Shown: in pieces, positions 1 through 64,000 of the stretch
Numbering within the stretch: position 1 is the first letter of the stretch
How the letters are laid out: each line of letters opens with the position of its first letter
NCBI GenBank assembly: GCA_002706765.1
Contig: PAJV01000022.1
Coordinates: 1 to 64,000 of the forward strand
DNA length: 64,000 nt
Source: Gimesia sp.
GTDB lineage: Bacteria; Planctomycetota; Planctomycetia; Planctomycetales; Planctomycetaceae
Direction of reading: 5' to 3'
Translations under genes and position numbers: made by a program
The notes under the pieces: model-generated
Seen by the model: the letters and a program-made list of their open reading frames with translations, nothing else
What the model was told of the DNA's origin: nothing
Database searches by the model: none

Positions 1-101
1 TCCTTTCTAAGGATAATTGATGGCTGTTTATCAATAGCAGCCCGATCAACAACCTGAAGGACGAAGCTCTTAAAACTTGACCACCAACCTTTTGCTATAC
101 G

Positions 102-140
102 AAAGCCTCACTCAGAGAAATCTGGGTGAGGCTTTTTTTG
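102..140 (+). terminator. Rho-independent terminator of a gene left of the window
   Basis: A 15-bp stem (102-116 with 121-135, one G-U pair) closes on a GAAA tetraloop and runs into seven T. It points rightward and no open frame precedes it in the window, so it probably ends a plus-strand transcript that lies off the left edge. Confidence 0.85.
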
Positions 141-197
141 CGCGCTGCTGTAGAATAATGTCTGTATAACTTATGCTCTCTTAAAGAAAGAAGCTCG

Positions 198-623
198 ATG
201 AATTATGATGATCTGTTTTTGTCACTTGATGATAGCAATGGAGTGAAAGAGCTCCAACAGTTCATCGCTGAAGGGGGAGATCTTCAGCAGGTACACTCTG
301 TTTCAGGCTGGTCGTTGCTACATAGTGCCTGTGAACACCAAAACAAATCATTAATTTGTGCTCTTGCCGAGGCAGATGGGAGGCTGCTGAACACGAGAGC
401 TGCCTGTGGCTATCCACCAATATTTCAGGCATTGGACATCGACATCGATGGAGCAATTCAAACGGGGCATCAGATGACTTTTGAGACCACCCGGTTAATG
501 CTGGAATTAGGTGCTGATTCAAAAATGAGAGATCAGGAGCAACGAACTCTGAGAGAACTAGCTCAGGTTTATGGCGATCTGGTTGTGGCTGAATTCGACA
601 AATTCGTTGCACCTCTGTTATAG
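198..623 (+). CDS. Ankyrin-repeat-like protein
   Basis: This 141-residue cytoplasmic protein has the alternating helix pattern of ankyrin repeats. GWSLLHSACEHQNKSL (about residues 37-52) matches the G-x-TPLHxAA core, and GYPPIFQAL with the later LMLELGAD segment fits two more degenerate repeats. There is no signal peptide or membrane segment. Ankyrin repeats mediate protein-protein contacts and no enzyme domain is present. It stands alone: a terminator lies upstream and the next feature is a decayed glycosyltransferase on the other strand. The start follows a weak GAAAG purine stretch. The family call is fairly secure; the partner is unknown. Confidence 0.75.
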   Translation: MNYDDLFLSLDDSNGVKELQQFIAEGGDLQQVHSVSGWSLLHSACEHQNKSLICALAEADGRLLNTRAACGYPPIFQALDIDIDGAIQTGHQMTFETTRLMLELGADSKMRDQEQRTLRELAQVYGDLVVAEFDKFVAPLL

Positions 624-644
624 TTGTATAAATACGTCAAATAA

Positions 645-1337
645 TTAAATATCTGATGTCTTCTTCAGAGTCTCTTCCAGGTATTGTTTCAAAACCAGGC
701 TGTTCTTTTCCACATCAAATTGCTCTTCAACGGTTTTTCTGCCTCGCAGACCCACCGACTTTCTCAGTTCGGGTGAGGTCAGTAACTGTTCCAGTGACTC
801 GTGCCATGCCTCAGTTGTTGTTGCATAGAATCCATTCACACCCTGTTCGATGATGTCTGCATTCACTCCCACAGGTGACGCGACCGCTGGAATTCCCAAG
901 GCCGTGTACTGCAGCAGCTTTAAGCCGCATTTGAATCCGGACCATTCATCGTCTTCCAGAGGCATGATGCCGATGTCGAATGCAGACAGGTCCTGAAATT
1001 CCGTTTCCTGATTCCCGGTGATATGGTGAACTTCGACATTCTTCAGGGCCAGATTCTGAATCAGATCAGGTGTGGCTGAGATGATACAGAGTACGAAGTC
1101 ATGTTCCTGGGTTAATCGCTATAGTACAGAGACGACCAGTTTAAGATTGGGGATGTTCGTATCCAGACCAGTCCAGCCAATCACCGGTTTATCGGACGGA
1201 GGCTGGCTGTAGTCTTTGACCGTGCATTCGACTCCCGCCTTACGCAGGCAAGGCAGATAATTCAGAACGCGAAACCGGGAGAAAGGAGCATTTTTCCTGG
1301 AGATCAGGAACAGGACGCGCATGAAGGCTCTCTTCAA
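645..1337 (-). pseudogene. Decayed group 1 glycosyltransferase
   Basis: The minus strand reads as one continuous frame interrupted by a single amber codon at 1121-1119. The first part (about 72 codons) begins with MRVLFLISRKNAPFSRFRV, a GT-B N-terminus, but jumps after about residue 48 into PVIGWTGLDTNIPNL, which in intact relatives comes well over 100 residues later; an internal deletion is inferred. After the amber codon the frame goes on with TQEHDFVLCIISATPDL, then FDIGIMPLEDDEWSGFKCGLK and LLQYTALGIPAVASPVG, the nucleotide-sugar-binding C-terminal domain. Total length is 231 codons against roughly 350-400 for the family. Loss of most of the acceptor domain plus a nonsense codon argues for a dead gene, not readthrough. 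Confidence 0.85.
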
Positions 1338-1458
1338 TCAATCAAACACTGATAATTACTGACATCAATCGTTGTGTATCTACTGATGATACACTTTCCT
1401 GACAAAGAAACCAGTCGTCTGTCTCCAGCGTAACAAGCGTGAGGGATGTGACGTCAGA

Positions 1459-3264
1459 CTACTTGACAGCCTGGCCGGTGTTGGGATCGATCGACAGATT
1501 CAGTCGTTCATCGGCGTAGGTGTAGAAGAAGAAGGCATACATCATTTCATGATAGGTTTGTGGCCCGTTTCTGACGCTGGTGGTGGGATCCGGATTGAAC
1601 GGATTGAATGCAGAATTGTCATAGTGTGCAATCGCTTCGATGCGGGTTCCAGCCGGGAAGAAGTGCCGCTGGTCTTTCCAGAGATATCCGATCTGCCAGT
1701 CAAAGCTGTAGTTGGGGATGACCAGCAGCGATTCGTCTTTTCCGTCCGGATAATGCGCCAGGAATGACATGTCTTTCCCCCGCAGGTGCATATGGGCAAA
1801 CAGGCCGATGCCATGTGCGTCGCGATCGAGCGTTTTCGAATTTCGGACTTCATGATGGGACGCGTCAGGGGGGATCGTGAATTTCGTATTTCTGCAGATC
1901 AGAAAACGATAGCGTTTTTGCACTTTGCCTTCCACATATTTAAAGCCTACGGATATTTTGCATTGCTCCGGTTTTCCGGTAGAGGTGTAATGAATCTGTA
2001 GCGCCAGGGCACTCCCTTTGGGGATCAGAATACCCAGTTCTTTGGGCAGGACGGTCGGACCTGATCCCGGGACTTTACCTGTGATAAAGTTGGATTCATC
2101 CCATTTCTTCGTCAGGCTGACGGCGGCCATATTGCAGTGATGCAGAACGCCGGGATTATCAGGCCGGATCTGGATGGCGGAGATCCAGGTATCTTCGGGG
2201 AAAACATAAGGCAGCACGGTGTAGCGATACGGGATATAGCCATCCGCGGGAAGTGTATGTGTCTCCAGCATGCTGATTTCGAGGTCGGGTTCGCCAATCA
2301 GCCATTTCTGTTGAGCAGCAGGGGCGGGCGTGAGGTTTTCAGGTTCCTCTCCGGCTGGCATCCCTGCCTGGTACCAGTCGGCAATTGTCTGACGTTCTTT
2401 TCGGGACATACCCCGGTGATTGGCAAATTCCGCGTGTGCACTGCCGCCATACCAGGGAGGCATCCGTTGATCCTGCACGACTTCTGCGATCATGGCTCCG
2501 TTATTCTGGACTTCTTCCAGTGTCGTTAAGGCAAACGGGGCTTCGGTCTGGGGACGATGGCAGTCGAGACAATGTTTTTTGATGAGTGGCTGGATGTCCT
2601 GGTAATAGGTGACCGATTTCATTTCGCGGCTGACTGCGTGTGAAGAAATCGTGCAGCCATCGACATTGGTTTCAGGAGTCTTTACGGCTTTATTATTCAG
2701 AACCGCCTCAATCGCTTCCACCAGATTGTTCTCTGCTGGCTGGGGAAGTGCGCCACCAATCCGGTATTGATCGTCAATGCGGCCGCGATAGCGGAGTTTG
2801 AAATCAGAATCCAGAACAGCGACTTCAGGAGTCCGCTCCAGTCCCAGTGCTTTCACTGACTGGCTATGGATATCCTGTACATTCGGGAAAGGGACATCAT
2901 GGACGATCGCATACTCCGCAATTTCCCGGATTGAATCTGACGGTCCCGTATGCAGCGCGATGAACTGTACTCCCTGGGAACTGTATTCCTGCTCCAGTCG
3001 CTTCAGTCGGGGAAGATAGCGTTTCACCAGCGGGCAGGTTGTGTTGCAGGCAATCACCACGAATACTTTCTGCCCGCGAAAATCCCTCAGGGACCGGGTC
3101 AAATAGCGAATATCTTTAAACTGAAGTGGCCCTGTCACAGTTCCCACCCGGGCTCTCGCTGTCGGAGCCTCGGCCGCGCTGACTTCTCTCTGGCTGCCTG
3201 AGATCAGGAAAGTGAGAAGAAGTAGTTTGCATAGAAGTTGCATGTAAGGTCGAAACATCAGCAA
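1459..3264 (-). CDS. Secreted redoxin / cytochrome c / copper monooxygenase-like fusion protein
   Basis: A 601-residue exported protein with three parts. After a signal peptide (about 1-31) comes a thioredoxin-fold redoxin domain (about 35-190) whose Cys pair, Cys73 and Cys77, sits in CNTTCPLVKRY. A haem-attachment motif CLDCH follows at 232-236, typical of planctomycete cytochrome c-like domains. The C-terminal third resembles the copper type II ascorbate-dependent monooxygenase fold: a His-His pair at 375-376 (VLHHCNM), then LQIHYTS, an HMH pair in FAHMHLRGKDM and AHYDNSAFNPFNPDP. Family knowledge suggests periplasmic redox chemistry with haem and copper; the substrate is unknown. The start could also be the internal Met8. 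It is monocistronic; flanking genes are unrelated. Confidence 0.8.
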   Translation of the reverse strand: MLMFRPYMQLLCKLLLLTFLISGSQREVSAAEAPTARARVGTVTGPLQFKDIRYLTRSLRDFRGQKVFVVIACNTTCPLVKRYLPRLKRLEQEYSSQGVQFIALHTGPSDSIREIAEYAIVHDVPFPNVQDIHSQSVKALGLERTPEVAVLDSDFKLRYRGRIDDQYRIGGALPQPAENNLVEAIEAVLNNKAVKTPETNVDGCTISSHAVSREMKSVTYYQDIQPLIKKHCLDCHRPQTEAPFALTTLEEVQNNGAMIAEVVQDQRMPPWYGGSAHAEFANHRGMSRKERQTIADWYQAGMPAGEEPENLTPAPAAQQKWLIGEPDLEISMLETHTLPADGYIPYRYTVLPYVFPEDTWISAIQIRPDNPGVLHHCNMAAVSLTKKWDESNFITGKVPGSGPTVLPKELGILIPKGSALALQIHYTSTGKPEQCKISVGFKYVEGKVQKRYRFLICRNTKFTIPPDASHHEVRNSKTLDRDAHGIGLFAHMHLRGKDMSFLAHYPDGKDESLLVIPNYSFDWQIGYLWKDQRHFFPAGTRIEAIAHYDNSAFNPFNPDPTTSVRNGPQTYHEMMYAFFFYTYADERLNLSIDPNTGQAVK

Positions 3265-3470
3265 AATCCATTAATCAAACGTCTGCAGGTATGATCGAAT
3301 CGAGACGAACTCTCTGGCTGATATACCCGGGAAATGGAATTTCCGTTTCACGGAATCGATGAAGTTGTGATTTTTCTTGTGATCCATGTCATGATGCCGC
3401 AGAATATTGTCAATGGTTAGAAGGCTCAGCAGTCAGATGTATTGTACTGTTTTGGAACGGGGAAGCGATC

Positions 3471-4406
3471 ATGAAGTTCTCAAGAAGGCAGTTTTTGAAC
3501 GTAAGCGGCGGTGCTGTCGTCGCTTCCTGTCTGGCAAAACCATCCTTGACTGTCGGGCAGGATGTGCAAAAGCAGGCCTCAAAATCGCTGGGCGGGCTAC
3601 TGGGGATCACTACTTCCTCGCTGGCTTATCAACTGTCTCCGCGGGCGAAAGTTGATCAAATCACCCTGCTGGAACTCCCCCGCATTTTGCGAGACGAACT
3701 GGGAATGACGGTCATAGACCTGAATACTTCCACGTTGACTTCCACCGACCCGAAATACCTCGATCAGGTCCGTGACGCTGCCGACAAAGCGGGTTGTGTC
3801 TTGACCAACCTGAAGATGAATCAACCGAAACTGGATATGAACAGTTCCGATACAGCGGTTCGGAACAAGGCATTAAATACCTATAAGGCGTCGATTGATG
3901 TGGCCTCTCACCTGGGACTAAAGTGGGCACGCCCCTTGCCCCTGGTGCCGAAGCCCGATATGAAAATCCATATCGCCAGTTATCGCGCGCTGTGCCAATA
4001 CGGGGCAGAACGCAATGTGCAACTGCTGGTCGAGAATTACGGTTGGATGCAGGACGACCCTGATTCTGTGGTCAAACTGGTTGACCTGATTGGGGAAAAC
4101 GTCGCCGCCTGCCCTGATACGGGGAACTGGAACAGTGATGAAATTCGCTACGCCGGGCTGAAGCAGACGTTTCCCCTCGCGGTGACCTGTGATTTCAAAG
4201 CACGAAATCTGGGGCCACGGGGAGAACATCCGCTGTACGACCTCAAACGTTGTTTTGAGATTGGCTGGAAGGCCGGATTTCGCGGCCCGTGGTGTTTTGA
4301 GCATGCCAATCAGGATCGCAAAGCACTGTTCCAGGAACTTTCATTACTGCGTGAAATGCTGCAGTCATGGATGAAAGAAGCAGCGAAGCAGTCATCCGGA
4401 TCATGA
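3471..4406 (+). CDS. Tat-exported sugar phosphate isomerase/epimerase-like TIM-barrel protein
   Basis: The 311-residue protein opens with a twin-arginine signal, SRRQFLNVSGGAVVASC, so it is probably exported folded. The rest matches the xylose-isomerase-like AP endonuclease 2 TIM barrel: strands ending in VIDLNTST, a lysine-rich helix, LLVENYGWMQDD (Glu metal-ligand position), CPDTGNW (Asp) and GPWCFEHANQD (Glu near the end). Such proteins isomerise or epimerise sugars using a divalent metal; planctomycetes carry many, often near sulfatases and Gfo/Idh/MocA oxidoreductases. No partner gene is adjacent. The exact substrate cannot be read from the sequence. Confidence 0.82.
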   Translation: MKFSRRQFLNVSGGAVVASCLAKPSLTVGQDVQKQASKSLGGLLGITTSSLAYQLSPRAKVDQITLLELPRILRDELGMTVIDLNTSTLTSTDPKYLDQVRDAADKAGCVLTNLKMNQPKLDMNSSDTAVRNKALNTYKASIDVASHLGLKWARPLPLVPKPDMKIHIASYRALCQYGAERNVQLLVENYGWMQDDPDSVVKLVDLIGENVAACPDTGNWNSDEIRYAGLKQTFPLAVTCDFKARNLGPRGEHPLYDLKRCFEIGWKAGFRGPWCFEHANQDRKALFQELSLLREMLQSWMKEAAKQSSGS

Positions 4407-4444
4407 GAGAGCATGCGTTCGCTGCCAACTGTATTACGGCAAGG

Positions 4445-4882
4445 TCAGGGTAAGGGGGTTTCCTGGTAAGAGGTTTCAATCCATTTTCCTTTTTTCCTGA
4501 CCCAGGATTCCAGAATCTGGACATGCTTTGTCAGCGTTTTTCCTTCAAAGGTTCCCTCAATCTGAGCTTCGTATCGAATCAGGGCGGTGCGGGGAGTGGG
4601 ATGAACAATGGTTTTAGGACTCGCTTTGAAAAGAGTCAGTTTGAGTTCCGGCAGCGCTTTCAGTTGATCTTCCTGTGTGAAAAACTGGTACGCTGGCGAA
4701 ATCGACATGTGCAGGGGGTCGGTCATGCTGCGGATGGTTTCTTTGTCCCGTCTGGAAAATGCCTCATCGAGGGTTTTTACCGCTTTCAACAATTCCGCGT
4801 CTGTTTCAGATTCTTCTGCAACAGCGGAACTGGAGAGAATACAGCAACTGAGAATGGCGAACAGGAAGGATCGAAGGGGCAT
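4445..4882 (-). CDS. Secreted NTF2/SnoaL-like (DUF4440-type) protein
   Basis: I chose the ATG at 4882 because GAAAGGAA lies just upstream and the protein then begins with a clean signal peptide (MPLRSFLFAILSCCILSSS, cleavage near AVA-EE). A longer frame reaches 4930 but puts 16 polar residues ahead of the signal. The mature part, about 125 residues, has the helix LLKAVKTLDEAFSRRDKETI followed by beta strands ending in ESWVRKKGKWIETSYQE, the pattern of cone-shaped NTF2-like folds. Such proteins can be enzymes or ligand binders; no catalytic set is recognisable. It converges on the isomerase-like gene with a 38-bp gap. Confidence 0.65.
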   Translation of the reverse strand: MPLRSFLFAILSCCILSSSAVAEESETDAELLKAVKTLDEAFSRRDKETIRSMTDPLHMSISPAYQFFTQEDQLKALPELKLTLFKASPKTIVHPTPRTALIRYEAQIEGTFEGKTLTKHVQILESWVRKKGKWIETSYQETPLP

Positions 4883-5009
4883 TGGAATTCCTTTCAATGA
4901 AACAGGCGAAGTGTGAATCACTGCAGACAATATAGCCTCTGAGCGACCTGGTCGAACAGTCGAGTTGATAGATATTCATAACATATTAAAGAACGCAAAC
5001 AGTCTGTTT

Positions 5010-5552
5010 TCAGGCGATCTGATATCTGCTTTGTACAAGTCCATTGGAAAAGGATTGTGTCTGTAAGTGCCGGAGTTTGATATCGGCATCGATTTCTCCG
5101 AACAATGGAATACCTGAGCCAATTAATATCGGGATGCGGGTGATGATCAGTTCGTCAATCAGTCCCGCTTTCAGAAAACTCTGGATTGTGATTCCTCCGT
5201 CCACGTAGACATGTTGAAAACCCTCTTCTGCGAGTTTCTCAATCAGTTCAGCGGGAGTACAGGATGATGCTACTACAGTCGCTGATAATTCACCCGGGAT
5301 GGAAACGGGGTGACTACTCAGAATAATCATGCGTTTGTTACCGTAAAACCAGTCGCCTTCGAAGGAGAGCACCGTCTCAAATGTATTGCGTCCCATGATG
5401 AGAACATCGATGGAGACCATGAACTCATGATAGCCATAGTCCTCACCTTCCGGGGATTCAGGGTCCTCGATGCCGGGCAGCCAGTCCAGTGCACCGTCTT
5501 TGCGGGCGATAAATCCATCCAGGCTGGTGGCGATGTAAACAGAGACTTTCAT
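5010..5552 (-). CDS. Dihydrofolate reductase family protein (RibD C-terminal-like)
   Basis: The 180-residue cytoplasmic protein starts VSVYIATSLDGFIARKDG, the signature of the RibD C-terminal/DHFR-like NADPH-dependent reductase family. It continues with VLIMGRNTFETVL and VYVDGGITIQSFLKAGLIDELIIT, the nucleotide-binding GG segment of that fold. Stand-alone members of this size are common; few have an assigned substrate, and there is no deaminase domain as in RibD proper. It lies 25 bp downstream of the metallophosphoesterase on the same strand and may be cotranscribed, although no functional link is evident. Confidence 0.85.
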   Translation of the reverse strand: MKVSVYIATSLDGFIARKDGALDWLPGIEDPESPEGEDYGYHEFMVSIDVLIMGRNTFETVLSFEGDWFYGNKRMIILSSHPVSIPGELSATVVASSCTPAELIEKLAEEGFQHVYVDGGITIQSFLKAGLIDELIITRIPILIGSGIPLFGEIDADIKLRHLQTQSFSNGLVQSRYQIA

Positions 5553-5577
5553 GGCAGTTTTCCGGTAATCAGGCAGG

Positions 5578-6567
5578 TCAAAGGTTTTCGTCAGGCTGGA
5601 GGGGTGGCTGTTCTTCCGCTACAGAATAATCGCGCTCTTCAATGGGAGGATGTCCCAGTGGTCCGAACGTGCCAAATTCTTCGCATTGGTCTTCGCCGGG
5701 AATGTATGTGACTTCAATTCCAGAATCAGTCACATCACAACGATGAAAGCCGAAGCTGGTATCTGCATCAGGCCAGCGTTCACTCAGTTGCCCGGTGTTG
5801 CCGGCTGCCTGGGTACGGTAGAGACGAATTCCGTCTACGTGTTGGACGGGGCGTCCTGTGTGCACGTGGCCGCAAAACAGTATTTCGACTTTTGCCGTTT
5901 TGAGAATTTCCCATAAACGCTGACGATGGGGCGGATCAATGGAGAAGTACCAGTTATCGTATTGATCCCCGTCGGTCAGGTCCCACGCCGGTTCATCGGG
6001 GTGTTCCATGAAAGGCCAGTAATGCATGACAGCAACATGGTGTTTCGCGGGGGGGAGATCCGGCAGTCGCTCCAGCATCCGCCAGAAACGTTGTTCATGC
6101 GGCAACCCTGTCCCGGCAACGGCTGCGTAAAAACCTGTGAAGCGAACATCGCGGTGCAGAAACGACCACTGCAGCGGACCGAAATAATTGCTGAACAGGT
6201 CCAGGCGTTTCGCCGTCATATTCAGATCAGGATCATTCCAGCCCAGCCCTTTGGGGTCCCAGCGATGTTTGACTCCGGTCTGCGAGGCATGTTTGTTGCC
6301 GACATCCATGTTGCCGGGGATGACAAATGTGGGGAAGGGGAGTGTATCCAGATCCTCGCGTGCCTGTTGATATTCGAATTCATGGGTATCGCCGTCCCGG
6401 GTCAAATCGCCGCCATGTAACAGCAGGTCAGCATCAATGGCCGCCATCTGCTGTTTAATGGCGGCCCAGCGTTTGTTGATGGCAGGACGAAAACGATAAG
6501 AACGCGCTGTCCCCATATGGCTGTCATTGACGTGCAGAAAGGTCCAGGGAGGAGCTGATCGATTCAT
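5578..6567 (-). CDS. Calcineurin-like metallophosphoesterase
   Basis: A 329-residue cytoplasmic phosphoesterase with the full dimetal motif series: HVNDSHMG (D-x-H), LLHGGDLTRDG (GD), IPGNMDVG (GN[HM]D-like), VMHYWPF and CGHVHTGR (GHxH). The order and spacing match class III/icc-like phosphodiesterases. I moved the start from a possible upstream codon at 6636 to the ATG at 6567 because AAAGGGAAA precedes it and homology begins there (WTFLHVNDSH). GNMD in place of the usual GNHD is a variant seen in some members. The substrate is unknown. It is followed at 25 bp by the reductase on the same strand. Confidence 0.85.
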   Translation of the reverse strand: MNRSAPPWTFLHVNDSHMGTARSYRFRPAINKRWAAIKQQMAAIDADLLLHGGDLTRDGDTHEFEYQQAREDLDTLPFPTFVIPGNMDVGNKHASQTGVKHRWDPKGLGWNDPDLNMTAKRLDLFSNYFGPLQWSFLHRDVRFTGFYAAVAGTGLPHEQRFWRMLERLPDLPPAKHHVAVMHYWPFMEHPDEPAWDLTDGDQYDNWYFSIDPPHRQRLWEILKTAKVEILFCGHVHTGRPVQHVDGIRLYRTQAAGNTGQLSERWPDADTSFGFHRCDVTDSGIEVTYIPGEDQCEEFGTFGPLGHPPIEERDYSVAEEQPPLQPDENL

Positions 6568-6897
6568 GGTTAATCTGTTTCCCTTTTTAAATTCGTCTGA
6601 TCTTTGGGGCAAATGGCAGTAGAGAAGCAGGTTCAATACAGAACCGAAAAAATGGAATTTTGTATGATGATATCATCCTGAACCTGGCAGGGCATTCCAG
6701 CTAACCGGTGAGAATACAATTCTGGATGGCCGTGAGACTATTTGTTTTCTGCTGCTCAGGAAAGGATCCGGTTTGAACTTGCATTAACAGGTGCCTGAAA
6801 ACGACAATACATGGTTGGCACACATTACAGGTAATAGTGTGCCGGAGTTATTTAATTCCTGTCAGTGATGACCCTGTTATGGAGGATGATAAAGCAC

Positions 6898-7104
6898 ATG
6901 GTTTGTACACACCTGAGAGAACTATATCAGTTTTGTGAACAGAATAAGTTGAAGCTGGGAGGCTCTGACCTGATTCATGTAATCTGCAAACAATGCGATC
7001 AGGAAGAAACCTGTCCGTCCACGCTGATGGACGAATACGATTCCAGGCACCCGGAACAGTCAGCGTCTGCTGAATCGAAGACGGATGATAAGCGGGCTGA
7101 CTGA
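6898..7104 (+). CDS. Small Cys-containing conserved hypothetical protein
   Basis: A 68-residue protein with no signal peptide. Its core HLRELYQFCEQNKLKLG is followed by ICKQCDQEETCPS, a CxxC pair plus further Cys that could bind zinc or sense redox state. The ATG at 6898 is preferred: GGAGG lies at 6881-6885 and the longer frame from 6865 would run over it. The tail is polar. It ends one base before the stop of the convergent lactonase gene (7105), so the two transcripts must meet here. I believe similar small proteins occur in planctomycetes, but I cannot name a domain. Confidence 0.6.
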   Translation: MVCTHLRELYQFCEQNKLKLGGSDLIHVICKQCDQEETCPSTLMDEYDSRHPEQSASAESKTDDKRAD

Positions 7105-8247
7105 TTAACGAATCATGATGCATGATGGACTGGAGATTTCTACAGGATCTCCCACGGGGGAGAGTTTCCCTGTCTTGGCATCAATCTGGAAGACAACTAC
7201 ATTGTTACCAGGCATATTGGCACAGATCAGAAATTTCCCGTCTGCCGTGACAGCCAGATTCTGTGGACCTTTACCCAGGCTGGGGGTGATTTCGATCAGG
7301 GTCAGCTTTCCCTGAACATCCACCTGATACGCGGCGATACTGTCATGTCCGCGATTCGTGCCGTACAGGAATTTCCCATCGGGAGTGAATTTCAGATCGG
7401 CACAATGACTGGTGCCCGTGAAGTCTTCCGGCAGCGTGGAAATGGTCTGGCCTTCGATCAGCATGCCTGATTCGGGATTGTAATCAAATTCCGTGATCGA
7501 ATTTTTCAATTCGTTGATCACATACATCTGCTTTCCATCTGGGTGAAATGTCAGATGCCGGGGACCCGCACCGGGGATCGTTCGCACAAATGGTTGAGCG
7601 GCTGGAGTCAACTCAGCTGTTTCGGGGTTAAGCCGATAAGCCAGGATTTTATCGAGTCCCAGATCCGCAGCGAATACAAATTTCTGGTCGGGACTGATTA
7701 CACTGCAGTGTGCATGTGGTTCTTTCTGACGCTGTGGATTGACACTGGAGCCGGTGTGTTGGATGAATGTTTCCGCTTCGCCGAGAGAGCCATCCGCTTT
7801 CACTGGTAAACAGGCAACACTGCCTGTGGTGTAATTGGCAACCACGACTGACTTGCCGGATTTGTCGATATCAAGGTAACAGGAAGCCGTTCCCTGAGAG
7901 GACTGGCGGTTGAGCAGCTTGAGTTTCCCGGTACGTCCTTCCAGTGCGAAAGCGGAAACAAATTCATTGTCTTTCCCACTGAATTTTCCTGGAGCATGAA
8001 TGGAATACAGAAATTTGTTATCGGGAGAAACCGCCAGAAAAAAAGGATGTTCCACATCGGGAGTGCGTTCTACAAGTTTGAGTTCGCCGGTCTGCGGGTT
8101 CATTTTATAAGCATGAATGGCTCCCTTTTCACCAGGAGCAAACGCAGAGATAAATATCAGGGGCTCTTCAGCGGCAGTTGCAGTCACATTACTGAAGGCA
8201 ATTCCCGCCACCAGGGGAAACAGAAAAAAAACTTGTTCGTAAGACAT
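7105..8247 (-). CDS. Secreted seven-bladed propeller lactonase (6-phosphogluconolactonase-like)
   Basis: The 380-residue protein has a signal peptide (to about ATAAEE) and seven repeating blades with phrases such as FLAVSPDNKFLYSI, CSVISPDQKFVFAADLG, GPRHLTFHPDGKQMYVINE and GPQNLAVTADGKFLICAN. This is the lactonase, YbhE-type propeller family that includes 6-phosphogluconolactonase and carboxymuconate cyclases. Because it is exported, a cytosolic pentose-phosphate role is unlikely; an extracytoplasmic lactone hydrolase is more reasonable. The ATG at 8247 has GGGAG seven bases upstream; an earlier codon at 8283 is less likely. Confidence 0.82.
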   Translation of the reverse strand: MSYEQVFFLFPLVAGIAFSNVTATAAEEPLIFISAFAPGEKGAIHAYKMNPQTGELKLVERTPDVEHPFFLAVSPDNKFLYSIHAPGKFSGKDNEFVSAFALEGRTGKLKLLNRQSSQGTASCYLDIDKSGKSVVVANYTTGSVACLPVKADGSLGEAETFIQHTGSSVNPQRQKEPHAHCSVISPDQKFVFAADLGLDKILAYRLNPETAELTPAAQPFVRTIPGAGPRHLTFHPDGKQMYVINELKNSITEFDYNPESGMLIEGQTISTLPEDFTGTSHCADLKFTPDGKFLYGTNRGHDSIAAYQVDVQGKLTLIEITPSLGKGPQNLAVTADGKFLICANMPGNNVVVFQIDAKTGKLSPVGDPVEISSPSCIMIR

Positions 8248-8336
8248 GTGGTACTCCCGGGCAGGTGGACTATGGTGGATCAATCAGTGGTGTCGCAAAT
8301 TATATCAGGCAGATATTGCTGCTACCAGACAATGGC

Positions 8337-8666
8337 CTAATAGCGCTGTTTTGTATTGTCTATTTCGCAGGACCAGGCATCGATTCCGCCCTGCATGCTT
8401 TTGACATTCGTAAATCCCTGCTGCTGCAGCCAAGTTGCTACCTGCAGACTGCGCATGCCATGATGACAGTAAACGATGATTTCTGCCTCGCGCTGGTCAT
8501 CCAGTTCTGCGATGCGATTCTGGATTTCGCTCATCGGCAGCAGACGCGCTTCAGGAATATTGACCAGGGTATGTTCATCCTGTTCGCGACAGTCAAGCAG
8601 CAGGAAGGGATGATCGGAGTCGAGTTTCTGTTTGACTGTCTGGCAGTCAGTTTCCAGGGAGTGCAT
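8337..8666 (-). CDS. Single-domain rhodanese (GlpE-like)
   Basis: A 109-residue single rhodanese domain. FLLLDCREQDEHTLVNIPEARLLPMSEI is the CH2A/B-like region, and the active-site loop is CHHGMRS with catalytic Cys67; the last helix is ATWLQQQGFTNVKSMQGGIDAW. Such proteins move sulfane sulfur from thiosulfate or persulfides to cyanide or thiol acceptors. The six-residue active loop fits sulfurtransferase and not Cdc25 phosphatase. It lies between the lactonase and a sulfatase on the same strand, 55 bp from the sulfatase stop codon. A link with sulfatase-released sulfate is not implied. Confidence 0.9.
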   Translation of the reverse strand: MHSLETDCQTVKQKLDSDHPFLLLDCREQDEHTLVNIPEARLLPMSEIQNRIAELDDQREAEIIVYCHHGMRSLQVATWLQQQGFTNVKSMQGGIDAWSCEIDNTKQRY

Positions 8667-8720
8667 CTGCTTCTCAGTTTCCAGTTAAAGTTCGCAGGGG
8701 GATGGTGTGCAGGCATTGGT

Positions 8721-10202
8721 TTACCTGGTTGACGTTGTTTGCAGGGTCGGCGGAACGGGATGATCTACTTTGGCAGCCGGTCGCTGGTTGGCTCCCGGCT
8801 GATTGGTATCCCCCAGGTCCGCACGGGCTTTTTCAGCGAGTGACATCAACTCTTTTACGATTTCAGGATGCTGATCGGCCACATTGTGTTCCGAGCTGAT
8901 ATCGGTGACAACATTAAACAACAGTGGTTGAGAGCCTTCCCCTTTTTTGAAGTGCGGATGGCGGCTGAATTCTTTCAGAGGCACGAATAATTTCCAAGGC
9001 CCTTTGCGTACTGCCTGCAATTGTTCCATCGCATAATAGTAGAAGGCGTTGTAGGGAGTTTTTGCATCCGCTTCACCTTCGATCAGGGGGCGAATATCAT
9101 GGCCGTCGATGATCCGATCGGTGGGGACTTTGCCACCGGCGAGTAAGGTAAACGTGGGCAGCAGATCCATCGTGGTTGCCAGTTCATCACAGACGGTGCC
9201 TGCAGGCACTGTTTCAGGCCACCACATGATGGTGGGGACACGGAATGCTCCTTCTGCAGTCGTGTAGCCTCGGCCATTCAACGGTTTATTTGTGCCTCGC
9301 TCTGTACTGTTCATATCTCTGGCCATGGGAGAGCCGTTATCTGAAGTCCAGATCACCAGAGTATTCTGATCGATACCCAACTCGACCAGCTTGTCCAGGA
9401 TTTCTCCAGTAGACCAGTCCAGTTCTTCAATGCTGTCTCCCCAGGGACCGTTTTTACTTTTTCCCCGGAAGGCTTCACTGGCGAAAGGCTTACTGGTACT
9501 GCCGGGCATGGCCTGGGGAAAGTAGAGGAAGAAAGGCTGGTCTTGATTCTTCTCGATAAATTCGACCGCTTTCTCGGTATAGTCTTTGGTTAATAAATTT
9601 CTGTCGACGCCTGCTTCGATCACCGTGTCATTCAACATGACGGGCAGGGGAGGCCAGTTTTTACCATCCAGTCGATCCCCCAGCCGCTGTCCCACTGCCT
9701 GGGTCATATCATCGCTATAGGGGATTCCGTAAAAGTAGTCGAAGCCCTGTTTGGTGGGGAGAAAAGGTGGCTGGTCTCCCAGGTGCCATTTCCCGATCAT
9801 GCCTGTTTTGTAACCCTGCTTTTTCAGAAGTTCGGCGACCGTGATTTCTTCCGGGTTTAATCCGTAAGGGGAAATGGGACGCAGCACCTGGCCGTCACGA
9901 GGGTTCCAGTGCATGCCGACCCGTTGGGAATAACAGCCTGTCATAATTGAGGCACGCGAGGGAGTACAGACACCCGCCGTCACACAGTAATGAGTAAACT
10001 TGCGCCCTTCTCTTGCCATGCGATTGAGACAAGGTGTGCGATTCACTGCCGAACCAAAGGGTTCAATATCACCATAGCCCAGGTTATCGCAAAAGATGAC
10101 AATGAAGTTCGGCTTCTTCTGTTGCGGAGCGGCAGACGCGGATTGCAGTGTGAGGGTGGAAAACAGTCCAGCCAGGCAGAGTAATGTAATCAATTGTTTC
10201 AC
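8721..10202 (-). CDS. Secreted sulfatase, type I
   Basis: A 493-residue arylsulfatase family hydrolase with a signal peptide (cleavage near ASA-APQ). Metal ligands are in IFCDNLGYGD, and the formylglycine motif is CTPSRASIMTG with Cys79 as the residue to be oxidised by a maturase. GKWHLGDQPPFLPTKQGFDYFYG and WTSDNGSP follow in the usual order. It probably removes sulfate esters from algal or other polysaccharides in the periplasm. The first Asp pair is C-D-N instead of D-D-L, so one ligand position differs. The start is GTG, with AGGA nine bases upstream. It is one of four sulfatases in the window. Confidence 0.92.
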   Translation of the reverse strand: MKQLITLLCLAGLFSTLTLQSASAAPQQKKPNFIVIFCDNLGYGDIEPFGSAVNRTPCLNRMAREGRKFTHYCVTAGVCTPSRASIMTGCYSQRVGMHWNPRDGQVLRPISPYGLNPEEITVAELLKKQGYKTGMIGKWHLGDQPPFLPTKQGFDYFYGIPYSDDMTQAVGQRLGDRLDGKNWPPLPVMLNDTVIEAGVDRNLLTKDYTEKAVEFIEKNQDQPFFLYFPQAMPGSTSKPFASEAFRGKSKNGPWGDSIEELDWSTGEILDKLVELGIDQNTLVIWTSDNGSPMARDMNSTERGTNKPLNGRGYTTAEGAFRVPTIMWWPETVPAGTVCDELATTMDLLPTFTLLAGGKVPTDRIIDGHDIRPLIEGEADAKTPYNAFYYYAMEQLQAVRKGPWKLFVPLKEFSRHPHFKKGEGSQPLLFNVVTDISSEHNVADQHPEIVKELMSLAEKARADLGDTNQPGANQRPAAKVDHPVPPTLQTTSTR

Positions 10203-10435
10203 TGCAGCATCCTTATTTTGTCTTTGGTGACTTGAAGTTTAAAACCGCGTCATGCAGGTGGTGAGCACAGGGGAGATCAAAACTTACTTTCCGGTCATTC
10301 TTCTGTTTCATAGTAAATGGTACACCGACTGTTTTCAAAATAAAACCGGACAGAGTCTGAAATGGATTGTGTAACGGGACAGGTTTCGCATAATGAATAA
10401 CTGATGCTTTGTGTCCCGCAGATAAAACTTACATC

Positions 10436-11773
10436 ATGAGGATACCCGGAAACGTGACAGAAGAACAAGCAGCGAGTGGCAAGCTACACTGGTGGCAGCG
10501 GATTGGTCCCGGACTGGTAACCGCCTGCGTTGTGATTGGCCCTGGCAGTATTTTGACCAGTTCCAATCTGGGAGCCAAAGATGGTTACAGCATGATCTGG
10601 GTTGTGCTTGTTTCTGTGGTCTTCATGCTGGTCTATACTTCACTGGGGGCCAGGCTCGGTACCGTGACGACTGAATCCACATGTACGCTGCTGGCGCAGA
10701 TGGTAGGTCGTCCGTTGACCGTACTGATTGGCTGCGGCGTGTTTTTCATTTCAGCCGCCTATCAGTTTGGGAACAATCTCGGAGTGCATTCGGCTCTGGA
10801 AAATTATACCGATTTCAAATATGGAATCGTAATCTTCAATGCAATTTCGATCGCGTTTCTGTTCGGGTTTAAAAACCTGTATAAGCTGGTCGAACGACTG
10901 ATGTCTGTCTTCGTGGCTGTGATGCTGGCATCGTTTGCCATCAATCTGTTTTTTGCGAAACCGGATCTGGCAGAAATGGCACAGGGTGTGATTCCCGGTT
11001 CCGATGGAGCGGGGCTGGAGTCGATTACAGACATTTCCCTGCTGGGGCTGATTGGAACCACGTTTGTGATTACGGCTGCTTTCTATCAGTCTTACCTGGC
11101 ACGATTCAAAGGCTGGAAGATCAAAGACCTTAAAGATGGTCGGATCGACGCCTGTATCAGCGCCAGCATCATGGCTTTGATTACGATTATGATCATGTCT
11201 ACTGCAGCTGCTGTTTTGCGCGGCATGACTCTGACCAGTGTCGCCGATGTCGGAAACGCATTACAGCCTCTGTTTGGAGATAAGGGGCAGATTCTGTTCT
11301 GTATTGGACTGTTCTCAGCCGCTTACTCTTCCTTTATTGTGAATTCGATGATTGGCGGATTTATTCTGTCCGACAGCCTGGGGCTGGGTGGAACACCTCA
11401 GGATAAATCGACGCGTATTCTGACAGCAGCTGTATTGTTGACCGGGATGTTTGTCGCGATGTATGTCATTGAATCAGGAACCAAACCGGTTGCTGCGATA
11501 GTGGCTGCTCAGGCGGTAACCGTTGTTGCTGCTCCCCTGGCGGCAGGTGCCCTGCTGTTATTGACCAGCAGTAAAAAAATCATGGGGGAACATCGAAACG
11601 GGCCGATACTGAATCTGTTTGCGGGGATCGGATTTGTTCTGCTGCTGGGCATGGCCTGGTATATCGCGACAGAGAAAGTCATTCCTCAGATCAACAGTAT
11701 GCGCTCTGAATCTGCTGCAGTCGAAATATTACCCCAACCTGAAAAGAACCTGGTACTCCAGAAGCTAAGTTGA
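10436..11773 (+). CDS. Nramp-related membrane transporter with non-canonical metal site
   Basis: About 445 residues with 10-11 hydrophobic segments in the Nramp/APC fold. The first helix is RIGPGLVTACVVIGPGSILTS, aligned with the Nramp helix that normally carries DPGN; here GPGS (about residues 35-38) replaces it. Helix 6, which usually carries MPH, reads LGLIGTTFVITAAFYQS. Both metal-chelating motifs are therefore changed, so transport of Mn or Fe is uncertain. The ATG at 10436 and a GTG at 10454 are both possible starts; a TTG frame extends to 10409. The gene ends 7 bp before a sulfatase on the same strand, probably one transcript. Confidence 0.85.
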   Translation: MRIPGNVTEEQAASGKLHWWQRIGPGLVTACVVIGPGSILTSSNLGAKDGYSMIWVVLVSVVFMLVYTSLGARLGTVTTESTCTLLAQMVGRPLTVLIGCGVFFISAAYQFGNNLGVHSALENYTDFKYGIVIFNAISIAFLFGFKNLYKLVERLMSVFVAVMLASFAINLFFAKPDLAEMAQGVIPGSDGAGLESITDISLLGLIGTTFVITAAFYQSYLARFKGWKIKDLKDGRIDACISASIMALITIMIMSTAAAVLRGMTLTSVADVGNALQPLFGDKGQILFCIGLFSAAYSSFIVNSMIGGFILSDSLGLGGTPQDKSTRILTAAVLLTGMFVAMYVIESGTKPVAAIVAAQAVTVVAAPLAAGALLLLTSSKKIMGEHRNGPILNLFAGIGFVLLLGMAWYIATEKVIPQINSMRSESAAVEILPQPEKNLVLQKLS

Positions 11774-11780
11774 AAATCTT

Positions 11781-13211
11781 ATGAAACGCCTGATCCAGAC
11801 TGTCTGTGTTTGTGTTATCTTTTTTAGCTGTCTGCCTGCGCAGGCGGAAGAAAAAAAGGACATTCGACCCAATATCATATTTATCCTGCTCGACAATGTC
11901 GGTAAAGACTGGTTTCGCTGTTACGGAAGTCAGGAGAATCAGACGCCGAACATTGATCACCTGGCTTACACGGGACTGCGGTTTCGTAACTGCTATGTCA
12001 CGCCTGTCTGCAGTACCACCAGGCATATGCTGCTCACCGGGCGCTATCCCTTTCGTTCCGGCTGGCATACGCACCATGATCCGGCCATTTATGGCGGCGG
12101 ATATTTTGACTGGAATCGCGAGATCTGCTTTGCCCGAATCCTGAGAGACGCTGGTTACAGTACGTGTATCTCGGGGAAATGGCAGATTAATGATCTGTTT
12201 GATCCTGCGCAGAAAGATGCGATCAGGGAGCACGGGTTTGAAGAATACTGTCTCTTCCCGGAAGGCAAGAAGGGGCACCCGGCTCATAAGCAGCGCTACT
12301 GGGATCCGTATGTGATCCAGAATGGTGAACGGCTGGAAACAAAGGGTAAGTTCGGGCCTGATATTTTTATGGACTATCTCATTGATTATATGAAAACACA
12401 TCGGGATAAACCTTTCTGTGCATACTACTCAGCAATCTTGACTCACATTCCGGTCGTGCATACTCCGCATAATATCGGGAAAGATTTAACGCCGCGGGAA
12501 AAATTTGCGGGGATGTTGAACTACTCCGATTTTCTGATCGGGAGACTGGTCAAAGCGATGGATGAACTGGGGATTCGGGACAATACGATTCTGTTCATCG
12601 TTCCCGATAATGGAACGGATAACGGAACCGATCAGAATGCCGAACAGAGTCTGGGAGGGCGGATTAACGGTCGTATTTCTGCTGAAGGCATTTATTCTCT
12701 CAAGGAACAGGGAATCAATATGCCATTGATCGTCAATTGTCCCGCACTGGTGGGGAGTGAGCGGATCAGTGATGATCTGATTGATATCGCAGATGTTCTG
12801 CCTACGCTGGCTGATCTGGCAAACGCACCGCTTCCCAACGGGGTGACGATTGACGGGAAATCGTTTGCACCACAGATTCTGAATCAGCCCCGCAATGAGC
12901 CGTGGCGCTCGTGGTGTCTGACACAGTATTATCAGCAGCGTGTGATCAGAGATGAGCGATTCAAACTCTATTCAACGGGAGAGTTTTATGATCTCTCCGA
13001 GGACCCGCTGGAACAACATAATCTCTCCCAGACCGACCGGTTGAAAAACGAAAACACCAGCCTGAAATCGTATGCTCAGCTGAAGAGTGTCCTCGACTCG
13101 CTGCCGGAGAATGCAAAGCTTCCCTGGGAGTTTCGCAGCATCTCAGCCCGAAGAATTCGCGCTCAGGAAGAATTGCTGAAAAAGTCCGGTTCCTCAGACA
13201 AGGGGCAGTAA
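11781..13211 (+). CDS. Atypical secreted sulfatase-like hydrolase
   Basis: A 476-residue alkaline-phosphatase-superfamily protein with a signal peptide (to about QAEE). The fold markers are present: LLDNVGKDWFRCYGS, a GKWQINDLFDP segment and VPDNGTDNGTD. The expected CxPSR formylglycine motif is CSTTR, with Cys77 kept but Pro replaced by Thr. The first ligand stretch is D-N-V-G-K-D, not DDLGYGD. It may be a divergent sulfatase or a phospho/sulfohydrolase in which conversion of Cys77 is inefficient. It follows the Nramp-like gene by 7 bp. Confidence is high for the superfamily and low for sulfate ester activity. Confidence 0.8.
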   Translation: MKRLIQTVCVCVIFFSCLPAQAEEKKDIRPNIIFILLDNVGKDWFRCYGSQENQTPNIDHLAYTGLRFRNCYVTPVCSTTRHMLLTGRYPFRSGWHTHHDPAIYGGGYFDWNREICFARILRDAGYSTCISGKWQINDLFDPAQKDAIREHGFEEYCLFPEGKKGHPAHKQRYWDPYVIQNGERLETKGKFGPDIFMDYLIDYMKTHRDKPFCAYYSAILTHIPVVHTPHNIGKDLTPREKFAGMLNYSDFLIGRLVKAMDELGIRDNTILFIVPDNGTDNGTDQNAEQSLGGRINGRISAEGIYSLKEQGINMPLIVNCPALVGSERISDDLIDIADVLPTLADLANAPLPNGVTIDGKSFAPQILNQPRNEPWRSWCLTQYYQQRVIRDERFKLYSTGEFYDLSEDPLEQHNLSQTDRLKNENTSLKSYAQLKSVLDSLPENAKLPWEFRSISARRIRAQEELLKKSGSSDKGQ

Positions 13212-13763
13212 AATTCTACCGCACGCCCCAGCAGATTCAGGCATAGAGATCTGTTCTAATGTTTCGTTAACAGGCCTTGAGTGAAGCAGGTAGAGGGGAT
13301 CCTGCCCTGCGATTGAGCCTCGAAGGCACAGTTCTGTCGACTATTCCGCCTGATCAGACCGAGACGAGCGTGAAATCCCGGAATTTGCGTCAATTTGCAA
13401 AATCTGCTCTTTATGTTCGAAAAAGCTTGTATATGATGGGGGGATAAAGCTTGAAAATAAGCTTTCAGAGCTCGATTTTCAGTTTCCTACCCCTTTCGCT
13501 CAAGGCTGTATTGAGCATGCAGTATTTTGAGCCGATTGCGACCGAGCCCGATTGGAACAGGGGCGGAGCCCAAATGTGAAAGGTTTTCGCGCTCTCGTTG
13601 CGGAAGCCTTTAAATATAAATAGGTTAGGTGCCGACTTTTTGTCTGCAAAGCCTGCGACACGAATTCAGTCAGTACCCGCCACACAAGTTCAATCTAGAA
13701 TGTATCTGGCCTCAGTAGCTGTAGGCCTAAGCTAAACTAAAGAGAAATTGGAGATTCTAAAGG
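13212..13763. other. 552-bp intergenic region, long leader before DUF309 gene
   Basis: No convincing frame on either strand. It holds small inverted repeats: AAGCTT either side of a GAAAAT spacer near 13447-13463, and GCTCAA/TTGAGC at 13498-13516, then a G/C-rich stretch to about 13640. I looked for tmRNA, RNase P, 6S and SRP RNA signatures and saw none that hold. Confidence 0.5.
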
Positions 13764-14324
13764 ATGGTTTATCCTGTTGCTGATGTTGTGCGTTTATTAC
13801 CTTCGTCCCGTCTGCCTGACTATACTTTTGTGCCGGGTAAAAGCTTACCCCATCCCTATCGAGATCCCAAGGGACACAGTTATGGGAATAAGCCGAAACC
13901 ACCCAAGGCATTGACAGAAGATAACTGGGTGGAGCATCGGAATTATCTGAACGCGATTGACTATTTCAATCTGGGTTTTTATTGGGAAGCCCATGATGAA
14001 TGGGAGCGTCTGTTGCGGGTCTGTGGTCCTGATTCGATTCCCGGTCGTTTCCTTAAAGGTCTGGTGAAACTTTCCGCAGCGGGCATCAAGGTCCGTGAAG
14101 GCAGTATTCATGGCGTGCGTCGACATGCTGCTTCTGCTGGAGAAGTCTTCGCGGATGTCGCAGCAGAGTCAAACGCAGATCACTATTGCGGGCTGGAACT
14201 GACCAAGCTGCAGTTTGCCGCGGACCGTGCTGCACAGTTGCGTTATCCGGACGATCTGACCATGGGTGAGCCCATTCGCGTCTTCCCGTTCCTGCTGGAG
14301 CCGGAACCCTTCCCGCTGGGATAA
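13764..14324 (+). CDS. DUF309 family protein
   Basis: The 186-residue cytoplasmic protein contains the DUF309 core: [20 protein letters not shown] (conserved F-x-F-x-EAHE-x-W pattern) followed by [19 protein letters not shown] and a helix with [16 protein letters not shown]309 proteins are small all-helical bundles whose biochemical role is not established. The N-terminal 50 residues are proline-rich and not part of the domain. GGAG lies about ten bases before the ATG. A strong terminator follows at 14358-14390, so the gene is probably its own transcript. Confidence 0.85.
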
Positions 14325-14357
14325 TCAACCACTGAATCGTGATTTCAGAATTCATTC

Positions 14358-14390
14358 AAAGAGCACATTTTTGTGCTCTTTTTTTCTTTT
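14358..14390 (+). terminator. Rho-independent terminator after the DUF309 gene
   Basis: A perfect 10-bp stem (14358-14367 with 14372-14381) with a TTTT loop, followed by a T-rich run. The A-run on the left arm lets it act also for the convergent hydrolase gene that ends at 14418. Confidence 0.9.
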
Positions 14391-14417
14391 TACTTCTGGA
14401 GTATCCAGGCATGTGGT

Positions 14418-15683
14418 TCAGCGAAATGTTCCGCGAATTGTCCGTCTCACCAGGCTGCGGTTATTCTGAAATTCCCAGGCGAGATTTTCCAGCAGCGATT
14501 TCAAATCCCGTTGGTTCGCGGGGATTCCCTGGAAAACGAGTTTCACATCGGACAGCACGGTATTACTGTCAGCATGATACGAGTGCCCCAGCGCAAACAG
14601 GTTGGTATCGATCTCTGATGCATCGACCACATTGATTTGCTGATATTCGGGGAACACGGTTAAATAAGAGCCTCCCTCGCCCAGCCTCTGGTGCCAGAAC
14701 GAATTTACGACCCGCGAGGCTTTCAGGGCCAGGTCTTCTGAAGAGGAATATATCGTGAAACGCTCTGCGGTCTGGATAATATGCGGGGCGATCGATTCTT
14801 TGAATACCTGCGCATCAATGTCAGGTGCCGTCAAAATCACTTCATTAAACAGGGGCTCTGGTTCCCCGGTGAGGATCAGCTTCTGTGAAATATTCTTCAA
14901 TGCCCTTGATAAAACGCGGTTTCCCATGCTGTGTGCGATGAGGTGTATCTTCCGGGCGCCTGATTCCCGCGCAATCGCTTCTATGAACAGGGTTACGTTT
15001 TCTTCACACCACTGCGCCGTGCGGCCATCTTCCTTATAAGCCCAGATGGAACCTTTCTCCTGGGAAGGCCAGCTATACATCAAGGGCGCTCCTTTGAATT
15101 TCAGGTCATACGCGATCTGGGCAGTGCGACGCGCTGCATCTTCAAACGAGTTATTGAAGCCGTGCACAAAGATAAATGCTTCCCCGCCAACCCTGACCAG
15201 ACCGCTGGAGGTCTCTTCGACTTCCACCGATTTTTCAATGGTTTGTCGCAACTGTGCCAGAAAATCTGAACCGGAGGCGGGCTCAACTGATTTCAACACG
15301 ACATGATTGTCAGGATTTTCCCGGAATTCCAGTTTCCAGATTTTGGGTGATTCGAGTTTACCGGCTTCGTGATTTTTCGGGATACTGACATCACAGAAAC
15401 CCAATGACAGGCTCGCTCGTCGGGTTCCATAAAACTGTCCAGGATGGGGCGAACCGGTCAGATTTCGGTCGGTGCCATAAAAGACTCGAACCGTCTCATG
15501 CTTTTCTTTTTTTTCTGCATTTTCCCCGGCACCTGGTTCCGCTGAAGCCGGCATCGGCTGTTCTGACATTTGCGGCGTTTGCGATTCCCGGGGCGCGTGT
15601 TTGGAATCTTTCGCGCCACTACTACATCCTGTCAGCGTGACTCCGGCAATCGCCAGAGTGAAAAAGAATTTGGCGGCGTTCAT
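14418..15683 (-). CDS. Lipoprotein alpha/beta hydrolase, DUF900 family
   Basis: The 421-residue protein has a lipoprotein signal with lipobox LTGC (Cys20), then about 45 low-complexity residues. The domain starts at VRVFYGTDRNLTG and has IFVHGFNNSFEDAARR (oxyanion-hole HGF), YSWPSQ and the nucleophile elbow IAHSMGNRV with Ser252; a His near the C-terminus (GHSYH) may complete the triad. This is DUF900, an alpha/beta hydrolase family common in planctomycetes and proteobacteria, anchored to a membrane. Substrate unknown. It converges on the DUF309 gene. Confidence 0.85.
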   Translation of the reverse strand: MNAAKFFFTLAIAGVTLTGCSSGAKDSKHAPRESQTPQMSEQPMPASAEPGAGENAEKKEKHETVRVFYGTDRNLTGSPHPGQFYGTRRASLSLGFCDVSIPKNHEAGKLESPKIWKLEFRENPDNHVVLKSVEPASGSDFLAQLRQTIEKSVEVEETSSGLVRVGGEAFIFVHGFNNSFEDAARRTAQIAYDLKFKGAPLMYSWPSQEKGSIWAYKEDGRTAQWCEENVTLFIEAIARESGARKIHLIAHSMGNRVLSRALKNISQKLILTGEPEPLFNEVILTAPDIDAQVFKESIAPHIIQTAERFTIYSSSEDLALKASRVVNSFWHQRLGEGGSYLTVFPEYQQINVVDASEIDTNLFALGHSYHADSNTVLSDVKLVFQGIPANQRDLKSLLENLAWEFQNNRSLVRRTIRGTFR

Positions 15684-15922
15684 CGTGCATCCTTGCAGAT
15701 TGAAGCGGTTTCAGTTGAATAGGAGTCAATTCAGATGCGAAAAGTAATCCATCTGGCTGGATGGCTCAAGGTGAGATTCCACTGTGTATTGGAAGCTGTT
15801 TTTAGCTTAACATCATTATTTGCCATGAGTTATGCGGTCTGGTATGCTGAAAGAGTGTGAATCGCCAGCTCTTATGCTCTACCAGTTGTTCGCATTGTGA
15901 ACCCGTTTGACAGGAATTCCTC

Positions 15923-17341
15923 GTGAAAAGCGCTCATCGAATTGTAGTCGGTTTCGTATTTGTATTCTTCTGTCTGCTACAGACATTGTCGGCCAGTGAA
16001 ATAAAAGCCAAACCGAATTTCATCGTGATCTTCGCCGACGATCTGGGATATGGTGATCTGGAGTGTTATGGTCATCCCCGTTTTAAAACCCCGCATCTCA
16101 ATCGGATGGCTGCAGAAGGCGCCCGATTAACTCAGTTCAATGTACCGGTTCCTTATTGTGCCCCTTCACGTGCGACCCTCTTAACAGGCCGCTACCCCTG
16201 GCGCCATGGCGTCTGGTATAACCCTTCACCGGATGGAAAACAGTTTCGCAACGGGGTCGGGATTGCCGAGAGCGAACTGCTGTTGAGTGAACTGCTCAAA
16301 GCGAATGGCTATGCGACGATCTGCATCGGCAAATGGCATCTGGGACACGATCCGGAATATTTCCCAACACGGCATGGCTTTGATGATTACCTGGGAATTC
16401 TCTATTCCAATGACATGCGACCTGTGAATCTGATGCAGGGAGAAAAGCTGCTGGAGTATCCGGTCATCCAGGCAAACCTGACGAAACGCTATACGGAACG
16501 AGCCGTTAAATTTATCAATGAGAATCAGGAACGTCCGTTTTTCCTGTACCTGCCTCATGCGATGCCTCACAAGCCACTGGCTGCTTCGGAAGCGTTCTAC
16601 AAACAGAGTGGAGCCGGTTTGTATGGTGATGTGATTGCAGAACTGGACTGGAGCGTTGGTCAAATCTTCAAGACACTTGATGAGCTGAATCTGGACAGGA
16701 ACACGCTGGTGATCTTTGCGTCTGATAACGGTCCCTGGTTTGGAGGCAATACCGCGGGTCTTTCCGGGATGAAGTCAACCAGTTGGGAAGGGGGCTTGCG
16801 CGTCCCGATGATTGCCCGCTGGCCCGGAAAAATTCCACCAGGGCAGGTGATTGATACCGTCTGTGGTTCGATTGATGTCTTTCCCACGATTCTGAAACAG
16901 GCAGGGATTCCTGTGCCCGCTGACCGGGTCATTGATGGCAAAGACCTGTTCCCCGTCTTGACAGAGCAGGCACCGACACCTCATCAGGCTCTGTATTCGA
17001 TGAAGGGGAATTCGCTGTTTACCGTTCGCAGCGGTCCCTGGAAGCTGCATGTGAAACCATCTCCCCGACAGGTACTCGCCGGTAAAGGTAAAGACTGGAT
17101 TGACCCGCGCGGGCCGGATGGAGTGACCATCATTGCCCCGTATGAGCAGGCGATGCCAGACCAGCAACCCGGCCTGCTTACTGGCGCCAAACCCGTGCCC
17201 ATGATGTTGTTCAATTTGCAGGAGGATCCCGCAGAGCAACACAATGTCGCCAGCCAGCATCCTGAAGTCGTCGTGCGGCTGATGAAACTGTTTGAGGGAA
17301 TGCAGGCTGAAATTCCCCCCTCGATCCGGAATTTCAAATAG
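15923..17341 (+). CDS. Secreted sulfatase, type I
   Basis: A 472-residue arylsulfatase with all canonical marks: signal peptide (to about LSASE), metal ligands in IFADDLGYGD, the formylglycine motif CAPSRATLLTG with Cys79, GKWHLGHDPEYFPT, and FASDNGPW. The C-terminal part has EDPAEQHNVASQHPEVV, usual in planctomycete sulfatases. It is expected to desulfate glycans in the periplasm after formylglycine formation by a maturase encoded elsewhere. The GTG start has AGGA eight bases upstream. It stands alone between the DUF900 lipoprotein and a 424-bp gap. Confidence 0.93.
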   Translation: MKSAHRIVVGFVFVFFCLLQTLSASEIKAKPNFIVIFADDLGYGDLECYGHPRFKTPHLNRMAAEGARLTQFNVPVPYCAPSRATLLTGRYPWRHGVWYNPSPDGKQFRNGVGIAESELLLSELLKANGYATICIGKWHLGHDPEYFPTRHGFDDYLGILYSNDMRPVNLMQGEKLLEYPVIQANLTKRYTERAVKFINENQERPFFLYLPHAMPHKPLAASEAFYKQSGAGLYGDVIAELDWSVGQIFKTLDELNLDRNTLVIFASDNGPWFGGNTAGLSGMKSTSWEGGLRVPMIARWPGKIPPGQVIDTVCGSIDVFPTILKQAGIPVPADRVIDGKDLFPVLTEQAPTPHQALYSMKGNSLFTVRSGPWKLHVKPSPRQVLAGKGKDWIDPRGPDGVTIIAPYEQAMPDQQPGLLTGAKPVPMMLFNLQEDPAEQHNVASQHPEVVVRLMKLFEGMQAEIPPSIRNFK

Positions 17342-17765
17342 CAGACAGCGGGTTCTCTCCAGGATTCGATGAGCTTTTAATCCAGCTGTCGCTCCGCGTG
17401 TTTCGCGTCATTGCCTGTTTGCAAACGGCATCGTTCAGTAACTCTACTTTTGCCTGTCAGGTTTTTCCGACTTGAACGTCGTGGTAGAAACCGAGATCTT
17501 GTTGCCAAAATCCAACATTCGTGCTCTGCAGTTCGTAGAGAAGGTTAGATATTGCAACAGTTTGGAAAGTGCTGCTGCCGCGGCCTGTTTTCGAATTCAA
17601 ACAAATTGTGATGTCTTTTTACACCTGATGTTGTTCTGGTGTAGAAAAAATACAACAACTCATATGAAGAATTAGTGAATCTGAAAACGGCTGGCATTTC
17701 TTAAGTCTCAATTATATAGCGGTTTACCTGCTTTTTGAAACACAACTGAACGAATCAGGGCAACA
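17342..17765. other. 424-bp intergenic region
   Basis: A frame of 67 codons (17472-17675) exists but has no ribosome site or recognisable composition, so I do not call it. The last 120 bases are AT-rich and probably hold the promoter of the STAS gene. I see no RNA gene or terminator. Confidence 0.4.
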
Positions 17766-18305
17766 ATGGCCCGCGCTTTGCGTCTATTCAATCTTCTTAA
17801 CAGTTCACTGTTCAGCAGCTTTGATATTCCACAAGAAGAACAAGCAGAAAGTGAGAACAACGGCATGGCATCAAAACGCGATCGAATGAGTGTCTACGAG
17901 CGTGAAGGAGTGACCGTACTGGATTTCGGAACCATGGAAATCTGGGACGGAGCTGATCTGGCCTTGCTGCGCGAAACGTTGACACGCCTGGTAGATCAGG
18001 AAGGATGTAAGTCAATCGGCGTTGAACTGTCATCGGTCAAATACATTCCGAGTGGATTTTTCGGTATGCTGTATGACCTCTATGAAAAAGGGATCGCGGT
18101 GACCTTATACAGTCCGCAGCCTAATGTAGCCAGTATGCTGTGGTTCAAACAGTTCTGCATACACACTGAAGATGGTCGTTATCTTTTGAAAAGCGATACC
18201 GCTGCCGCTCAACAGAGCCCTACCGAAGAGCAGGTCAGGTCAGAAAAAGAAAAGTGGGAAAAGAGCCTGAAGCAGTCCAGCGATTATTCCACGACCGTTT
18301 CCTGA
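17766..18305 (+). CDS. STAS-domain protein (anti-sigma factor antagonist-like)
   Basis: A 179-residue cytoplasmic protein whose centre (about 40-145) fits the STAS fold: VYEREGVTVLDFGTMEI, LVDQEGCKSIGVELSSVKYIPSGFFGML and KGIAVTLYSPQPNVASML. In SpoIIAA-type antagonists a Ser follows the D-x-S motif; here the loop is KYIPSGFFG, so Ser is present and phosphorylation is possible but unproven. The first 30 residues and the charged tail lie outside the domain. AGGG stands nine bases before the ATG; a later Met (17864) is an alternative. It converges on an HDOD gene. Confidence 0.8.
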   Translation: MARALRLFNLLNSSLFSSFDIPQEEQAESENNGMASKRDRMSVYEREGVTVLDFGTMEIWDGADLALLRETLTRLVDQEGCKSIGVELSSVKYIPSGFFGMLYDLYEKGIAVTLYSPQPNVASMLWFKQFCIHTEDGRYLLKSDTAAAQQSPTEEQVRSEKEKWEKSLKQSSDYSTTVS

Positions 18306-18352
18306 AGGGAAAAGGCTCGTTCCCGGCATCATACCCAATCGTAAGAACAGAC

Positions 18353-19285
18353 TTACTCAGCCGAATGTTCTTCAAGTAGCACAGCGTATTTCTCCAGACG
18401 GTTTTTCAGGGAAAGATAGTTCGCTGCCGCCGTCGATTCTGCTCTCAGTTCCTGGTCAATCTTCTCGGCCAGTTCGAACAGCTTAAATTCCGGCCACGCT
18501 TCATTCAAAGTTAACAGCTGCTGGAGCCCCTCCGGGTTCTGTCTGAGTGGATCTGGTATCAGTGACGCCACTGCGACTGCCGTTGCCGGGGTCTGCCCCA
18601 ATTCATCATCGGTCAGCATTTTCAATCCCTCATGATGCAGATAGACCGAACAGATCAAATCATCAGGAAATGACCAGTCCAGCATGACGTGCGCAGCCGC
18701 TTCACAATGATTCCACCTGAAGTGCTCGCATTCATAATCACTGAGAAGACAGGGAGAACTGTCCTGGCTGATCGTAAACTGCAGATAATGATCAAATCGT
18801 TCGCGTGAGAGGATGGGAAGCAGAAAATCCTGAAGCATGGCTGCTGAAAATGCCACATCAGGATCCACCTTCATCAGCAAGGCCATTTCACGAGCCATCA
18901 ATGCCCGTTCGAGATTGGTGCTCCAGAAGTTTGGCAGATTAATCAGTTTCGAGTCAGACGTCGACATCGCCTGTTTCAATCCGGTTGTGACCAGAAAGAG
19001 CTTTGTGGAGCGGATGCCCAGCAGGGTAATGGTCTGCTGGATAGTAGAGACTTTTCGTCTCAAACCCAGTGCGCTGGAATTGACCATTCGTAACAGCTCG
19101 CACGAAATTCCGGCATCGGTTTCGATGATTTTACTGAGTTCTTTTGGCGTTGTATCAGGATCTTCTGCCTTCCGGGAGAACTCCATCACCGCCTTAGGCA
19201 GCATCGGAAGTTTGATTTCTGGCGGCAGTGGACTTTTTTTTCCTTCTCCGATCAGCTTTTTACGTAACCTTGTCCAGTCCGTCAT
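18353..19285 (-). CDS. HDOD-domain signalling protein
   Basis: A 310-residue protein whose residues 25-230 fit the HDOD domain: LPMLPKAVMEFSRKA, LSKIIETDAGISCELLRMVNSS, then STIQQTITLLGIRSTKLFLV. HDOD proteins resemble HD phosphohydrolases but lack catalytic residues and act in bacterial signalling. The ATG at 19285 has AAGGA eight bases upstream and is better than the TTG at 19300 in the same frame. It converges with the STAS gene at a 47-bp gap; both are signalling modules, and a link is possible but only inferred. Confidence 0.85.
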   Translation of the reverse strand: MTDWTRLRKKLIGEGKKSPLPPEIKLPMLPKAVMEFSRKAEDPDTTPKELSKIIETDAGISCELLRMVNSSALGLRRKVSTIQQTITLLGIRSTKLFLVTTGLKQAMSTSDSKLINLPNFWSTNLERALMAREMALLMKVDPDVAFSAAMLQDFLLPILSRERFDHYLQFTISQDSSPCLLSDYECEHFRWNHCEAAAHVMLDWSFPDDLICSVYLHHEGLKMLTDDELGQTPATAVAVASLIPDPLRQNPEGLQQLLTLNEAWPEFKLFELAEKIDQELRAESTAAANYLSLKNRLEKYAVLLEEHSAE

Positions 19286-19672
19286 TTGTATCCTTGTCAA
19301 TTTCTGCGAATTACACTACTTCAGCAGTAGCTTGATGTTTGTATCTAATTCATTTTGTAATGCGAGTACTCTGCATCGACTGTCGAAAGTCTTCAAATGA
19401 GGAGTGGCAGGTCGGCTCGCATGGTATCGAAAGTCTAGCTTAAAGAATTCCGGAGGACGGGGACTTTTTGTTGATTTTCTACTGCGGGAAAATTGTATTT
19501 CCGGCGGATAAATTCGCTCCAAAGCAGTGTTGAATCACACATTGAATTAAATCCTTAAGTTACTAGAATACAGCTACTTACAATTGGACGTTCAGGGACA
19601 GGCGCTGAAACTGCGTTTCAAAGTGCCCGTTCGCATTGCAGGCAAAACCCTCAACCAGTCAGGATCAGATTC
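19286..19672. other. 387-bp intergenic region between divergent genes
   Basis: This lies between the minus-strand HDOD gene and the plus-strand M42 gene, so it should contain both promoters. A short direct repeat TCGAAAGTCT occurs twice (near 19383 and 19427). I see no gene. Confidence 0.4.
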
Positions 19673-20731
19673 ATGGATGCTTCATCATTGGATTTCTTAA
19701 AAAAACTGCTGCACTCTCCCGCTCCTTCGGGCTATGAAGGTCCGATTCAGGATGTCGTGCGTGAGTTCGCGCGTGAATTCGCTGATGAAGTCACTACAGA
19801 CCTGCACGGGAATGTGATTGCCGCCGTGAATCCAAAAGCGGAACGCAGGGTGATGTTCGCCGGTCACTGTGACCAGATCGGTCTGCTCGTGCAATACATT
19901 GATGACGAAGGTTACCTCTGGGCGAATCTGATTGGTGGCTGGGATATTCAGATGTTGCTGGGCCAGAATATGCAGGTCCATACGTCTTCAGGTCCCGTTC
20001 ATGGGGTGATCGCTCGCAAGGCCATCCACCTGCTGACACCGGATGAACGTAAAACCGTTCCCGAAATCAAGGATCTCTGGATCGACATCGGAGCAAAAAA
20101 TGGCGAAGAAGCCCGCAAGCTGGTCGCCATTGGTGATCCGGTAACCTTCGAATTGGGATATCGGCCGATGTTGAATAATCTGGCGTCTGCTCCCGGAATG
20201 GACAATCGGGTGGGCGTCTGGGTTGTCATGGAAGCCCTGCGTCAGGTCAGTCAGAAATCACCCGGTGTCGGGGTCTTCTCCGTTTCCACGGTTCAGGAAG
20301 AAATCGGACTCCGTGGTGCGAAGACGAGTGCTTATTCCATCCAGCCGGAAGTGGGGATTGCCGTTGATGTCACCCACGCAACGGATTGTCCCGCTGTAAG
20401 CAAGCAGGAAAATGGCGATATCAAACTGGGAGGCGGACCGGTTGTCTATCGAGGTCCGAACGTGAACCCGGTGGTATTCTCCTCGTTAACTTCACTGGCG
20501 AGTGAATTCAAAATCGACTGTCAGATCAATGGAATCTCACGACCTGCCGGAAATGATGCCAATGCGATGCAGTTAAACCAGGGGGGCATGGCGACGGGAA
20601 TTGTGGCAATCCCCAACCGGTATATGCACAGTCCGGTGGAAGTCGTCTCATTGGACGATCTGGAACAAGCGGCCCGTCTGCTGGCGGAGTTCTGTCTGGC
20701 CATCAACGATCAGACAGATTTTACGCCTTAG
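19673..20731 (+). CDS. M42 family metallopeptidase (aminopeptidase)
   Basis: A 352-residue cytoplasmic peptidase of the M42 glutamyl aminopeptidase/TET family. The two-zinc ligands are visible: FAGHCDQIG (His65, Asp67), APGMDNRVG (Asp177), VQEEIGLRGA (Glu209 catalytic base, Glu210), AVDVTHATD (Asp232) and the late RYMHSPVE His. The family forms large dodecameric shells that trim peptides. AGGATC lies before the ATG. The TAG stop codon is also the first three bases of a dispersed 95-bp repeat (copy A). Confidence 0.93.
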   Translation: MDASSLDFLKKLLHSPAPSGYEGPIQDVVREFAREFADEVTTDLHGNVIAAVNPKAERRVMFAGHCDQIGLLVQYIDDEGYLWANLIGGWDIQMLLGQNMQVHTSSGPVHGVIARKAIHLLTPDERKTVPEIKDLWIDIGAKNGEEARKLVAIGDPVTFELGYRPMLNNLASAPGMDNRVGVWVVMEALRQVSQKSPGVGVFSVSTVQEEIGLRGAKTSAYSIQPEVGIAVDVTHATDCPAVSKQENGDIKLGGGPVVYRGPNVNPVVFSSLTSLASEFKIDCQINGISRPAGNDANAMQLNQGGMATGIVAIPNRYMHSPVEVVSLDDLEQAARLLAEFCLAINDQTDFTP

Positions 20732-20823
20732 ACGGTGTCCCGTTTTATCGCAGCGTCTCCCATACTGATGGGACCGGGTTTCATCAATGGAGAGACGCTA
20801 TGATTAAATGTAATGCGCTTCAG
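20729..20823 (+). repeat. Dispersed 95-bp hairpin repeat, family 1, copy A
   Basis: Starts TAGAC-GTGTCCCGTTTTA at the stop codon of the M42 gene. An inner inverted pair AGCGTCTC (20752-20759) and GAGACGCT (20792-20799) can fold as a hairpin. The same string order recurs near 53967-54061 (minus) and 55136-55228 (plus). Confidence 0.85.
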
Positions 20824-20838
20824 TCTTTGCCCCGTTAA

Positions 20839-22134
20839 TCAGCCAATGTCCTGTAAGACTTCTTCTGCTGCCTGAATGATGTGCGCAATATCTTCATCGG
20901 TCAGCATGACAGAAGTGAAGTTGGCTTCAAACTGGCTGCAAGGCAGATAAACACCTCGATCCAGCATACCCTGGAAATAGCGACCAAAACGTGCCGCATC
21001 ATTTTTAGCCGAGATGGCATAGCTGGTGACTTTTTCCGGGTTGAAAAACAGGGTAAACATGGAACCGCATTCCGCGAGCGTGTGAGGCAGATCTGCTTTG
21101 GCAGCCGCGGCACGCAAGCCCTGAGTTAAACGGCTGGTTTTTGCTTCCAGTTCTGCATACGGATTGCTTTCCCGCAGGCATTCCAGTGTGGCAAGTCCGG
21201 ATGCCATTGCGATCGGGTTCCCGGAGAGGGTTCCCGCCTGGTACACGTTGCCCACGGGGGAAATGACATCCATAATTTCCGCTTTGCCTCCATAGGCGCC
21301 AACGGGCATACCACCGCCGATCACTTTCCCCAGCATGCAGATGTCCGGCATGATATTAAAACGTTGTTGCGCACCACCCAGGGCAACGCGGAAGCCCGTC
21401 ATCACTTCATCCATGATGAAGACGGATCCATGTTGGGAACAGACTTCACGCACTGTTTCCAAAAAGCCGGGTTCGGGCAGTACCACTCCCATGTTCCCCA
21501 CTACCGGTTCCAGAATGACTGCAGCGATCTGATCGCCCAATTGCGCAAAGGTCTCTTTTAGCTGTTCAATATCGTTGTATTCCAGGACCAGTGTGTCGGC
21601 GGTGCAGCCTTGCGGTACACCCGGGCTGGAAGGCGTTCCCAGGGTCAGCGCGCCACTGCCTGCCTGAACCAGCAGGCTGTCGACATGACCGTGATAGCAG
21701 CCTGCAAATTTGATGATTTTATCGCGTCTCGTGTACCCACGAGCCAGGCGAATCACGCTCATGCCTGCTTCCGTACCGGAATTCACCATCCGCACTTTTT
21801 CCACACAGGGAACCAGTTCTGCAACGAGTTCAGCCAGTTCCGTTTCTACTAAAGTCGGAGCACCAAAGCTGGTGCCTTTCTTCAGGGCGGCTTCTATCCG
21901 GGGCATCACCCGGGGATGCAGGTGTCCCAGAATGTGTGGTCCCCAGGACCCCACCAGATCGATATAGCGGTTACCATCAATGTCGTACAGGTACTGACCT
22001 TCGCCCCGATCGATCATCACCGGGTGTCCTCCGACTGCTCCAAAAGCGCGTGCGGGACTGTTGACGCCCCCCGGAATAACTTTCAGGGCGCGGGCAAACT
22101 GTTCTTCACTCTTGGTACGTTGACTGACTGACAT
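20839..22134 (-). CDS. hemL: Glutamate-1-semialdehyde 2,1-aminomutase
   Basis: A 431-residue PLP enzyme that converts glutamate-1-semialdehyde to 5-aminolevulinate, the last step of the C5 route to tetrapyrroles. Seen: RTKSEEQFARALKVIPGGVNSPARAF at the N-terminus, NSGTEAGMSVIRLARG, IKFAGCYHGHVDS, MDEVMTGFRV (Asp for the pyridine nitrogen) and the Schiff-base lysine in MLGKVIGGGMPVGAYGG (Lys270). Length and motifs are normal for HemL and not for other class III aminotransferases. It is 15 bp downstream of the PQQ-propeller gene on the same strand, possibly cotranscribed. Confidence 0.96.
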   Translation of the reverse strand: MSVSQRTKSEEQFARALKVIPGGVNSPARAFGAVGGHPVMIDRGEGQYLYDIDGNRYIDLVGSWGPHILGHLHPRVMPRIEAALKKGTSFGAPTLVETELAELVAELVPCVEKVRMVNSGTEAGMSVIRLARGYTRRDKIIKFAGCYHGHVDSLLVQAGSGALTLGTPSSPGVPQGCTADTLVLEYNDIEQLKETFAQLGDQIAAVILEPVVGNMGVVLPEPGFLETVREVCSQHGSVFIMDEVMTGFRVALGGAQQRFNIMPDICMLGKVIGGGMPVGAYGGKAEIMDVISPVGNVYQAGTLSGNPIAMASGLATLECLRESNPYAELEAKTSRLTQGLRAAAAKADLPHTLAECGSMFTLFFNPEKVTSYAISAKNDAARFGRYFQGMLDRGVYLPCSQFEANFTSVMLTDEDIAHIIQAAEEVLQDIG

Positions 22135-22149
22135 CTGTATGAGAAATCC

Positions 22150-23424
22150 TTAATTTGAGTTCGAGTTATCTGGAGTGGCAGGAGACTGGCCTGGCTTATT
22201 GAGTTCGAGGCATTTGAGGGTTTTGGTATCCCGGACGAACAACAGGCCATTTGATAGTGCAGGCAGCGCCCGGGTCGTCGAATTCAAAACCTGTGCGCGC
22301 CCCAGTTCCTGGTATTTTTCTTTCGAGCCGGTCGCCATGACGAGTGTGCCATCTGTTTTCAGAATCAGAAGTTTGTTGTCTGCTTCCAGCAGGGTGGCAT
22401 ATCCGAAGTTTTCTTTGGACCAGAGCACTTTCTGCGATTTCGGATCAAAACAGATCAGCCGCGCAGGACCAACATCCTGTCGACCGTCAATGCCAATGAG
22501 GGCTCCATCGTATTCGATCGGTGTTGTGTACTGACTGGACATGGGCTTTTCACTCCGCCAGATCTCGGTAGTGCTGTTGCCTCCTACGAGTCCCCAGAAT
22601 CCACCGACTCCATAGCTGGCGGTGGCAAACACATGTCTGCCAACCTGAACCGGGTTCGCCCCGTTTACAGTAGGGCCCCGCTTACCAAAAGGGAATTGAA
22701 ACAGAATATTCCCGTTTTCCGGGTCGACGCCGACCAGGTGCTGACGAGTGATAAACAAGGCATAGAAACGGCCATTAAAAAAGCCGGAGACAGGTGAAGA
22801 GTAGCTGGCATCATCAGGCATTGACTTCCAGAGCGTTCTGCCCTCGTCCAGTGAAAATGCGACAATGCCGGCATTCTGACGTTTGCCTCCTACATTCACC
22901 AGCAGTTTGTCTTCGATAATAAGGGGGGTACTGCCGACTCCAAAATACCCTTCTCCTACCTGAAAGTCCTGGTGGGTCTGACGTGACCAGATCTGTTTCC
23001 CCGTTTTGAAGTCCAGGCATTGCAGGTGCCCGGCAATCCCAAAGACATACACGCGGTCTTTATCAATCAAGGGGACGGCAATGGGGCCATCGTTCGGGTT
23101 AAAAGTCCCCTTGTAGCTGACGGGAGACGAATGTTTCCAGAGGACCTCCCCGGTATCGGCGCGAAGTGCTTCGACAATTTCTTCATCTTCAATTCGATGA
23201 AATAAAATTGCCACATTCCGGGAGATCGCGAGTCCGGCAAAGCCGCTTCCGACAGGTCGCTGCCATTTCAAGGGGGGACCGCCGGCAGGCCACTCTGCAG
23301 CCAAAGCTTCGCCGGCGGCAGCATGACCATTTCGATAAGGACCCATAATTTGAGGCCAGTCACCACCGCGGCAGGGAACACTCAGGCAAACGAGGATCAG
23401 CAGGCTCAATTGAATGATTCGCAT
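22150..23424 (-). CDS. Secreted PQQ-like beta-propeller protein
   Basis: The 424-residue protein has a signal peptide (MRIIQLSLLILVCLSVPCRGG) and repeats of the tryptophan-docking type found in PQQ enzymes and BamB: LRADTGEVLWKHSS, LDFKTGKQIWSRQT, FSLDEGRTLWKSM and FDPKSQKVLWSKEN. Planctomycetes carry many such propellers without PQQ ligands; they are thought to be structural or binding proteins in the periplasm. No catalytic Asp/Glu/Ca set was seen. The ATG at 23424 has GGCGGAG upstream and gives a clean signal; the longer frame to 23445 is unlikely. Confidence 0.82.
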   Translation of the reverse strand: MRIIQLSLLILVCLSVPCRGGDWPQIMGPYRNGHAAAGEALAAEWPAGGPPLKWQRPVGSGFAGLAISRNVAILFHRIEDEEIVEALRADTGEVLWKHSSPVSYKGTFNPNDGPIAVPLIDKDRVYVFGIAGHLQCLDFKTGKQIWSRQTHQDFQVGEGYFGVGSTPLIIEDKLLVNVGGKRQNAGIVAFSLDEGRTLWKSMPDDASYSSPVSGFFNGRFYALFITRQHLVGVDPENGNILFQFPFGKRGPTVNGANPVQVGRHVFATASYGVGGFWGLVGGNSTTEIWRSEKPMSSQYTTPIEYDGALIGIDGRQDVGPARLICFDPKSQKVLWSKENFGYATLLEADNKLLILKTDGTLVMATGSKEKYQELGRAQVLNSTTRALPALSNGLLFVRDTKTLKCLELNKPGQSPATPDNSNSN

Positions 23425-23583
23425 ATGTCGGGCTCCGCCTTCCATTTGAAACAGAATATGATTTGATCGAATCCCATTTTAACAGGATCGGGGCTTGGCT
23501 GCATAGGAACGTCTGTTATAGTCTGGTAAGATAAAAAGTGAAACCGAACCAGGGCGGCACCGCACTTCCCGAAGAGGATTTTC

Positions 23584-25281
23584 GTGAGATCGTTTGCTTT
23601 GCAGGAGAAGACCTTGGACTCAAATCCATTTCGATTAATCAGAAACCTACGTCGAAGTCGCGAAATTGTCACTGTCCTGATGAACTATGGTTTTGATGAC
23701 CTGGTCGATCAACTGGGGTTAAGGCGTTATCTCCGCTGGGGACGTCGGCTGATGTTCTGGAAGCGTACAGAACCCGAGATCAAACTCACTCGCGCGAAAC
23801 GCATCAGGCTGGCCCTGGAAAGCCTGGGAGTGACGTTTATCAAGTTTGGCCAGGTGGTCAGCACCCGCCCCGACCTGGTACCCCGCGATGTCATTCGAGA
23901 GCTCTCAAAGCTTCAGGAGCGGGTTCCTTCGTTTCCCGGTGAAATTGCGATGGCCATTGTGGAACGCGAACTGGAAGCTCCCATCAGCGAGCTGTTTGCT
24001 GAGTTTGATCCCCAGCCCCTGGCCGCCGGCTCATTGGGGCAGGTGCATCGGGCGCGTCACCAGGATGGTACGCCCCTGGTTGTGAAAATCAAACGTCCCG
24101 ACATTGATCGAGTGATTGAGCAGGATCTCAGCCTGATGTATGAACTGGCAACGATGATCGAACGCCATTTTCCCGATGCGGAAGTGTTTGATCCTACCGG
24201 GCTGGTCAATCAGTTTTCCCGCACGATTCATCGCGAATTACAGTTTTCCCGCGAAGCCCGTTCTACCGATGAATTTTGTCGACTGTTTCAGGATGATGCC
24301 ACGCTGTATGTCCCCAAAATTTACCGGGAGATGACGCAGGGGGATGTGATCACTATGGAATTCATCGATGGTTATAAAATTGATGATGACAGGGAACTCA
24401 AAAATCTGCCGATCAGCGCGCATGAAGTGGCGGCGAACGGAGCCCGTATTTTCATGAAAATGACTTTCGAATTCGGCATCTTTCATGCGGACCCTCATCC
24501 AGGCAATTTTCGAGTGATGCCGGATGGCTCTCTGTGTCTGTTGGATTATGGAATGATCGGAATCCTGGAAGAAGAACGTCGTGATATGCTCGTCGATCTC
24601 TTTCTGAATGTCGCCAGAAAAGACACGGCGAAACTGGTGGAAGTCGTTTTGAAAATTGGCAAAGCGAAACGGACCGTCGACCATCAGCTCTTACGGGCGG
24701 ACCTCCGCGATTTTATCGGCAACTACTATGGCGTGCCCATGGACGAGATCAGTGTCGGCAAGATGCTGACGGATTTTATCAATATACTGGCGATCCACCG
24801 GATCCGTTGTCCCGTGGACATCATGCTGCTGATTCGCGCCTTAATCACCCTGGAAGGCATTGCCACACGTATTGCCCCGGAACTGAATATCGCACAGGAG
24901 ATGGAACCTTATATCTATAAGCTTTCCTCGGAACGTTATCATCCCAAGGCGATTGTCAGCCGGATCTGGTCAGAAACATGCAGTCTGTCGAAAGTCATGC
25001 ATGAACTTCCCGAGCAGATTGGCCGCACGCTGGGGAAACTGAGTGAAGACGAACTTAAGGTACATCTTGAACATAAAGGCTTCGATCACCTGACGACAGA
25101 AATGGATCGCTCCGGTAACCGGCTGGCGATCGGCATGGTCATGTCTTCTCTGATTTTAGCCTCTGCCATTACGATCTCTTTGGATTCGAATCTGATCTTT
25201 GTCAGCATTCCCATCTTCATGATGTCGAGTCTGCTGGGGATCTGGCTGATCTATGGCGTCTTTCGCAGCGGCCGACTGTAG
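23584..25281 (+). CDS. AarF/ABC1/UbiB family atypical kinase
   Basis: A 565-residue protein with the UbiB kinase-like fold: KFGQVVSTRPDLVP (the KxGQ motif), LAAGSLGQVHRA (A-rich loop), VVKIKRPDID (ATP-binding Lys), the catalytic HADPHPGNF loop and LLDYGMIG in place of DFG. Two hydrophobic segments at the C-terminus (about 515-560) anchor it in the membrane. Members support ubiquinone or isoprenoid-lipid biosynthesis by an ATPase activity that is not fully understood. GTG start with AGAGGA upstream. It lies head to head with the PQQ gene and converges on mcsB. Confidence 0.9.
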   Translation: MRSFALQEKTLDSNPFRLIRNLRRSREIVTVLMNYGFDDLVDQLGLRRYLRWGRRLMFWKRTEPEIKLTRAKRIRLALESLGVTFIKFGQVVSTRPDLVPRDVIRELSKLQERVPSFPGEIAMAIVERELEAPISELFAEFDPQPLAAGSLGQVHRARHQDGTPLVVKIKRPDIDRVIEQDLSLMYELATMIERHFPDAEVFDPTGLVNQFSRTIHRELQFSREARSTDEFCRLFQDDATLYVPKIYREMTQGDVITMEFIDGYKIDDDRELKNLPISAHEVAANGARIFMKMTFEFGIFHADPHPGNFRVMPDGSLCLLDYGMIGILEEERRDMLVDLFLNVARKDTAKLVEVVLKIGKAKRTVDHQLLRADLRDFIGNYYGVPMDEISVGKMLTDFINILAIHRIRCPVDIMLLIRALITLEGIATRIAPELNIAQEMEPYIYKLSSERYHPKAIVSRIWSETCSLSKVMHELPEQIGRTLGKLSEDELKVHLEHKGFDHLTTEMDRSGNRLAIGMVMSSLILASAITISLDSNLIFVSIPIFMMSSLLGIWLIYGVFRSGRL

Positions 25282-25288
25282 CCGGATT

Positions 25289-26353
25289 TCAATTTGAAGT
25301 ATTGGAGTCGCTGATGCGTTGTCTCAGGTAGTTGGCCCGGGCCGCGTTCCGCTCTCCCGATGCCAGTGCGCCGCCATGCAGCTTCTGCAAATGCGCCGGT
25401 TGCGTGAAAATGAACATTTCATTGACTGCTGAAATCGGCAGCCCTTCAATCAGTCCCAGATTGACACCCATGCGCACGCTGGAGAGCAGGTGCATGGTCT
25501 CCTCCGAACTGATGGTCTGGGCGGTGCTTAAAATTCCATAAGCCCGTGAAACCTGGTCGTGGAGCCCCTGGCGGTTCTCCTTGATCAGGGAAGTTCTCAC
25601 CCGCCGTTCGTACGAAATGATATTGGGAACCACTTCCTTGATGCTGTCGATTAACTGGTGTTCGGTCTGTCCCAGGGTTACCTGATTCGAAATCTGGTAG
25701 AAGTCACCCATGGCCTGACTGCCTTCCCCGTATAATCCCCGGACGGCCAGATTAATCTTCTGCAGTGCCTGGAAGACCTTCTGGATTTCTTTGGTGATGA
25801 CCAGTGCCGGCAGATGCAACATCACACTGACCCGAATCCCGGTTCCCACGTTCGTCGGGCAGGCTGTCAGGTAGCCGAACTCTTCACTGAAGGCATAGGT
25901 CACTTCCTGTTCCAGCAGGTCATCGATCTGGTTAATCGTATCCCAGCATTCATTCAGAGAAAAACCGCTACGGAGTACCTGCAGGCGGAGATGGTCTTCC
26001 TCGTTGACCATGATTCCAATATTTTCTTCACTGTCCAGTCCGACACCGCGGGGTCCGGATCGTTCCGAATGCTCACGGCTGATCAGTTGACGTTCCACGA
26101 CAAACTGACGGTCCAGAGTGCCCAGGCTGTTTACATCCAGATAGGATAGTTTTACATCCATGGGGAGCGAGGTAATAATCGGACGCATCAGCTGTTCGAT
26201 TTCACCCAGAGTTGATTCCGTACAGCGATTGATAAAGGGGAACTGTGCGAGGTTCCGGGCCAGACGGATCCTGCTGGACATCACGATATCGGAGTCCGGG
26301 CCGATTCCTCTCAGCCATTCACCACTTGTGCGAGTGAACGCGTCCAAATTCAC
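25289..26353 (-). CDS. mcsB: Protein-arginine kinase McsB
   Basis: A 354-residue ATP:guanido phosphotransferase that phosphorylates arginine residues in proteins. Visible: SSRIRLARNLAQFPF near residue 30 (nucleotide site), INEEDHLRLQVLRSG-like stretch VNEEDHLRLQV, LTACPTNVGTGIRVSVMLHLPAL containing the reactive Cys, and QVTLGQTEHQLI. In Firmicutes McsB works with McsA and ClpC; no McsA gene is next to it here. GTG start with AGGAG upstream. A perfect 8-bp inverted repeat lies 33-55 bp upstream (26386-26408). Confidence 0.93.
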   Translation of the reverse strand: MNLDAFTRTSGEWLRGIGPDSDIVMSSRIRLARNLAQFPFINRCTESTLGEIEQLMRPIITSLPMDVKLSYLDVNSLGTLDRQFVVERQLISREHSERSGPRGVGLDSEENIGIMVNEEDHLRLQVLRSGFSLNECWDTINQIDDLLEQEVTYAFSEEFGYLTACPTNVGTGIRVSVMLHLPALVITKEIQKVFQALQKINLAVRGLYGEGSQAMGDFYQISNQVTLGQTEHQLIDSIKEVVPNIISYERRVRTSLIKENRQGLHDQVSRAYGILSTAQTISSEETMHLLSSVRMGVNLGLIEGLPISAVNEMFIFTQPAHLQKLHGGALASGERNAARANYLRQRISDSNTSN

Positions 26354-26799
26354 CCTATTCTCCTTTGATAGTATTCAAAACCGCTCAGATCCCTGGGGTG
26401 GGGATCTGGTCTCGGGCGTTAGTATAACTCACGTGACTTTCTTTCCCAAAGGGTGTAGACTCAGGGAACAAATAACATACTCATTCATTACGTGAAAACA
26501 AAGCCTAATCCACTTTGATCTAAATGAAAGATCAGTAAGACCGGCGATATGCTTACATTTTATGCGATGAGTGTCATGAATACCATTCCTCTCAAGCGAT
26601 TCCGAAACTGAAAATCTCGAAACAAGCTGTAAGGAGCCTGTTTTCCGGTTCAACCAGCCAGACTTTTTGGAGTTTTTTGAGAACTGGAGCCATGGGCAGC
26701 TTGTCTCTCCGAAAGGAAATGTTCATAAGAGAGTCGACTCTGAGTTTTAGAGAATCCGGGATGCCCGCTCATCCACTGACACTGCAATTAAGATAGTCC
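26354..26799. other. 446-bp intergenic region between divergent mcsB and trpE
   Basis: No gene seen; small frames on the minus strand have no ribosome site. An inverted repeat occurs near the mcsB side (listed separately). I looked for a trp leader peptide and attenuator next to trpE and could not support one. Confidence 0.4.
26386..26408. promoter_or_regulatory. Inverted repeat upstream of mcsB
   Basis: CAGATCCC (26386-26393) is repeated inverted as GGGATCTG (26401-26408) with a seven-base spacer. It could be an operator or a 5' leader hairpin of mcsB. There is no evidence for the binding factor. Confidence 0.4.
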
Positions 26800-28308
26800 A
26801 TGAAATACGTTCCCGATTTTGAAACATTTAAATCACTTTCCGGACAGGCGAACCTGGTCCCCGTTTATCGAAAGTTGACCGGGGATACCCTGACGCCGGT
26901 CAGTGCCTATCAATTGCTGGAAAAAGGCCCCTACTCCTTTCTGTTTGAAAGCGTGGTCGGTGGCGAGCAGATCAGCCGTTACAGCTTTCTGGGAGCGAAT
27001 CCGTTTTTAACCGTCGATGCCTACGAGCAGCGGATGGTCATCCAGCGGCAGGGGCAGACGGAAGAACGGACAGTCGCGGACCCGCTGGAGGAACTGGAAC
27101 GGGTGCTTGACCAATATCAGGCGGCAGAGCTTCCCGGCCTTCCCCGTTTTTGCGGAGGCGCGGTGGGATATGCCGGTTACGATGTCGTCCGCTATTCGGA
27201 ACATTTACCCAACGCTCCGGAAAATGATCGTCAACTGCCTGATCTTTCCTTTGCCTTGTACGACCACATGGTCGTTTTTGACCAGATCAATAAAACGGTG
27301 CTGGTTGTCGCTCATGCGCACCTCGACCCCGATCTGAAAGAAGCAGAGCTGAAAGCCGCCTATCAAAGTGCCTGTGATAAAATCGACCGGACCTGTCAGC
27401 GGTTTCAGGATGGTAATCCTGCTGCATTAAAAATGGCAGATATCAACGTTGATGCTCACGCCGAACCGGATCTGAACTGGACTTCAAATTTCACACAGCA
27501 GAAATTCGAATCAGCCGTCGATGCCTGCAAGGAATACATTGTTGCCGGCGATATTTTTCAGGTGGTCTTAAGCCAGCGACTCAAGCTGGAAACTACGGCG
27601 ACGCCTCTCGATATCTATCGCAGCCTGCGCGTGGTTAACCCCAGTCCATTTATGTTTCTGTTGAAAACGCCTGAAGTGGATCTGGTGGGCAGTTCACCCG
27701 AAATCATGGTGCGGGTGGAAGATCGTCTTACGACAATTCGTCCCCTCGCCGGCACACGCAAACGCGGAAAAACCGAAGCTGAAGACAAGCGTCTGGCAGA
27801 AGAACTGCTGGCGGACCCCAAGGAACGGGCTGAGCATGTGATGTTGATCGACCTGGCTCGCAATGATGTGGGCCGCGTTTGTGAATTCGGATCGGTCGAA
27901 CTGTCTGATGTGATGGTGGTGGAACGCTACAGCCATGTCATGCATATTACCTCGAATGTTACTGGTACTTTAACCTCAGAACGTTCTGCCCTGGATGCAC
28001 TCCGGGCGGGACTGCCTGCAGGAACCGTTTCCGGCGCCCCCAAAGTCAGGGCAATGGAAATCATTGATGAATTTGAACCACATCGCCGCGGCCCTTACGC
28101 AGGAGCTGTCGGCTATCTCGATTTTACCGGGAATATGGATACGTGTATTGCTCTGCGCACACTGGTTATGCAGGGATCTACGGCCTACGTTCAGGCCGGC
28201 GCCGGGATCGTTGCTGACAGTGTACCGGAAACGGAATATCATGAGACACTTAACAAGGCAAAGGGCTTGCTCAAAGCAATAGAGGTCGCAGAAAAACAAC
28301 TCAAGTAA
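26800..28308 (+). CDS. trpE: Anthranilate synthase component I
   Basis: A 502-residue chorismate-utilising enzyme giving anthranilate, the first step of tryptophan synthesis. The N-terminal domain has [19 protein letters not shown] and [12 protein letters not shown] with the feedback-site region (LES-like), and the catalytic domain shows [57 protein letters not shown] and [20 protein letters not shown]. All chorismate-site residues look intact. The glutamine amidotransferase partner (trpG) is not adjacent. The gene precedes an Nramp-like gene by 131 bp. Confidence 0.96.
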
Positions 28309-28439
28309 CAGGGCAGGCATGCCTCGATGAGATCGAGATGTGCCAACTGATTTTGAGTGATCACTGTGAGGATTCTTACGGCTCTGAGTAATGTTTCGAC
28401 AGCCCCCTTTGTCGAAGACAAAGATGAAACAGGAGTACG

Positions 28440-30125
28440 ATGGAATCTCAACAGGAGAATAACGCGCTCGATCCTTCCGTTGATTCGACTCTCGAAGAAT
28501 CAATCAAAGCTCCCACCGATTTCTGGGGAATCGTGAAACGACTGGGACCGGGGCTCATCGTGGCCGGCAGTATTGTCGGGTCCGGAGAACTGATTGCCAC
28601 GACCAAGACCGGTGCCCAGGCGGGTATCGCGCTGCTGTGGCTGATCATCGTCGGGTGTCTGATCAAGGTATTCGTCCAGATCGAACTCGGCCGCTATTCC
28701 ATCTCGCAAGGTGAAACCACGCTGGCTGCCCTGAATCATGTGCCCGGGCCACGACTCGGATTTCTGAATTCCGGCAGACAGAAAACTCCCAACTGGATCC
28801 TCTGGTTCTGGCTGGTAATGAGTATCTGCACCATCGGGCAACTCGGCGGAATTGTCGGGGGCGTCGGGCAGGCACTGGCTTTGACGCTGCCCATCAAAGG
28901 CGATTATCTCCAGGCCATTCAATATCCTGCCGAAAAAGAATTCGTACATTACCTGGAACTGGAAGAAGCTTTGAAAAATCAGGAACAGGCGCTGTCAGAT
29001 TTATCACCTGCCGAACGCGAGCGATATCTGCGCGGGCATGACAAAATGAAACAGCGCATCGAACGTCTCGAGGCAGCCGGACAGGTGATTCTTGAAAAAA
29101 TACGAAACGAGGAATCGCTGCTGGATCAGAATGGTAATTCAATCCTCGAACCGCAGACCTGGGACGACAAGATCTGGGCCAGTGTGATCGCGGTATTCAC
29201 AGCCTTTTTATTGTATTACGGCCGGTATAACCTGATTGAGCATCTGTCGACGGTCCTGGTGGTCTCGTTTACATTCATTACGATCGGCAATGTAATTTCC
29301 CTGCAGACATCCGAGATCTGGAGTATCTCGACAGAGGAAATCATCCGCGGACTTTCGTTTGGTGTGCCGGAAGTGACCGGCGGTATGAATCCGCTGCTGA
29401 CCGCACTGGCGGCATTCGGGATTATTGGCGTCGGCGCGACAGAACTGATTGCTTATCCTTACTGGTGCCTGGAGAAAGGCTACGCCCGTTTTACCGGCCC
29501 GCATTCTGAAGACGAGGCCTGGGCTGAGAGAGCCAAAGGCTGGATGCGTGTGATGAAAATCGACGCGTTTGCTTCGATGTGCATTTATACTTTTGCGACC
29601 CTCGCCTTTTATCTGATGGGGGTCGCGGTACTGCATAAGGAAGGCCTCGACCCGGACGGCATGCGGATGGTGAGTACGCTGGCAGAAGCCTATGTCCCTG
29701 TCTTCGGTGCGTTCGCCAAGTGGCTGTTTCTGGCAGGGGCAATCGCCGTATTGTATTCGACGTTCCTCGTGGCGAATGCCGCCAATGCACGCATCTTCTC
29801 CGACGGCCTGCGATTTTTCGGCATCGTGGATGAAAGCAAGCCTCATGCGGTGCAGAACTGGATCAAGATCATGTCACTGATCCTGCCTCTGTTGTGTCTC
29901 GCCGTATTCCTGACGGGGGCAAATCCGGTTCGACTGGTTTTGATCGCGGGGACCATGCAGGCCATCATGTTACCGATGCTGGGAGTGGCTGCCATCTATT
30001 TACGCTACACGAGAATTGATGCCCGTCTGACTCCCGGCCGGTTGTGGGATCTGATGTTGTTTGTTTCCTGTCTGGGGTTATTGCTGGCAGGAGGCTATGG
30101 TGTTTACAAGCAGCTGTTTACCTGA
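28440..30125 (+). CDS. Nramp-related transporter with large hydrophilic insert
   Basis: A 561-residue membrane protein with about 11 hydrophobic segments. Helix 1 is RLGPGLIVAGSIVGSGELIATT; the canonical DPGN is replaced by G-S-G-E (47-50). Helix 6 has GVGATELIAYPYWCLEKGY where MPH is expected. A charged stretch of about 90 residues (155-245), rich in Glu and Lys and probably coiled coil, sits between two helices and is not in ordinary Nramp proteins. Transport substrate is uncertain: both metal-site motifs are changed. AGGAG lies five bases before the ATG. It may follow trpE on the same transcript. Confidence 0.85.
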   Translation: MESQQENNALDPSVDSTLEESIKAPTDFWGIVKRLGPGLIVAGSIVGSGELIATTKTGAQAGIALLWLIIVGCLIKVFVQIELGRYSISQGETTLAALNHVPGPRLGFLNSGRQKTPNWILWFWLVMSICTIGQLGGIVGGVGQALALTLPIKGDYLQAIQYPAEKEFVHYLELEEALKNQEQALSDLSPAERERYLRGHDKMKQRIERLEAAGQVILEKIRNEESLLDQNGNSILEPQTWDDKIWASVIAVFTAFLLYYGRYNLIEHLSTVLVVSFTFITIGNVISLQTSEIWSISTEEIIRGLSFGVPEVTGGMNPLLTALAAFGIIGVGATELIAYPYWCLEKGYARFTGPHSEDEAWAERAKGWMRVMKIDAFASMCIYTFATLAFYLMGVAVLHKEGLDPDGMRMVSTLAEAYVPVFGAFAKWLFLAGAIAVLYSTFLVANAANARIFSDGLRFFGIVDESKPHAVQNWIKIMSLILPLLCLAVFLTGANPVRLVLIAGTMQAIMLPMLGVAAIYLRYTRIDARLTPGRLWDLMLFVSCLGLLLAGGYGVYKQLFT

Positions 30126-30206
30126 GATGCTGGACACAATCTATTTTCCGTTTTCAAACGGTAATTTAAAAATAGTAGCGAATGAAATGTAAAGGAGGCA
30201 GGTTAG

Positions 30207-30554
30207 ATGTCAGGTGAGAAAACGATTTTCAAGAAAATCATTGATGGGGAAATCCCGGCAGACATTATCTATGAAGATGATTTATGCCTGGCTTTCAACG
30301 ATGTGAATCCACAGGCCCCCGTACATGTACTGGTCATTCCGAAGCAGGAAATCCCATCCATGGCACACCTGCAGGATTCGGATCAGGCACTGGCGGGGCA
30401 CTTGTTGTTGACGGTCGGAAAACTGGCGAAACAGCTAGGACTGGATTCCGGATATCGTACAATCGTTAATACCGGTAAAGAAGGAGGTCAGTCTGTCGAT
30501 CATCTGCACCTGCATCTGCTGGGAGGGCGTTCGCTGCACTGGCCACCCGGTTAA
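30207..30554 (+). CDS. HIT family nucleotide-binding protein (HinT-like)
   Basis: A 115-residue histidine-triad protein: FKKIIDGEIPADIIYEDDLCLAF at the start, VHVLVIPKQEIPSM, and the triad HLHLHLLGGR at the end. HinT proteins hydrolyse adenosine phosphoramidates and related nucleotides. It has a near-perfect ribosome site, AAAGGAGG at 30191-30198, eight bases before the ATG. Length and motif order are normal. Confidence 0.95.
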   Translation: MSGEKTIFKKIIDGEIPADIIYEDDLCLAFNDVNPQAPVHVLVIPKQEIPSMAHLQDSDQALAGHLLLTVGKLAKQLGLDSGYRTIVNTGKEGGQSVDHLHLHLLGGRSLHWPPG

Positions 30555-30693
30555 GGAGTCACCCGGATCATGATCTGCAAAATCTGCCTCTGTGGACAGG
30601 GGAACTCCGGAATCTGATTGTCAGCAGTAGCGGCCATACGTCATAATAATAAATGCATACACGTCTAAAAGAATTGAATAGAGGAATCGAATC

Positions 30694-31389
30694 GTGAATA
30701 TTTTCAGAGCTGACTGGCATGTTCAATTACTGTTTCTGGGAAGTGCTCTGGCCGTTCTACTGATGTCTGAACCGGTGGCGGCACAGAGCGCCAAAAAGAC
30801 GAACGTCAAGCAACTCAATGTGCAGGCAGACAAACTGCGGGATTCTTTCATCAGAGAGTCTGCAGAAATTGCCCGGAAATATTCTGAAGCAGGCGACTAT
30901 GAAAAATCCCGCGAGATGCTGGAAGTGATTCAGAGCATTCAGAAAGATGTTCCCGGCGTGAAAGCCATGATAACCCAGCTCAACGAAAAACTGATGAGTT
31001 CCAATTCTTCAGATTTCGACATTGATGTCGCACGCAACTGGAGCGTACCGGCAGGGTTGGTCGCGAAGGATAAGATGGTTCGGATTCAGGCGATGGGGGC
31101 CTATGATTTTGTGATCGACGTGAAATCCACCGTCGAAGGCTTGCCACATACGACCGCCATGAAAGAACTGGCAGACGGAATTCCCACCGGGGCACTGATG
31201 GGCATGGTCATCTCGCAGGAGAAAGGAAAACCGAAGATGGGTAAACCGTTTCTGATTGGTGAGAAAGCCGAGTATACGCCCAAAGAAGATGGCGTCTTAA
31301 TGATTGGATTGAATCTCCCCGCCGGACATAAATCGACGGGTAAGATAAAAGTCCGCATCAGCGGTTATATCAATCGTGGATCCAAGTAA
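30694..31389 (+). CDS. Secreted protein with possible LecA/PA-IL-like lectin domain
   Basis: A 231-residue exported protein: signal peptide to about VAAQS, then a charged helical region (KQLNVQADKLRDSF, DYEKSREMLEVIQS) of about 80 residues, then a beta-rich C-terminal half. That half (VPAGLVAKDKMVRIQAMGAY, GALMGMVISQEK, DGVLMIGLNLPAGHKSTGKIKV) resembles galactose-binding lectin domains of the PA-IL type by the order of GALM and the last strands. This is pattern recognition, not proof; the Ca-binding residues are not clear. GTG start with AGAGGA upstream. It converges with the next gene at a 3-bp gap. Confidence 0.6.
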   Translation: MNIFRADWHVQLLFLGSALAVLLMSEPVAAQSAKKTNVKQLNVQADKLRDSFIRESAEIARKYSEAGDYEKSREMLEVIQSIQKDVPGVKAMITQLNEKLMSSNSSDFDIDVARNWSVPAGLVAKDKMVRIQAMGAYDFVIDVKSTVEGLPHTTAMKELADGIPTGALMGMVISQEKGKPKMGKPFLIGEKAEYTPKEDGVLMIGLNLPAGHKSTGKIKVRISGYINRGSK

Positions 31390-31392
31390 GAG

Positions 31393-31692
31393 TCAATTAG
31401 CCTGTTTCTTCTGATTGCGGCGCGCATCCATTTCTGCCCGGATTTCACGTCGCAGCAACTCGGTCATCTGACTGCGTTCCTGCAGGATGGGTGCAGTCTG
31501 GGAAATCACGCGGCGCATGTCGTTGATGATGCCACTTTCCAGTTCTTCGGTGGTGATCCCGTCGCAGGCATTCACACAGGCAACCACTCGACGAACTAAC
31601 TCCTGGTTCTCAGGAGTGTCTTCACCTAGAAGCTCTCCCTCACTGGATATCACAAAATGAGGGGGTTGAATGGATTGACGCGCTCCAGTCAT
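31393..31692 (-). CDS. Conserved hypothetical cytoplasmic protein
   Basis: About 99 residues from the ATG at 31692, which has GGAG ten bases upstream. The frame extends to a TTG at 31776, but that part looks random. The core PPHFVISSEGELLGEDTPENQELVRRVVACVNACDGITTEELE contains the NAC-x-G-x-x-TEELE phrase also seen in small phage and bacterial hypothetical proteins. The rest is helical with Arg-rich segments. No function can be assigned. It converges on the lectin-like gene, leaving 3 bp between stop codons. Confidence 0.55.
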   Translation of the reverse strand: MTGARQSIQPPHFVISSEGELLGEDTPENQELVRRVVACVNACDGITTEELESGIINDMRRVISQTAPILQERSQMTELLRREIRAEMDARRNQKKQAN

Positions 31693-31776
31693 TCGCCGAG
31701 TTCTCCGGTTTCTTAAAGAGACAGAGTCGAATCGTTCTGCCCATTTATTCTGATTGAGTGATTGAATTGAACTCAA

Positions 31777-32090
31777 AGCATTAAGAAATATTAATACCTG
31801 ATATCTAAACTATCGGCGAAAATTCAGGCAGCGGTTGAATTTCTCTAATGCATCAGAGCAAATTGAAACCTGTTTTTGTATAAAACGATCCTGTTAAAAT
31901 AATGTTGGTGCAATTAGGCAAAATGGGATAGGTTTTACAGGCATTGGCTCACACCTGTTTCTGTTGGTGAGGATGTGATTGATACACTGCAGCAGGGGAG
32001 GTGAATACCTTGTCGATATCGGAACATCCGTGAATCAGGTCCGAGAAAACCTGACTCACGGAATGCATGTGGATCAGTTCAACCGAGTGG
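31777..32090. other. 314-bp intergenic region after pyruvate carboxylase gene
   Basis: No gene seen. It holds a strong hairpin near the pyc stop codon (32027-32062, listed separately). The rest is AT-rich. Confidence 0.4.
32027..32062 (-). other. Strong hairpin downstream of pyc, without U-tract
   Basis: TCCGTGA and TCAGGT (32027-32040) pair with ACCTGA and TCACGGA (32049-32062) with one A-C mismatch. It starts 29 bp after the pyc stop codon. No T run follows on the minus strand, so it would slow or stabilise RNA more than terminate it. Confidence 0.55.
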
Positions 32091-35000
32091 CTATTCCAGT
32101 ACGATCAGCAGGTCACCCGATTCCACCTGGATGCCCGGTTCGGCTAGAACTTCTTTGACCACACCATCCTGTTCGGAGATCACACTCGTCTGCATTTTCA
32201 TTGCTTCCAGCATCAGCAATTGATCGCCGGCTTTTACCTTGCTGCCGACCTTGACGGCCAGCGAGACGATCACGCCGGGCATGACGGCACCGATTTGCTT
32301 GGGATCTGACGAATCAGCTTTGCGTCGCGCGCTATCCTGTGGCTTCAATGATTTGTCCACGATCACCACTTCCCGAGGCTGACCGTTCAGCTCAAAAAAG
32401 ACCGTGCGACAACCATCTGTCTGTGGCTTTCCGACGGCCAGGAACTTGATGATCAAGGTCTTTCCGGGAGCAATCTCAACAGCGATTTCTTCTTCCGGTT
32501 CCAGACCATTGAAGAATGCATACGTCGGCAGACCACTTGTATCGAAATAGGCTTTCTGATGTGCGGCAAAATCTTCGAAGACTTTGGGATACAACAGGTA
32601 CGAAACCACTTCCTGGTCGGTAGGCGTGCGATTAATCATCTTCTGAACTGTCTTCGCAGCATCTTCGAAGTCGGCGGGAGGCAGAATACTGCCCGGTCGT
32701 TCGGTAAGTGGTTCTTCTCCCCGCAGAATCTTTTTCTGGACATCTTCCGGGAATCCGCCGGGAGTCTGTCCCATGCGACCGCTGATCAGGTCCAGAACCG
32801 ATTCCGGAAATGCCAGGTCACGATCACCGTTGACAACATCCTCACAGCTCAGATCATTCGCGACCAGGAATAACGCCATGTCGCCAACTGCCTTCGAAGT
32901 GGGTGTTACCTTGACGATGTCTCCCAGCAACTGATTGACTTCCGCGTAAACATGACAGACTTCGATCCAGCGGTCCCCCAGTCCCAGTGACTGTGCCTGT
33001 TGCAGCAGGTTTGTGTATTGACCGCCCGGCATCTGATGTTCGTACAGATTCGCACCCGCGGGCAGAACCGGGCTTTCAAACGCGGTGTAATAATTACGCA
33101 CGGCGCGCCAGTATTCCGAAATTTCGTCCAGGTACTTCACCTGCACCGTGGGTTGATGTTCGCTGAATCGCTGGGCTTCGATGACGGTTGTCAGGTTCGG
33201 TTGTGAAGTTCCGCCTGACATGGAAGGGACGGCACCATCGGCGATATCCAGTCCGACTTCCGCCGCTTTCAGAATGGAAGCCGCCTGGCCACCGCTGGTA
33301 TCATGGGTGTGAAAGTGAATCGGAATGCCAATTTCCTGTTTCAGGGTTTTGACCAGCAGTTCGGCTGCATACGGTTTACATAATCCTGCCATGTCTTTGA
33401 TGGCGAGGATGTGCGCACCCATCTTCTCCAGTTCTTTGGCCATGTTGACGTAATATTTCAGATCGTATTTCGTTTTGGAAGGATCGAGAATATCACCCGT
33501 GTAGCAGATGCTCGCTTCACAGATGGCGCCGCTTTTCTGCACTTCCTCCATCGCCACTTTCATGTTGGGCACCCAGTTCAACGCATCGAACACGCGGAAC
33601 ACATCAATGCCTGCATCAGCGGCTTCTTTGACGAATGCACGGACGACATTGTCCGGATAGTTGGTATATCCCACCGCACTCGAAGCACGGATCAGCATCT
33701 GAAACAGGATGTTCGGCACCCGGGTTCGCATTTCAGCCAGTCGCTGCCAGGGAGATTCTTTCAGGAACCGCATTGAGGTATCGAACGTGGCACCGCCCCA
33801 CATTTCCAGTGAGAACAGTTCCGGACAGTTATGCGCATAAACCTCCGCGATCTGCAGCATGTCATGGGTGCGGAACCGGGTGGCATACAATGACTGATGT
33901 GCGTCACGGAAGGAAGTGTCGGTCAGCAGAAGTGGCTTCTGTTCCAGAATCCATTTGCTGAATTTCTCTGCGCCCAGTTCCAGCAGTTTCTGTCGCATCC
34001 CGTCCGGCGGTGAGATCTTTTTCTTGTTGTAAGCTGGTACGGGGGCAGGGCTCCGACGGACAGATTTAGGACGGTCCTTGACCAGGGGATTTCCATTCAC
34101 GACTGTTTCTGCCAGGTAAGTCAGCAGTTTCGTAGCGCGGTCGTGTCGCTTGGGGAACTTGAACAGTTCCGGTGTATCATCGATGAAGCGGGTATAACAT
34201 TCGCCGTTCAGGAATGTCGGATGCGTGATCAGTTTCAGCACGAAGGGAATATTCGTTTTCACGCCCCGAATTCGAAATTCCTGCAGACAACGTTCCGTGC
34301 GCGCCGCTGCATCTCTGAAGGTGCGTGCCCAGGTGGTGACTTTCACCAGCAGTGAATCGTAATACGGGAAGACCATTGCTCCCGAGAACGCCGTCCCTGC
34401 ATCCAGTCGCACGCCCATCCCGCTGGCAGACCGGTAATGCGCCACGCGACCATAGTCGGGCATAAAGTTATTCGTTGGATCTTCCGTTGTGACCCGGCAC
34501 TGCAGTGCAAAGCCGTGGGTCTGCAGTTCTTCCTGCGAATTGATGCGGATTCCCGGGTCATTCAGCTTGGCCCCCTGTGCCAGCAGAATCTGTGACTTCA
34601 CGATGTCCACGCCGGTCACTTCTTCCGTGACGGTATGCTCCACCTGAATTCGTGGATTGACTTCGATGAAGTAAAACTGGTTCGTGTCGGCGTCGAGCAG
34701 AAACTCCACGGTTCCCGCCAGTTCGTAGTTCACACTTCGCCCAATTTTCAAAGCCGCTTCGCACAGTTCGTCTCTCACGGCCGGGTCAAGATTCGGTGCC
34801 GGCGCGATTTCCACTACCTTCTGGTGACGTCGTTGAACCGAACAGTCTCGTTCATAGAGATGGACCAGGCCGCCATGTTTGTCGCCCAGTAACTGCACTT
34901 CGATGTGACGGGCACGCGAGATGAATTTCTCAACGAAAACATCCTCGCTGCCAAACGCTGACATAGATTCACTCCGCGCCGTTTCGTAAGCCGCGTTGAA

Positions 35001-35543
35001 ATCTTCCTCTTTCTGAACGACCCGCATCCCGCGTCCGCCGCCGCCGTGCGCTGCTTTCAGAATGATCGGGAACCCGATGTCGACCGCCGTCTTCCGGCCC
35101 GAGGCGGCATCCGCAATCGCTTCGCCACTTCCCCCCAGGACGGGAACGCCGACCTGCTGGGCAATTTTGCGAGCCGAGATTTTATCCCCCAGCGCTTTCA
35201 ATGTTTCCACGCGAGGTCCAATAAAGATGATCCCAGCGTCTTCACAGGCCTGGGCGAACTCAGCATTTTCAGACAGAAAGCCGTAACCTGGGTGGATTGC
35301 GTCAATTTTCTTCTGCTTGGCCAGGGCGATGATCGCTTCGATATCCAGGTAAGATTTGACCGGATGCCCCGGTTTTCCAATCTGGTATGCTTCGTCTGCT
35401 TTGGTGCGGTGCAGGGCATATCGATCTTCATGGGTATAGATACCGACCGTGCGAATTCCCAGTTCGTGCGTGCTTCGAAAAATTCGAATGGCAATTTCAC
35501 TACGGTTGGCAACAAGCAGCTTCTTAATTTTACGCTCTGACAT
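32091..35543 (-). CDS. pyc: Pyruvate carboxylase
   Basis: A 1150-residue single-chain biotin enzyme making oxaloacetate from pyruvate, ATP and bicarbonate. Biotin carboxylase domain (about 1-450): KKLLVANRSEIAIRI, AHGGGGRGMRVV, ERDCSVQRRHQKVVEIAPAP and EVNPRIQVEHTVTEE. Carboxyltransferase domain (about 530-800): LLTDTSFRDAHQSLYATR and MWGGATFDTSMRFL, with FHTHDTSGG. The biotin carrier motif EAMKM has Lys1116, 34 residues from the end. Length is normal for the alpha4 type. AGGAAA precedes the ATG. It is an independent transcript; the role is anaplerotic. Confidence 0.97.
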   Translation of the reverse strand: MSERKIKKLLVANRSEIAIRIFRSTHELGIRTVGIYTHEDRYALHRTKADEAYQIGKPGHPVKSYLDIEAIIALAKQKKIDAIHPGYGFLSENAEFAQACEDAGIIFIGPRVETLKALGDKISARKIAQQVGVPVLGGSGEAIADAASGRKTAVDIGFPIILKAAHGGGGRGMRVVQKEEDFNAAYETARSESMSAFGSEDVFVEKFISRARHIEVQLLGDKHGGLVHLYERDCSVQRRHQKVVEIAPAPNLDPAVRDELCEAALKIGRSVNYELAGTVEFLLDADTNQFYFIEVNPRIQVEHTVTEEVTGVDIVKSQILLAQGAKLNDPGIRINSQEELQTHGFALQCRVTTEDPTNNFMPDYGRVAHYRSASGMGVRLDAGTAFSGAMVFPYYDSLLVKVTTWARTFRDAAARTERCLQEFRIRGVKTNIPFVLKLITHPTFLNGECYTRFIDDTPELFKFPKRHDRATKLLTYLAETVVNGNPLVKDRPKSVRRSPAPVPAYNKKKISPPDGMRQKLLELGAEKFSKWILEQKPLLLTDTSFRDAHQSLYATRFRTHDMLQIAEVYAHNCPELFSLEMWGGATFDTSMRFLKESPWQRLAEMRTRVPNILFQMLIRASSAVGYTNYPDNVVRAFVKEAADAGIDVFRVFDALNWVPNMKVAMEEVQKSGAICEASICYTGDILDPSKTKYDLKYYVNMAKELEKMGAHILAIKDMAGLCKPYAAELLVKTLKQEIGIPIHFHTHDTSGGQAASILKAAEVGLDIADGAVPSMSGGTSQPNLTTVIEAQRFSEHQPTVQVKYLDEISEYWRAVRNYYTAFESPVLPAGANLYEHQMPGGQYTNLLQQAQSLGLGDRWIEVCHVYAEVNQLLGDIVKVTPTSKAVGDMALFLVANDLSCEDVVNGDRDLAFPESVLDLISGRMGQTPGGFPEDVQKKILRGEEPLTERPGSILPPADFEDAAKTVQKMINRTPTDQEVVSYLLYPKVFEDFAAHQKAYFDTSGLPTYAFFNGLEPEEEIAVEIAPGKTLIIKFLAVGKPQTDGCRTVFFELNGQPREVVIVDKSLKPQDSARRKADSSDPKQIGAVMPGVIVSLAVKVGSKVKAGDQLLMLEAMKMQTSVISEQDGVVKEVLAEPGIQVESGDLLIVLE

Positions 35544-35900
35544 GAACTTTCCTAACTCTTTGTATACTTTCGGCTTGAAGGCTGAATAGCCGTGTTTTTT
35601 CTACGGATTTTCTCTGCAGTCCAATGGTCATTAGGGTACATGCATGAGCCCGGAAAAACAATGCAGCACCAACGTTTGTCTGGATTCTCGCTGGAACACG
35701 ATTTTTCGGTGGTCCCAGGTACAGATATTTTCGCTAAATCCTCTTTAGAAACCGGTTTGGAATGATTCATATTGACCTGTTTTCCTGCACTGATTAGTGT
35801 TAACTCCGGTCTGCTCAGTTCTATCGTCTCCGGCACCTGTTTCAAGGACCTGACTCGATAGAAATTATTAGTATTCTGACGAATCAATGTGGTAAACCCA
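35544..35900. other. 357-bp intergenic region upstream of pyc and the methyltransferase
   Basis: Divergent promoters of pyc (minus) and the methyltransferase (plus) are expected here. A 111-codon frame on the minus strand (35552-35887) has no coding look and is not called. Confidence 0.4.
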
Positions 35901-36881
35901 ATGGGACAAAAACAGTGCGATCTGTGTGCAGGAACGGAGTTCGAACCAATCGGAGAACGGGATCGGCATGGAAAACCGTTGACGACCGTGATCTGTAAAG
36001 CCTGTGGCCTGGTCGCGCACGGACAAATTCCTACCGATGAGGAACTCGCGCACTATTATGCCACTGAATATCGTAAGAGCTATCATGGCGAACTGACTCC
36101 CTCGGATCGCCGCGTGATGCGCGCCTGGAAAAATGGCGAACGTATCTTTCATCAACTGCAACCACATATTGATGCTGATGCCGCTGTCTTCGAAGTCGGG
36201 GCTGGTATTGGCTGTACCGTGAAAGTGTTCGAACTCAACGGCCATCAGTCGGCAGGAATTGAACCTGGTGAAGGCTTTCAGGATTACTCGCAGCAGCGAC
36301 TGCTGACCAACGTCGTGCGGGGAGACCTGTTTGAACAACCCCGCGATCACAGTCGCGAACTGGTTCTGCTGGTCCACGTCATCGAGCATTTTAATTCTCC
36401 CCGTCGTGCCCTGGAATACATTCGAGGCATGATGGCGGATAACGGATTGTTCTATGTGGAGTGTCCCAATATCGCTGCACCGTTTGCCCGTCGCAGTAAA
36501 ATGTTTCATTACGCCCACATTCATAATTTCACTCCTTCCAGCCTGAAGATGCTTGCGGAAAGCTGTGGCTTCCAACTGGAAATGCAATTTGGATCGAAAG
36601 AAGATCCTTATCTGCAAATGCTCTTTTCCTGCAGTGACAGCAGGAAACTCAAAATCGATTACAATAACTATCAGCAGACCATGCAGGTGATCAGGCAGGC
36701 AACCCCCCTGCGCTATCACCTGCGTCCCCGGTATCTCTCAGCACGCTTTTCCAAAGTCGCCAGTTACCTGCGCGAGCATCTGACAGCGAAACAGTTTGTT
36801 GCTGACGTTGTGAAGAAATGCCAGCAGTTCGCTTCTGATCACGAAGACGAACAGCCCACGGAATTGCGTGTAGTTGCCTGA
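35901..36881 (+). CDS. Class I SAM-dependent methyltransferase with N-terminal zinc-ribbon
   Basis: A 326-residue protein: two Cys pairs at the N-terminus (QCDLC near 6-9 and CKACG) suggest a zinc ribbon, as in the methyltransferases that follow sugar-modifying enzymes in O-antigen or lipid loci. The Rossmann core has VFEVGAGIGCTVKVFELNGHQSAGIEPGEGF (SAM-binding GAGIG), then LLVHVIEHFNSPRRALEYIRGM (acid motif IEH). The substrate is unknown; related proteins methylate sugars or lipids. The start may be GTG 35889 or ATG 35901; no clear ribosome site for either, so the ATG is chosen for protein similarity (MGQKQCDLC). Confidence 0.82.
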   Translation: MGQKQCDLCAGTEFEPIGERDRHGKPLTTVICKACGLVAHGQIPTDEELAHYYATEYRKSYHGELTPSDRRVMRAWKNGERIFHQLQPHIDADAAVFEVGAGIGCTVKVFELNGHQSAGIEPGEGFQDYSQQRLLTNVVRGDLFEQPRDHSRELVLLVHVIEHFNSPRRALEYIRGMMADNGLFYVECPNIAAPFARRSKMFHYAHIHNFTPSSLKMLAESCGFQLEMQFGSKEDPYLQMLFSCSDSRKLKIDYNNYQQTMQVIRQATPLRYHLRPRYLSARFSKVASYLREHLTAKQFVADVVKKCQQFASDHEDEQPTELRVVA

Positions 36882-37278
36882 GATGCTTCTCTAAATTGAC
36901 TGTTTTCTCCCGTTTGTGTTTCGTCTTGGAAAAAAGCTGACTGCTACTGTCTGTTTGTGTCCTGATCGAAAAACGGCACTACGCGAAATAGACTGATTTT
37001 CAGGGGCCAAACTGCCGTCAGTGACGGACTGGTTCTGATTTGAGCACCCAGATTCGCTTGCGCAAAACTGCGTTTCGGCGCACAATCGCGCCACTTTTCG
37101 CACTCATTCACGCCAGTGACCCGCCGCTGCTCACTCTTTTTTCACCAGTTTTCGGCATAACTTTTTCAGTCGTTCTTGAACATTCTGATCCAGATCCTGA
37201 AGGCACAGGCGGACACATTATACTGGAGATGCTCTCAGAGCGGAGAGATGAAAATCGGGAACCGGTATCAGCCGTAGT
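36882..37278. other. 397-bp intergenic region
   Basis: Between the convergent methyltransferase and DUF6263-like genes. A plus-strand frame (37040-37519) runs into the next gene antisense and lacks a ribosome site. I see no clear terminator. Confidence 0.4.
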
Positions 37279-38412
37279 TCAGTTCGCAGCCGGTTTCAGA
37301 TTCTCGGGGCGGGTCAGCCTGGCTGCCGGTCCCAGCGGGCGTTCTTCCTGGTGCGGAAACGCGCGGATCGTGGTCACGATCTGTTTCTGCTGTTCGAATT
37401 CCTTGCCACTGGCCAGTTTCACCGTGGTTTCCAGGAAGCGTTCGATTTTCGATTCGAGGGGCAACCCTGTTTTGCGGTCGATCAGGCACGATCCAAAGGA
37501 TTTTCCGCCCCGGATGTAGAGCTGCACCGATTTTCCATGCTGGTTAATCGGGCTGCTGATTTTGGAAGCAGCGATATCACCGGCAATATTAATGCGGGCG
37601 ATGTTGTCGTTCAACTCGCGCAGCGTGTATTCGGTTTTGAGAACCATCGGGATCGGTTGCGTCAGGCGGCGGGTTTTGATCCAGGTCTCTCCCACGCGGA
37701 TCGCGCCTCCCTTGTGATTTTCGTCAATGTTGTAAGGCAGCAGACCAATACTGTCGTCGATGAAATTGGCGACACCATCATCACCCGACGATTCTGAGAT
37801 CTTGGCCAGCACGGTTTCCCGCTGGCCGGCAGCGGTATTCTGCAGGCAGCGTCTGATAAACTCGTCAAAGCCTACCAGTTCTACGATTTTGTTATCCGGC
37901 CCGATCCAGAAGGAAAAACCGTTATTCACCAGGTATTGATAAGCCTGAACCTGCGGAGGCACGGGGCCTGATGAGCGGTTGGAGTCGTAGTGCACCTGTT
38001 CGCCGGCGATATCATGCGAATATTTCACGCCTGTATAACTCACTTTGAACCGTTTGCGACCATCGTCCCGCAGTTCCTCCACTGTCAACGCCAGGATCAG
38101 TTCCAGTTTTGATGTACTGTTGATAATACCCGCTGAGGAAGCCTGGGAAAGTTTCTGCTCGACAGTTTTAATCATCGGAAATCGCTGGTTGACTTCCAGG
38201 TTCAGTTCCAGCACTTCCACTTTTTCATCTTTCAGCGAAGCGTTCTGCACCTGAATGGTGTTCTGCAGCGGTTTCACAACCTCGGTGGGCTGGGGCGGAG
38301 CCTTATCCTTGACGACTTCCACGGCTTCCTGGCGTTTGGCCCAGAATGACCAACCGGTCCACGCCAGTATCATAATTCCCAGCATCCAGCTGATATAACG
38401 CTTGCCCTGCAT
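37279..38412 (-). CDS. Membrane-anchored DUF6263-like protein
   Basis: A 377-residue protein with one N-terminal membrane anchor (WMLGIMILAWTGWSFWA), then an ordered extracytoplasmic part. LELNLEVNQRFPMIKTVEQKLSQ, a FKVSYTGVKYSHDIAGE strand and SCLIDRKTGLPLESKIERFLE near the end fit DUF6263 proteins, which are beta-rich with a repeated strand-turn-strand layout. Function not known. It is not linked to a neighbour. Confidence 0.65.
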   Translation of the reverse strand: MQGKRYISWMLGIMILAWTGWSFWAKRQEAVEVVKDKAPPQPTEVVKPLQNTIQVQNASLKDEKVEVLELNLEVNQRFPMIKTVEQKLSQASSAGIINSTSKLELILALTVEELRDDGRKRFKVSYTGVKYSHDIAGEQVHYDSNRSSGPVPPQVQAYQYLVNNGFSFWIGPDNKIVELVGFDEFIRRCLQNTAAGQRETVLAKISESSGDDGVANFIDDSIGLLPYNIDENHKGGAIRVGETWIKTRRLTQPIPMVLKTEYTLRELNDNIARINIAGDIAASKISSPINQHGKSVQLYIRGGKSFGSCLIDRKTGLPLESKIERFLETTVKLASGKEFEQQKQIVTTIRAFPHQEERPLGPAARLTRPENLKPAAN

Positions 38413-38558
38413 GGCGACTTTGTCCAGAATAGATAAAGAAAGCTAACGAATGAAGGTTTTTCAATCATTTTGAGATGCAAAACTTATCAGTAATATCGAT
38501 TTAGTGAAAGACGAATTCGGCATCTTCTGATGCGGTTCTTCTTGACGGGGAGATGACA

Positions 38559-39998
38559 ATGCCGGTTGTAATGCGCGCGTTTCTGGCTGCTTTTGTACTC
38601 AGTTTCTGCGGATTCAGCGCCGCTGCTGACCAGAATACAGACACGAAAGACACTCCCCCCAATATCGTGTTTCTGCTCAGCGACGACCAGCGACCGGATA
38701 CGATCGCTGCCCTGGGCAATTCGATCATCAAAACCCCGAACCTGGACGAGTTAGTGAAAGCGGGGACCAGTTTCACCCGCGCTGTTTGTGCCAATCCGAT
38801 CTGCACACCCAGTCGGGCGGAAATTCTCACGGGCGTCAGTGGGTTTCATAACGGCTCCCTGGATTTCGGTAAGCCGATCAAAAAAGAACTCCCCACCTGG
38901 TCCCAGACCCTCTCAAAAGCCGGATATGACACCTGGTACGTCGGCAAATGGCACAATGATGGTAAACCCGTGCTACGTGGATACGATGAGACGCTGGGCC
39001 TGTTTACCGGAGGGGGCGGACGCTGGGCGGTCCCTTCGTATGATGGCAACGGTGTCCCGGTCACCGGTTATCGAGGCTGGATCTTTCAGGATGACGAACG
39101 CCATTTCTTCCCCGAGAAAGGGGTGGGGCTCACCTCAAATATCAGCGAACACTTTGCCGACGCTGCCATTGAATTCATCGATCGCAAGCACGAAAAACCG
39201 TTTTTTCTGCACGTCTGTTTCACGGCACCCCATGACCCGCTGCTGATGCCCATTGGCTATGAGCAGTTCTACGATCCGAACAAGATGCCGGTCCCGAAGA
39301 ACTTTCTGCCTGAGCATCCCTTTGATCATGGTAATTTTGAGGGCCGCGATGAAGCACTCCTCCCCTGGCCACGCACAAAACAGATCGTACAGAACGACCT
39401 CTCCCTCTATTATTCCGTCATTTCCCATCTGGATGCGCAGGTCGGCCGAATTGTCGATGCGTTAAAGAAATCGGGCGAGTGGGAGAATACCATTCTGATC
39501 TATTCCAGCGACCATGGTCTGGCGATGGGCAGTCACGGCCTGCGGGGAAAACAGAACATGTATGAGCACACCGTCAACGTCCCCCTGATCATGGTCGGTC
39601 CCGGAATTCCCGCCGACGTACGATCGAATGCCCAATGCTACCTGCGTGACTTATATCCAACCAGTTGTGATCTGGCCGGTGTTCCCATCCCGAATACGGT
39701 CGAAGGCAAGAGTCTCAAGCCGGTTCTCACAGGTGCACAGGATGCTATCTACGACGAGGTCTTTTGCTACTTCCGCAACTTCCAGCGGATGATCCGCACC
39801 GATCGCTGGAAGCTCATCTACTATCCCCACCTGGATCGGGTCCAGCTGTTTGATCTCAAAGAGGATCCACTGGAACTGCACGACCTGTCAGGAGAGGCCG
39901 CACATCAACAAGTGCGTGACAAACTCCTGAATCAGTTGAATGCCTGGCGAAAACAGCAGGATGATCCTTCTCTGCAGCAAACGGCAGAAAATTCCTGA
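38559..39998 (+). CDS. Secreted sulfatase, type I
   Basis: A 479-residue sulfatase: signal peptide (to about SAAAD), VFLLSDDQRPDTIAALG for the first metal ligands, the formylglycine motif CTPSRAEILTG with Cys82, GKWHNDGKPVLRGYDE, and YSSDHGLAMGSHGLRGKQNMYEH. It resembles iduronate-2-sulfatase/choline-sulfatase type proteins by the D-D-Q-R-P-D start. I chose the ATG at 38559: GGGGAG ends six bases before it, while the ATG at 38553 is directly against the GGGGAG. The gene is a single unit. Confidence 0.93.
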   Translation: MPVVMRAFLAAFVLSFCGFSAAADQNTDTKDTPPNIVFLLSDDQRPDTIAALGNSIIKTPNLDELVKAGTSFTRAVCANPICTPSRAEILTGVSGFHNGSLDFGKPIKKELPTWSQTLSKAGYDTWYVGKWHNDGKPVLRGYDETLGLFTGGGGRWAVPSYDGNGVPVTGYRGWIFQDDERHFFPEKGVGLTSNISEHFADAAIEFIDRKHEKPFFLHVCFTAPHDPLLMPIGYEQFYDPNKMPVPKNFLPEHPFDHGNFEGRDEALLPWPRTKQIVQNDLSLYYSVISHLDAQVGRIVDALKKSGEWENTILIYSSDHGLAMGSHGLRGKQNMYEHTVNVPLIMVGPGIPADVRSNAQCYLRDLYPTSCDLAGVPIPNTVEGKSLKPVLTGAQDAIYDEVFCYFRNFQRMIRTDRWKLIYYPHLDRVQLFDLKEDPLELHDLSGEAAHQQVRDKLLNQLNAWRKQQDDPSLQQTAENS

Positions 39999-40263
39999 GG
40001 GCGGGTCCACAGTGCCGCGAAAATGAGTCCCGTTTGAAATCATTCTGATGGCGCAGCGCGGCTTTGTGTGGATCTTACAATCGATTCCGCTGGACAGTCT
40101 GTCTGGAGTGAAAAAACGTAACTCTTTATTGTGTTATGTTTTAAAGAGTCGGTTTTTCTGTCTCTGAGTTCAAATCGATATAATTGGCATATTTTACGCT
40201 CTTCTCTCAAACCGTTCACATCACAACGCGGGCAGCAACGGTTTTACCAAAGGGGAGAGAGTC

Positions 40264-42360
40264 ATGATGATCCATAAGAAAGTCCGTTATTTCAAGCAGC
40301 CGTTTCGGATGTTACTGTCATTGGCACTGGTGGGGGGGATCTGTAGCTCTCCCTTGATGGCGGCTGATAAATCATCAGATCGCAAGAACCGCAGTTCCAG
40401 TCGCAGCATTCAAAGCAGCAAAAAAAGTTCGTCCAGTTCCACTAAGCCCCAACGTATCGTACGTCCCCAGACCACTAAGCCCCAGATCACACGGCCCCAG
40501 TCCACACGGCTACCGTCTTCTTCTAACGCGAAGACTCTGCCACGACCTTCCGGCAAAAGCGTCAAAAACTTTTCAGGGAACATCAGCCCGAAAGTCAGCG
40601 ACAGGGGAAGCAGTCGGCCTTCGAAATCATTCAAAGCCATTCCACCGTCAACACGACCTGACTTCAAACTGCCTCAGTTTGGAAAGCAGAACAGCATCAA
40701 GCTGGATACCAAACATCTGAATCCGCGGATTCCTGATCGCAAAGTACCAGATCGTAAAGTGCCCGGTCGCAAAATACCAGATCTCAAAATTCCTGAGCAC
40801 AAAATCCCAGACAGAAAAATCCCGGATCGCAAGATTCCCGACCGAAAAGTTCCTGATCGTAAAATTCCGAACCTGAAGATTCCTGATCGAACAGTCGATC
40901 CTGGTAAGTTTGTGCCGAAACCAGGCAAGATCACAAGACCATCAAAGCCTGGTTTTGACAACAACGTCTTTAAACCCGGCAATGGAAAATTCGATCCGAA
41001 GCCTGGCAAAGGTAATCACGTCTTCAAGCCAGGAAATAACATTCAGAAACCAGGGAAAAAACCGAATCAGATCGGCAAGTTCCCCCAAGGAATTGATCTT
41101 GAGAAAGATTTTTCCAAAGGCAAACAGTTTGGCCCTTCCAAAAAGTGGCTCGGCAAAAATGGCGTGCCTTTGAACAAGGATCTCTTCAAAAATAAAAACA
41201 TCAAACCACTCAAGTTGAATCTCGATAAACAGCTGCAGGCTGGAAAATTCAACGCCCTGATCAACAGTAAGCACCACAAACAGTGGAATCTGAAGAAACA
41301 GTTTGAACTGCATAAGAAAGGTGACGTTGCCCGTCAGTTAAATCTGAATCACCACCTGCTCAAGCATGGTGGCTGGAGAAATCGAAGCCTGTTCGGCAAT
41401 ATGGCGAATTCCTTCACCCACACTCACTTCGGCAGCTGGTACGCCGGACCTGGCATGTACCCCAGCTATTGCTGGAGCCCACACTGGTCTGCCTGGGTGG
41501 ACTGGTGCTGGTGGGACTGGTGTCACCCCATCTGTGATCCCCGACCGATGATCTGTCGTCCCATCATCTGGGAACCTTGCGGCCCCTGGGTCTGGTATGA
41601 CTGTCCTGTCTGGCAGCCGCTGCCCATCGTGACCTGTGGTACCTGGGTGGATGTGGAACCGATCGTCATTGACAGTGGTCTTGACCTGCAGATGCTGGCA
41701 GTCCGTTTTGTTGACTCAGGACATGCGGAAGAAGAACTGGGACCGCGTTTCCGCGTCTGGTTCCGCAATAACAGTGTGGTTGATATCAACCAGCCCTTCA
41801 ATGTCATGCTGCTGGCTTCCAACTCACGGGAAGCAGTTGCCGGAGTGCCTGAAGCAGGGACCCGCGTTGACAATATCGCTGCAGGCCAGATCCAGACTGT
41901 TGATATTCGTCTGCCTTTCGCAGCCAGTACACTCTCGACGGATGCAGAAGGAAATCAGGTTCCCTTCGAACAGTTGCACGTGCTGATCGATTCCCACCGG
42001 GAAATTCCGGAAGCTTTTGAAGAGAACAACGGTTCTGTCGTGGCACGCGTTGATGTGCTGCCCGTCGATCCGGCCCTGTTTTCTGCAGATTCCGATGTCG
42101 TCTTCAGTGGCGGCATGGTCAATCTGGCCGGTGAAGGTCTGGGACCGGAACCAGGCAAAGTCCTGATGTCTCTGAATGGCATGAACTTCGAAGCAGAAAT
42201 TTATGGCTGGTACGACCTGGGTGTTCGCATCCAGCTGCCCGAACTGCCTCTGCTGGATGCAGCGGATGCTACCTTCGTGATCGTACGCGGCGATGGTGCG
42301 GCATCCAACCCGATCGATTTGCAACTGGCACCGCAGGTCGCTGCTGTCAGTGCTGAGTAA
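40264..42360 (+). CDS. Lysine/proline-repeat, Trp/Cys-rich secreted protein with CARDB and TIG-like domains
   Basis: A 698-residue exported protein with an unusual layout: signal peptide (to about MAADK), a Ser/Lys/Arg-rich basic stretch (35-130), eleven units of (I/V)PDRK (156-210), a Lys/Pro/Gly-rich stretch to about 380, then a block (391-466) with about 13 Trp and 8 Cys. The last 220 residues hold a CARDB-like domain (LDLQMLAVRFVDSGHAEEELG, VWFRNNSVVDINQPF) and a TIG-like domain (VFSGGMVNLAGEGLGPEPGKVLMS). The basic repeat could bind acidic polymers or the envelope. GGGGAGAGAG precedes the ATG. A double-hairpin terminator follows. Confidence 0.8.
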   Translation: MMIHKKVRYFKQPFRMLLSLALVGGICSSPLMAADKSSDRKNRSSSRSIQSSKKSSSSSTKPQRIVRPQTTKPQITRPQSTRLPSSSNAKTLPRPSGKSVKNFSGNISPKVSDRGSSRPSKSFKAIPPSTRPDFKLPQFGKQNSIKLDTKHLNPRIPDRKVPDRKVPGRKIPDLKIPEHKIPDRKIPDRKIPDRKVPDRKIPNLKIPDRTVDPGKFVPKPGKITRPSKPGFDNNVFKPGNGKFDPKPGKGNHVFKPGNNIQKPGKKPNQIGKFPQGIDLEKDFSKGKQFGPSKKWLGKNGVPLNKDLFKNKNIKPLKLNLDKQLQAGKFNALINSKHHKQWNLKKQFELHKKGDVARQLNLNHHLLKHGGWRNRSLFGNMANSFTHTHFGSWYAGPGMYPSYCWSPHWSAWVDWCWWDWCHPICDPRPMICRPIIWEPCGPWVWYDCPVWQPLPIVTCGTWVDVEPIVIDSGLDLQMLAVRFVDSGHAEEELGPRFRVWFRNNSVVDINQPFNVMLLASNSREAVAGVPEAGTRVDNIAAGQIQTVDIRLPFAASTLSTDAEGNQVPFEQLHVLIDSHREIPEAFEENNGSVVARVDVLPVDPALFSADSDVVFSGGMVNLAGEGLGPEPGKVLMSLNGMNFEAEIYGWYDLGVRIQLPELPLLDAADATFVIVRGDGAASNPIDLQLAPQVAAVSAE
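40729..40893 (+). repeat. Tandem 15-bp coding repeat, eleven units
   Basis: Encodes repeats of five residues (I/V)PDRK in the protein at 40264-42360. Units differ by single-base changes (R to L, H or G) and are not identical, so expansion is not recent. Confidence 0.9.
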
Positions 42361-42373
42361 CGGAAGTGTGCGT

Positions 42374-42438
42374 GGGATGGCTTGGAGCCATCCCGGGTTC
42401 CGAACAGGGAGCAGGCAATGTGTCTGCTCCCTTTTTTT
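42374..42438 (+). terminator. Double-hairpin Rho-independent terminator
   Basis: A perfect 9-bp stem with a TGG loop (42374-42394) is followed by an 8-bp stem (42407-42414 with 42424-42431) and seven T (42432-42438). It ends the transcript of the Lys/Pro-repeat protein. Confidence 0.9.
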
Positions 42439-42514
42439 AATTGGAGTCCTTGTTGCAGGCGCACTACAATGGGTTTTCCAGACTCAGTAACTCTGTTATC
42501 CCGCTCGCAATGGA

Positions 42515-43327
42515 TTGAATCTCCTGAAAACGTTTCTCCATGAATTCTGGCTGTTCGGAATCAAACAGGCGTCCGCCTGTATCTTTGGTGGTTTTCTGCT
42601 GACGCTGATGATCATCACCCGCTTCTGGTATCCGATCGATTTTCTCTATCGATACGACTTTCTGTTTCTGGCTGCGATTGCCTTCCAGGTCTGCCTGCTC
42701 TGTTTCCGACTCGAATCCCCGCGCGAAGCGGTCGTGATTCTGATCTTTCATATCGTGGCAACAGTGATGGAACTGTTTAAAACGTCGGACGGCATTCGTT
42801 CCTGGCAATACCCGGAGCCGTTTGAGATAGGTATCGGCAATGTGCCTCTGTTTGCCGGCTTCATGTACAGCGCTGTGGGCAGCTACATCGCCCGGGTCTG
42901 GCGGATCTTTGATTTTCGTTACTCAAGTTATCCCCCCTTCTGGAGCACGGTCGTACTGGTGACGCTGATTTATGCCAACTTTTTTACCCATCACTATGTC
43001 GTGGATATTCGCTGGGCGCTGATTGTTGCCAGCCTGTTGATGTTCGGCCGGGTGATGATCTATTTCAAAATGAACCGCGTCCATCGTCGCATGCCCCTGG
43101 TGCTGGGCTGGCTGCTCGTCGCGTTGTTTATCTGGTTCGCGGAAAACCTGGCGACGTATGCCAATGTCTGGATCTACCCCATGCAGAAACACCACTGGCA
43201 GCTGGTTTCGCTTTCGAAACTGGTGGCCTGGTACCTGCTGATGATGCTCAGCTTTGTGCTGGTCTCCCTGGTAAATCGTCCCTTAAAGATTGGTGATCCT
43301 GCCCTGCAGGAAGTGAATCATAATTGA
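42515..43327 (+). CDS. DUF817 family integral membrane protein
   Basis: A 270-residue protein with about eight hydrophobic segments. [27 protein letters not shown] and [24 protein letters not shown] are the DUF817 signature. No function is known for the family as far as I am aware. The start is TTG at 42515: an in-frame stop lies upstream, no ATG is in frame, and homology begins here. The gene converges on the DUF1559-associated lipoprotein gene (22-bp gap). Confidence 0.85.
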
Positions 43328-43348
43328 GCCGGTACAGACTGTTTGGTT

Positions 43349-43774
43349 TCAGTCACTCAGTTCCAGTTTGATTTCCGGGTTCGATTCCGACACCGTAATC
43401 TTGAGCGGTGTGGTCGTCGGGCTGCTGTATTTGATCGGAATCGCACTTTTCATCGAAACCCCTTCCGGCGTGGATTCATAAGCATTCACGGTCACCTGGT
43501 GTTCGCCGGGAATGGCGCCGTCATCTTTCTCGAAAGTGCGCAAGGTGAATTTACCGGTTGTGTCCGATCGTCCCGTTGCCGGTTTACGCCCCTGCAGGGG
43601 ATAAAACATGATCGACGCATCGGTCACCGGTTTGCCCTGGTAGGTGACGACTCCCCTCACGGCAACGGTTTCCGGCAGATCCTCATCAGTGCCGCCGCCA
43701 CAACCGCTGCACCACAGGCAGAGGGCGAGGGAAAACAGGATTCCCGCCCGGGCAGGATTCTTTGTATTCAGCAT
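43349..43774 (-). CDS. Small lipoprotein with carboxypeptidase-regulatory-like domain
   Basis: A 141-residue protein starting at the ATG 43774 (GGGAG seven bases upstream; the longer frame from 43834 would overlap the preceding gene). The signal ends in a lipobox-like LWCSGC. The mature part is one beta-sandwich of transthyretin or carboxypeptidase regulatory type: VRGVVTYQGKPVTDASIMFYP, TGRSDTTGKFTLRTF and GEHQVTVNAYE. Planctomycete genomes have many such proteins right behind DUF1559 genes. It is 56 bp downstream of one here, same strand. Confidence 0.82.
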   Translation of the reverse strand: MLNTKNPARAGILFSLALCLWCSGCGGGTDEDLPETVAVRGVVTYQGKPVTDASIMFYPLQGRKPATGRSDTTGKFTLRTFEKDDGAIPGEHQVTVNAYESTPEGVSMKSAIPIKYSSPTTTPLKITVSESNPEIKLELSD

Positions 43775-43830
43775 CTTTATCTCCCGCTCAGATTTCATGA
43801 GCAACTTCAAGTGTGATGTTTCGTTGTCAC

Positions 43831-44784
43831 TCAATAGCTGAAACCACCGACGGGCAGGCCGTCCTGGGGATGTCCCAGTTGTTGATAGGTGAGAAAATCC
43901 ATGTTCTCACTGAAGAAGTGCACGCTGCCATCCACCAGGAGAAAATGGGCGCCTCCTTCGTGATAACTGGAGGCGGCGAAGCCATCCACCCAGCCATGCG
44001 CGCCGGAACTGATGCGGGTCTGCGCATTGCCCCAGACCGCAAACGGGTGGTTAATGGGATACGCGGTCGTCATCGGTGAGTGCCAGGCAGCCCAGGAGGA
44101 CCAGGCATGAAATCCGGGAGAATTCTCACCCACAAACAGGACATTCGACGTGCCATCCAGTACATCACGCATCTTCATGGTCCGGTTCGGTGTCACAAGA
44201 CTGTTGCCGCCACCGCTGGCCTGCAGTCCCATTCGACGGTCAAACATGCCGTGGGGCATCGGCGAGGCAGCCAGGGTCTGGTCAAAGGCGCGGCCGTCAA
44301 CACCCTTGTAAGTGGTCACGGCAATGTTGTTTCGCGAAGCAGCCGGACACGTTGCTGGAAAACACCAGTTCGACCAGACCATATTTCCCCCGCTCACATT
44401 ATTCGCCGAGGGATCACTGGGGCAGTGATACAGGTTCAATGGCGTCTGCGCGACTTCCAGGTTCCCGGCATCGACAATATTTCCGTTGAAGTTGATTTTG
44501 TTATACAGGGGAGACTGATCTACATAGGGCAGGATCAATGCCCGCCAGCCAAACGAATTTCCCGTATCGCCGTGACTGATGGGGAAGACATTGTGGCTGT
44601 CGTGGTAGTTGTGTGTCGCCAGTCCCAGCTGCTTCAGATTGTTTTTACACTGGCTTCGGCGGGCCGCTTCCCGCGCCTGTTGAACAGCGGGCAGCAGCAG
44701 GGCAATCAGAATGGCAATAATAGCAATCACAACCAGAAGTTCGATGAGCGTGAATCCGCGATTCTTAAAGATGGAATGTTTCAT
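43831..44784 (-). CDS. DUF1559 prepilin-type protein
   Basis: A 317-residue pseudopilin-like protein. N-terminal [25 protein letters not shown] is the type IV prepilin/type II secretion cleavage and membrane motif: cleavage after Gly10 with Phe11 first and Glu at +5. The DUF1559 body starts [30 protein letters not shown]; near the C-terminus is [20 protein letters not shown], the H-x9-DG signature. DUF1559 proteins are very numerous in planctomycetes and their role is not settled. GAGAGGGA lies before the ATG. Confidence 0.95.
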
Positions 44785-44927
44785 CTTTTGTCCCTCTCAA
44801 ACAGTTAAAAATACTGCGCAGGCCTGCCCGGGGGGAGTGGAGCGAACACAGTCGCACCTGGGCCTGACAGCGATGGATAAATATAAATGATTTAAATGTA
44901 GATCGATTGCGCTTTCTGTCTCAATTT

Positions 44928-46109
44928 CTATGTTTTGGGTGGTGTCACCGTTTCCGGTGCCGGACCAAGTGTCATCCCGGTATAAACTTCTGCAGGGATG
45001 ATGCTGGTTTCGGATGTTTCGATGGGGAGCGCGCCGCTGCGCATCTGGTTCAGTAATTCGACTGCACGATGTCCCAGCTGGGTTTCGTTTACGGTGACCG
45101 ATGCGATCTGCTGCTGGAGCACGCTGTGCCGAATCTTGTCTCCGACGCCGATCAGCGATATGTCTTCAGGCATCCGCAGTCCCATTCTTGTCAGATGCAG
45201 GTAAATCCGCTCCGCCATCGAGTCGAAGCTGGTGAAGATTGCCGTAGGACGCTCTGGTCGATTCAGGATTCGCTGCAGGGCCGCTTCGATTTCACCGTCC
45301 AGTTCCTGCATATCAATGACACCGTCCGCTCCGAAGTAGCAGTGCTCGGCTGCCAGTTCGCAGTTGACGTGGGCCAGGGCGTTGCGAAAGCCGTCCAGGT
45401 AGAGATCGGTTGTCTGCGTGCAGTGCGGCGCGAAAAAGGAAACGCGACGATGACCCCGTTTGACTAAGGCGTCTCCTGCCAGCACGCCGATCTGTTGAAA
45501 CGGGAGTCCCAGCAGTGGAGCCGTGATTCCTTCGACAGGACGGTGACACAGGACCACGGGGATTCCCGCTTTCTGTAACTGGCGGATCTGGTAGGCGGGA
45601 GTGGGGGGCGTACTGGCTGGTACAATCGCCACGCCCCCGACCTGATTGTCGATCAGCTGCAGAATCGCATTCCCCTGTTTATCAATATTGTTTCGCGTAC
45701 AGCAGACCAGCATCTGATTCTGGGACTGGCTGGATGATTCTTCAAAGCTGTGCTGCAGAGACGGGTAGTACCCTGAGAATACTTCCGGAATCACCAGAGC
45801 CAGGATATCCAGGCCGCTGGCCAGTCGCTGTCGCGCGTTTTCATGTACGAACGTGCCTTTGCCCTGGACACGGCTGACCAGGCCATCCCGTTCGAGTACC
45901 CCCATCGCCTGGCGAATGGTGCTGCGGGCGCTCTCAAACAGGGTAGCCAGCTGCTGTTCAGACGGGAGTGCCATGCCGGGCAAAAGGACTCCGTCCTGAA
46001 TCTGCTTTTTGAGATGATCCTGTATGCGTTCATACTTCGCGCGGGGTGAATTTAATTCACCATCATCGGGCAAAGTGGTTGTTTCAAGTAATCTGGTGGC
46101 TGATAACAC
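44928..46109 (-). CDS. AraR-like transcriptional regulator (GntR-type HTH with LacI-type sensor)
   Basis: The protein has a winged-helix GntR domain near its N-terminus (KYERIQDHLKKQIQDGVL, then LPSEQQLATLFESARSTIRQAM and RVQGKGTFV) fused to a periplasmic-binding-protein-like sugar sensor (LVIPEVFSGYYP, GVAIVPAS, VVLCHRPVEG, RGHRRVSFFAPH, ERPTAIFTSFDSMAERIY). This arrangement matches AraR of Bacillus subtilis. I place the start at the GTG 46109, not the TTG 46184, because the TTGACA at 46184-46179 looks like a -35 box. Two GTACGTAC octamers upstream match the AraR operator core, so autorepression is likely. The effector is unknown. Confidence 0.8.
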   Translation of the reverse strand: MLSATRLLETTTLPDDGELNSPRAKYERIQDHLKKQIQDGVLLPGMALPSEQQLATLFESARSTIRQAMGVLERDGLVSRVQGKGTFVHENARQRLASGLDILALVIPEVFSGYYPSLQHSFEESSSQSQNQMLVCCTRNNIDKQGNAILQLIDNQVGGVAIVPASTPPTPAYQIRQLQKAGIPVVLCHRPVEGITAPLLGLPFQQIGVLAGDALVKRGHRRVSFFAPHCTQTTDLYLDGFRNALAHVNCELAAEHCYFGADGVIDMQELDGEIEAALQRILNRPERPTAIFTSFDSMAERIYLHLTRMGLRMPEDISLIGVGDKIRHSVLQQQIASVTVNETQLGHRAVELLNQMRSGALPIETSETSIIPAEVYTGMTLGPAPETVTPPKT

Positions 46110-46145
46110 CTTGAAGGTATCCCTGAATTGAGATAGAAATGAAAG

Positions 46146-46153
46146 GTACGTAC
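46146..46153. promoter_or_regulatory. AraR-type operator core, site 1
   Basis: Palindromic GTACGTAC followed by AAT. It lies just downstream of the suggested -10 region of the regulator gene, so binding there would block its own transcription. The reported AraR consensus in Bacillus subtilis contains the same octamer. Confidence 0.6.
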
Positions 46154-46178
46154 AATATGGTACAAGTGGAACTCTGTC

Positions 46179-46184
46179 TGTCAA
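46179..46184 (-). promoter_or_regulatory. Possible -35 box of the AraR-like gene
   Basis: TTGACA on the minus strand, with an ACCATATT stretch 17-19 bases away as a weak -10. It coincides with the TTG that would extend the reading frame, which is why I prefer the later GTG start. Confidence 0.45.
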
Positions 46185-46218
46185 ACAAAATTCAGAGAGA
46201 ATCGACCTGAAAAATGCA

Positions 46219-46239
46219 GCAGGTCCTGAAATGACCTGC
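46219..46239. promoter_or_regulatory. Perfect 7-bp inverted repeat in the regulator-operon spacer
   Basis: GCAGGTC and GACCTGC with a seven-base spacer. It lies between the two AraR-type octamers. The binding factor is unknown. Confidence 0.35.
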
Positions 46240-46279
46240 CCCGTTGGTACAAAAGAATACCTTGTTTTGCGTTAAATAC

Positions 46280-46287
46280 GTACGTAC
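46280..46287. promoter_or_regulatory. AraR-type operator core, site 2
   Basis: Second perfect GTACGTAC octamer, within the longer palindrome TACGTACGTA at 46277-46286, 134 bp from site 1. Two separated sites would suit DNA looping, which is how AraR acts at its own promoter. Confidence 0.6.
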
Positions 46288-46655
46288 TATAGCAATACGG
46301 GTTTGCGTGAATTCAGGTTAAGTTCCACCCAGTATTTGAGAAAGTGGTTTTTCCGGCAGGGAAAAAGGAACCACTCCGCCTATGATCAAAGGGGGTGTGG
46401 CAGTCACATCAGCGGCAAGGTTGCCTGCGTATGAGGGGGAACCCCACTGCCGTACAGTGCAAAGTCTGCGGTGTCTGCAACAGAAAATTAATCGTTCCCG
46501 GTATTCAAAGCGGAATCCTGCTTGCATCCCGTGAATAAACTGTTTCTACTATTTAAGTAGTGTATATTGCGAAAATTCCTGCCTGATCTGAATCACGGGA
46601 CAAACTCCCGGTTTACCTTGGGTTTAGAACAAACTGACCCCCAGCAAATTGAATC

Positions 46656-47108
46656 ATGCCTGACGATCTAGTCTTTATGATGGGGAATTTCGAAGCCCGA
46701 ATTCCCCAGGACCGTGTTTATAGTAAATCACACCTGTGGTTTCAGCAGACTGCTGACCACTGGCGCGTGGGCTTTACGGCCTACTCGGTGCGGTTGCTGC
46801 AGGATGTTTATTTCCTGGACTGGTTTATCGACCCGTTTACGAATGTGCAGGAAAAGCAGAAGATAGGAGAGATCGAAAGCTCGAAGGCGCTGTCCGATCT
46901 CTACGTTCCCGCCAGCGGCAGGGTTCTGGAATTTAATCAGGAATTATTAAACGACCCCTCTGGCATCAATCAGGCGGATAACTACGACAAAGGCTGGCTG
47001 TTTGAAATGGAGTCCGATGCGCAATGGTTGACGCCGGCGGAATATCTGCAAGTATTAGATGACGGCTGGGAACAGACCCAGCGGATTATTAAAGGACAAC
47101 TCAACTAA
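46656..47108 (+). CDS. GcvH-like lipoyl carrier protein
   Basis: A 150-residue protein of the glycine cleavage H type. The swinging-arm motif is GEIESSKALSDLYVPASGRV, with Lys77 in the position that receives lipoate; WRVGFTAYSVRLLQDVYFLDW precedes it and the C-terminal helix follows as in H protein. No glycine cleavage P, T or L gene is nearby. Instead it heads a run with a ferredoxin-like protein, a terpene cyclase and a prenyl synthase, so it probably serves another reaction; orphan GcvH-like proteins are known in sulfur oxidation and elsewhere. No clear Shine-Dalgarno before the ATG. Confidence 0.85.
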   Translation: MPDDLVFMMGNFEARIPQDRVYSKSHLWFQQTADHWRVGFTAYSVRLLQDVYFLDWFIDPFTNVQEKQKIGEIESSKALSDLYVPASGRVLEFNQELLNDPSGINQADNYDKGWLFEMESDAQWLTPAEYLQVLDDGWEQTQRIIKGQLN

Positions 47109-47159
47109 GACGGTCCAGCACAGTTGTGCTGCAGTTTCATGTTGAAAAAGGTTTACGGA

Positions 47160-48197
47160 ATGGCTGATAAAAAATTGACAGTGGTGATCTCGCAGGCGCA
47201 GGGAAAAAATCCCGCCAAACGTGACCTGGAAGAATCACTGGCAGCGGCGCTCCTGATGGAACCTGATGTCGAAGTTTCTCTGGTACCCCATCTGTACGAT
47301 CTTTCCGCCGATCATACCGGAACACTCTTCCTGCAGGCCTTGCGCGGCGATCTGGTGGTGCTTTCGTGGCTCTATCCCCGTGCGAATCACTGGATCATGG
47401 ATCGCCTGGGAGTCCGCGGCAGGGAAGGAATTGTTCTGCTTAAAGAAGAAGTGGATGAAGAGGAAGAAGAAGCGCAAAAGGAAAAGGCACCCCCCTTCGA
47501 AAATCCCGAACGGCAGAAATCGATTCCCGATCGCAAAATTTACTCCATCGATCTGAAAGTCAGTTCCAATACCGACGATTATCTGACGGAAATCAAGCGG
47601 ATCGCCAGTGACACGCAGGTTCAGACATTTCAACTGATGGATATGATTCAGCAGAGTCCGCGACCCGCACAGATCGAGAAATATCTCAAACCCCTGGACA
47701 TCATTCAGGGACAGAAAAATAATACCGCGAAAGCAGAAGTTCCGCAGCTGGAGCCCACCAAACGTCGCTGGTATCCGGTGATCGATTACGGCCTGTGTAC
47801 CAACTGTATGGAATGCATCGACTTCTGTCTGTTTGGCGTGTACGGCGTGGATCAGGGCGGGCAGATTCTGGTGGAAGAACAGGACAGCTGCAAAAAAGGC
47901 TGCCCGGCCTGCAGTCGCGTCTGTCCCGAGAATGCGATTATCTTTCCCGGTCATAAGACTCCGGGCATTGCCGGCGCCGATGGTGAAGTGGCCGGTCTGA
48001 AAATTGATCTCTCCAAACTGTTTGGTGCCCCCGATGCACTCGAGATGGCTGCCAGGGAAAGAGATGTCGAACTCGTCGCCGAAGGCCGCGATGCGGTCGG
48101 TATGTCCATTGGCATTCCCCAGCGAACAAAGATATCGAAAGAGACCAGCGATGAACTGGATGATCTGATCGACAGTCTCGATGCCCTCGATCTGTAA
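47160..48197 (+). CDS. Two-cluster ferredoxin-like protein
   Basis: A 345-residue soluble protein. Its end domain has two clusters of Cys: [11 protein letters not shown] (Cys213, 216, 219, 223) and [12 protein letters not shown] (Cys244, 248, 251, 255), with Pro after the last Cys, the pattern of two [4Fe-4S] clusters. The N-terminal 200 residues start [14 protein letters not shown] and include an acidic stretch ([11 protein letters not shown]) and are not recognised. The ATG at 47160 (AAGG nine bases upstream) is better than the earlier in-frame codon at 47124. It follows the GcvH-like gene by 51 bp and precedes the cyclase by 40 bp. It may pass electrons to or from a pathway enzyme. Confidence 0.85.
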
Positions 48198-48237
48198 GCA
48201 CCGAAAATAAATCTGACCCCGTAACTTAGAGACCTGT

Positions 48238-50100
48238 ATGAGTGAGACCATCTCCTGCCAGCGAGTTCAGGCAGCATACCAGAGATCACGCGCGGAATTA
48301 CTCACGTTCCGCAATCAGGCTGGCTACTGGACGGGAGAACTTTCCACTTCGGCACTCTCCACGGCAACCGCCGTGATGGCACTCGAGATGATCCGCCGCA
48401 AACGACCCGCCGCTGATACTTCTCTCGACACTCATATTAATAACGGTATCCGCTGGCTGGCCGAGCATCAGAATTCGGATGGGGGCTGGGGTGATACCGT
48501 CAAAAGTTTCAGTAATATCTCGACCAGCATGCTCTGTCATGCGGCCTTTCATGCTACGAAGAGTACCGACAGGTTCGTTGCGCATGTGGTCAACGCCCGG
48601 CAGTACATCGATCGCACCGGTGGTGTCGACGCGGTCGTGGCCCGTTATGGAAAAGATAAAACGTTCTCGGTTCCCATCCTCACCCATTGCGCGCTGGCCG
48701 GGCTGGTCAAATGGAAGACCATTCCCGCACTTCCGTTCGAGCTCGCCTGTCTGCCGGCGCGATTTTATAAAACGGTGCGGCTTCCGGTTGTCAGCTATGC
48801 CTTACCGGCTCTGATTGCCATCGGACAGGTCAGGCATCACTTCCGTAAACCGCGCAATCCGATCACGCGATTCATACGCAATCTGGCAGTCAAACGCAGT
48901 CTGAAAAAACTGATTTCCATCCAGCCCACCAACGGCGGCTTTCTGGAAGCCGCTCCCCTGACCAGTTTCGTGACGATGAGTCTGGCAGGCATGGGGTTGA
49001 CCGATCACCCTGTCGTGCAGAAAGGACTGCAGTTTCTGCTCGACTCCGTCAGACCCGACGGCAGCTGGCCCATCGATACCAATCTGGCGACCTGGACGAC
49101 GACTCTGTCAGTCAACGCGATTGAGGGGACACTCCCGGAGTTTGAGAAAACCCCCCTCCGCCAGTGGCTGCTGCAGCAGCAATACAAGGAACTGCATCCC
49201 TACACTTCGGCTGAACCCGGCGGCTGGGCCTGGACCGATCTGCCTGGCGGCGTACCCGATGCCGACGATACTCCCGGCGCCATCCTGGCATTATTGAATC
49301 TTCGAGCCGAAGAATCCGATCCGCAGCAGACAGCCGAGTTACAGATGGCTCTCCGGAACGGCGTCAAGTGGCTGCTTGACCTGCAGAACAGCAACGGGGG
49401 CTGGCCGACATTCTGTCGAGGCTGGGGCGCACTCCCCTTCGACCAGAGTGCCGCTGATATCTCGGCCCATGCGATTCGCGCCCTGCAGGCCTGGTTGAAA
49501 ACAGAACCACTGTCGGCAGAAGCTGCATTACGACTGCGGGCAGAACGCGCCATCAGGCGCTGCTTCCAGTATCTGGCGACAGTCCAGCGGCCCGATGGTT
49601 CGTGGCTCCCGCTCTGGTTCGGAAATCAACATATCGACAATGACGAAAATCCGGTTTATGGAACGGCGCGGGTCCTGGCTGCCTATGCCAGTGAAGCAGA
49701 ACGCGCTTCGAGTCAGGCAGAGCAGGGTATCCTGTTTCTGAAATCGGTCCAGAACCTCGATGGAGGCTGGGGCGGTGCCACGGGGGCTCCCTCCAGCGTG
49801 GAAGAAACGGCTCTGGCCGTCGATACGCTGCTGGCGCTGGGGTTAAGCCCGGAGGAACCTGTGGTGGCCCAGGGGCTGCACTGGCTGCTGGAATCGGTGG
49901 AGACCGGGACCTATACAGAAACAACGCCCATTGGCTTTTACTTCGCCAAACTCTGGTATTTCGAACAACTTTATCCAATTATCTTTACCGTTGCGGCGCT
50001 GCATCGTGCGGAAACCGTTTTGAAAAAATCTGTGGATGGCAATTTAAGATTGTCGCTTGAGGAGGAGGATTACCCTATAATGAGCGTCAAGGAAAAGTAG
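48238..50100 (+). CDS. Class II terpene cyclase, squalene-hopene cyclase-like
   Basis: A 620-residue alpha/alpha-barrel protein with at least six QW-type repeats: QNSDGGWGD (78-86), QPTNGGF (229), RPDGSWP (272), QNSNGGWP (383), RPDGSWLP (451) and QNLDGGWG (505). The catalytic acid motif DXDD is DADD at 341-344, within GGVPDADDTPGAIL, as in squalene-hopene and diterpene class II cyclases. It has no signal peptide. It is shorter than most SHC at the N-terminus, and its gene sits 81 bp before a prenyl diphosphate synthase gene, so its substrate may be a linear polyprenyl chain and not squalene. Substrate and product are inferred only. Confidence 0.85.
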   Translation: MSETISCQRVQAAYQRSRAELLTFRNQAGYWTGELSTSALSTATAVMALEMIRRKRPAADTSLDTHINNGIRWLAEHQNSDGGWGDTVKSFSNISTSMLCHAAFHATKSTDRFVAHVVNARQYIDRTGGVDAVVARYGKDKTFSVPILTHCALAGLVKWKTIPALPFELACLPARFYKTVRLPVVSYALPALIAIGQVRHHFRKPRNPITRFIRNLAVKRSLKKLISIQPTNGGFLEAAPLTSFVTMSLAGMGLTDHPVVQKGLQFLLDSVRPDGSWPIDTNLATWTTTLSVNAIEGTLPEFEKTPLRQWLLQQQYKELHPYTSAEPGGWAWTDLPGGVPDADDTPGAILALLNLRAEESDPQQTAELQMALRNGVKWLLDLQNSNGGWPTFCRGWGALPFDQSAADISAHAIRALQAWLKTEPLSAEAALRLRAERAIRRCFQYLATVQRPDGSWLPLWFGNQHIDNDENPVYGTARVLAAYASEAERASSQAEQGILFLKSVQNLDGGWGGATGAPSSVEETALAVDTLLALGLSPEEPVVAQGLHWLLESVETGTYTETTPIGFYFAKLWYFEQLYPIIFTVAALHRAETVLKKSVDGNLRLSLEEEDYPIMSVKEK

Positions 50101-50181
50101 ATCCCTCCCGTTTCCAAACCAATTTGAATTCAATCCTTCAACAATCGCTCGATTGAGTTATTAACCATAGAGGAGTGTTCC

Positions 50182-52017
50182 GTGTCCATTGCACCTTTAG
50201 ACCAGCAAAGTTCTGAAGACAAAATTGTACCCGGCTCAAGCAAAGCTGAAGTACACTCTTCCGAAGACAAAAAACCGGTCAAAAGAAAACGCCAGAGTAC
50301 CAGCCATCTCAAAGCGGTACCGGAAACCTCTGCGCTGCGCGAAGAAATGAAGGCCGAAGCGGAAAAGTTCGTCGAGAAGCTCGACTGTGCCAATCCCTTC
50401 AATAAATCAGCGCTGGAAGCCTGGTCGCGCGAATTACTGGAGCAGATGAATCAGCCCGAAAAGTTTCTGGGCTTCATGATGGTTCTGATCGGGAATTTTT
50501 TCTGGAAACGACAGTTCCTGGCAATTCCTTTCGAGCGCCGCCTGCTGTTACTTCCACACTGCCTGAAACACGCCGAAGGCTGTCCCGCGGAATACGATGA
50601 GTTCGGCCTCGACTGTGAAAAATGCGGCGCCTGTTCGATTGCCGACTACAAAGTCAGGGCAGAACAACTGGGTTACAAAGTCCTCGTTGCCGAAGGCTCT
50701 CCCGTCGTCCTCAAAATCATTGTCGGCGGTTACGTGGATGGCATCCTGGGAGTTGCCTGCCTGAACGTCCTGGAAAAGTCGATCGATAAAGTGTTGATCG
50801 CCGGCGTTCCCTCTTACGCGGTTCCCCTGCATTCCGGCGACTGCAAAAATACCAAGATGGACGAACCCTGGATCTGGGAAGTTCTGGAAGAGTACCGTCC
50901 GCTGGATCAGCCGCTGACCCGCAGCTATCTGCCTACCATGCGGGCCGCGAATGCACTCTTTGAAGATAACTTCGATCAGATTCTGCCTCCGCTCCGTACC
51001 AAAACAGAAGCTGCCGCCCGGACTCCCCTGGGTAAAACCGAAGCCATCTCTTACGACTGGCTCAAGCATGGCGGAAAACGCTTCCGTCCTTTTATCACAC
51101 TGGCCGCCTACGATGCCCTCATCAAGGCTCAGCAGTCTGATGAAACTGCAGAGACCACCTATCCGCTGGGTGTGCAGAAAGCCGCCATGGCCATTGAAGT
51201 TTTCCACAAGGCTTCGCTGATTCACGATGACATCGAAGACGATGACCAGTACCGTTACGGTCGCGAAACCCTGCATCGTCAGCATGGCACGGGCATGGCC
51301 ATTAACATCGGCGACTACCTGATTGGCATCGGCTATCGCCTGCTCAATGAAGCGCGGGCAGATATCGGAGCGGAAGCCGCCTCCGACCTGATCGAAAAAA
51401 TGTCCGCCGCCCATATCAAACTCTGTGAAGGGCAGGGGGCCGAAATGGCCTGGCAGGAAAGTGAGACCTTTGAACTGGCACCACTGGACGCCTTGCAGAT
51501 TTATGCTCTCAAAACCTCACCTGCTTTCGAAGCGGCCCTGTACGCCGGCATTCGCATGACCGGTTCGGTGGGCAAGTATGAAGCTTTGATCTCCTCGTTC
51601 TCGCGTCACATTGGCGTCGGTTTTCAGATTCTGAATGACCTCAAAGACTGGCAGGGAGACGACAACAACAAACTGATCTCCGGACAGGACGCGCTGGCCA
51701 TGCGACCGACGCTGCTGCTGGCGCTGGCACTTCAGACCGCCGACGATCAGCAGAAAGCGGACCTCAAAGACATTCTGCAGGGGCACTCCAGCGATGGGGC
51801 CCGCATCGACCGTCTGCGTGAGATCTATCAGGACTGCGACGTCTTCACCAAAGCCGAAGCCCTGGTCGATAAATCACGGGCTCGTGCCGAGGAACTGGCA
51901 GAAAACGTCGAGAACGAAGACTTCAAACAACTGCTGATGTTCTTCTGCGATACCGTACTGGCCGAAGAAACTCCCGAAGCCAAACCCGAACCCCAGGTGC
52001 TGATGCCGACTGCCTGA
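50182..52017 (+). CDS. DUF116-polyprenyl diphosphate synthase fusion
   Basis: A 611-residue protein in two parts. Residues about 60-240 are DUF116: [29 protein letters not shown] (Cys127, 134, 145, 148, 151) and GVACLNVL (Cys193), probably an Fe-S or zinc site. Residues about 260-600 are a trans-isoprenyl diphosphate synthase with GGKRFRP (297-303), first Asp-rich motif DDIEDDD (349-355), a KTS near 444 and second motif NDLKD (485-489), where Asn replaces the first Asp. The GTG start has AGGAG upstream. I know of no described protein with this pairing. It follows the cyclase by 81 bp. Confidence 0.88.
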
Positions 52018-52225
52018 TGCGTGTAATGCTGGAATATATCTGACGCTTCCCTTGTCAGTTTTCAAAATGTCTGGTTGATGTTCGCGAAAAGTTGCTGCGC
52101 CGCGATCAGGTTCTCTGTCTGTGCGGGCTGTCTTTCAGCTTACTCTGATCGTTTCTCCCATTGGCCTGTCCGGGGTTCGTGTTATGATTCCAGCGAATTT
52201 CCGGTCTGAAAACAGGAGAGAAACG

Positions 52226-52819
52226 ATGTGGGATGAAAAATACAGCGCCGCGCATTACGTTTATGGAGAAGAACCAAATACTTTTTTGCAGGAACATATT
52301 GACTGCTTACCCAAAGGCAAAATTCTCTGTCTGGCGGAAGGAGAGGGCCGGAATGCCGTCTTCCTGGCCCGGCAGGGATACAGCGTGACTGCCGTCGATG
52401 CTTCTGAAATCGGTTTACAGAAAGCACGGCGTCTGGCAGGGAAACATCAGACCTCAATCGAAATTATCCATGCCGATCTGGCAAACTATGATCTCGGCGA
52501 AAACCGGTGGGATGGCATCGTATCCATCTTCTGTCATGTTCCCCAGGAGATCCGGAAACGAATTCACTCTCAAATTGCCGCGGGGCTGAAAACGGAAGGC
52601 GTTTTTCTGCTGGAAGCCTACACTCCCCAGCAGTTAGAATATGGCACAGGTGGTCCTCCCGATGTAGAATCAATGATGTCAAAAACTCGACTGCTGGAAG
52701 AAGTCTCCGGGCTGGCTTTCAGCCATCTGGAAGAACTGGAACACGTAATCATTGAAGGTTCCAATCACACCGGCATTGGTGCTGTCGTCCAGGCCATTGG
52801 TAAGAAACAGGATTCATGA
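52226..52819 (+). CDS. SAM-dependent methyltransferase, TehB/UbiE-like
   Basis: A 197-residue class I methyltransferase starting MWDEKYSAAHYVYGEEPN, the usual beginning of this family. SAM motif I is ILCLAEGEGRNAVFLA, motif II VTAVDASEIGLQKARRLA, and IIHADLANYDL follows. AGGAGA lies seven bases before the ATG at 52226; a longer frame to 52121 lacks such support. It stands 208 bp behind the prenyl synthase gene and overlaps the next gene by 4 bp (ATGA). Whether it belongs to the terpenoid run or to the golvesin-like gene is not clear. Confidence 0.88.
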   Translation: MWDEKYSAAHYVYGEEPNTFLQEHIDCLPKGKILCLAEGEGRNAVFLARQGYSVTAVDASEIGLQKARRLAGKHQTSIEIIHADLANYDLGENRWDGIVSIFCHVPQEIRKRIHSQIAAGLKTEGVFLLEAYTPQQLEYGTGGPPDVESMMSKTRLLEEVSGLAFSHLEELEHVIIEGSNHTGIGAVVQAIGKKQDS

Positions 52820-53409
52820 AAGCGATTCCGGCAACAGTACTTTTGTTCTTGATGTTAATGGGAATGCTCCCCGTTTCTGCAGTGGAGCCAAAATTAAAGC
52901 CCCACCCCGACGCGGTCGCGAACACCCACGCTCCCGGCGAAGTCGATAAGCCGGAACTCGTGCCTTTCATCGTGGCCGATCCGACGAAGCTGAAAGGCAT
53001 CGTCGTCGATGAAACCCAGGCAAAGCTCATCGGCGTCTGGCAGTATTCTACACACACGCCCCCCTACGTCGGGCTCGGCTATCTGCACGATCAGAAAAAA
53101 GGGAAGGGGGAGAAAGCGGTGATCTTCACCCCCGATCTGCCAAAGGCCGGCCGCTACGAAGTTCGGCTCTCACACTGTTACAACATCCGCAGATCGACCA
53201 ATACTCCGGTGACGATTCACCACGCCGAGGGTGAAAAAACGATCCGCATCAACCAGCAGCAGATCCCCGCACACAACAAACTGTTTCGCAGTCTGGGCAC
53301 TTTCCGTTTCGATCAGGGCAAATCAGGCTGGGTGAAAATTTCCAACGACGGCACTGATGGCAAATACGTGATTGCCGACGCCGTGCAGTTTTTCTATGTC
53401 GGCGAATGA
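52816..53409 (+). CDS. Secreted golvesin C-terminal-like domain protein
   Basis: A 197-residue exported protein: signal peptide (MKAIPATVLLFLMLMGMLPV), then one beta-sandwich. VVDETQAKLIGVWQYSTHTPPYVGLGYLHDQ, KGEKAVIFTPDLPKAGRYEVRLSH and ADAVQFFYVGE at the end fit the golvesin/xanthan-lyase C-terminal-like domain, often attached to FAD-dependent oxidoreductases in planctomycetes and probably carbohydrate-binding. Here it is alone. Its ATG overlaps the TGA of the methyltransferase, so translation is probably coupled. Confidence 0.82.
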   Translation: MKAIPATVLLFLMLMGMLPVSAVEPKLKPHPDAVANTHAPGEVDKPELVPFIVADPTKLKGIVVDETQAKLIGVWQYSTHTPPYVGLGYLHDQKKGKGEKAVIFTPDLPKAGRYEVRLSHCYNIRRSTNTPVTIHHAEGEKTIRINQQQIPAHNKLFRSLGTFRFDQGKSGWVKISNDGTDGKYVIADAVQFFYVGE

Positions 53410-53592
53410 ACGTTTCGTGTGGTTTCGTGTCTTTTCGTGGTAGAAAATTTCATTTCAAGTGTTTCATCGGTTCCCATTCCGGGGTGAAACGGGTTTCTCC
53501 CTCGCCAGGCGGGCGGACACATGGGTACCGCCCCTACCGTAGCAGGTTGGTGACCTGGAACCTGGATGTACGATTTCACTGACAGTTTCCTG

Positions 53593-53624
53593 TTGTCTGC
53601 GACAACCCCGGATTACATCCGGGG
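53593..53624 (-). repeat. Double-hairpin repeat, family 2, copy 1
   Basis: A 5-bp stem (53593-53597 with 53601-53605, loop TGC) lies directly before an 8-bp stem (53606-53613 with 53617-53624, loop TAC). The same two hairpins recur in opposite orientation at 57178-57210, with matching flanks reading GACAGTTTCC on one side. Confidence 0.85.
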
Positions 53625-53966
53625 GCACCCTGTCTTTCTCATGAGCCGTTCAGCGTGAGACGCGGTTTCTGCAGGTCGGGAGACAACCGGAGCTAACGCT
53701 CTGCGGCTAATTGAGAACGCTCTTCGGTTTATTACACTGCCACCACCCACTTTTACTTTCGTGTCTTTCGTGCATTTCGTGGCGGTAAAAAAGCCCGCTG
53801 CAGCAAATTCAGAAGTGAGTCTGCTAAACGAGAAAGCCGGGTTTTATTGTAAATATGACAAAATGAAATAATTTATCGATCAAAATCCTGTCCCGTACTA
53901 TAACATGCGAGTTTGGATCACTCATGCGGAACCCTCTCTCCCAGCTTATTGTATTCTCCTCTCGTT

Positions 53967-54061
53967 CTGGATCGCATTACAATTAACCATAGCGTCTCTC
54001 GATCTATGATACTCCGTCCAAATCGACTTGGAGACGCTACAATAAAACTGGACACAGTCTA
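53967..54061 (-). repeat. Dispersed 95-bp hairpin repeat, family 1, copy B
   Basis: On the minus strand it starts TAGACTGTGTCCAGTTTTA. Inner inverted pair: AGCGTCTC (53991-53998) and GAGACGCT (54031-54038). It lies 21 bp upstream of the barrel gene and is inverted relative to copy C at the other end of that gene. Confidence 0.85.
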
Positions 54062-54082
54062 AACTGATGTCATGGACGACTG

Positions 54083-55138
54083 ATGTTATTGTTACGACTC
54101 TTTTTAATCTGCTCACTTTTCGGATTTGCTTTCAGTATCCAACCGTATCTCTATGCGCAGACTGAAACGCCGGGATATGCCGACGCTTCAGAACCTTCGG
54201 AAACCGTACTGGCGGGATTCCTGCCCCTTGATCGCAGCCTGCGGGTGGAAGATGGCCTTCCCCTGGATGAGGTCCTACCACCGACGGAAGAACCATTTGA
54301 GGCAGAGAGCGATCAACCTTCCTCTCCAGAGCGACCACTAGATTTCAAATCTCTCATGAGACCGCGGTTTGACAGCTCAGCCGAATGGGAACCAGAGGTG
54401 GGTGGAGTGGGAATCAGTTCTTATGACTTGTCGATGAAGATACCCGTCTACCCGATTTTCGGACCCCCGCCTCCGTTTCTCAATTTCGGTTATTCGTTCA
54501 CGCAGATCGACGCTCCCGCCGCTCTGGATTTGCCCCAGAGTCTGAATGAATTTTCGTTCGGCATGTCTTGGATGCGCCCGATCAATGAAAAATGGATGGC
54601 CCGTTATATGCTGAATGGGGCATTCGCGTCGGACATGGATTATACCGGCAGTACTGCCTGGCAGATCCGAGGCGGCATGTTTGCCATGTATCGTCCCAAT
54701 GAGACCTGGAATTTTGCGTTTGGGGCGCTCGCCACCGGTCAAAGTGATCTTCCGGTGTTGCCGGTCCTGGGAGCGATCTGGCAGCCGCGACCTTCACTCA
54801 AAGTCGATTTAATGCTGCCCAATCCAAGAATCTCTCTGCTCGTGTCCGAGTCAGAGTCGCGTCAGCACTGGGCCTATGTTGGCGGCGGATTCTCGGGAGG
54901 CACATGGGCCTACCGACGCGCCAATGGACTGGGAGAGCGTCTCAACTATCGCGAGTTTCGCTTTGTCTTGGGATGGGAAGCCACTCCCCCCAAAAAGCCG
55001 GGAACCTTCGGTTCCAGTGGCACGACCATCAATGCAGAGATCGGCTACGTCTTCGGCCGCAAGTTTGAATTTGACAACAGTGTGCCCGACATCAAGATTG
55101 ATAACACACTCCTGCTTCGCTCCGGAATCAGCTTCTAG
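54083..55138 (+). CDS. Outer-membrane beta-barrel protein, DUF6268-like
   Basis: A 351-residue exported protein: signal peptide (LFLICSLFGFAFSIQPYLYAQ), a proline/acid-rich linker (about 30-110), then amphipathic strands (FLNFGYSFTQIDAPAAL, SFGMSWMRPINEKWMARYML, WQIRGGMFAMYRPNETWNFAFG, HWAYVGGGFSGGTWAYR) ending in a terminal Phe (LLLRSGISF), the usual outer-membrane barrel signal. The layout matches DUF6268 proteins. It is flanked on both sides by inverted copies of the same 95-bp repeat, and its TAG stop is the first codon of copy C. The gene has no partner. Confidence 0.75.
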   Translation: MLLLRLFLICSLFGFAFSIQPYLYAQTETPGYADASEPSETVLAGFLPLDRSLRVEDGLPLDEVLPPTEEPFEAESDQPSSPERPLDFKSLMRPRFDSSAEWEPEVGGVGISSYDLSMKIPVYPIFGPPPPFLNFGYSFTQIDAPAALDLPQSLNEFSFGMSWMRPINEKWMARYMLNGAFASDMDYTGSTAWQIRGGMFAMYRPNETWNFAFGALATGQSDLPVLPVLGAIWQPRPSLKVDLMLPNPRISLLVSESESRQHWAYVGGGFSGGTWAYRRANGLGERLNYREFRFVLGWEATPPKKPGTFGSSGTTINAEIGYVFGRKFEFDNSVPDIKIDNTLLLRSGISF

Positions 55139-55228
55139 ACTGTGTCCCGTTTTAGCGTAGCGTCTCCAGTACCATTTGGAACGAGTATCATAGATTGAGA
55201 GACGCTCCGGTTAAATGCGAAGCGCTCC
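55136..55228 (+). repeat. Dispersed 95-bp hairpin repeat, family 1, copy C
   Basis: Starts TAGACTGTGTCCCGTTTTA at the stop codon of the barrel gene. Inner inverted pair: AGCGTCTC (55159-55166) and GAGACGCT (55199-55206). The middle AGTATCATAGAT is shared with copy B. Confidence 0.85.
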
Positions 55229-55314
55229 TGACGGATCGTTGAAAATTAGTCTCACTTCTCTCTGCATACCATTTCGAAAACAGGTTGCTCACTTCTCTCG
55301 GACTATTTAACGGT

Positions 55315-56841
55315 TCAATCCACCTGAGGCGGCAGGTTCCCGTATTCCCAGGGATTGTTGTTGAACGCGGGAGCAGCAGGCCGCTCAGCCAGTTTGTCGG
55401 GAGTCAGCTGTTTGGAAAGTTCGACTGCCGCGTCGACCATCTGCGGGCCAGCGGTGATTTCGAGGTTGCTGTAGCTGGAGAGCCGGGTTTCGTAACCCCC
55501 TCCGTTTTTATCGAACGCTTCTTTCGTGGGCACGTATCCGACACAGCCGTTTGCCAGTGAAACCGGGAACGTGATCGGGAAGGGGCTGCCCTCCTTGATG
55601 TCCAGGCCGAGCTGACAGAAGAATTCTGCAGGGTCGGTTAACAGAACCACGGGCCCTAACTGGACGGCCTGCACTTCGACGTCGGCCACGGGCTCTTTTT
55701 CCAGGCGGGCTTCCAGCAGCAGCGTCTCTTTGGCGAAGATCCAGTTGGTGGCTCCCGCTTTGCCCGGTCCTGCTTTCACCTGTTCCAGCGCTTCTTCCAG
55801 ATGTTCTTTGCTCGGTTTGCGACGGGGAATCTTCAGCATTTTCGTTTTGCTGGCGATGGTCTCAAAGTTGCCGCGCGGCATCGAGAGCAGAACCTTAACC
55901 GCTTCCGCTCCTACGCGACCGCCGACAAACCGTGATGAATCTTCACTGGGACGACGCTGATATTTTGAAAGGTTATCGACCTGCGTGACATCTCCCGAGG
56001 CCCCCGCCAGGAAAACCACGACCGTATCTTTTCCAAAGAAACCGCGAATCACCTGTTCGACATAATAAATGTAATTCGCCGAGATACCACCCGGGTTGGT
56101 CGTTGCATGACAGACGAAGTTGACCAGACAACCTTTCAGATTCCCCTGTTCGTCCCAGACACCGATCACGCCGACTTCGGGATCGACCGGACCTGCCGGT
56201 TTGACAATATCCGGATTGCCGGGGCGTGGATGAGTGTAGGTGATGCCGTTCCGCATCAGGAACCGGCGGTTAAAGGCGACCTGTTCCTCAATGCCCACAC
56301 CGGCGCCACACTCGGATGCACTCCGTTTCTGGTAGGCTTCACAGATCGCTTCAACTGACTGGTCAACGACTGTCTCCAGGTAGGCGGCGTCCGCATTGGA
56401 GGATTTGACATAAGCCAGTTCCTGCACGAATTCGGAAGCGTGATCAAATTCGCCCGGAAGAATCATGCCCGTCGGTCCCGAGGAATGGGAATGCGTGGCA
56501 TGCAGCAGAATTGAACTCGCGGGAATTTTGCATTTCGCTTCCACGCGTTTGCGGATTTCTTCAACCGTGACGCGTCGAATGAGGAGCGCATCCAGGCTCA
56601 CGACCGCAACAACGTTCGTGCCATTATCAAAGACAGCTGCCCGTGTTTTACAGGGATCGTGAAAGCTTCGATGAAACGATTTACCATAACCGCCCGGCTG
56701 TTCCATGCCGATTTCCGGCGTAATGTCACGTTCCGCAAAACCGACTTTGACCTGCGGCGTCTCAGCCGCGTGGATGTGAGTTGCTGTCAGAATCAGAACG
56801 CAAAGTGGGACAGCTTTGAATAACAGGAGACGTATCTTCAT
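55315..56841 (-). CDS. Secreted neutral ceramidase-like protein
   Basis: A 508-residue exported protein: signal peptide (to about HAAE), then VKVGFAERDITPEIGMEQPGGYG and RAAVFDNGTNVVAVVSLDALLI, the opening of neutral/alkaline ceramidase N-terminal domains. HATHSHSSGPTG supplies the His zinc ligands, and VNFVCHATTNPGG gives another His. Planctomycetes carry many of these; few have been tested, and some may act on other amides. It lacks the ceramidase C-terminal domain. No clear ribosome site is seen. It faces copy C of the repeat. Confidence 0.82.
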   Translation of the reverse strand: MKIRLLLFKAVPLCVLILTATHIHAAETPQVKVGFAERDITPEIGMEQPGGYGKSFHRSFHDPCKTRAAVFDNGTNVVAVVSLDALLIRRVTVEEIRKRVEAKCKIPASSILLHATHSHSSGPTGMILPGEFDHASEFVQELAYVKSSNADAAYLETVVDQSVEAICEAYQKRSASECGAGVGIEEQVAFNRRFLMRNGITYTHPRPGNPDIVKPAGPVDPEVGVIGVWDEQGNLKGCLVNFVCHATTNPGGISANYIYYVEQVIRGFFGKDTVVVFLAGASGDVTQVDNLSKYQRRPSEDSSRFVGGRVGAEAVKVLLSMPRGNFETIASKTKMLKIPRRKPSKEHLEEALEQVKAGPGKAGATNWIFAKETLLLEARLEKEPVADVEVQAVQLGPVVLLTDPAEFFCQLGLDIKEGSPFPITFPVSLANGCVGYVPTKEAFDKNGGGYETRLSSYSNLEITAGPQMVDAAVELSKQLTPDKLAERPAAPAFNNNPWEYGNLPPQVD

Positions 56842-57406
56842 GGCAAAAACTCGATCTTGATCAGGTAGGAAAACAGAAGGAACGTTTTCCTCATTGTAAG
56901 CAGAATCAAAATCAGGTGGCTACTGAAGAAAGTTAAGAAAATTGCGAGTGTGTGAAATTTCTCTCTCAACTGCCGCGTTTTGTTAATAGATAAGTATAGA
57001 GAAAGCGAATCCAGTTTCCGGGTAAGCTAACCTGCTCAACGTAGAGGTCGACCCATGTGTCGACCCGCCTGGCGATGTTCGGATTGGTATCACCCTGCAA
57101 AGGAAACAAATGAAACCTTCGCAATTGATTTTTCTATCGCGAAAAACACGAAAAGACACAAGAGCAGACAATGGGGGCCCCCGGATGCAATCCGGGGTTG
57201 TCGCAGACAACAGGAAACTGTCAGAGAAAACGCACAATTAAGTTTCACGTTACCGATCTGCCCCGCGGCAGGGGCCGATCCATGTGTCGGTCTGCCTGGC
57301 GAGATGCGAATCCGATTCGCTCTCCCGCAGGCAACAGTGAAACCATTCGAAAGCCATTTACCAAAAGATCGATACCGCGGAATCGAATACTGCCGAATGT
57401 ACCGGC
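56842..57406. repeat. Repeat-rich intergenic region, family 2 copies
   Basis: 565 bp without a supportable gene; overlapping frames on both strands reflect the repeats. CCATGTGTCG and GCCTGGCGA motifs occur at 57031-57075 and 57259-57303, and the double hairpin lies between them. The plus orientation here corresponds to the minus orientation of 53411-53650. Confidence 0.75.
57178..57210 (+). repeat. Double-hairpin repeat, family 2, copy 2
   Basis: An 8-bp stem (57179-57186 with 57190-57197, loop GCA) runs directly into a 5-bp stem (57198-57202 with 57206-57210, loop GCA). It is the inverted counterpart of 53593-53624; the loop differs by one base (GTA in the other copy read on the same strand). 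Confidence 0.85.
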
Positions 57407-58699
57407 TTACGCCAGTTCGTATGGTTTGCGATATTCTTTCGAGAGCCATTTGGTGGCTTCGGCATCACCCACAATGGTTTCCTGTTGCGGATCCCATTGG
57501 ATTTTCTTACCCGTCCGCACGGCAATATTACCGAGGTGGCAAACCGTTGCGGAGCGGTGTCCGATGCTGATGTCGGCAACCGGCTTCTTGCGGGTCTTGA
57601 TGCAGTCCAGAAAATTGTCGACGTGTGCGACGTTCGCATCCCGGTTCACAATCCTGGGCACATCGACTGATTTTAACAGCTCGGGCGGATTGGCAATGAT
57701 GCCACCGCGATAGACGAACAGGCTCCCCTTGTCTCCGACGAACTCGGTTCCCTGTTTTTTACTCGCGATGCCGGGAACCTGTCGACAATTCAGCACGACG
57801 CCGTTGTCATAAGTGTATTTAATATTGGTTGAGTCGGGTGTTTCGTACCAGCCATCGGGATTAAACACGGCAGAGCCTTCCGCGCTGACGGGGCCACTTT
57901 CATCCATTCCGAGTCCCCATTGAGCGATGTCCAGATGGTGAGCACCAAAGTTGGTCTGCTGGCCGCCACTGTAATCCCAGAAGAAACGGAACAGGTAGTG
58001 CACGCGATTTTTGTTGTAGGGTCGTTCTGGTGCCGGTCCGAGCCAGCGGTCAAAGTCGAAGCCCTGGGGAGGTGCACTGTCGGGAACCGGTTTGCCGGCG
58101 CGTGCGATCCAGTTGGGGCCGGGCAGTGTGACGTTCACGGTATGGATCTTGCCCAGCAGACCTGACTGTACCAGTTGCGTTGCCAAAATGAATTCCTTTC
58201 CGCTGCGCTGCATGGTGCCTGTCTGAACGACCCGCTTGTGTTTTCGAGCCTCATCAATCATGACGGGGCCTTCGTCCACAACGAGTGTCAGCGGTTTTTC
58301 ACAATAGACGTCTTTGCCGGCGCGACATGCTTCGACGGTCATCTTGGCATGCCACTGGTCGGGAACCGTGACGACGACGGCGTCGAGGTCTTTGGAATCG
58401 AGCAGTCGTCGATAATCATCTGACATCATTGCCGACTTGTTGGCATTTTTCTTCAGGAAGGCGTCTGCTTCCGCGAGGTAGTTCTGATCGAGATCGCAAA
58501 GTGCTTCGATGTTGTTGAGGAAGTACTTCATGTTGTTCCGCGGGCCACCCTGATTGCCGACACCGATCATGCCGATCCGCACGCGTTCGCTGGGAGGGAC
58601 GGCAGCAAAAGTGGAGCGATAGCTTTTGGCACTCAGCCCCATGAAGAGCCCACCAAAGACGGATTTTTTCAGAAAGTGACGACGTGACAGGCCGGACAT
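57407..58699 (-). CDS. Tat-exported Gfo/Idh/MocA family oxidoreductase
   Basis: A 430-residue protein beginning MSGLSRRHFLKKSVFGG, a twin-arginine signal. The NAD(P)-binding Rossmann motif is VRIGMIGVGNQGGPRNNM (GxGxxG), followed by ALCDLDQNYLAEAD and GKDVYCEKPLTLVVDEG, the EKP motif of this family. The C-terminal half has NFGAHHLDIAQWGLGMDE. Exported members are a planctomycete speciality; their substrates are sugars or inositols, mostly unknown. I chose the ATG at 58699, which has GAGGAG eight bases upstream, instead of the longer frame to 58768. Confidence 0.9.
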   Translation of the reverse strand: MSGLSRRHFLKKSVFGGLFMGLSAKSYRSTFAAVPPSERVRIGMIGVGNQGGPRNNMKYFLNNIEALCDLDQNYLAEADAFLKKNANKSAMMSDDYRRLLDSKDLDAVVVTVPDQWHAKMTVEACRAGKDVYCEKPLTLVVDEGPVMIDEARKHKRVVQTGTMQRSGKEFILATQLVQSGLLGKIHTVNVTLPGPNWIARAGKPVPDSAPPQGFDFDRWLGPAPERPYNKNRVHYLFRFFWDYSGGQQTNFGAHHLDIAQWGLGMDESGPVSAEGSAVFNPDGWYETPDSTNIKYTYDNGVVLNCRQVPGIASKKQGTEFVGDKGSLFVYRGGIIANPPELLKSVDVPRIVNRDANVAHVDNFLDCIKTRKKPVADISIGHRSATVCHLGNIAVRTGKKIQWDPQQETIVGDAEATKWLSKEYRKPYELA

Positions 58700-58898
58700 G
58701 AAAAGGCTCCTCGAGCGACTGGACAATAAATTAAATGACCTGAGAACTCCCATTCGTCTCGGGACCATGTAATTCTATAGAGCGATCGTTTATGATAGCA
58801 TCACCCTGACCTGTGTCAAACCGTTTGCGATTGTACGGATCATCGATTTCTGATGCGGTCAGGGACGTCTGAATTCAAATGATGCAATGACTTGCTGA

Positions 58899-60314
58899 TT
58901 ACTCTTTGAGCAGGTTATCGATGATCTGGTTATCTTTGCCGCCGACGATCTGGATCGCCTGCGCGTTTTGACTGTCCGGCAGATCGGTACGGATCAGACA
59001 GTCTGAAACGCGGCTGTCGGTCACATTTTTTAGCAAGAGTCCCACGGTAGAATAATCGAGGATAGTGCAGTTCGTCAGATTCATCCGCCGGGAATCGCGA
59101 ATTTCCACAGCCGGTGTCTGGTCACCCGTGCCATTAATCAGATTGCCGCTGACGGTAATTCCATCGCAGTCTGTAAACAGCATGCCGACCTGGGCGGTCG
59201 CGCCATCTTTATAGTGATAGCGGGGATTGCGGTCGAGTACGTTGTTGGAAATCAGAATATTGTTGCAGTCGTGGATGCGAATGTTATGGGTGTATCCTTT
59301 CCACATGGTATTCCCGGTAACCGTGACGCCCCGCGCGCTGGTGATTTCAATATTGGTCTGCACGTCTGACAGCACGTTGTCGGCGATCGTGATGTTGCCG
59401 TCTCGATGTTCGCTGGAATGCGGGCGGATGTGTGCGTTTTCATTAATACGAATGTTCGCCGAGCCCGGGGCAAAATGATCGTGTTGAATCGTACAGCCCA
59501 CGATGGCAATTTCACCGACCATTGCTTTTTCAGAATCAATGAGTACATTCGCCGTGGGTTCCGAATCTTTGTCACCCATGTTTCCTTCGATATCACAGGT
59601 CCCGATCTGAATGTTCCGGATATCTCCTTTGCGCACGACCACTCCGCCGCCGGCATTGTAAGAGATGTGACATCCCACAATATTTGACTGATGAATACTG
59701 ACGTGATCATAAAATACGCCAGCTCCCCTGTTTTCATACAGGTGGCAGTTGGAAACAATCACATTGCGGTTGCGTTTGATAAAATGAATCGCATGCAGCG
59801 TGCGGCGGATGGTGAGCCGCGTGAGCGTGATCTGCATCGTACCGGTCGCTTCGACGCCACAGGCTTCCGGGTGATCGCCGACAATCTCCAGGCCATCCAC
59901 CATAGGCGAACGCTGATTGCGCCAGACATTTTCTTTGACCGTATCCGGGCTGGCGGTTCCTTCGTGTGTGCCGATAAAGCGAAACGCAGGTCCCGCGCCT
60001 GCCATGATGATGGTGGCGGTGCCATCCGAACTGAGCGACGTCGGACCCAACTGATCCAGATCCACGTTGATTGTTTTTGTGATCCGGTAAACGCCTTTAG
60101 GAAATCGGATCTGACCGATTTTGGAATCGACGGCACGCTGAAGGGCGGCTGAGTCATCTGTTTTCCCGTCTCCTGTTGCGCCAAACGATTTGACGGTCGT
60201 GACCAGCACGGGTTGAACAGGATTGGGACCGGTTTGTGATTTCGTGTTTTCAGAAGAAAACAGCAGATATCCCAGAACGAGCAGCGTTGAGAGACAGATC
60301 AGGGTTCCACGCAT
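58899..60314 (-). CDS. Secreted right-handed beta-helix protein (pectate lyase 3 type)
   Basis: A 471-residue exported protein: short signal (LICLSTLLVLGYLLFSS), then VKSFGATGDGKTDDSAALQRAV, the start of the pectate lyase superfamily domain, and a long series of parallel beta-helix turns (VIVSNCHLYENRGAGVFYD, VVGCHISYNAGGGV, VTGNTMWKGYTHNIRI, ISNNVLDRNP). The GDGKTDD motif is typical of tail-spike and pectin-lyase-like folds. It may cleave or bind polysaccharide; the catalytic residues are not identified. AAGGTGAT precedes the ATG. Confidence 0.85.
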   Translation of the reverse strand: MRGTLICLSTLLVLGYLLFSSENTKSQTGPNPVQPVLVTTVKSFGATGDGKTDDSAALQRAVDSKIGQIRFPKGVYRITKTINVDLDQLGPTSLSSDGTATIIMAGAGPAFRFIGTHEGTASPDTVKENVWRNQRSPMVDGLEIVGDHPEACGVEATGTMQITLTRLTIRRTLHAIHFIKRNRNVIVSNCHLYENRGAGVFYDHVSIHQSNIVGCHISYNAGGGVVVRKGDIRNIQIGTCDIEGNMGDKDSEPTANVLIDSEKAMVGEIAIVGCTIQHDHFAPGSANIRINENAHIRPHSSEHRDGNITIADNVLSDVQTNIEITSARGVTVTGNTMWKGYTHNIRIHDCNNILISNNVLDRNPRYHYKDGATAQVGMLFTDCDGITVSGNLINGTGDQTPAVEIRDSRRMNLTNCTILDYSTVGLLLKNVTDSRVSDCLIRTDLPDSQNAQAIQIVGGKDNQIIDNLLKE

Positions 60315-60553
60315 GTGTCATCACCTTGTTACAGGGCAGGGGAGATCGTATAAGAAAAGACAGTCTTTATATTCTAAGCGAGTGAACTGCGGAATCACAA
60401 ACGGGTCGCTGTAATTCGTGAAAAGAATCCGAGCGGGAATCCACGGTTTGCAGGTTTCAGAAGGGAAGCTGGCAGCAGCGACTTTATTTCCTGCCGGTTC
60501 TGGATTATGTTGTGCAGAGAAGCCCTTTCTTTCTCTGGTAGAAATGTAGCGAA

Positions 60554-61069
60554 ATGATTGATCGACCTGATGACTCTGGAATCTCTCCCGGCGACCGCGA
60601 CCTGTTGCAGATGCATACGCGCTGGATGCGGTTTGCCTTTGATGAAGCGCGTGCTGCTTTTGAAGAAGATGAAGTTCCCGTCGGTGCCGTCATAGTGCAC
60701 CAGGATCGAATCATCGCCGCCGCGCATAATCAGCGCGAAATGCTGAGCGATCCCACAGCGCATGCGGAAATGATTGCCATCACGCAGGCAGCAGAATCAC
60801 TGGGAACCTGGCGCCTGTCGGACTGTGTGCTGTATGTGACCCTGGAGCCCTGTCCGATGTGTGCCGGGGCCATCGTTCAGTCACGCCTGCCGCTGGTGAT
60901 TTATGGAACCCGCGATGAAAAAGCAGGCGCCTGTCACTCGCTGTTTCAGATTACCAGCGATCCCCGGTTGAATCATCAGAGCACCGTCATCAGCGGCGTG
61001 ATGCAGGAAGAGTGCCGCGGCATTCTCCAGGAATTCTTTCGTCGCAAGCGCGCGGAAGGAAAAAAATGA
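60554..61069 (+). CDS. tadA: tRNA-specific adenosine-34 deaminase
   Basis: A 171-residue zinc deaminase converting A34 to inosine in tRNA-Arg. Visible: [23 protein letters not shown]-type motif AHAEMIAI (His70, Glu72) and [15 protein letters not shown] (Cys100, Cys103). [11 protein letters not shown] follows and the C-terminal helix [16 protein letters not shown] is typical of TadA and not of guanine deaminases. Size is normal. It is the first of a run of plus-strand housekeeping genes. Confidence 0.94.
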
Positions 61070-61388
61070 GAACGCTGTGTGTGATGTTTCGATGAAGTTC
61101 ATCACAAAATCAGAACAATAAATCTGCGACAGAATGACATGCAGTTTCAGGATACGGGAGGCGTCTCACTCGTCATGTGAATGCGAAATAAAAATCGTAA
61201 CTTATTTGTCAGATACGACGAAATGAATTTTGTCAAGTGAGATTCAGAGAAAAGAAACCTCATTAAAAATCGTTTCAATTTTTGTTTACTTTCAGCTTGT
61301 CCTTCTGATTCGAGTTCGTCAGAATGTGCTTCACAATAACTATTCACAATTCACAGATTCAATTCTGAAATATCTTTGAGGCCAGCGA
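61070..61388. other. 319-bp intergenic region upstream of csrA
   Basis: No gene seen. The last 150 bases are AT-rich and probably contain the csrA promoter. Short frames on the minus strand have no ribosome site. Confidence 0.4.
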
Positions 61389-61580
61389 ATGCATATTATC
61401 TCTCGTGGTGCGAATGAGAGTATCCTCATTGGGGAACATACCGTTGTTAAAGTACTTGAAGTATGTGAGGATCGCGTCAAACTGTCCATTGAGACACCGG
61501 GAGCGGAACCTGCCTATTGGGAGGAAACGGTGTACCTGGACCACTCTGAAGAATTAGAGTCCCTGGAAATCGGTGGTTAA
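61389..61580 (+). CDS. csrA: Divergent CsrA-family RNA-binding regulator
   Basis: A 63-residue protein aligned to CsrA without gaps over the first 47 residues: MHIISRGANESILIG against MLILSRKVGEKIVIG, then VKVLEVCEDRVKLSIETP. CsrA binds GGA in mRNA leaders and controls translation. Arg44, needed for RNA contact in characterised CsrA, is Trp here (YWEET); position 4 is Ile where Leu is usual. RNA binding may therefore differ. GAGG lies seven bases before the ATG. A likely terminator follows at 61621-61655. Confidence 0.85.
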   Translation: MHIISRGANESILIGEHTVVKVLEVCEDRVKLSIETPGAEPAYWEETVYLDHSEELESLEIGG

Positions 61581-61620
61581 GCCCCTCTTCAGCTGAGTTT
61601 CTGATCAGAGTTTCTTCAGA

Positions 61621-61655
61621 AGCGCCTGTCCTGAATATCAGGTTCGCTTTCTTTC
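61621..61655 (+). terminator. Probable terminator after csrA
   Basis: A 5-bp stem CCTGA/TCAGG (61630-61634 with 61638-61642) is extended by a GCG/CGC pairing and followed by TTTCTTTCTC. Weaker than the other terminators in the window. Confidence 0.5.
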
Positions 61656-61806
61656 TCTTAAGAAGCTGTGCTTTCCAGCAGCGCAGCCTTGGCGTTTGAG
61701 CCGAAATTTCTCACAATAGGCGTGTCAGAACCAGGTTCTGTGTACGCTGGTTGTTAAGTCAGCGAAACGTCGATTCTTTTGTTATCAATTCACTGTGAGG
61801 CTGATT

Positions 61807-62559
61807 GTGCCCGCCATATCGGAACAGGATGGGGAGTCGCTGGGGCTGGAGTCACAGCAACTGCCACGTCACATCGCGATTATCATGGATGGCAATGGTC
61901 GCTGGGCTTCTCGACGAGGGTTTCCCCGCATCGAGGGACATCGCCAGGGCGTGAACAGTGTGCGCACGGTTGTGGAAGAATCCACACGCCTGCGCATTGA
62001 ACAACTCACACTGTATTGTCTCAGCAGTGAAAACTGGAAGCGGCCAGCGCTGGAACTCAACCTGCTGATGCAGCTGTTGAAAAAGTTTGTGATCGGCGAA
62101 CGCGAAGAAATCATGCGGCAGAATATCCGCTTCACCACGATCGGCCGTCGTGATGATCTGCCCCGCGATGTGCTGGCAGAAGTCGATAAAACGATTCGCG
62201 AGAGCCAGGACAATACCGGGATGCAGCTTTGCCTGGCATTGAACTATGGCAGTCGATCTGAAATTGTGGACGCCGTCCAGTCAATTGTCGCTGAAGTGGA
62301 ACAGGGAAACCTGAAGCAGGAAGAGATTAACGAAGAAGTGATCTCCGCGCATCTTTACACGGCAGGCATGCCCGACCCTGATCTGGTCATTCGCACGGCG
62401 GGAGAAATGCGGGTCAGCAACTTTCTGTTATGGCAGATCAGTTACGCCGAGTTGTGGGTGACCGAAACTTACTGGCCCGACTTCAATATCACAGACTACT
62501 GGCAGGCACTGCGCGACTTTGCCGCCCGCGACCGCCGCTTTGGTGGTTTGAAAGGATAA
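61807..62559 (+). CDS. uppS: Isoprenyl transferase (undecaprenyl diphosphate synthase)
   Basis: A 250-residue cis-prenyltransferase that makes the C55 carrier lipid for cell envelope sugars. Signature: HIAIIMDGNGRWASRRG with catalytic Asp28, RIEGHRQGVNSVR, LTLYCLSSENWKRP, and PDLVIRTAGEMRVSNFLLWQISYAEL near the C-terminus. The GTG at 61807 has GAGG six bases upstream; another GTG at 61795 is possible. It is followed by cdsA at 7 bp, the usual uppS-cdsA order in bacteria, so both are cotranscribed. Confidence 0.95.
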   Translation: MPAISEQDGESLGLESQQLPRHIAIIMDGNGRWASRRGFPRIEGHRQGVNSVRTVVEESTRLRIEQLTLYCLSSENWKRPALELNLLMQLLKKFVIGEREEIMRQNIRFTTIGRRDDLPRDVLAEVDKTIRESQDNTGMQLCLALNYGSRSEIVDAVQSIVAEVEQGNLKQEEINEEVISAHLYTAGMPDPDLVIRTAGEMRVSNFLLWQISYAELWVTETYWPDFNITDYWQALRDFAARDRRFGGLKG

Positions 62560-62566
62560 ACGCAGC

Positions 62567-63478
62567 ATGCTGGGCTGGCGGTTACTCGTCTCTGTGATCC
62601 TGATACCATTCCTGGCTGGTCTGTTTTATCTGGATCAACGCGCGGGAAGTTCTGCTCCGATTCTGTATGGCTTGTGTTGCCTGATTATTTTTCGCGGCTG
62701 CTGGGAACTGACACAGCTGTTAGCCGTGCGGAATCTGAAACCCGGATTCGCAATCACCAGTCTGCTTTCATTATTGATCTGCACCCTGGCCTGGCTGCCC
62801 TACTTCAGTCAAGCCGATCCAGGCAGCGCACAGGAAAGCTCACTGGCTTTGATGTCGATTGGCTTTTCGGTTTCCATTCTGTTGATCTTTCTGAAAAGTA
62901 CCATTCTCTTTCAGGAGCCCGGGCGAAGCGTGGAAACGATGGGCGCGGAAATCCTTACTGTCTCGTATGTGGGCTTTCTGCTGGCGCTGCTGGCTCAACT
63001 TCGCTGGGTGGCAGGACCCGAGACCGGTTACCTGGCATTAGGTTCTCTTATCATCAGCGCGAAAATGGGAGACATTGGCGGCTACACTTTCGGTCGTTTA
63101 TGGGGCAGGAAAAAACTGGTCCCGCGTCTCAGTCCCGGCAAAACCTGGGTGGGTGCCTACGGCGCGATTTTCGGAGCCGCCCTCGGTTCACTGCTCTGGT
63201 TTCAATTCACGCCTGCGCTGTTTAATCCTCTCTGGACCGGCAGCAGCTGGTACTGGGCCATTCTGTTTGGTGCGATCATTGGCCTGGTGGGCCTCGTCGG
63301 TGACCTGTGTGAATCGCTCATTAAACGGGACGTCGGGAAAAAGGACTCCGCAGAACTCCTGCCTGGATTTGGTGGCCTGCTCGATCTGCTGGACAGTCCG
63401 CTTTATGCCGGCCCCGTGGCGTTGATACTCTGGAAACTGCTGCCTCTGATTACCGTGGTTACTGCGACCGGCAATTGA
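62567..63478 (+). CDS. cdsA: Phosphatidate cytidylyltransferase
   Basis: A 303-residue membrane enzyme making CDP-diacylglycerol from phosphatidate and CTP. About seven hydrophobic segments precede the signature: SAKMGDIGGYTFGRLWGRKKL, RLSPGKTWVG, then LCESLIKRDVGKKDSAELLPGFGGLLDLLDSPLY, the S-x-x-KR-D-x4-KD-x6-PGHGG-x2-D-x2-D pattern with GFGG in place of GHGG. It is coupled to uppS. Its last 76 bp overlap the convergent gene on the other strand. Confidence 0.94.
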   Translation: MLGWRLLVSVILIPFLAGLFYLDQRAGSSAPILYGLCCLIIFRGCWELTQLLAVRNLKPGFAITSLLSLLICTLAWLPYFSQADPGSAQESSLALMSIGFSVSILLIFLKSTILFQEPGRSVETMGAEILTVSYVGFLLALLAQLRWVAGPETGYLALGSLIISAKMGDIGGYTFGRLWGRKKLVPRLSPGKTWVGAYGAIFGAALGSLLWFQFTPALFNPLWTGSSWYWAILFGAIIGLVGLVGDLCESLIKRDVGKKDSAELLPGFGGLLDLLDSPLYAGPVALILWKLLPLITVVTATGN

Positions 63479-64000
63479 TCTGTTCGCAGATTGCACCAGC
63501 GCAAAGCAGGCAGTTGATCGGCGAGTACCGCCAGATAAGCATCCACGGCTTCCGCAGCTGCCAGTGACGCGACTGTTGAGTCAGCGGGTAGATCTTTCGA
63601 TTTCAATAAAATCAGCTCATCTGCCGGCCAGGTCAATGTCACCCAGGCCGCGATGGAATCACTGGTCACTTCCCAGGCAGCGGGTAACGGCTTGAAGTCC
63701 TTCGAGATCGTCTGTCGCAGATAATCTTCTGCGCAGAGGATGGGTATCTGATGCTGCTGCCAGACCTGTTCGGCAGCCTGCTGATTTGAAACACTACAGG
63801 CGTCCGGTAGCAGCTGACACAGCAGTCGTTCATTCAACTTCATCGCTGCAATGGCCAGCCAGTGAGCGGTGGTGGCATCGAGTTGATGAAGGGCATCCCA
63901 GTGACGTACCAGGTCGGCGGACCTGCCTCCCCCACAGATCAGCAGCGGTCTGCAGTCGGTCAGTTGTCCCAGGAACTCAGAGAGCCTGTCTTTCAAATCG
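63403..64000 (-). CDS. Amino-acid-kinase-like protein, cut by the window edge
   Basis: The visible part (199 codons, 5' end missing) has PLLICGGGRSADLVRHWDAL, which matches the amino acid kinase fold where GGG holds the phosphate, then THWLAIAAMKLN-like TAHWLAIAAMKLN, SDSIAAWVTLTWPADELILLKSKD (substrate Asp-Ser and Lys) and ALADQLPALRWCN. The frame stays open to the right edge and the only start there is a TTG, so I treat it as partial. The C-terminus overlaps cdsA by 76 bp. Uridylate kinase or a glutamate-kinase-like enzyme are possible; I cannot choose. Confidence 0.7.
   Translation of the reverse strand, partial: DLKDRLSEFLGQLTDCRPLLICGGGRSADLVRHWDALHQLDATTAHWLAIAAMKLNERLLCQLLPDACSVSNQQAAEQVWQQHQIPILCAEDYLRQTISKDFKPLPAAWEVTSDSIAAWVTLTWPADELILLKSKDLPADSTVASLAAAEAVDAYLAVLADQLPALRWCNLRTDQLPVAVTTVIRGSSFQSINATGPA

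Follow-up and report, generated by a model that had tools for sequence, protein, structure and literature searches.

Class II cyclisation and radical SAM chemistry are already known to meet in the hopanoid pathway, where squalene-hopene cyclase acts alongside HpnH, a radical SAM enzyme whose substrate is a cyclic isoprenoid. Longer chains are cyclised by the tetraprenyl-beta-curcumene (sesquarterpene) cyclases, class II enzymes that act on a C35 chain supplied by a long-chain prenyl synthase, and tetraether (macrocyclic archaeol) synthase is a radical SAM enzyme that works on isoprenoid lipids. A different setting, sHdr sulfur oxidation, uses the lipoate-binding protein LbpA (eLife 2018, PMC6067878, a paper whose main text is silent on planctomycetes, terpenes, isoprenoids and polyprenyl compounds).

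The locus described here lies in a 64,000-nucleotide stretch of planctomycete DNA, the whole of which we call the window. Four genes, all on the + strand and separated by gaps of 51, 40 and 81 bp, form a tandem. The first (46656..47108) encodes a GcvH-like predicted lipoyl carrier of 150 amino acids (PF01597, 1.5e-19); the second (47160..48197, beginning with the ATG at 47160) a two-[4Fe-4S] ferredoxin-like protein of 345 amino acids that is recognised by Fer4 models; the third (48238..50100) a class II terpene cyclase of 620 amino acids (PF13243, SQHop_cyclase_C, 7.6e-40; PF13249, SQHop_cyclase_N, 4.8e-29); and the fourth (50182..52017, with a GTG start and gaggag upstream of it) a DUF116-polyprenyl diphosphate synthase fusion, in which both Pfam domains (PF01976, 3.8e-37; PF00348, 3.8e-43) occur in one protein of 611 amino acids.

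We think it probable that these four genes belong to a pathway, so far undescribed, to a cyclised long-chain polyprenoid that includes a radical SAM step. A preliminary description of the locus had already proposed a polyprenoid pathway. The genes do form one conserved unit, and chain-making plus ring-making remains the best reading of it, but the gene set first described was incomplete, as it lacked three members that lie outside the window: a radical SAM enzyme, a CobW-type GTPase and a second toroid protein of the gene set (hereafter TOR). The core of the pathway likely consists of the DUF116-prenyl synthase fusion, the class II cyclase, TOR, the ferredoxin-like protein and the radical SAM enzyme (of a B12 type in some lineages), and the lipoyl carrier and the CobW-type GTPase are additions at many loci in Planctomycetota and at some other loci. 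The enzyme superfamilies are known; their combination is new, as the product probably is too. Among the open-access PMC papers listed, we found none on the gene set or on the function of DUF116.

Within the fusion, the polyprenyl synthetase domain spans residues 290–546 (PF00348; 51049..51819, + strand), and its first Asp-rich motif can be read as DDIED at 51226..51240 (+ strand). This motif takes the form HDDxxD in all 109 of the fusions scoring above 440 bits, and in fusion synthase domains Ala-Ser occupies positions −5 and −4 relative to it; small residues at these positions permit chains longer than C15. The second Asp-rich motif is DDxxD in many aligned rows and NDxxD in the clade to which the window belongs, a substitution that we count against the pathway reading, and the search pattern missed it in 15 of the 109. 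The DUF116 domain (50437..50883, + strand) scores 127.6 bits with PF01976, for which the gathering cut-off is 25 bits, and each of its cysteines 127, 134, 145, 148, 151, 193 and 221 is conserved in 101–104 of 105 aligned fusions. Its AlphaFold2 model has a mean pLDDT of 86.7, and comparison of the domain with solved folds gave no match at E≤1e-3, which we likewise weigh against the pathway. The pattern of conserved cysteines leads us to suppose that DUF116 may hold an Fe-S or other metal centre. The window's genome has one DUF116 gene, and among 14 control genomes the family was present in two, both of them methanogens (M. jannaschii and M. acetivorans).

The DxDD motif of the cyclase, read as DADD at 49258..49269 (+ strand) as the preliminary description had it, belongs to a pattern, D.DD[TS], that is present in all 85 family members scoring above 400 bits. 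The solved structure nearest to the window cyclase is squalene-hopene cyclase (2.2e-21), and both the cyclase and the synthase fall in superfamilies that serve hopanoid, carotenoid and quinone-tail synthesis, which raises the possibility that the locus encodes a modified version of one of those pathways, with a divergent squalene-hopene cyclase and an ordinary quinone-chain synthase. We regard this explanation as very improbable. The window cyclase reaches 128 bits with the hopene cyclase model TIGR01507, far below its cut-off of 431.1 bits, whereas a separate cyclase elsewhere in the same genome passes at 701 bits, and the window genes scanned included no further gene for hopanoids or carotenoids. 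Unlike the hopanoid pathway, the set also includes TOR, a chain-length synthase of its own in fused form and, often, a lipoyl carrier. The likeness to tetraprenyl-beta-curcumene cyclases, which lies in class II cyclisation of the product of a long-chain prenyl synthase, does not extend to a close match, in that the window cyclase matches 8paj, the one such PDB entry among the matches listed, weakly (6.6e-6).

The best solved matches of TOR are the beta subunits of Rab geranylgeranyltransferase (1.6e-17), which would fit a bacterial prenylation system: the other genes would produce a cyclised prenyl donor, and TOR would attach its prenyl group to a small molecule or a protein. The zinc ligands of protein prenyltransferase beta subunits are Asp, Cys and His, and in 16 aligned rows of TOR no Cys or His is conserved throughout, or even nearly so. 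Where the Asp-x-Cys and His zinc motifs align with TOR, it has Asp and Tyr, with Tyr at the Cys and His positions, though these are alignments of repeats and the equivalence of the positions is unsure. We therefore judge prenylation to be quite improbable. In the radical SAM enzyme, the CxxxCxxC motif is invariant in 18 rows (and present in 50 of 51 in a second count), and three more cysteines are invariant in the 18. Its best profile matches are SkfB (3.2e-21) and cytosylglucuronate decarboxylase (5.5e-17), with the similarity lying in the radical SAM part, and both are better than the weak match to tetraether synthase (7tol, 1.3e-8).

The GcvH-like protein scores 76.2 bits with the GcvH equivalog TIGR00527, under its cut-off of 115.85 bits. 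Its Lys77 (codon 46884..46886, + strand) had been placed correctly beforehand and is invariant in 18 of 18 aligned rows, which include the other GcvH of the window's genome, and the lipoyl-lysine context E[SG].KA is present in 43 of 44 relatives. As had been remarked at the outset, glycine cleavage partners are missing, with none among the eight window genes scanned with Pfam. The locus also differs from sHdr systems, in that the proteins scanned gave no match above cut-off to the HdrA, HdrB or HdrC families and the partners here are isoprenoid enzymes.

The ferredoxin-like protein owes its name to residues 204–263 (47769..47948, + strand), where several Fer4 models of Pfam hit (at approximately residues 204–260) and where eight cysteines, in line with the two clusters first proposed, are invariant in 33 of 33 aligned rows. 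Its N-terminal domain (residues ~1–93, + strand) probably corresponds to a small gene that stands alone in deep relatives; by sequence, the resemblance is weak for the window protein (16% identity to the small-gene product of locus L072) and clearer through fused relatives such as that of L100 (37%). From this protein and the lipoyl carrier the preliminary description had suggested a reductive or sulfur-related step. The sulfur-related step found no support; a cysteine desulfurase formed a neighbour cluster at no more than 10 loci. Rather than serving an unspecified reduction, the ferredoxin-like protein would more plausibly feed electrons to the radical SAM enzyme.

We examined 15 further stretches around ferredoxin genes that lie away from the fusion or on another contig. 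GcvH adjoins the ferredoxin gene in eight of them (G137, G024, G194, G291, G266, G121, G283 and G105) and lies in the same run, with a CobW gene and the small gene between, in two (G188 and G035); it was not seen in the other five (G274, G167, G126, G098 and G010). The pair thus moves together in most of these genomes, and the predicted lipoyl protein, which was not found at the Bacteroidota-type loci described below, looks like an accessory tied to the ferredoxin.

From the gene content, motifs, co-localisation and co-occurrence that we observed, we infer each of the following chemical steps as well as the product. The synthase domain would first make an all-trans prenyl diphosphate longer than C15, and the DxDD cyclase would then protonate this chain and close rings, its substrate presumably not being squalene, which is used by the separate hopene cyclase. 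TOR, a barrel like that of prenyltransferase beta subunits without the conserved zinc ligands, might bind the chain or hand it on, after which the ferredoxin-fed radical SAM enzyme would modify an unactivated carbon. The Cys-rich DUF116 domain, with its putative Fe-S or metal centre, may perform a redox step on the nascent chain, and in the planctomycete version the predicted lipoyl protein could donate electrons or carry a group.

The window's genome does encode the missing partners elsewhere, each as a strong match: radical SAM on contig C36 (667 bits), TOR on contig C49 (338 bits) and the CobW-type GTPase on contig C55 (500 bits). Relatives have all three in the operon; here they are dispersed.

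To compare the distribution of these families, we ran profile searches for each of them in 294 planctomycete genomes, with cut-offs of E≤1e-30 for the fusion and TOR, 1e-20 for the ferredoxin, 1e-60 for the cyclase and 1e-140 for the radical SAM enzyme, the last being a threshold for strong matches that we chose post hoc where scores drop from 470 to 259 bits with nothing in between. Seventy genomes had the fusion. All 59 genomes with the radical SAM enzyme were among these 70 (none among the other 224), as were 68 of the 69 with the ferredoxin, 63 of the 64 with TOR and 63 of the 65 with the cyclase, so that each partner family occurred in only 0–2 of the 224 genomes without the fusion. Fisher tests for co-occurrence with the fusion across the 294 genomes gave p values from 4e-51 to 3e-63, uncorrected for relatedness. 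The fusion, cyclase and ferredoxin are present in one copy in nearly all genomes that carry them (genomes of ~2–12 Mb). Distances between sequences correlate for all 21 pairs of seven gene families (r 0.47–0.96), and for each pair none of 500 permutations reached the observed correlation, a result that is expected of co-inherited genes and equally of shared ancestry alone.

A further 31 genomes matched the radical SAM profile only below the threshold: three of these have the fusion (G075, G098 and G219), and the other 28, among the 224 without it, carry weaker relatives (172–259 bits) that we count against the pathway. Of the 11 fusion genomes that lack the main radical SAM enzyme, seven (G041, G107, G114, G145, G219, G284 and G098) have a B12-type radical SAM gene adjoining pathway genes; neither type was found in G036 or G087, the B12 type being sought in stretches near pathway genes, and G028 and G075 had no radical SAM match at E≤1e-140 in the search of the 294 genomes. 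G087 also gave no match to the ferredoxin, TOR or cyclase profiles, and the one fusion gene it has is a paralogue with three cysteines in the part of DUF116 that usually carries seven; a second fusion copy in G105 has none in that part. Two genomes have pathway genes although they gave no fusion match: in G010 the cyclase, a B12-type radical SAM gene and the ferredoxin share a contig that ends inside the cyclase, and in G279 the cyclase is the sole pathway gene. Altogether, the fusion, a radical SAM enzyme of either type, TOR and the cyclase were all present in 58 of the 72 genomes that have any of them, or 59 when the B12-type gene of G098 is counted. This completeness figure of 58 out of 72 we counted against the pathway reading.

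Gene neighbourhoods point in the same direction as presence and absence. From 59 of the 70 planctomycete genomes with the fusion we extracted the surroundings of that gene, up to 20 kb at a time, which gave 60 neighbourhoods (two from G105), many of them truncated where a contig stops; the set takes in every fusion genome but 11, namely the window's own and ten more. The cyclase is near the fusion in 48 of the 60, always on the same strand, and the ferredoxin in 45 (44 on the same strand); TOR lies on the strand of the fusion in 39, the GcvH-like gene in 36 and the B12-type radical SAM gene in six; and the radical SAM gene is near the fusion in 29 (25 on the same strand) and the CobW-type GTPase in 26 (25 on the same strand), all counts resting on family HMMs that were built from the same 60 loci. 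In locus L070, to take one example from the deep relatives, the order is GcvH, CobW-type GTPase, small gene, ferredoxin, radical SAM, fusion, TOR, cyclase and cysteine desulfurase, and in G105, a member of the window's family, radical SAM, CobW, GcvH, ferredoxin, TOR, fusion and cyclase are found within ~15.5 kb. In the window's genus, a GntR-type regulator adjoins the cluster in all six loci, and in four genomes assembled as single contigs TOR and the radical SAM gene lie 67–324 kb from the fusion. That these two genes are outside the fusion operon in the four congeners we count against the pathway, and such partial dispersal of partners within the genus would fit an adjacency due to chance or housekeeping, with no common function. 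The concordant presence and absence of the genes and the gene runs shared across several phyla contradict that explanation, which we consider exceedingly improbable.

The question of whether the four genes are neighbours in related genomes, which the preliminary description had left to be checked, can thus be answered: their association persists across Planctomycetota and extends past that phylum. Scanning named genomes returned at least 80 loci, of which we analysed 50 (L093–L142), leaving out L143–L172, whose matches were to the synthase part only; the named loci partly overlap the planctomycete neighbourhoods (L095/G174, L101/G036 and L135/G061). Among the matches listed, the 50 fusion loci are labelled Planctomycetota, Verrucomicrobiota, Lentisphaerota, Kiritimatiellota, Bacteroidota and Zipacnadia. 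A same-strand run of ferredoxin, radical SAM, fusion, TOR and cyclase is present in 12 of 13 loci of a Bacteroidota type (11 labelled Bacteroidota, Planctomycetes bacterium syqfu and one uncultured), and the thirteenth is cut by contig ends. Named organisms include Draconibacterium aestuarii (L125), with the full core, and two Rhodopirellula strains (L130 and L131), with at least the fusion and cyclase. A CobW-type GTPase occurs at one of the 13 Bacteroidota-type loci and a GcvH-like gene at none of them, a scarcity that we set against the pathway reading, and because these loci bear the core, the lipoyl arm looks to be outside the shared core chemistry. In a tree of the fusion (quick method, midpoint root), both halves contain Planctomycetota, and two changes are required to account for Bacteroidota, which indicates a history that includes old duplication, transfer or loss.

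Beside the core in six of the 50 named loci (L105, L110, L112, L122, L134 and L136) is a module of a small Fe-S protein (n9) and a membrane Fe-S protein (n10), which we take to be NapG-like and NapH-like, together with PQQ-type propellers; in L110, Pfam recognises the module copies by Fer4 models, Fer4_5 and PQQ_2. These neighbours, and a core that is itself rich in redox proteins, would fit a product that serves not as a structural lipid but as a redox cofactor soluble in lipid, used by the adjacent membrane or periplasmic electron-transfer module. This alternative overlaps with our best reading in its chemistry and differs from it in the role of the product. However, the module was not seen in the flanks of four loci with a full core and readable flanks (L114, L115, L121 and L125), and PQQ-type propeller genes recur at many loci, which makes their adjacency to the core weak evidence. 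We consider such a role for the product unlikely.

More broadly, and still as a pathway to a cyclised polyprenoid, we tentatively suggest, as a reading somewhat less likely than not, that the pathway is widespread, spanning Planctomycetota, Verrucomicrobiota, Lentisphaerota, Bacteroidota and Zipacnadia, and that it makes a new class of cyclic polyprenoid finished by a radical SAM enzyme that acts on the cyclised chain, with DUF116 as an Fe-S domain joined to the prenyl synthase, a lipoyl arm dedicated to carrying electrons or a group in planctomycetes and a product that may be a membrane redox cofactor. If the pathway is as we propose, DUF116 would gain a testable biochemical setting and a GcvH-type protein would be placed in isoprenoid metabolism. 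It would also predict that environmental and rumen bacteria, isolates included, make a new lipid or lipid cofactor, and the cyclic polyprenoids made by this pathway could matter as sediment biomarkers.

The core pathway comprises the fusion of a DUF116 module to a polyprenyl synthase, the cyclase, the second toroid protein TOR, the ferredoxin-like protein and a radical SAM enzyme. At six loci (L105, L110, L112, L122, L134 and L136), the core is adjoined by a module in which PQQ-type propellers are combined with a pair of Fe-S proteins that we take to be NapG/NapH-like; in most of the six the module contains an additional propeller-like protein. A B12-type radical SAM enzyme adjoins the fusion gene or its partners at 12 loci (L060, L062, L064, L077, L083, L090, L100, L103, L107, L134, L198 and L199), where it mostly occupies the position of the usual radical SAM gene. 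The gene set is also present on the L102 contig, which is labelled Candidatus Kuenenia stuttgartiensis; in the fusion tree L102 falls together with L099, adjacent to loci labelled Verrucomicrobiota, and the label may be mistaken.

Despite matching the fusion profile, paralogues at L053 (11887–13734; 702 bits) and L054 (11785–13701; 628 bits) have lost the DUF116 cysteines in part or entirely. Genome G069 carries a second, fragmentary copy (C1:3046871–3047080), comprising 70 C-terminal residues at 84% identity, ~1.7 Mb away from the full-length gene. The window's own genome also encodes a true squalene-hopene cyclase (contig C76, L184 9851–12130), which scored 701 bits, above the cut-off, and is followed on the same strand by an ORF whose product presumably resembles biotin synthase.

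Positions 40264–42360 of the window encode a Lys/Pro-rich protein of 698 amino acids. The gene contains a tandem repeat of 15/30 bp units, present in 9.3 and 5.4 copies, that encodes a series of DRKIP-type units.

Divergent from the cluster, on the minus strand, is a gene for a GntR-type regulator with a periplasmic-binding-protein-like domain (44928–46184). When neighbours were clustered across 61 loci, this regulator was found beside the operon at none of the loci outside the window's genus and at all six within it, making it a candidate regulator of the operon in that genus.
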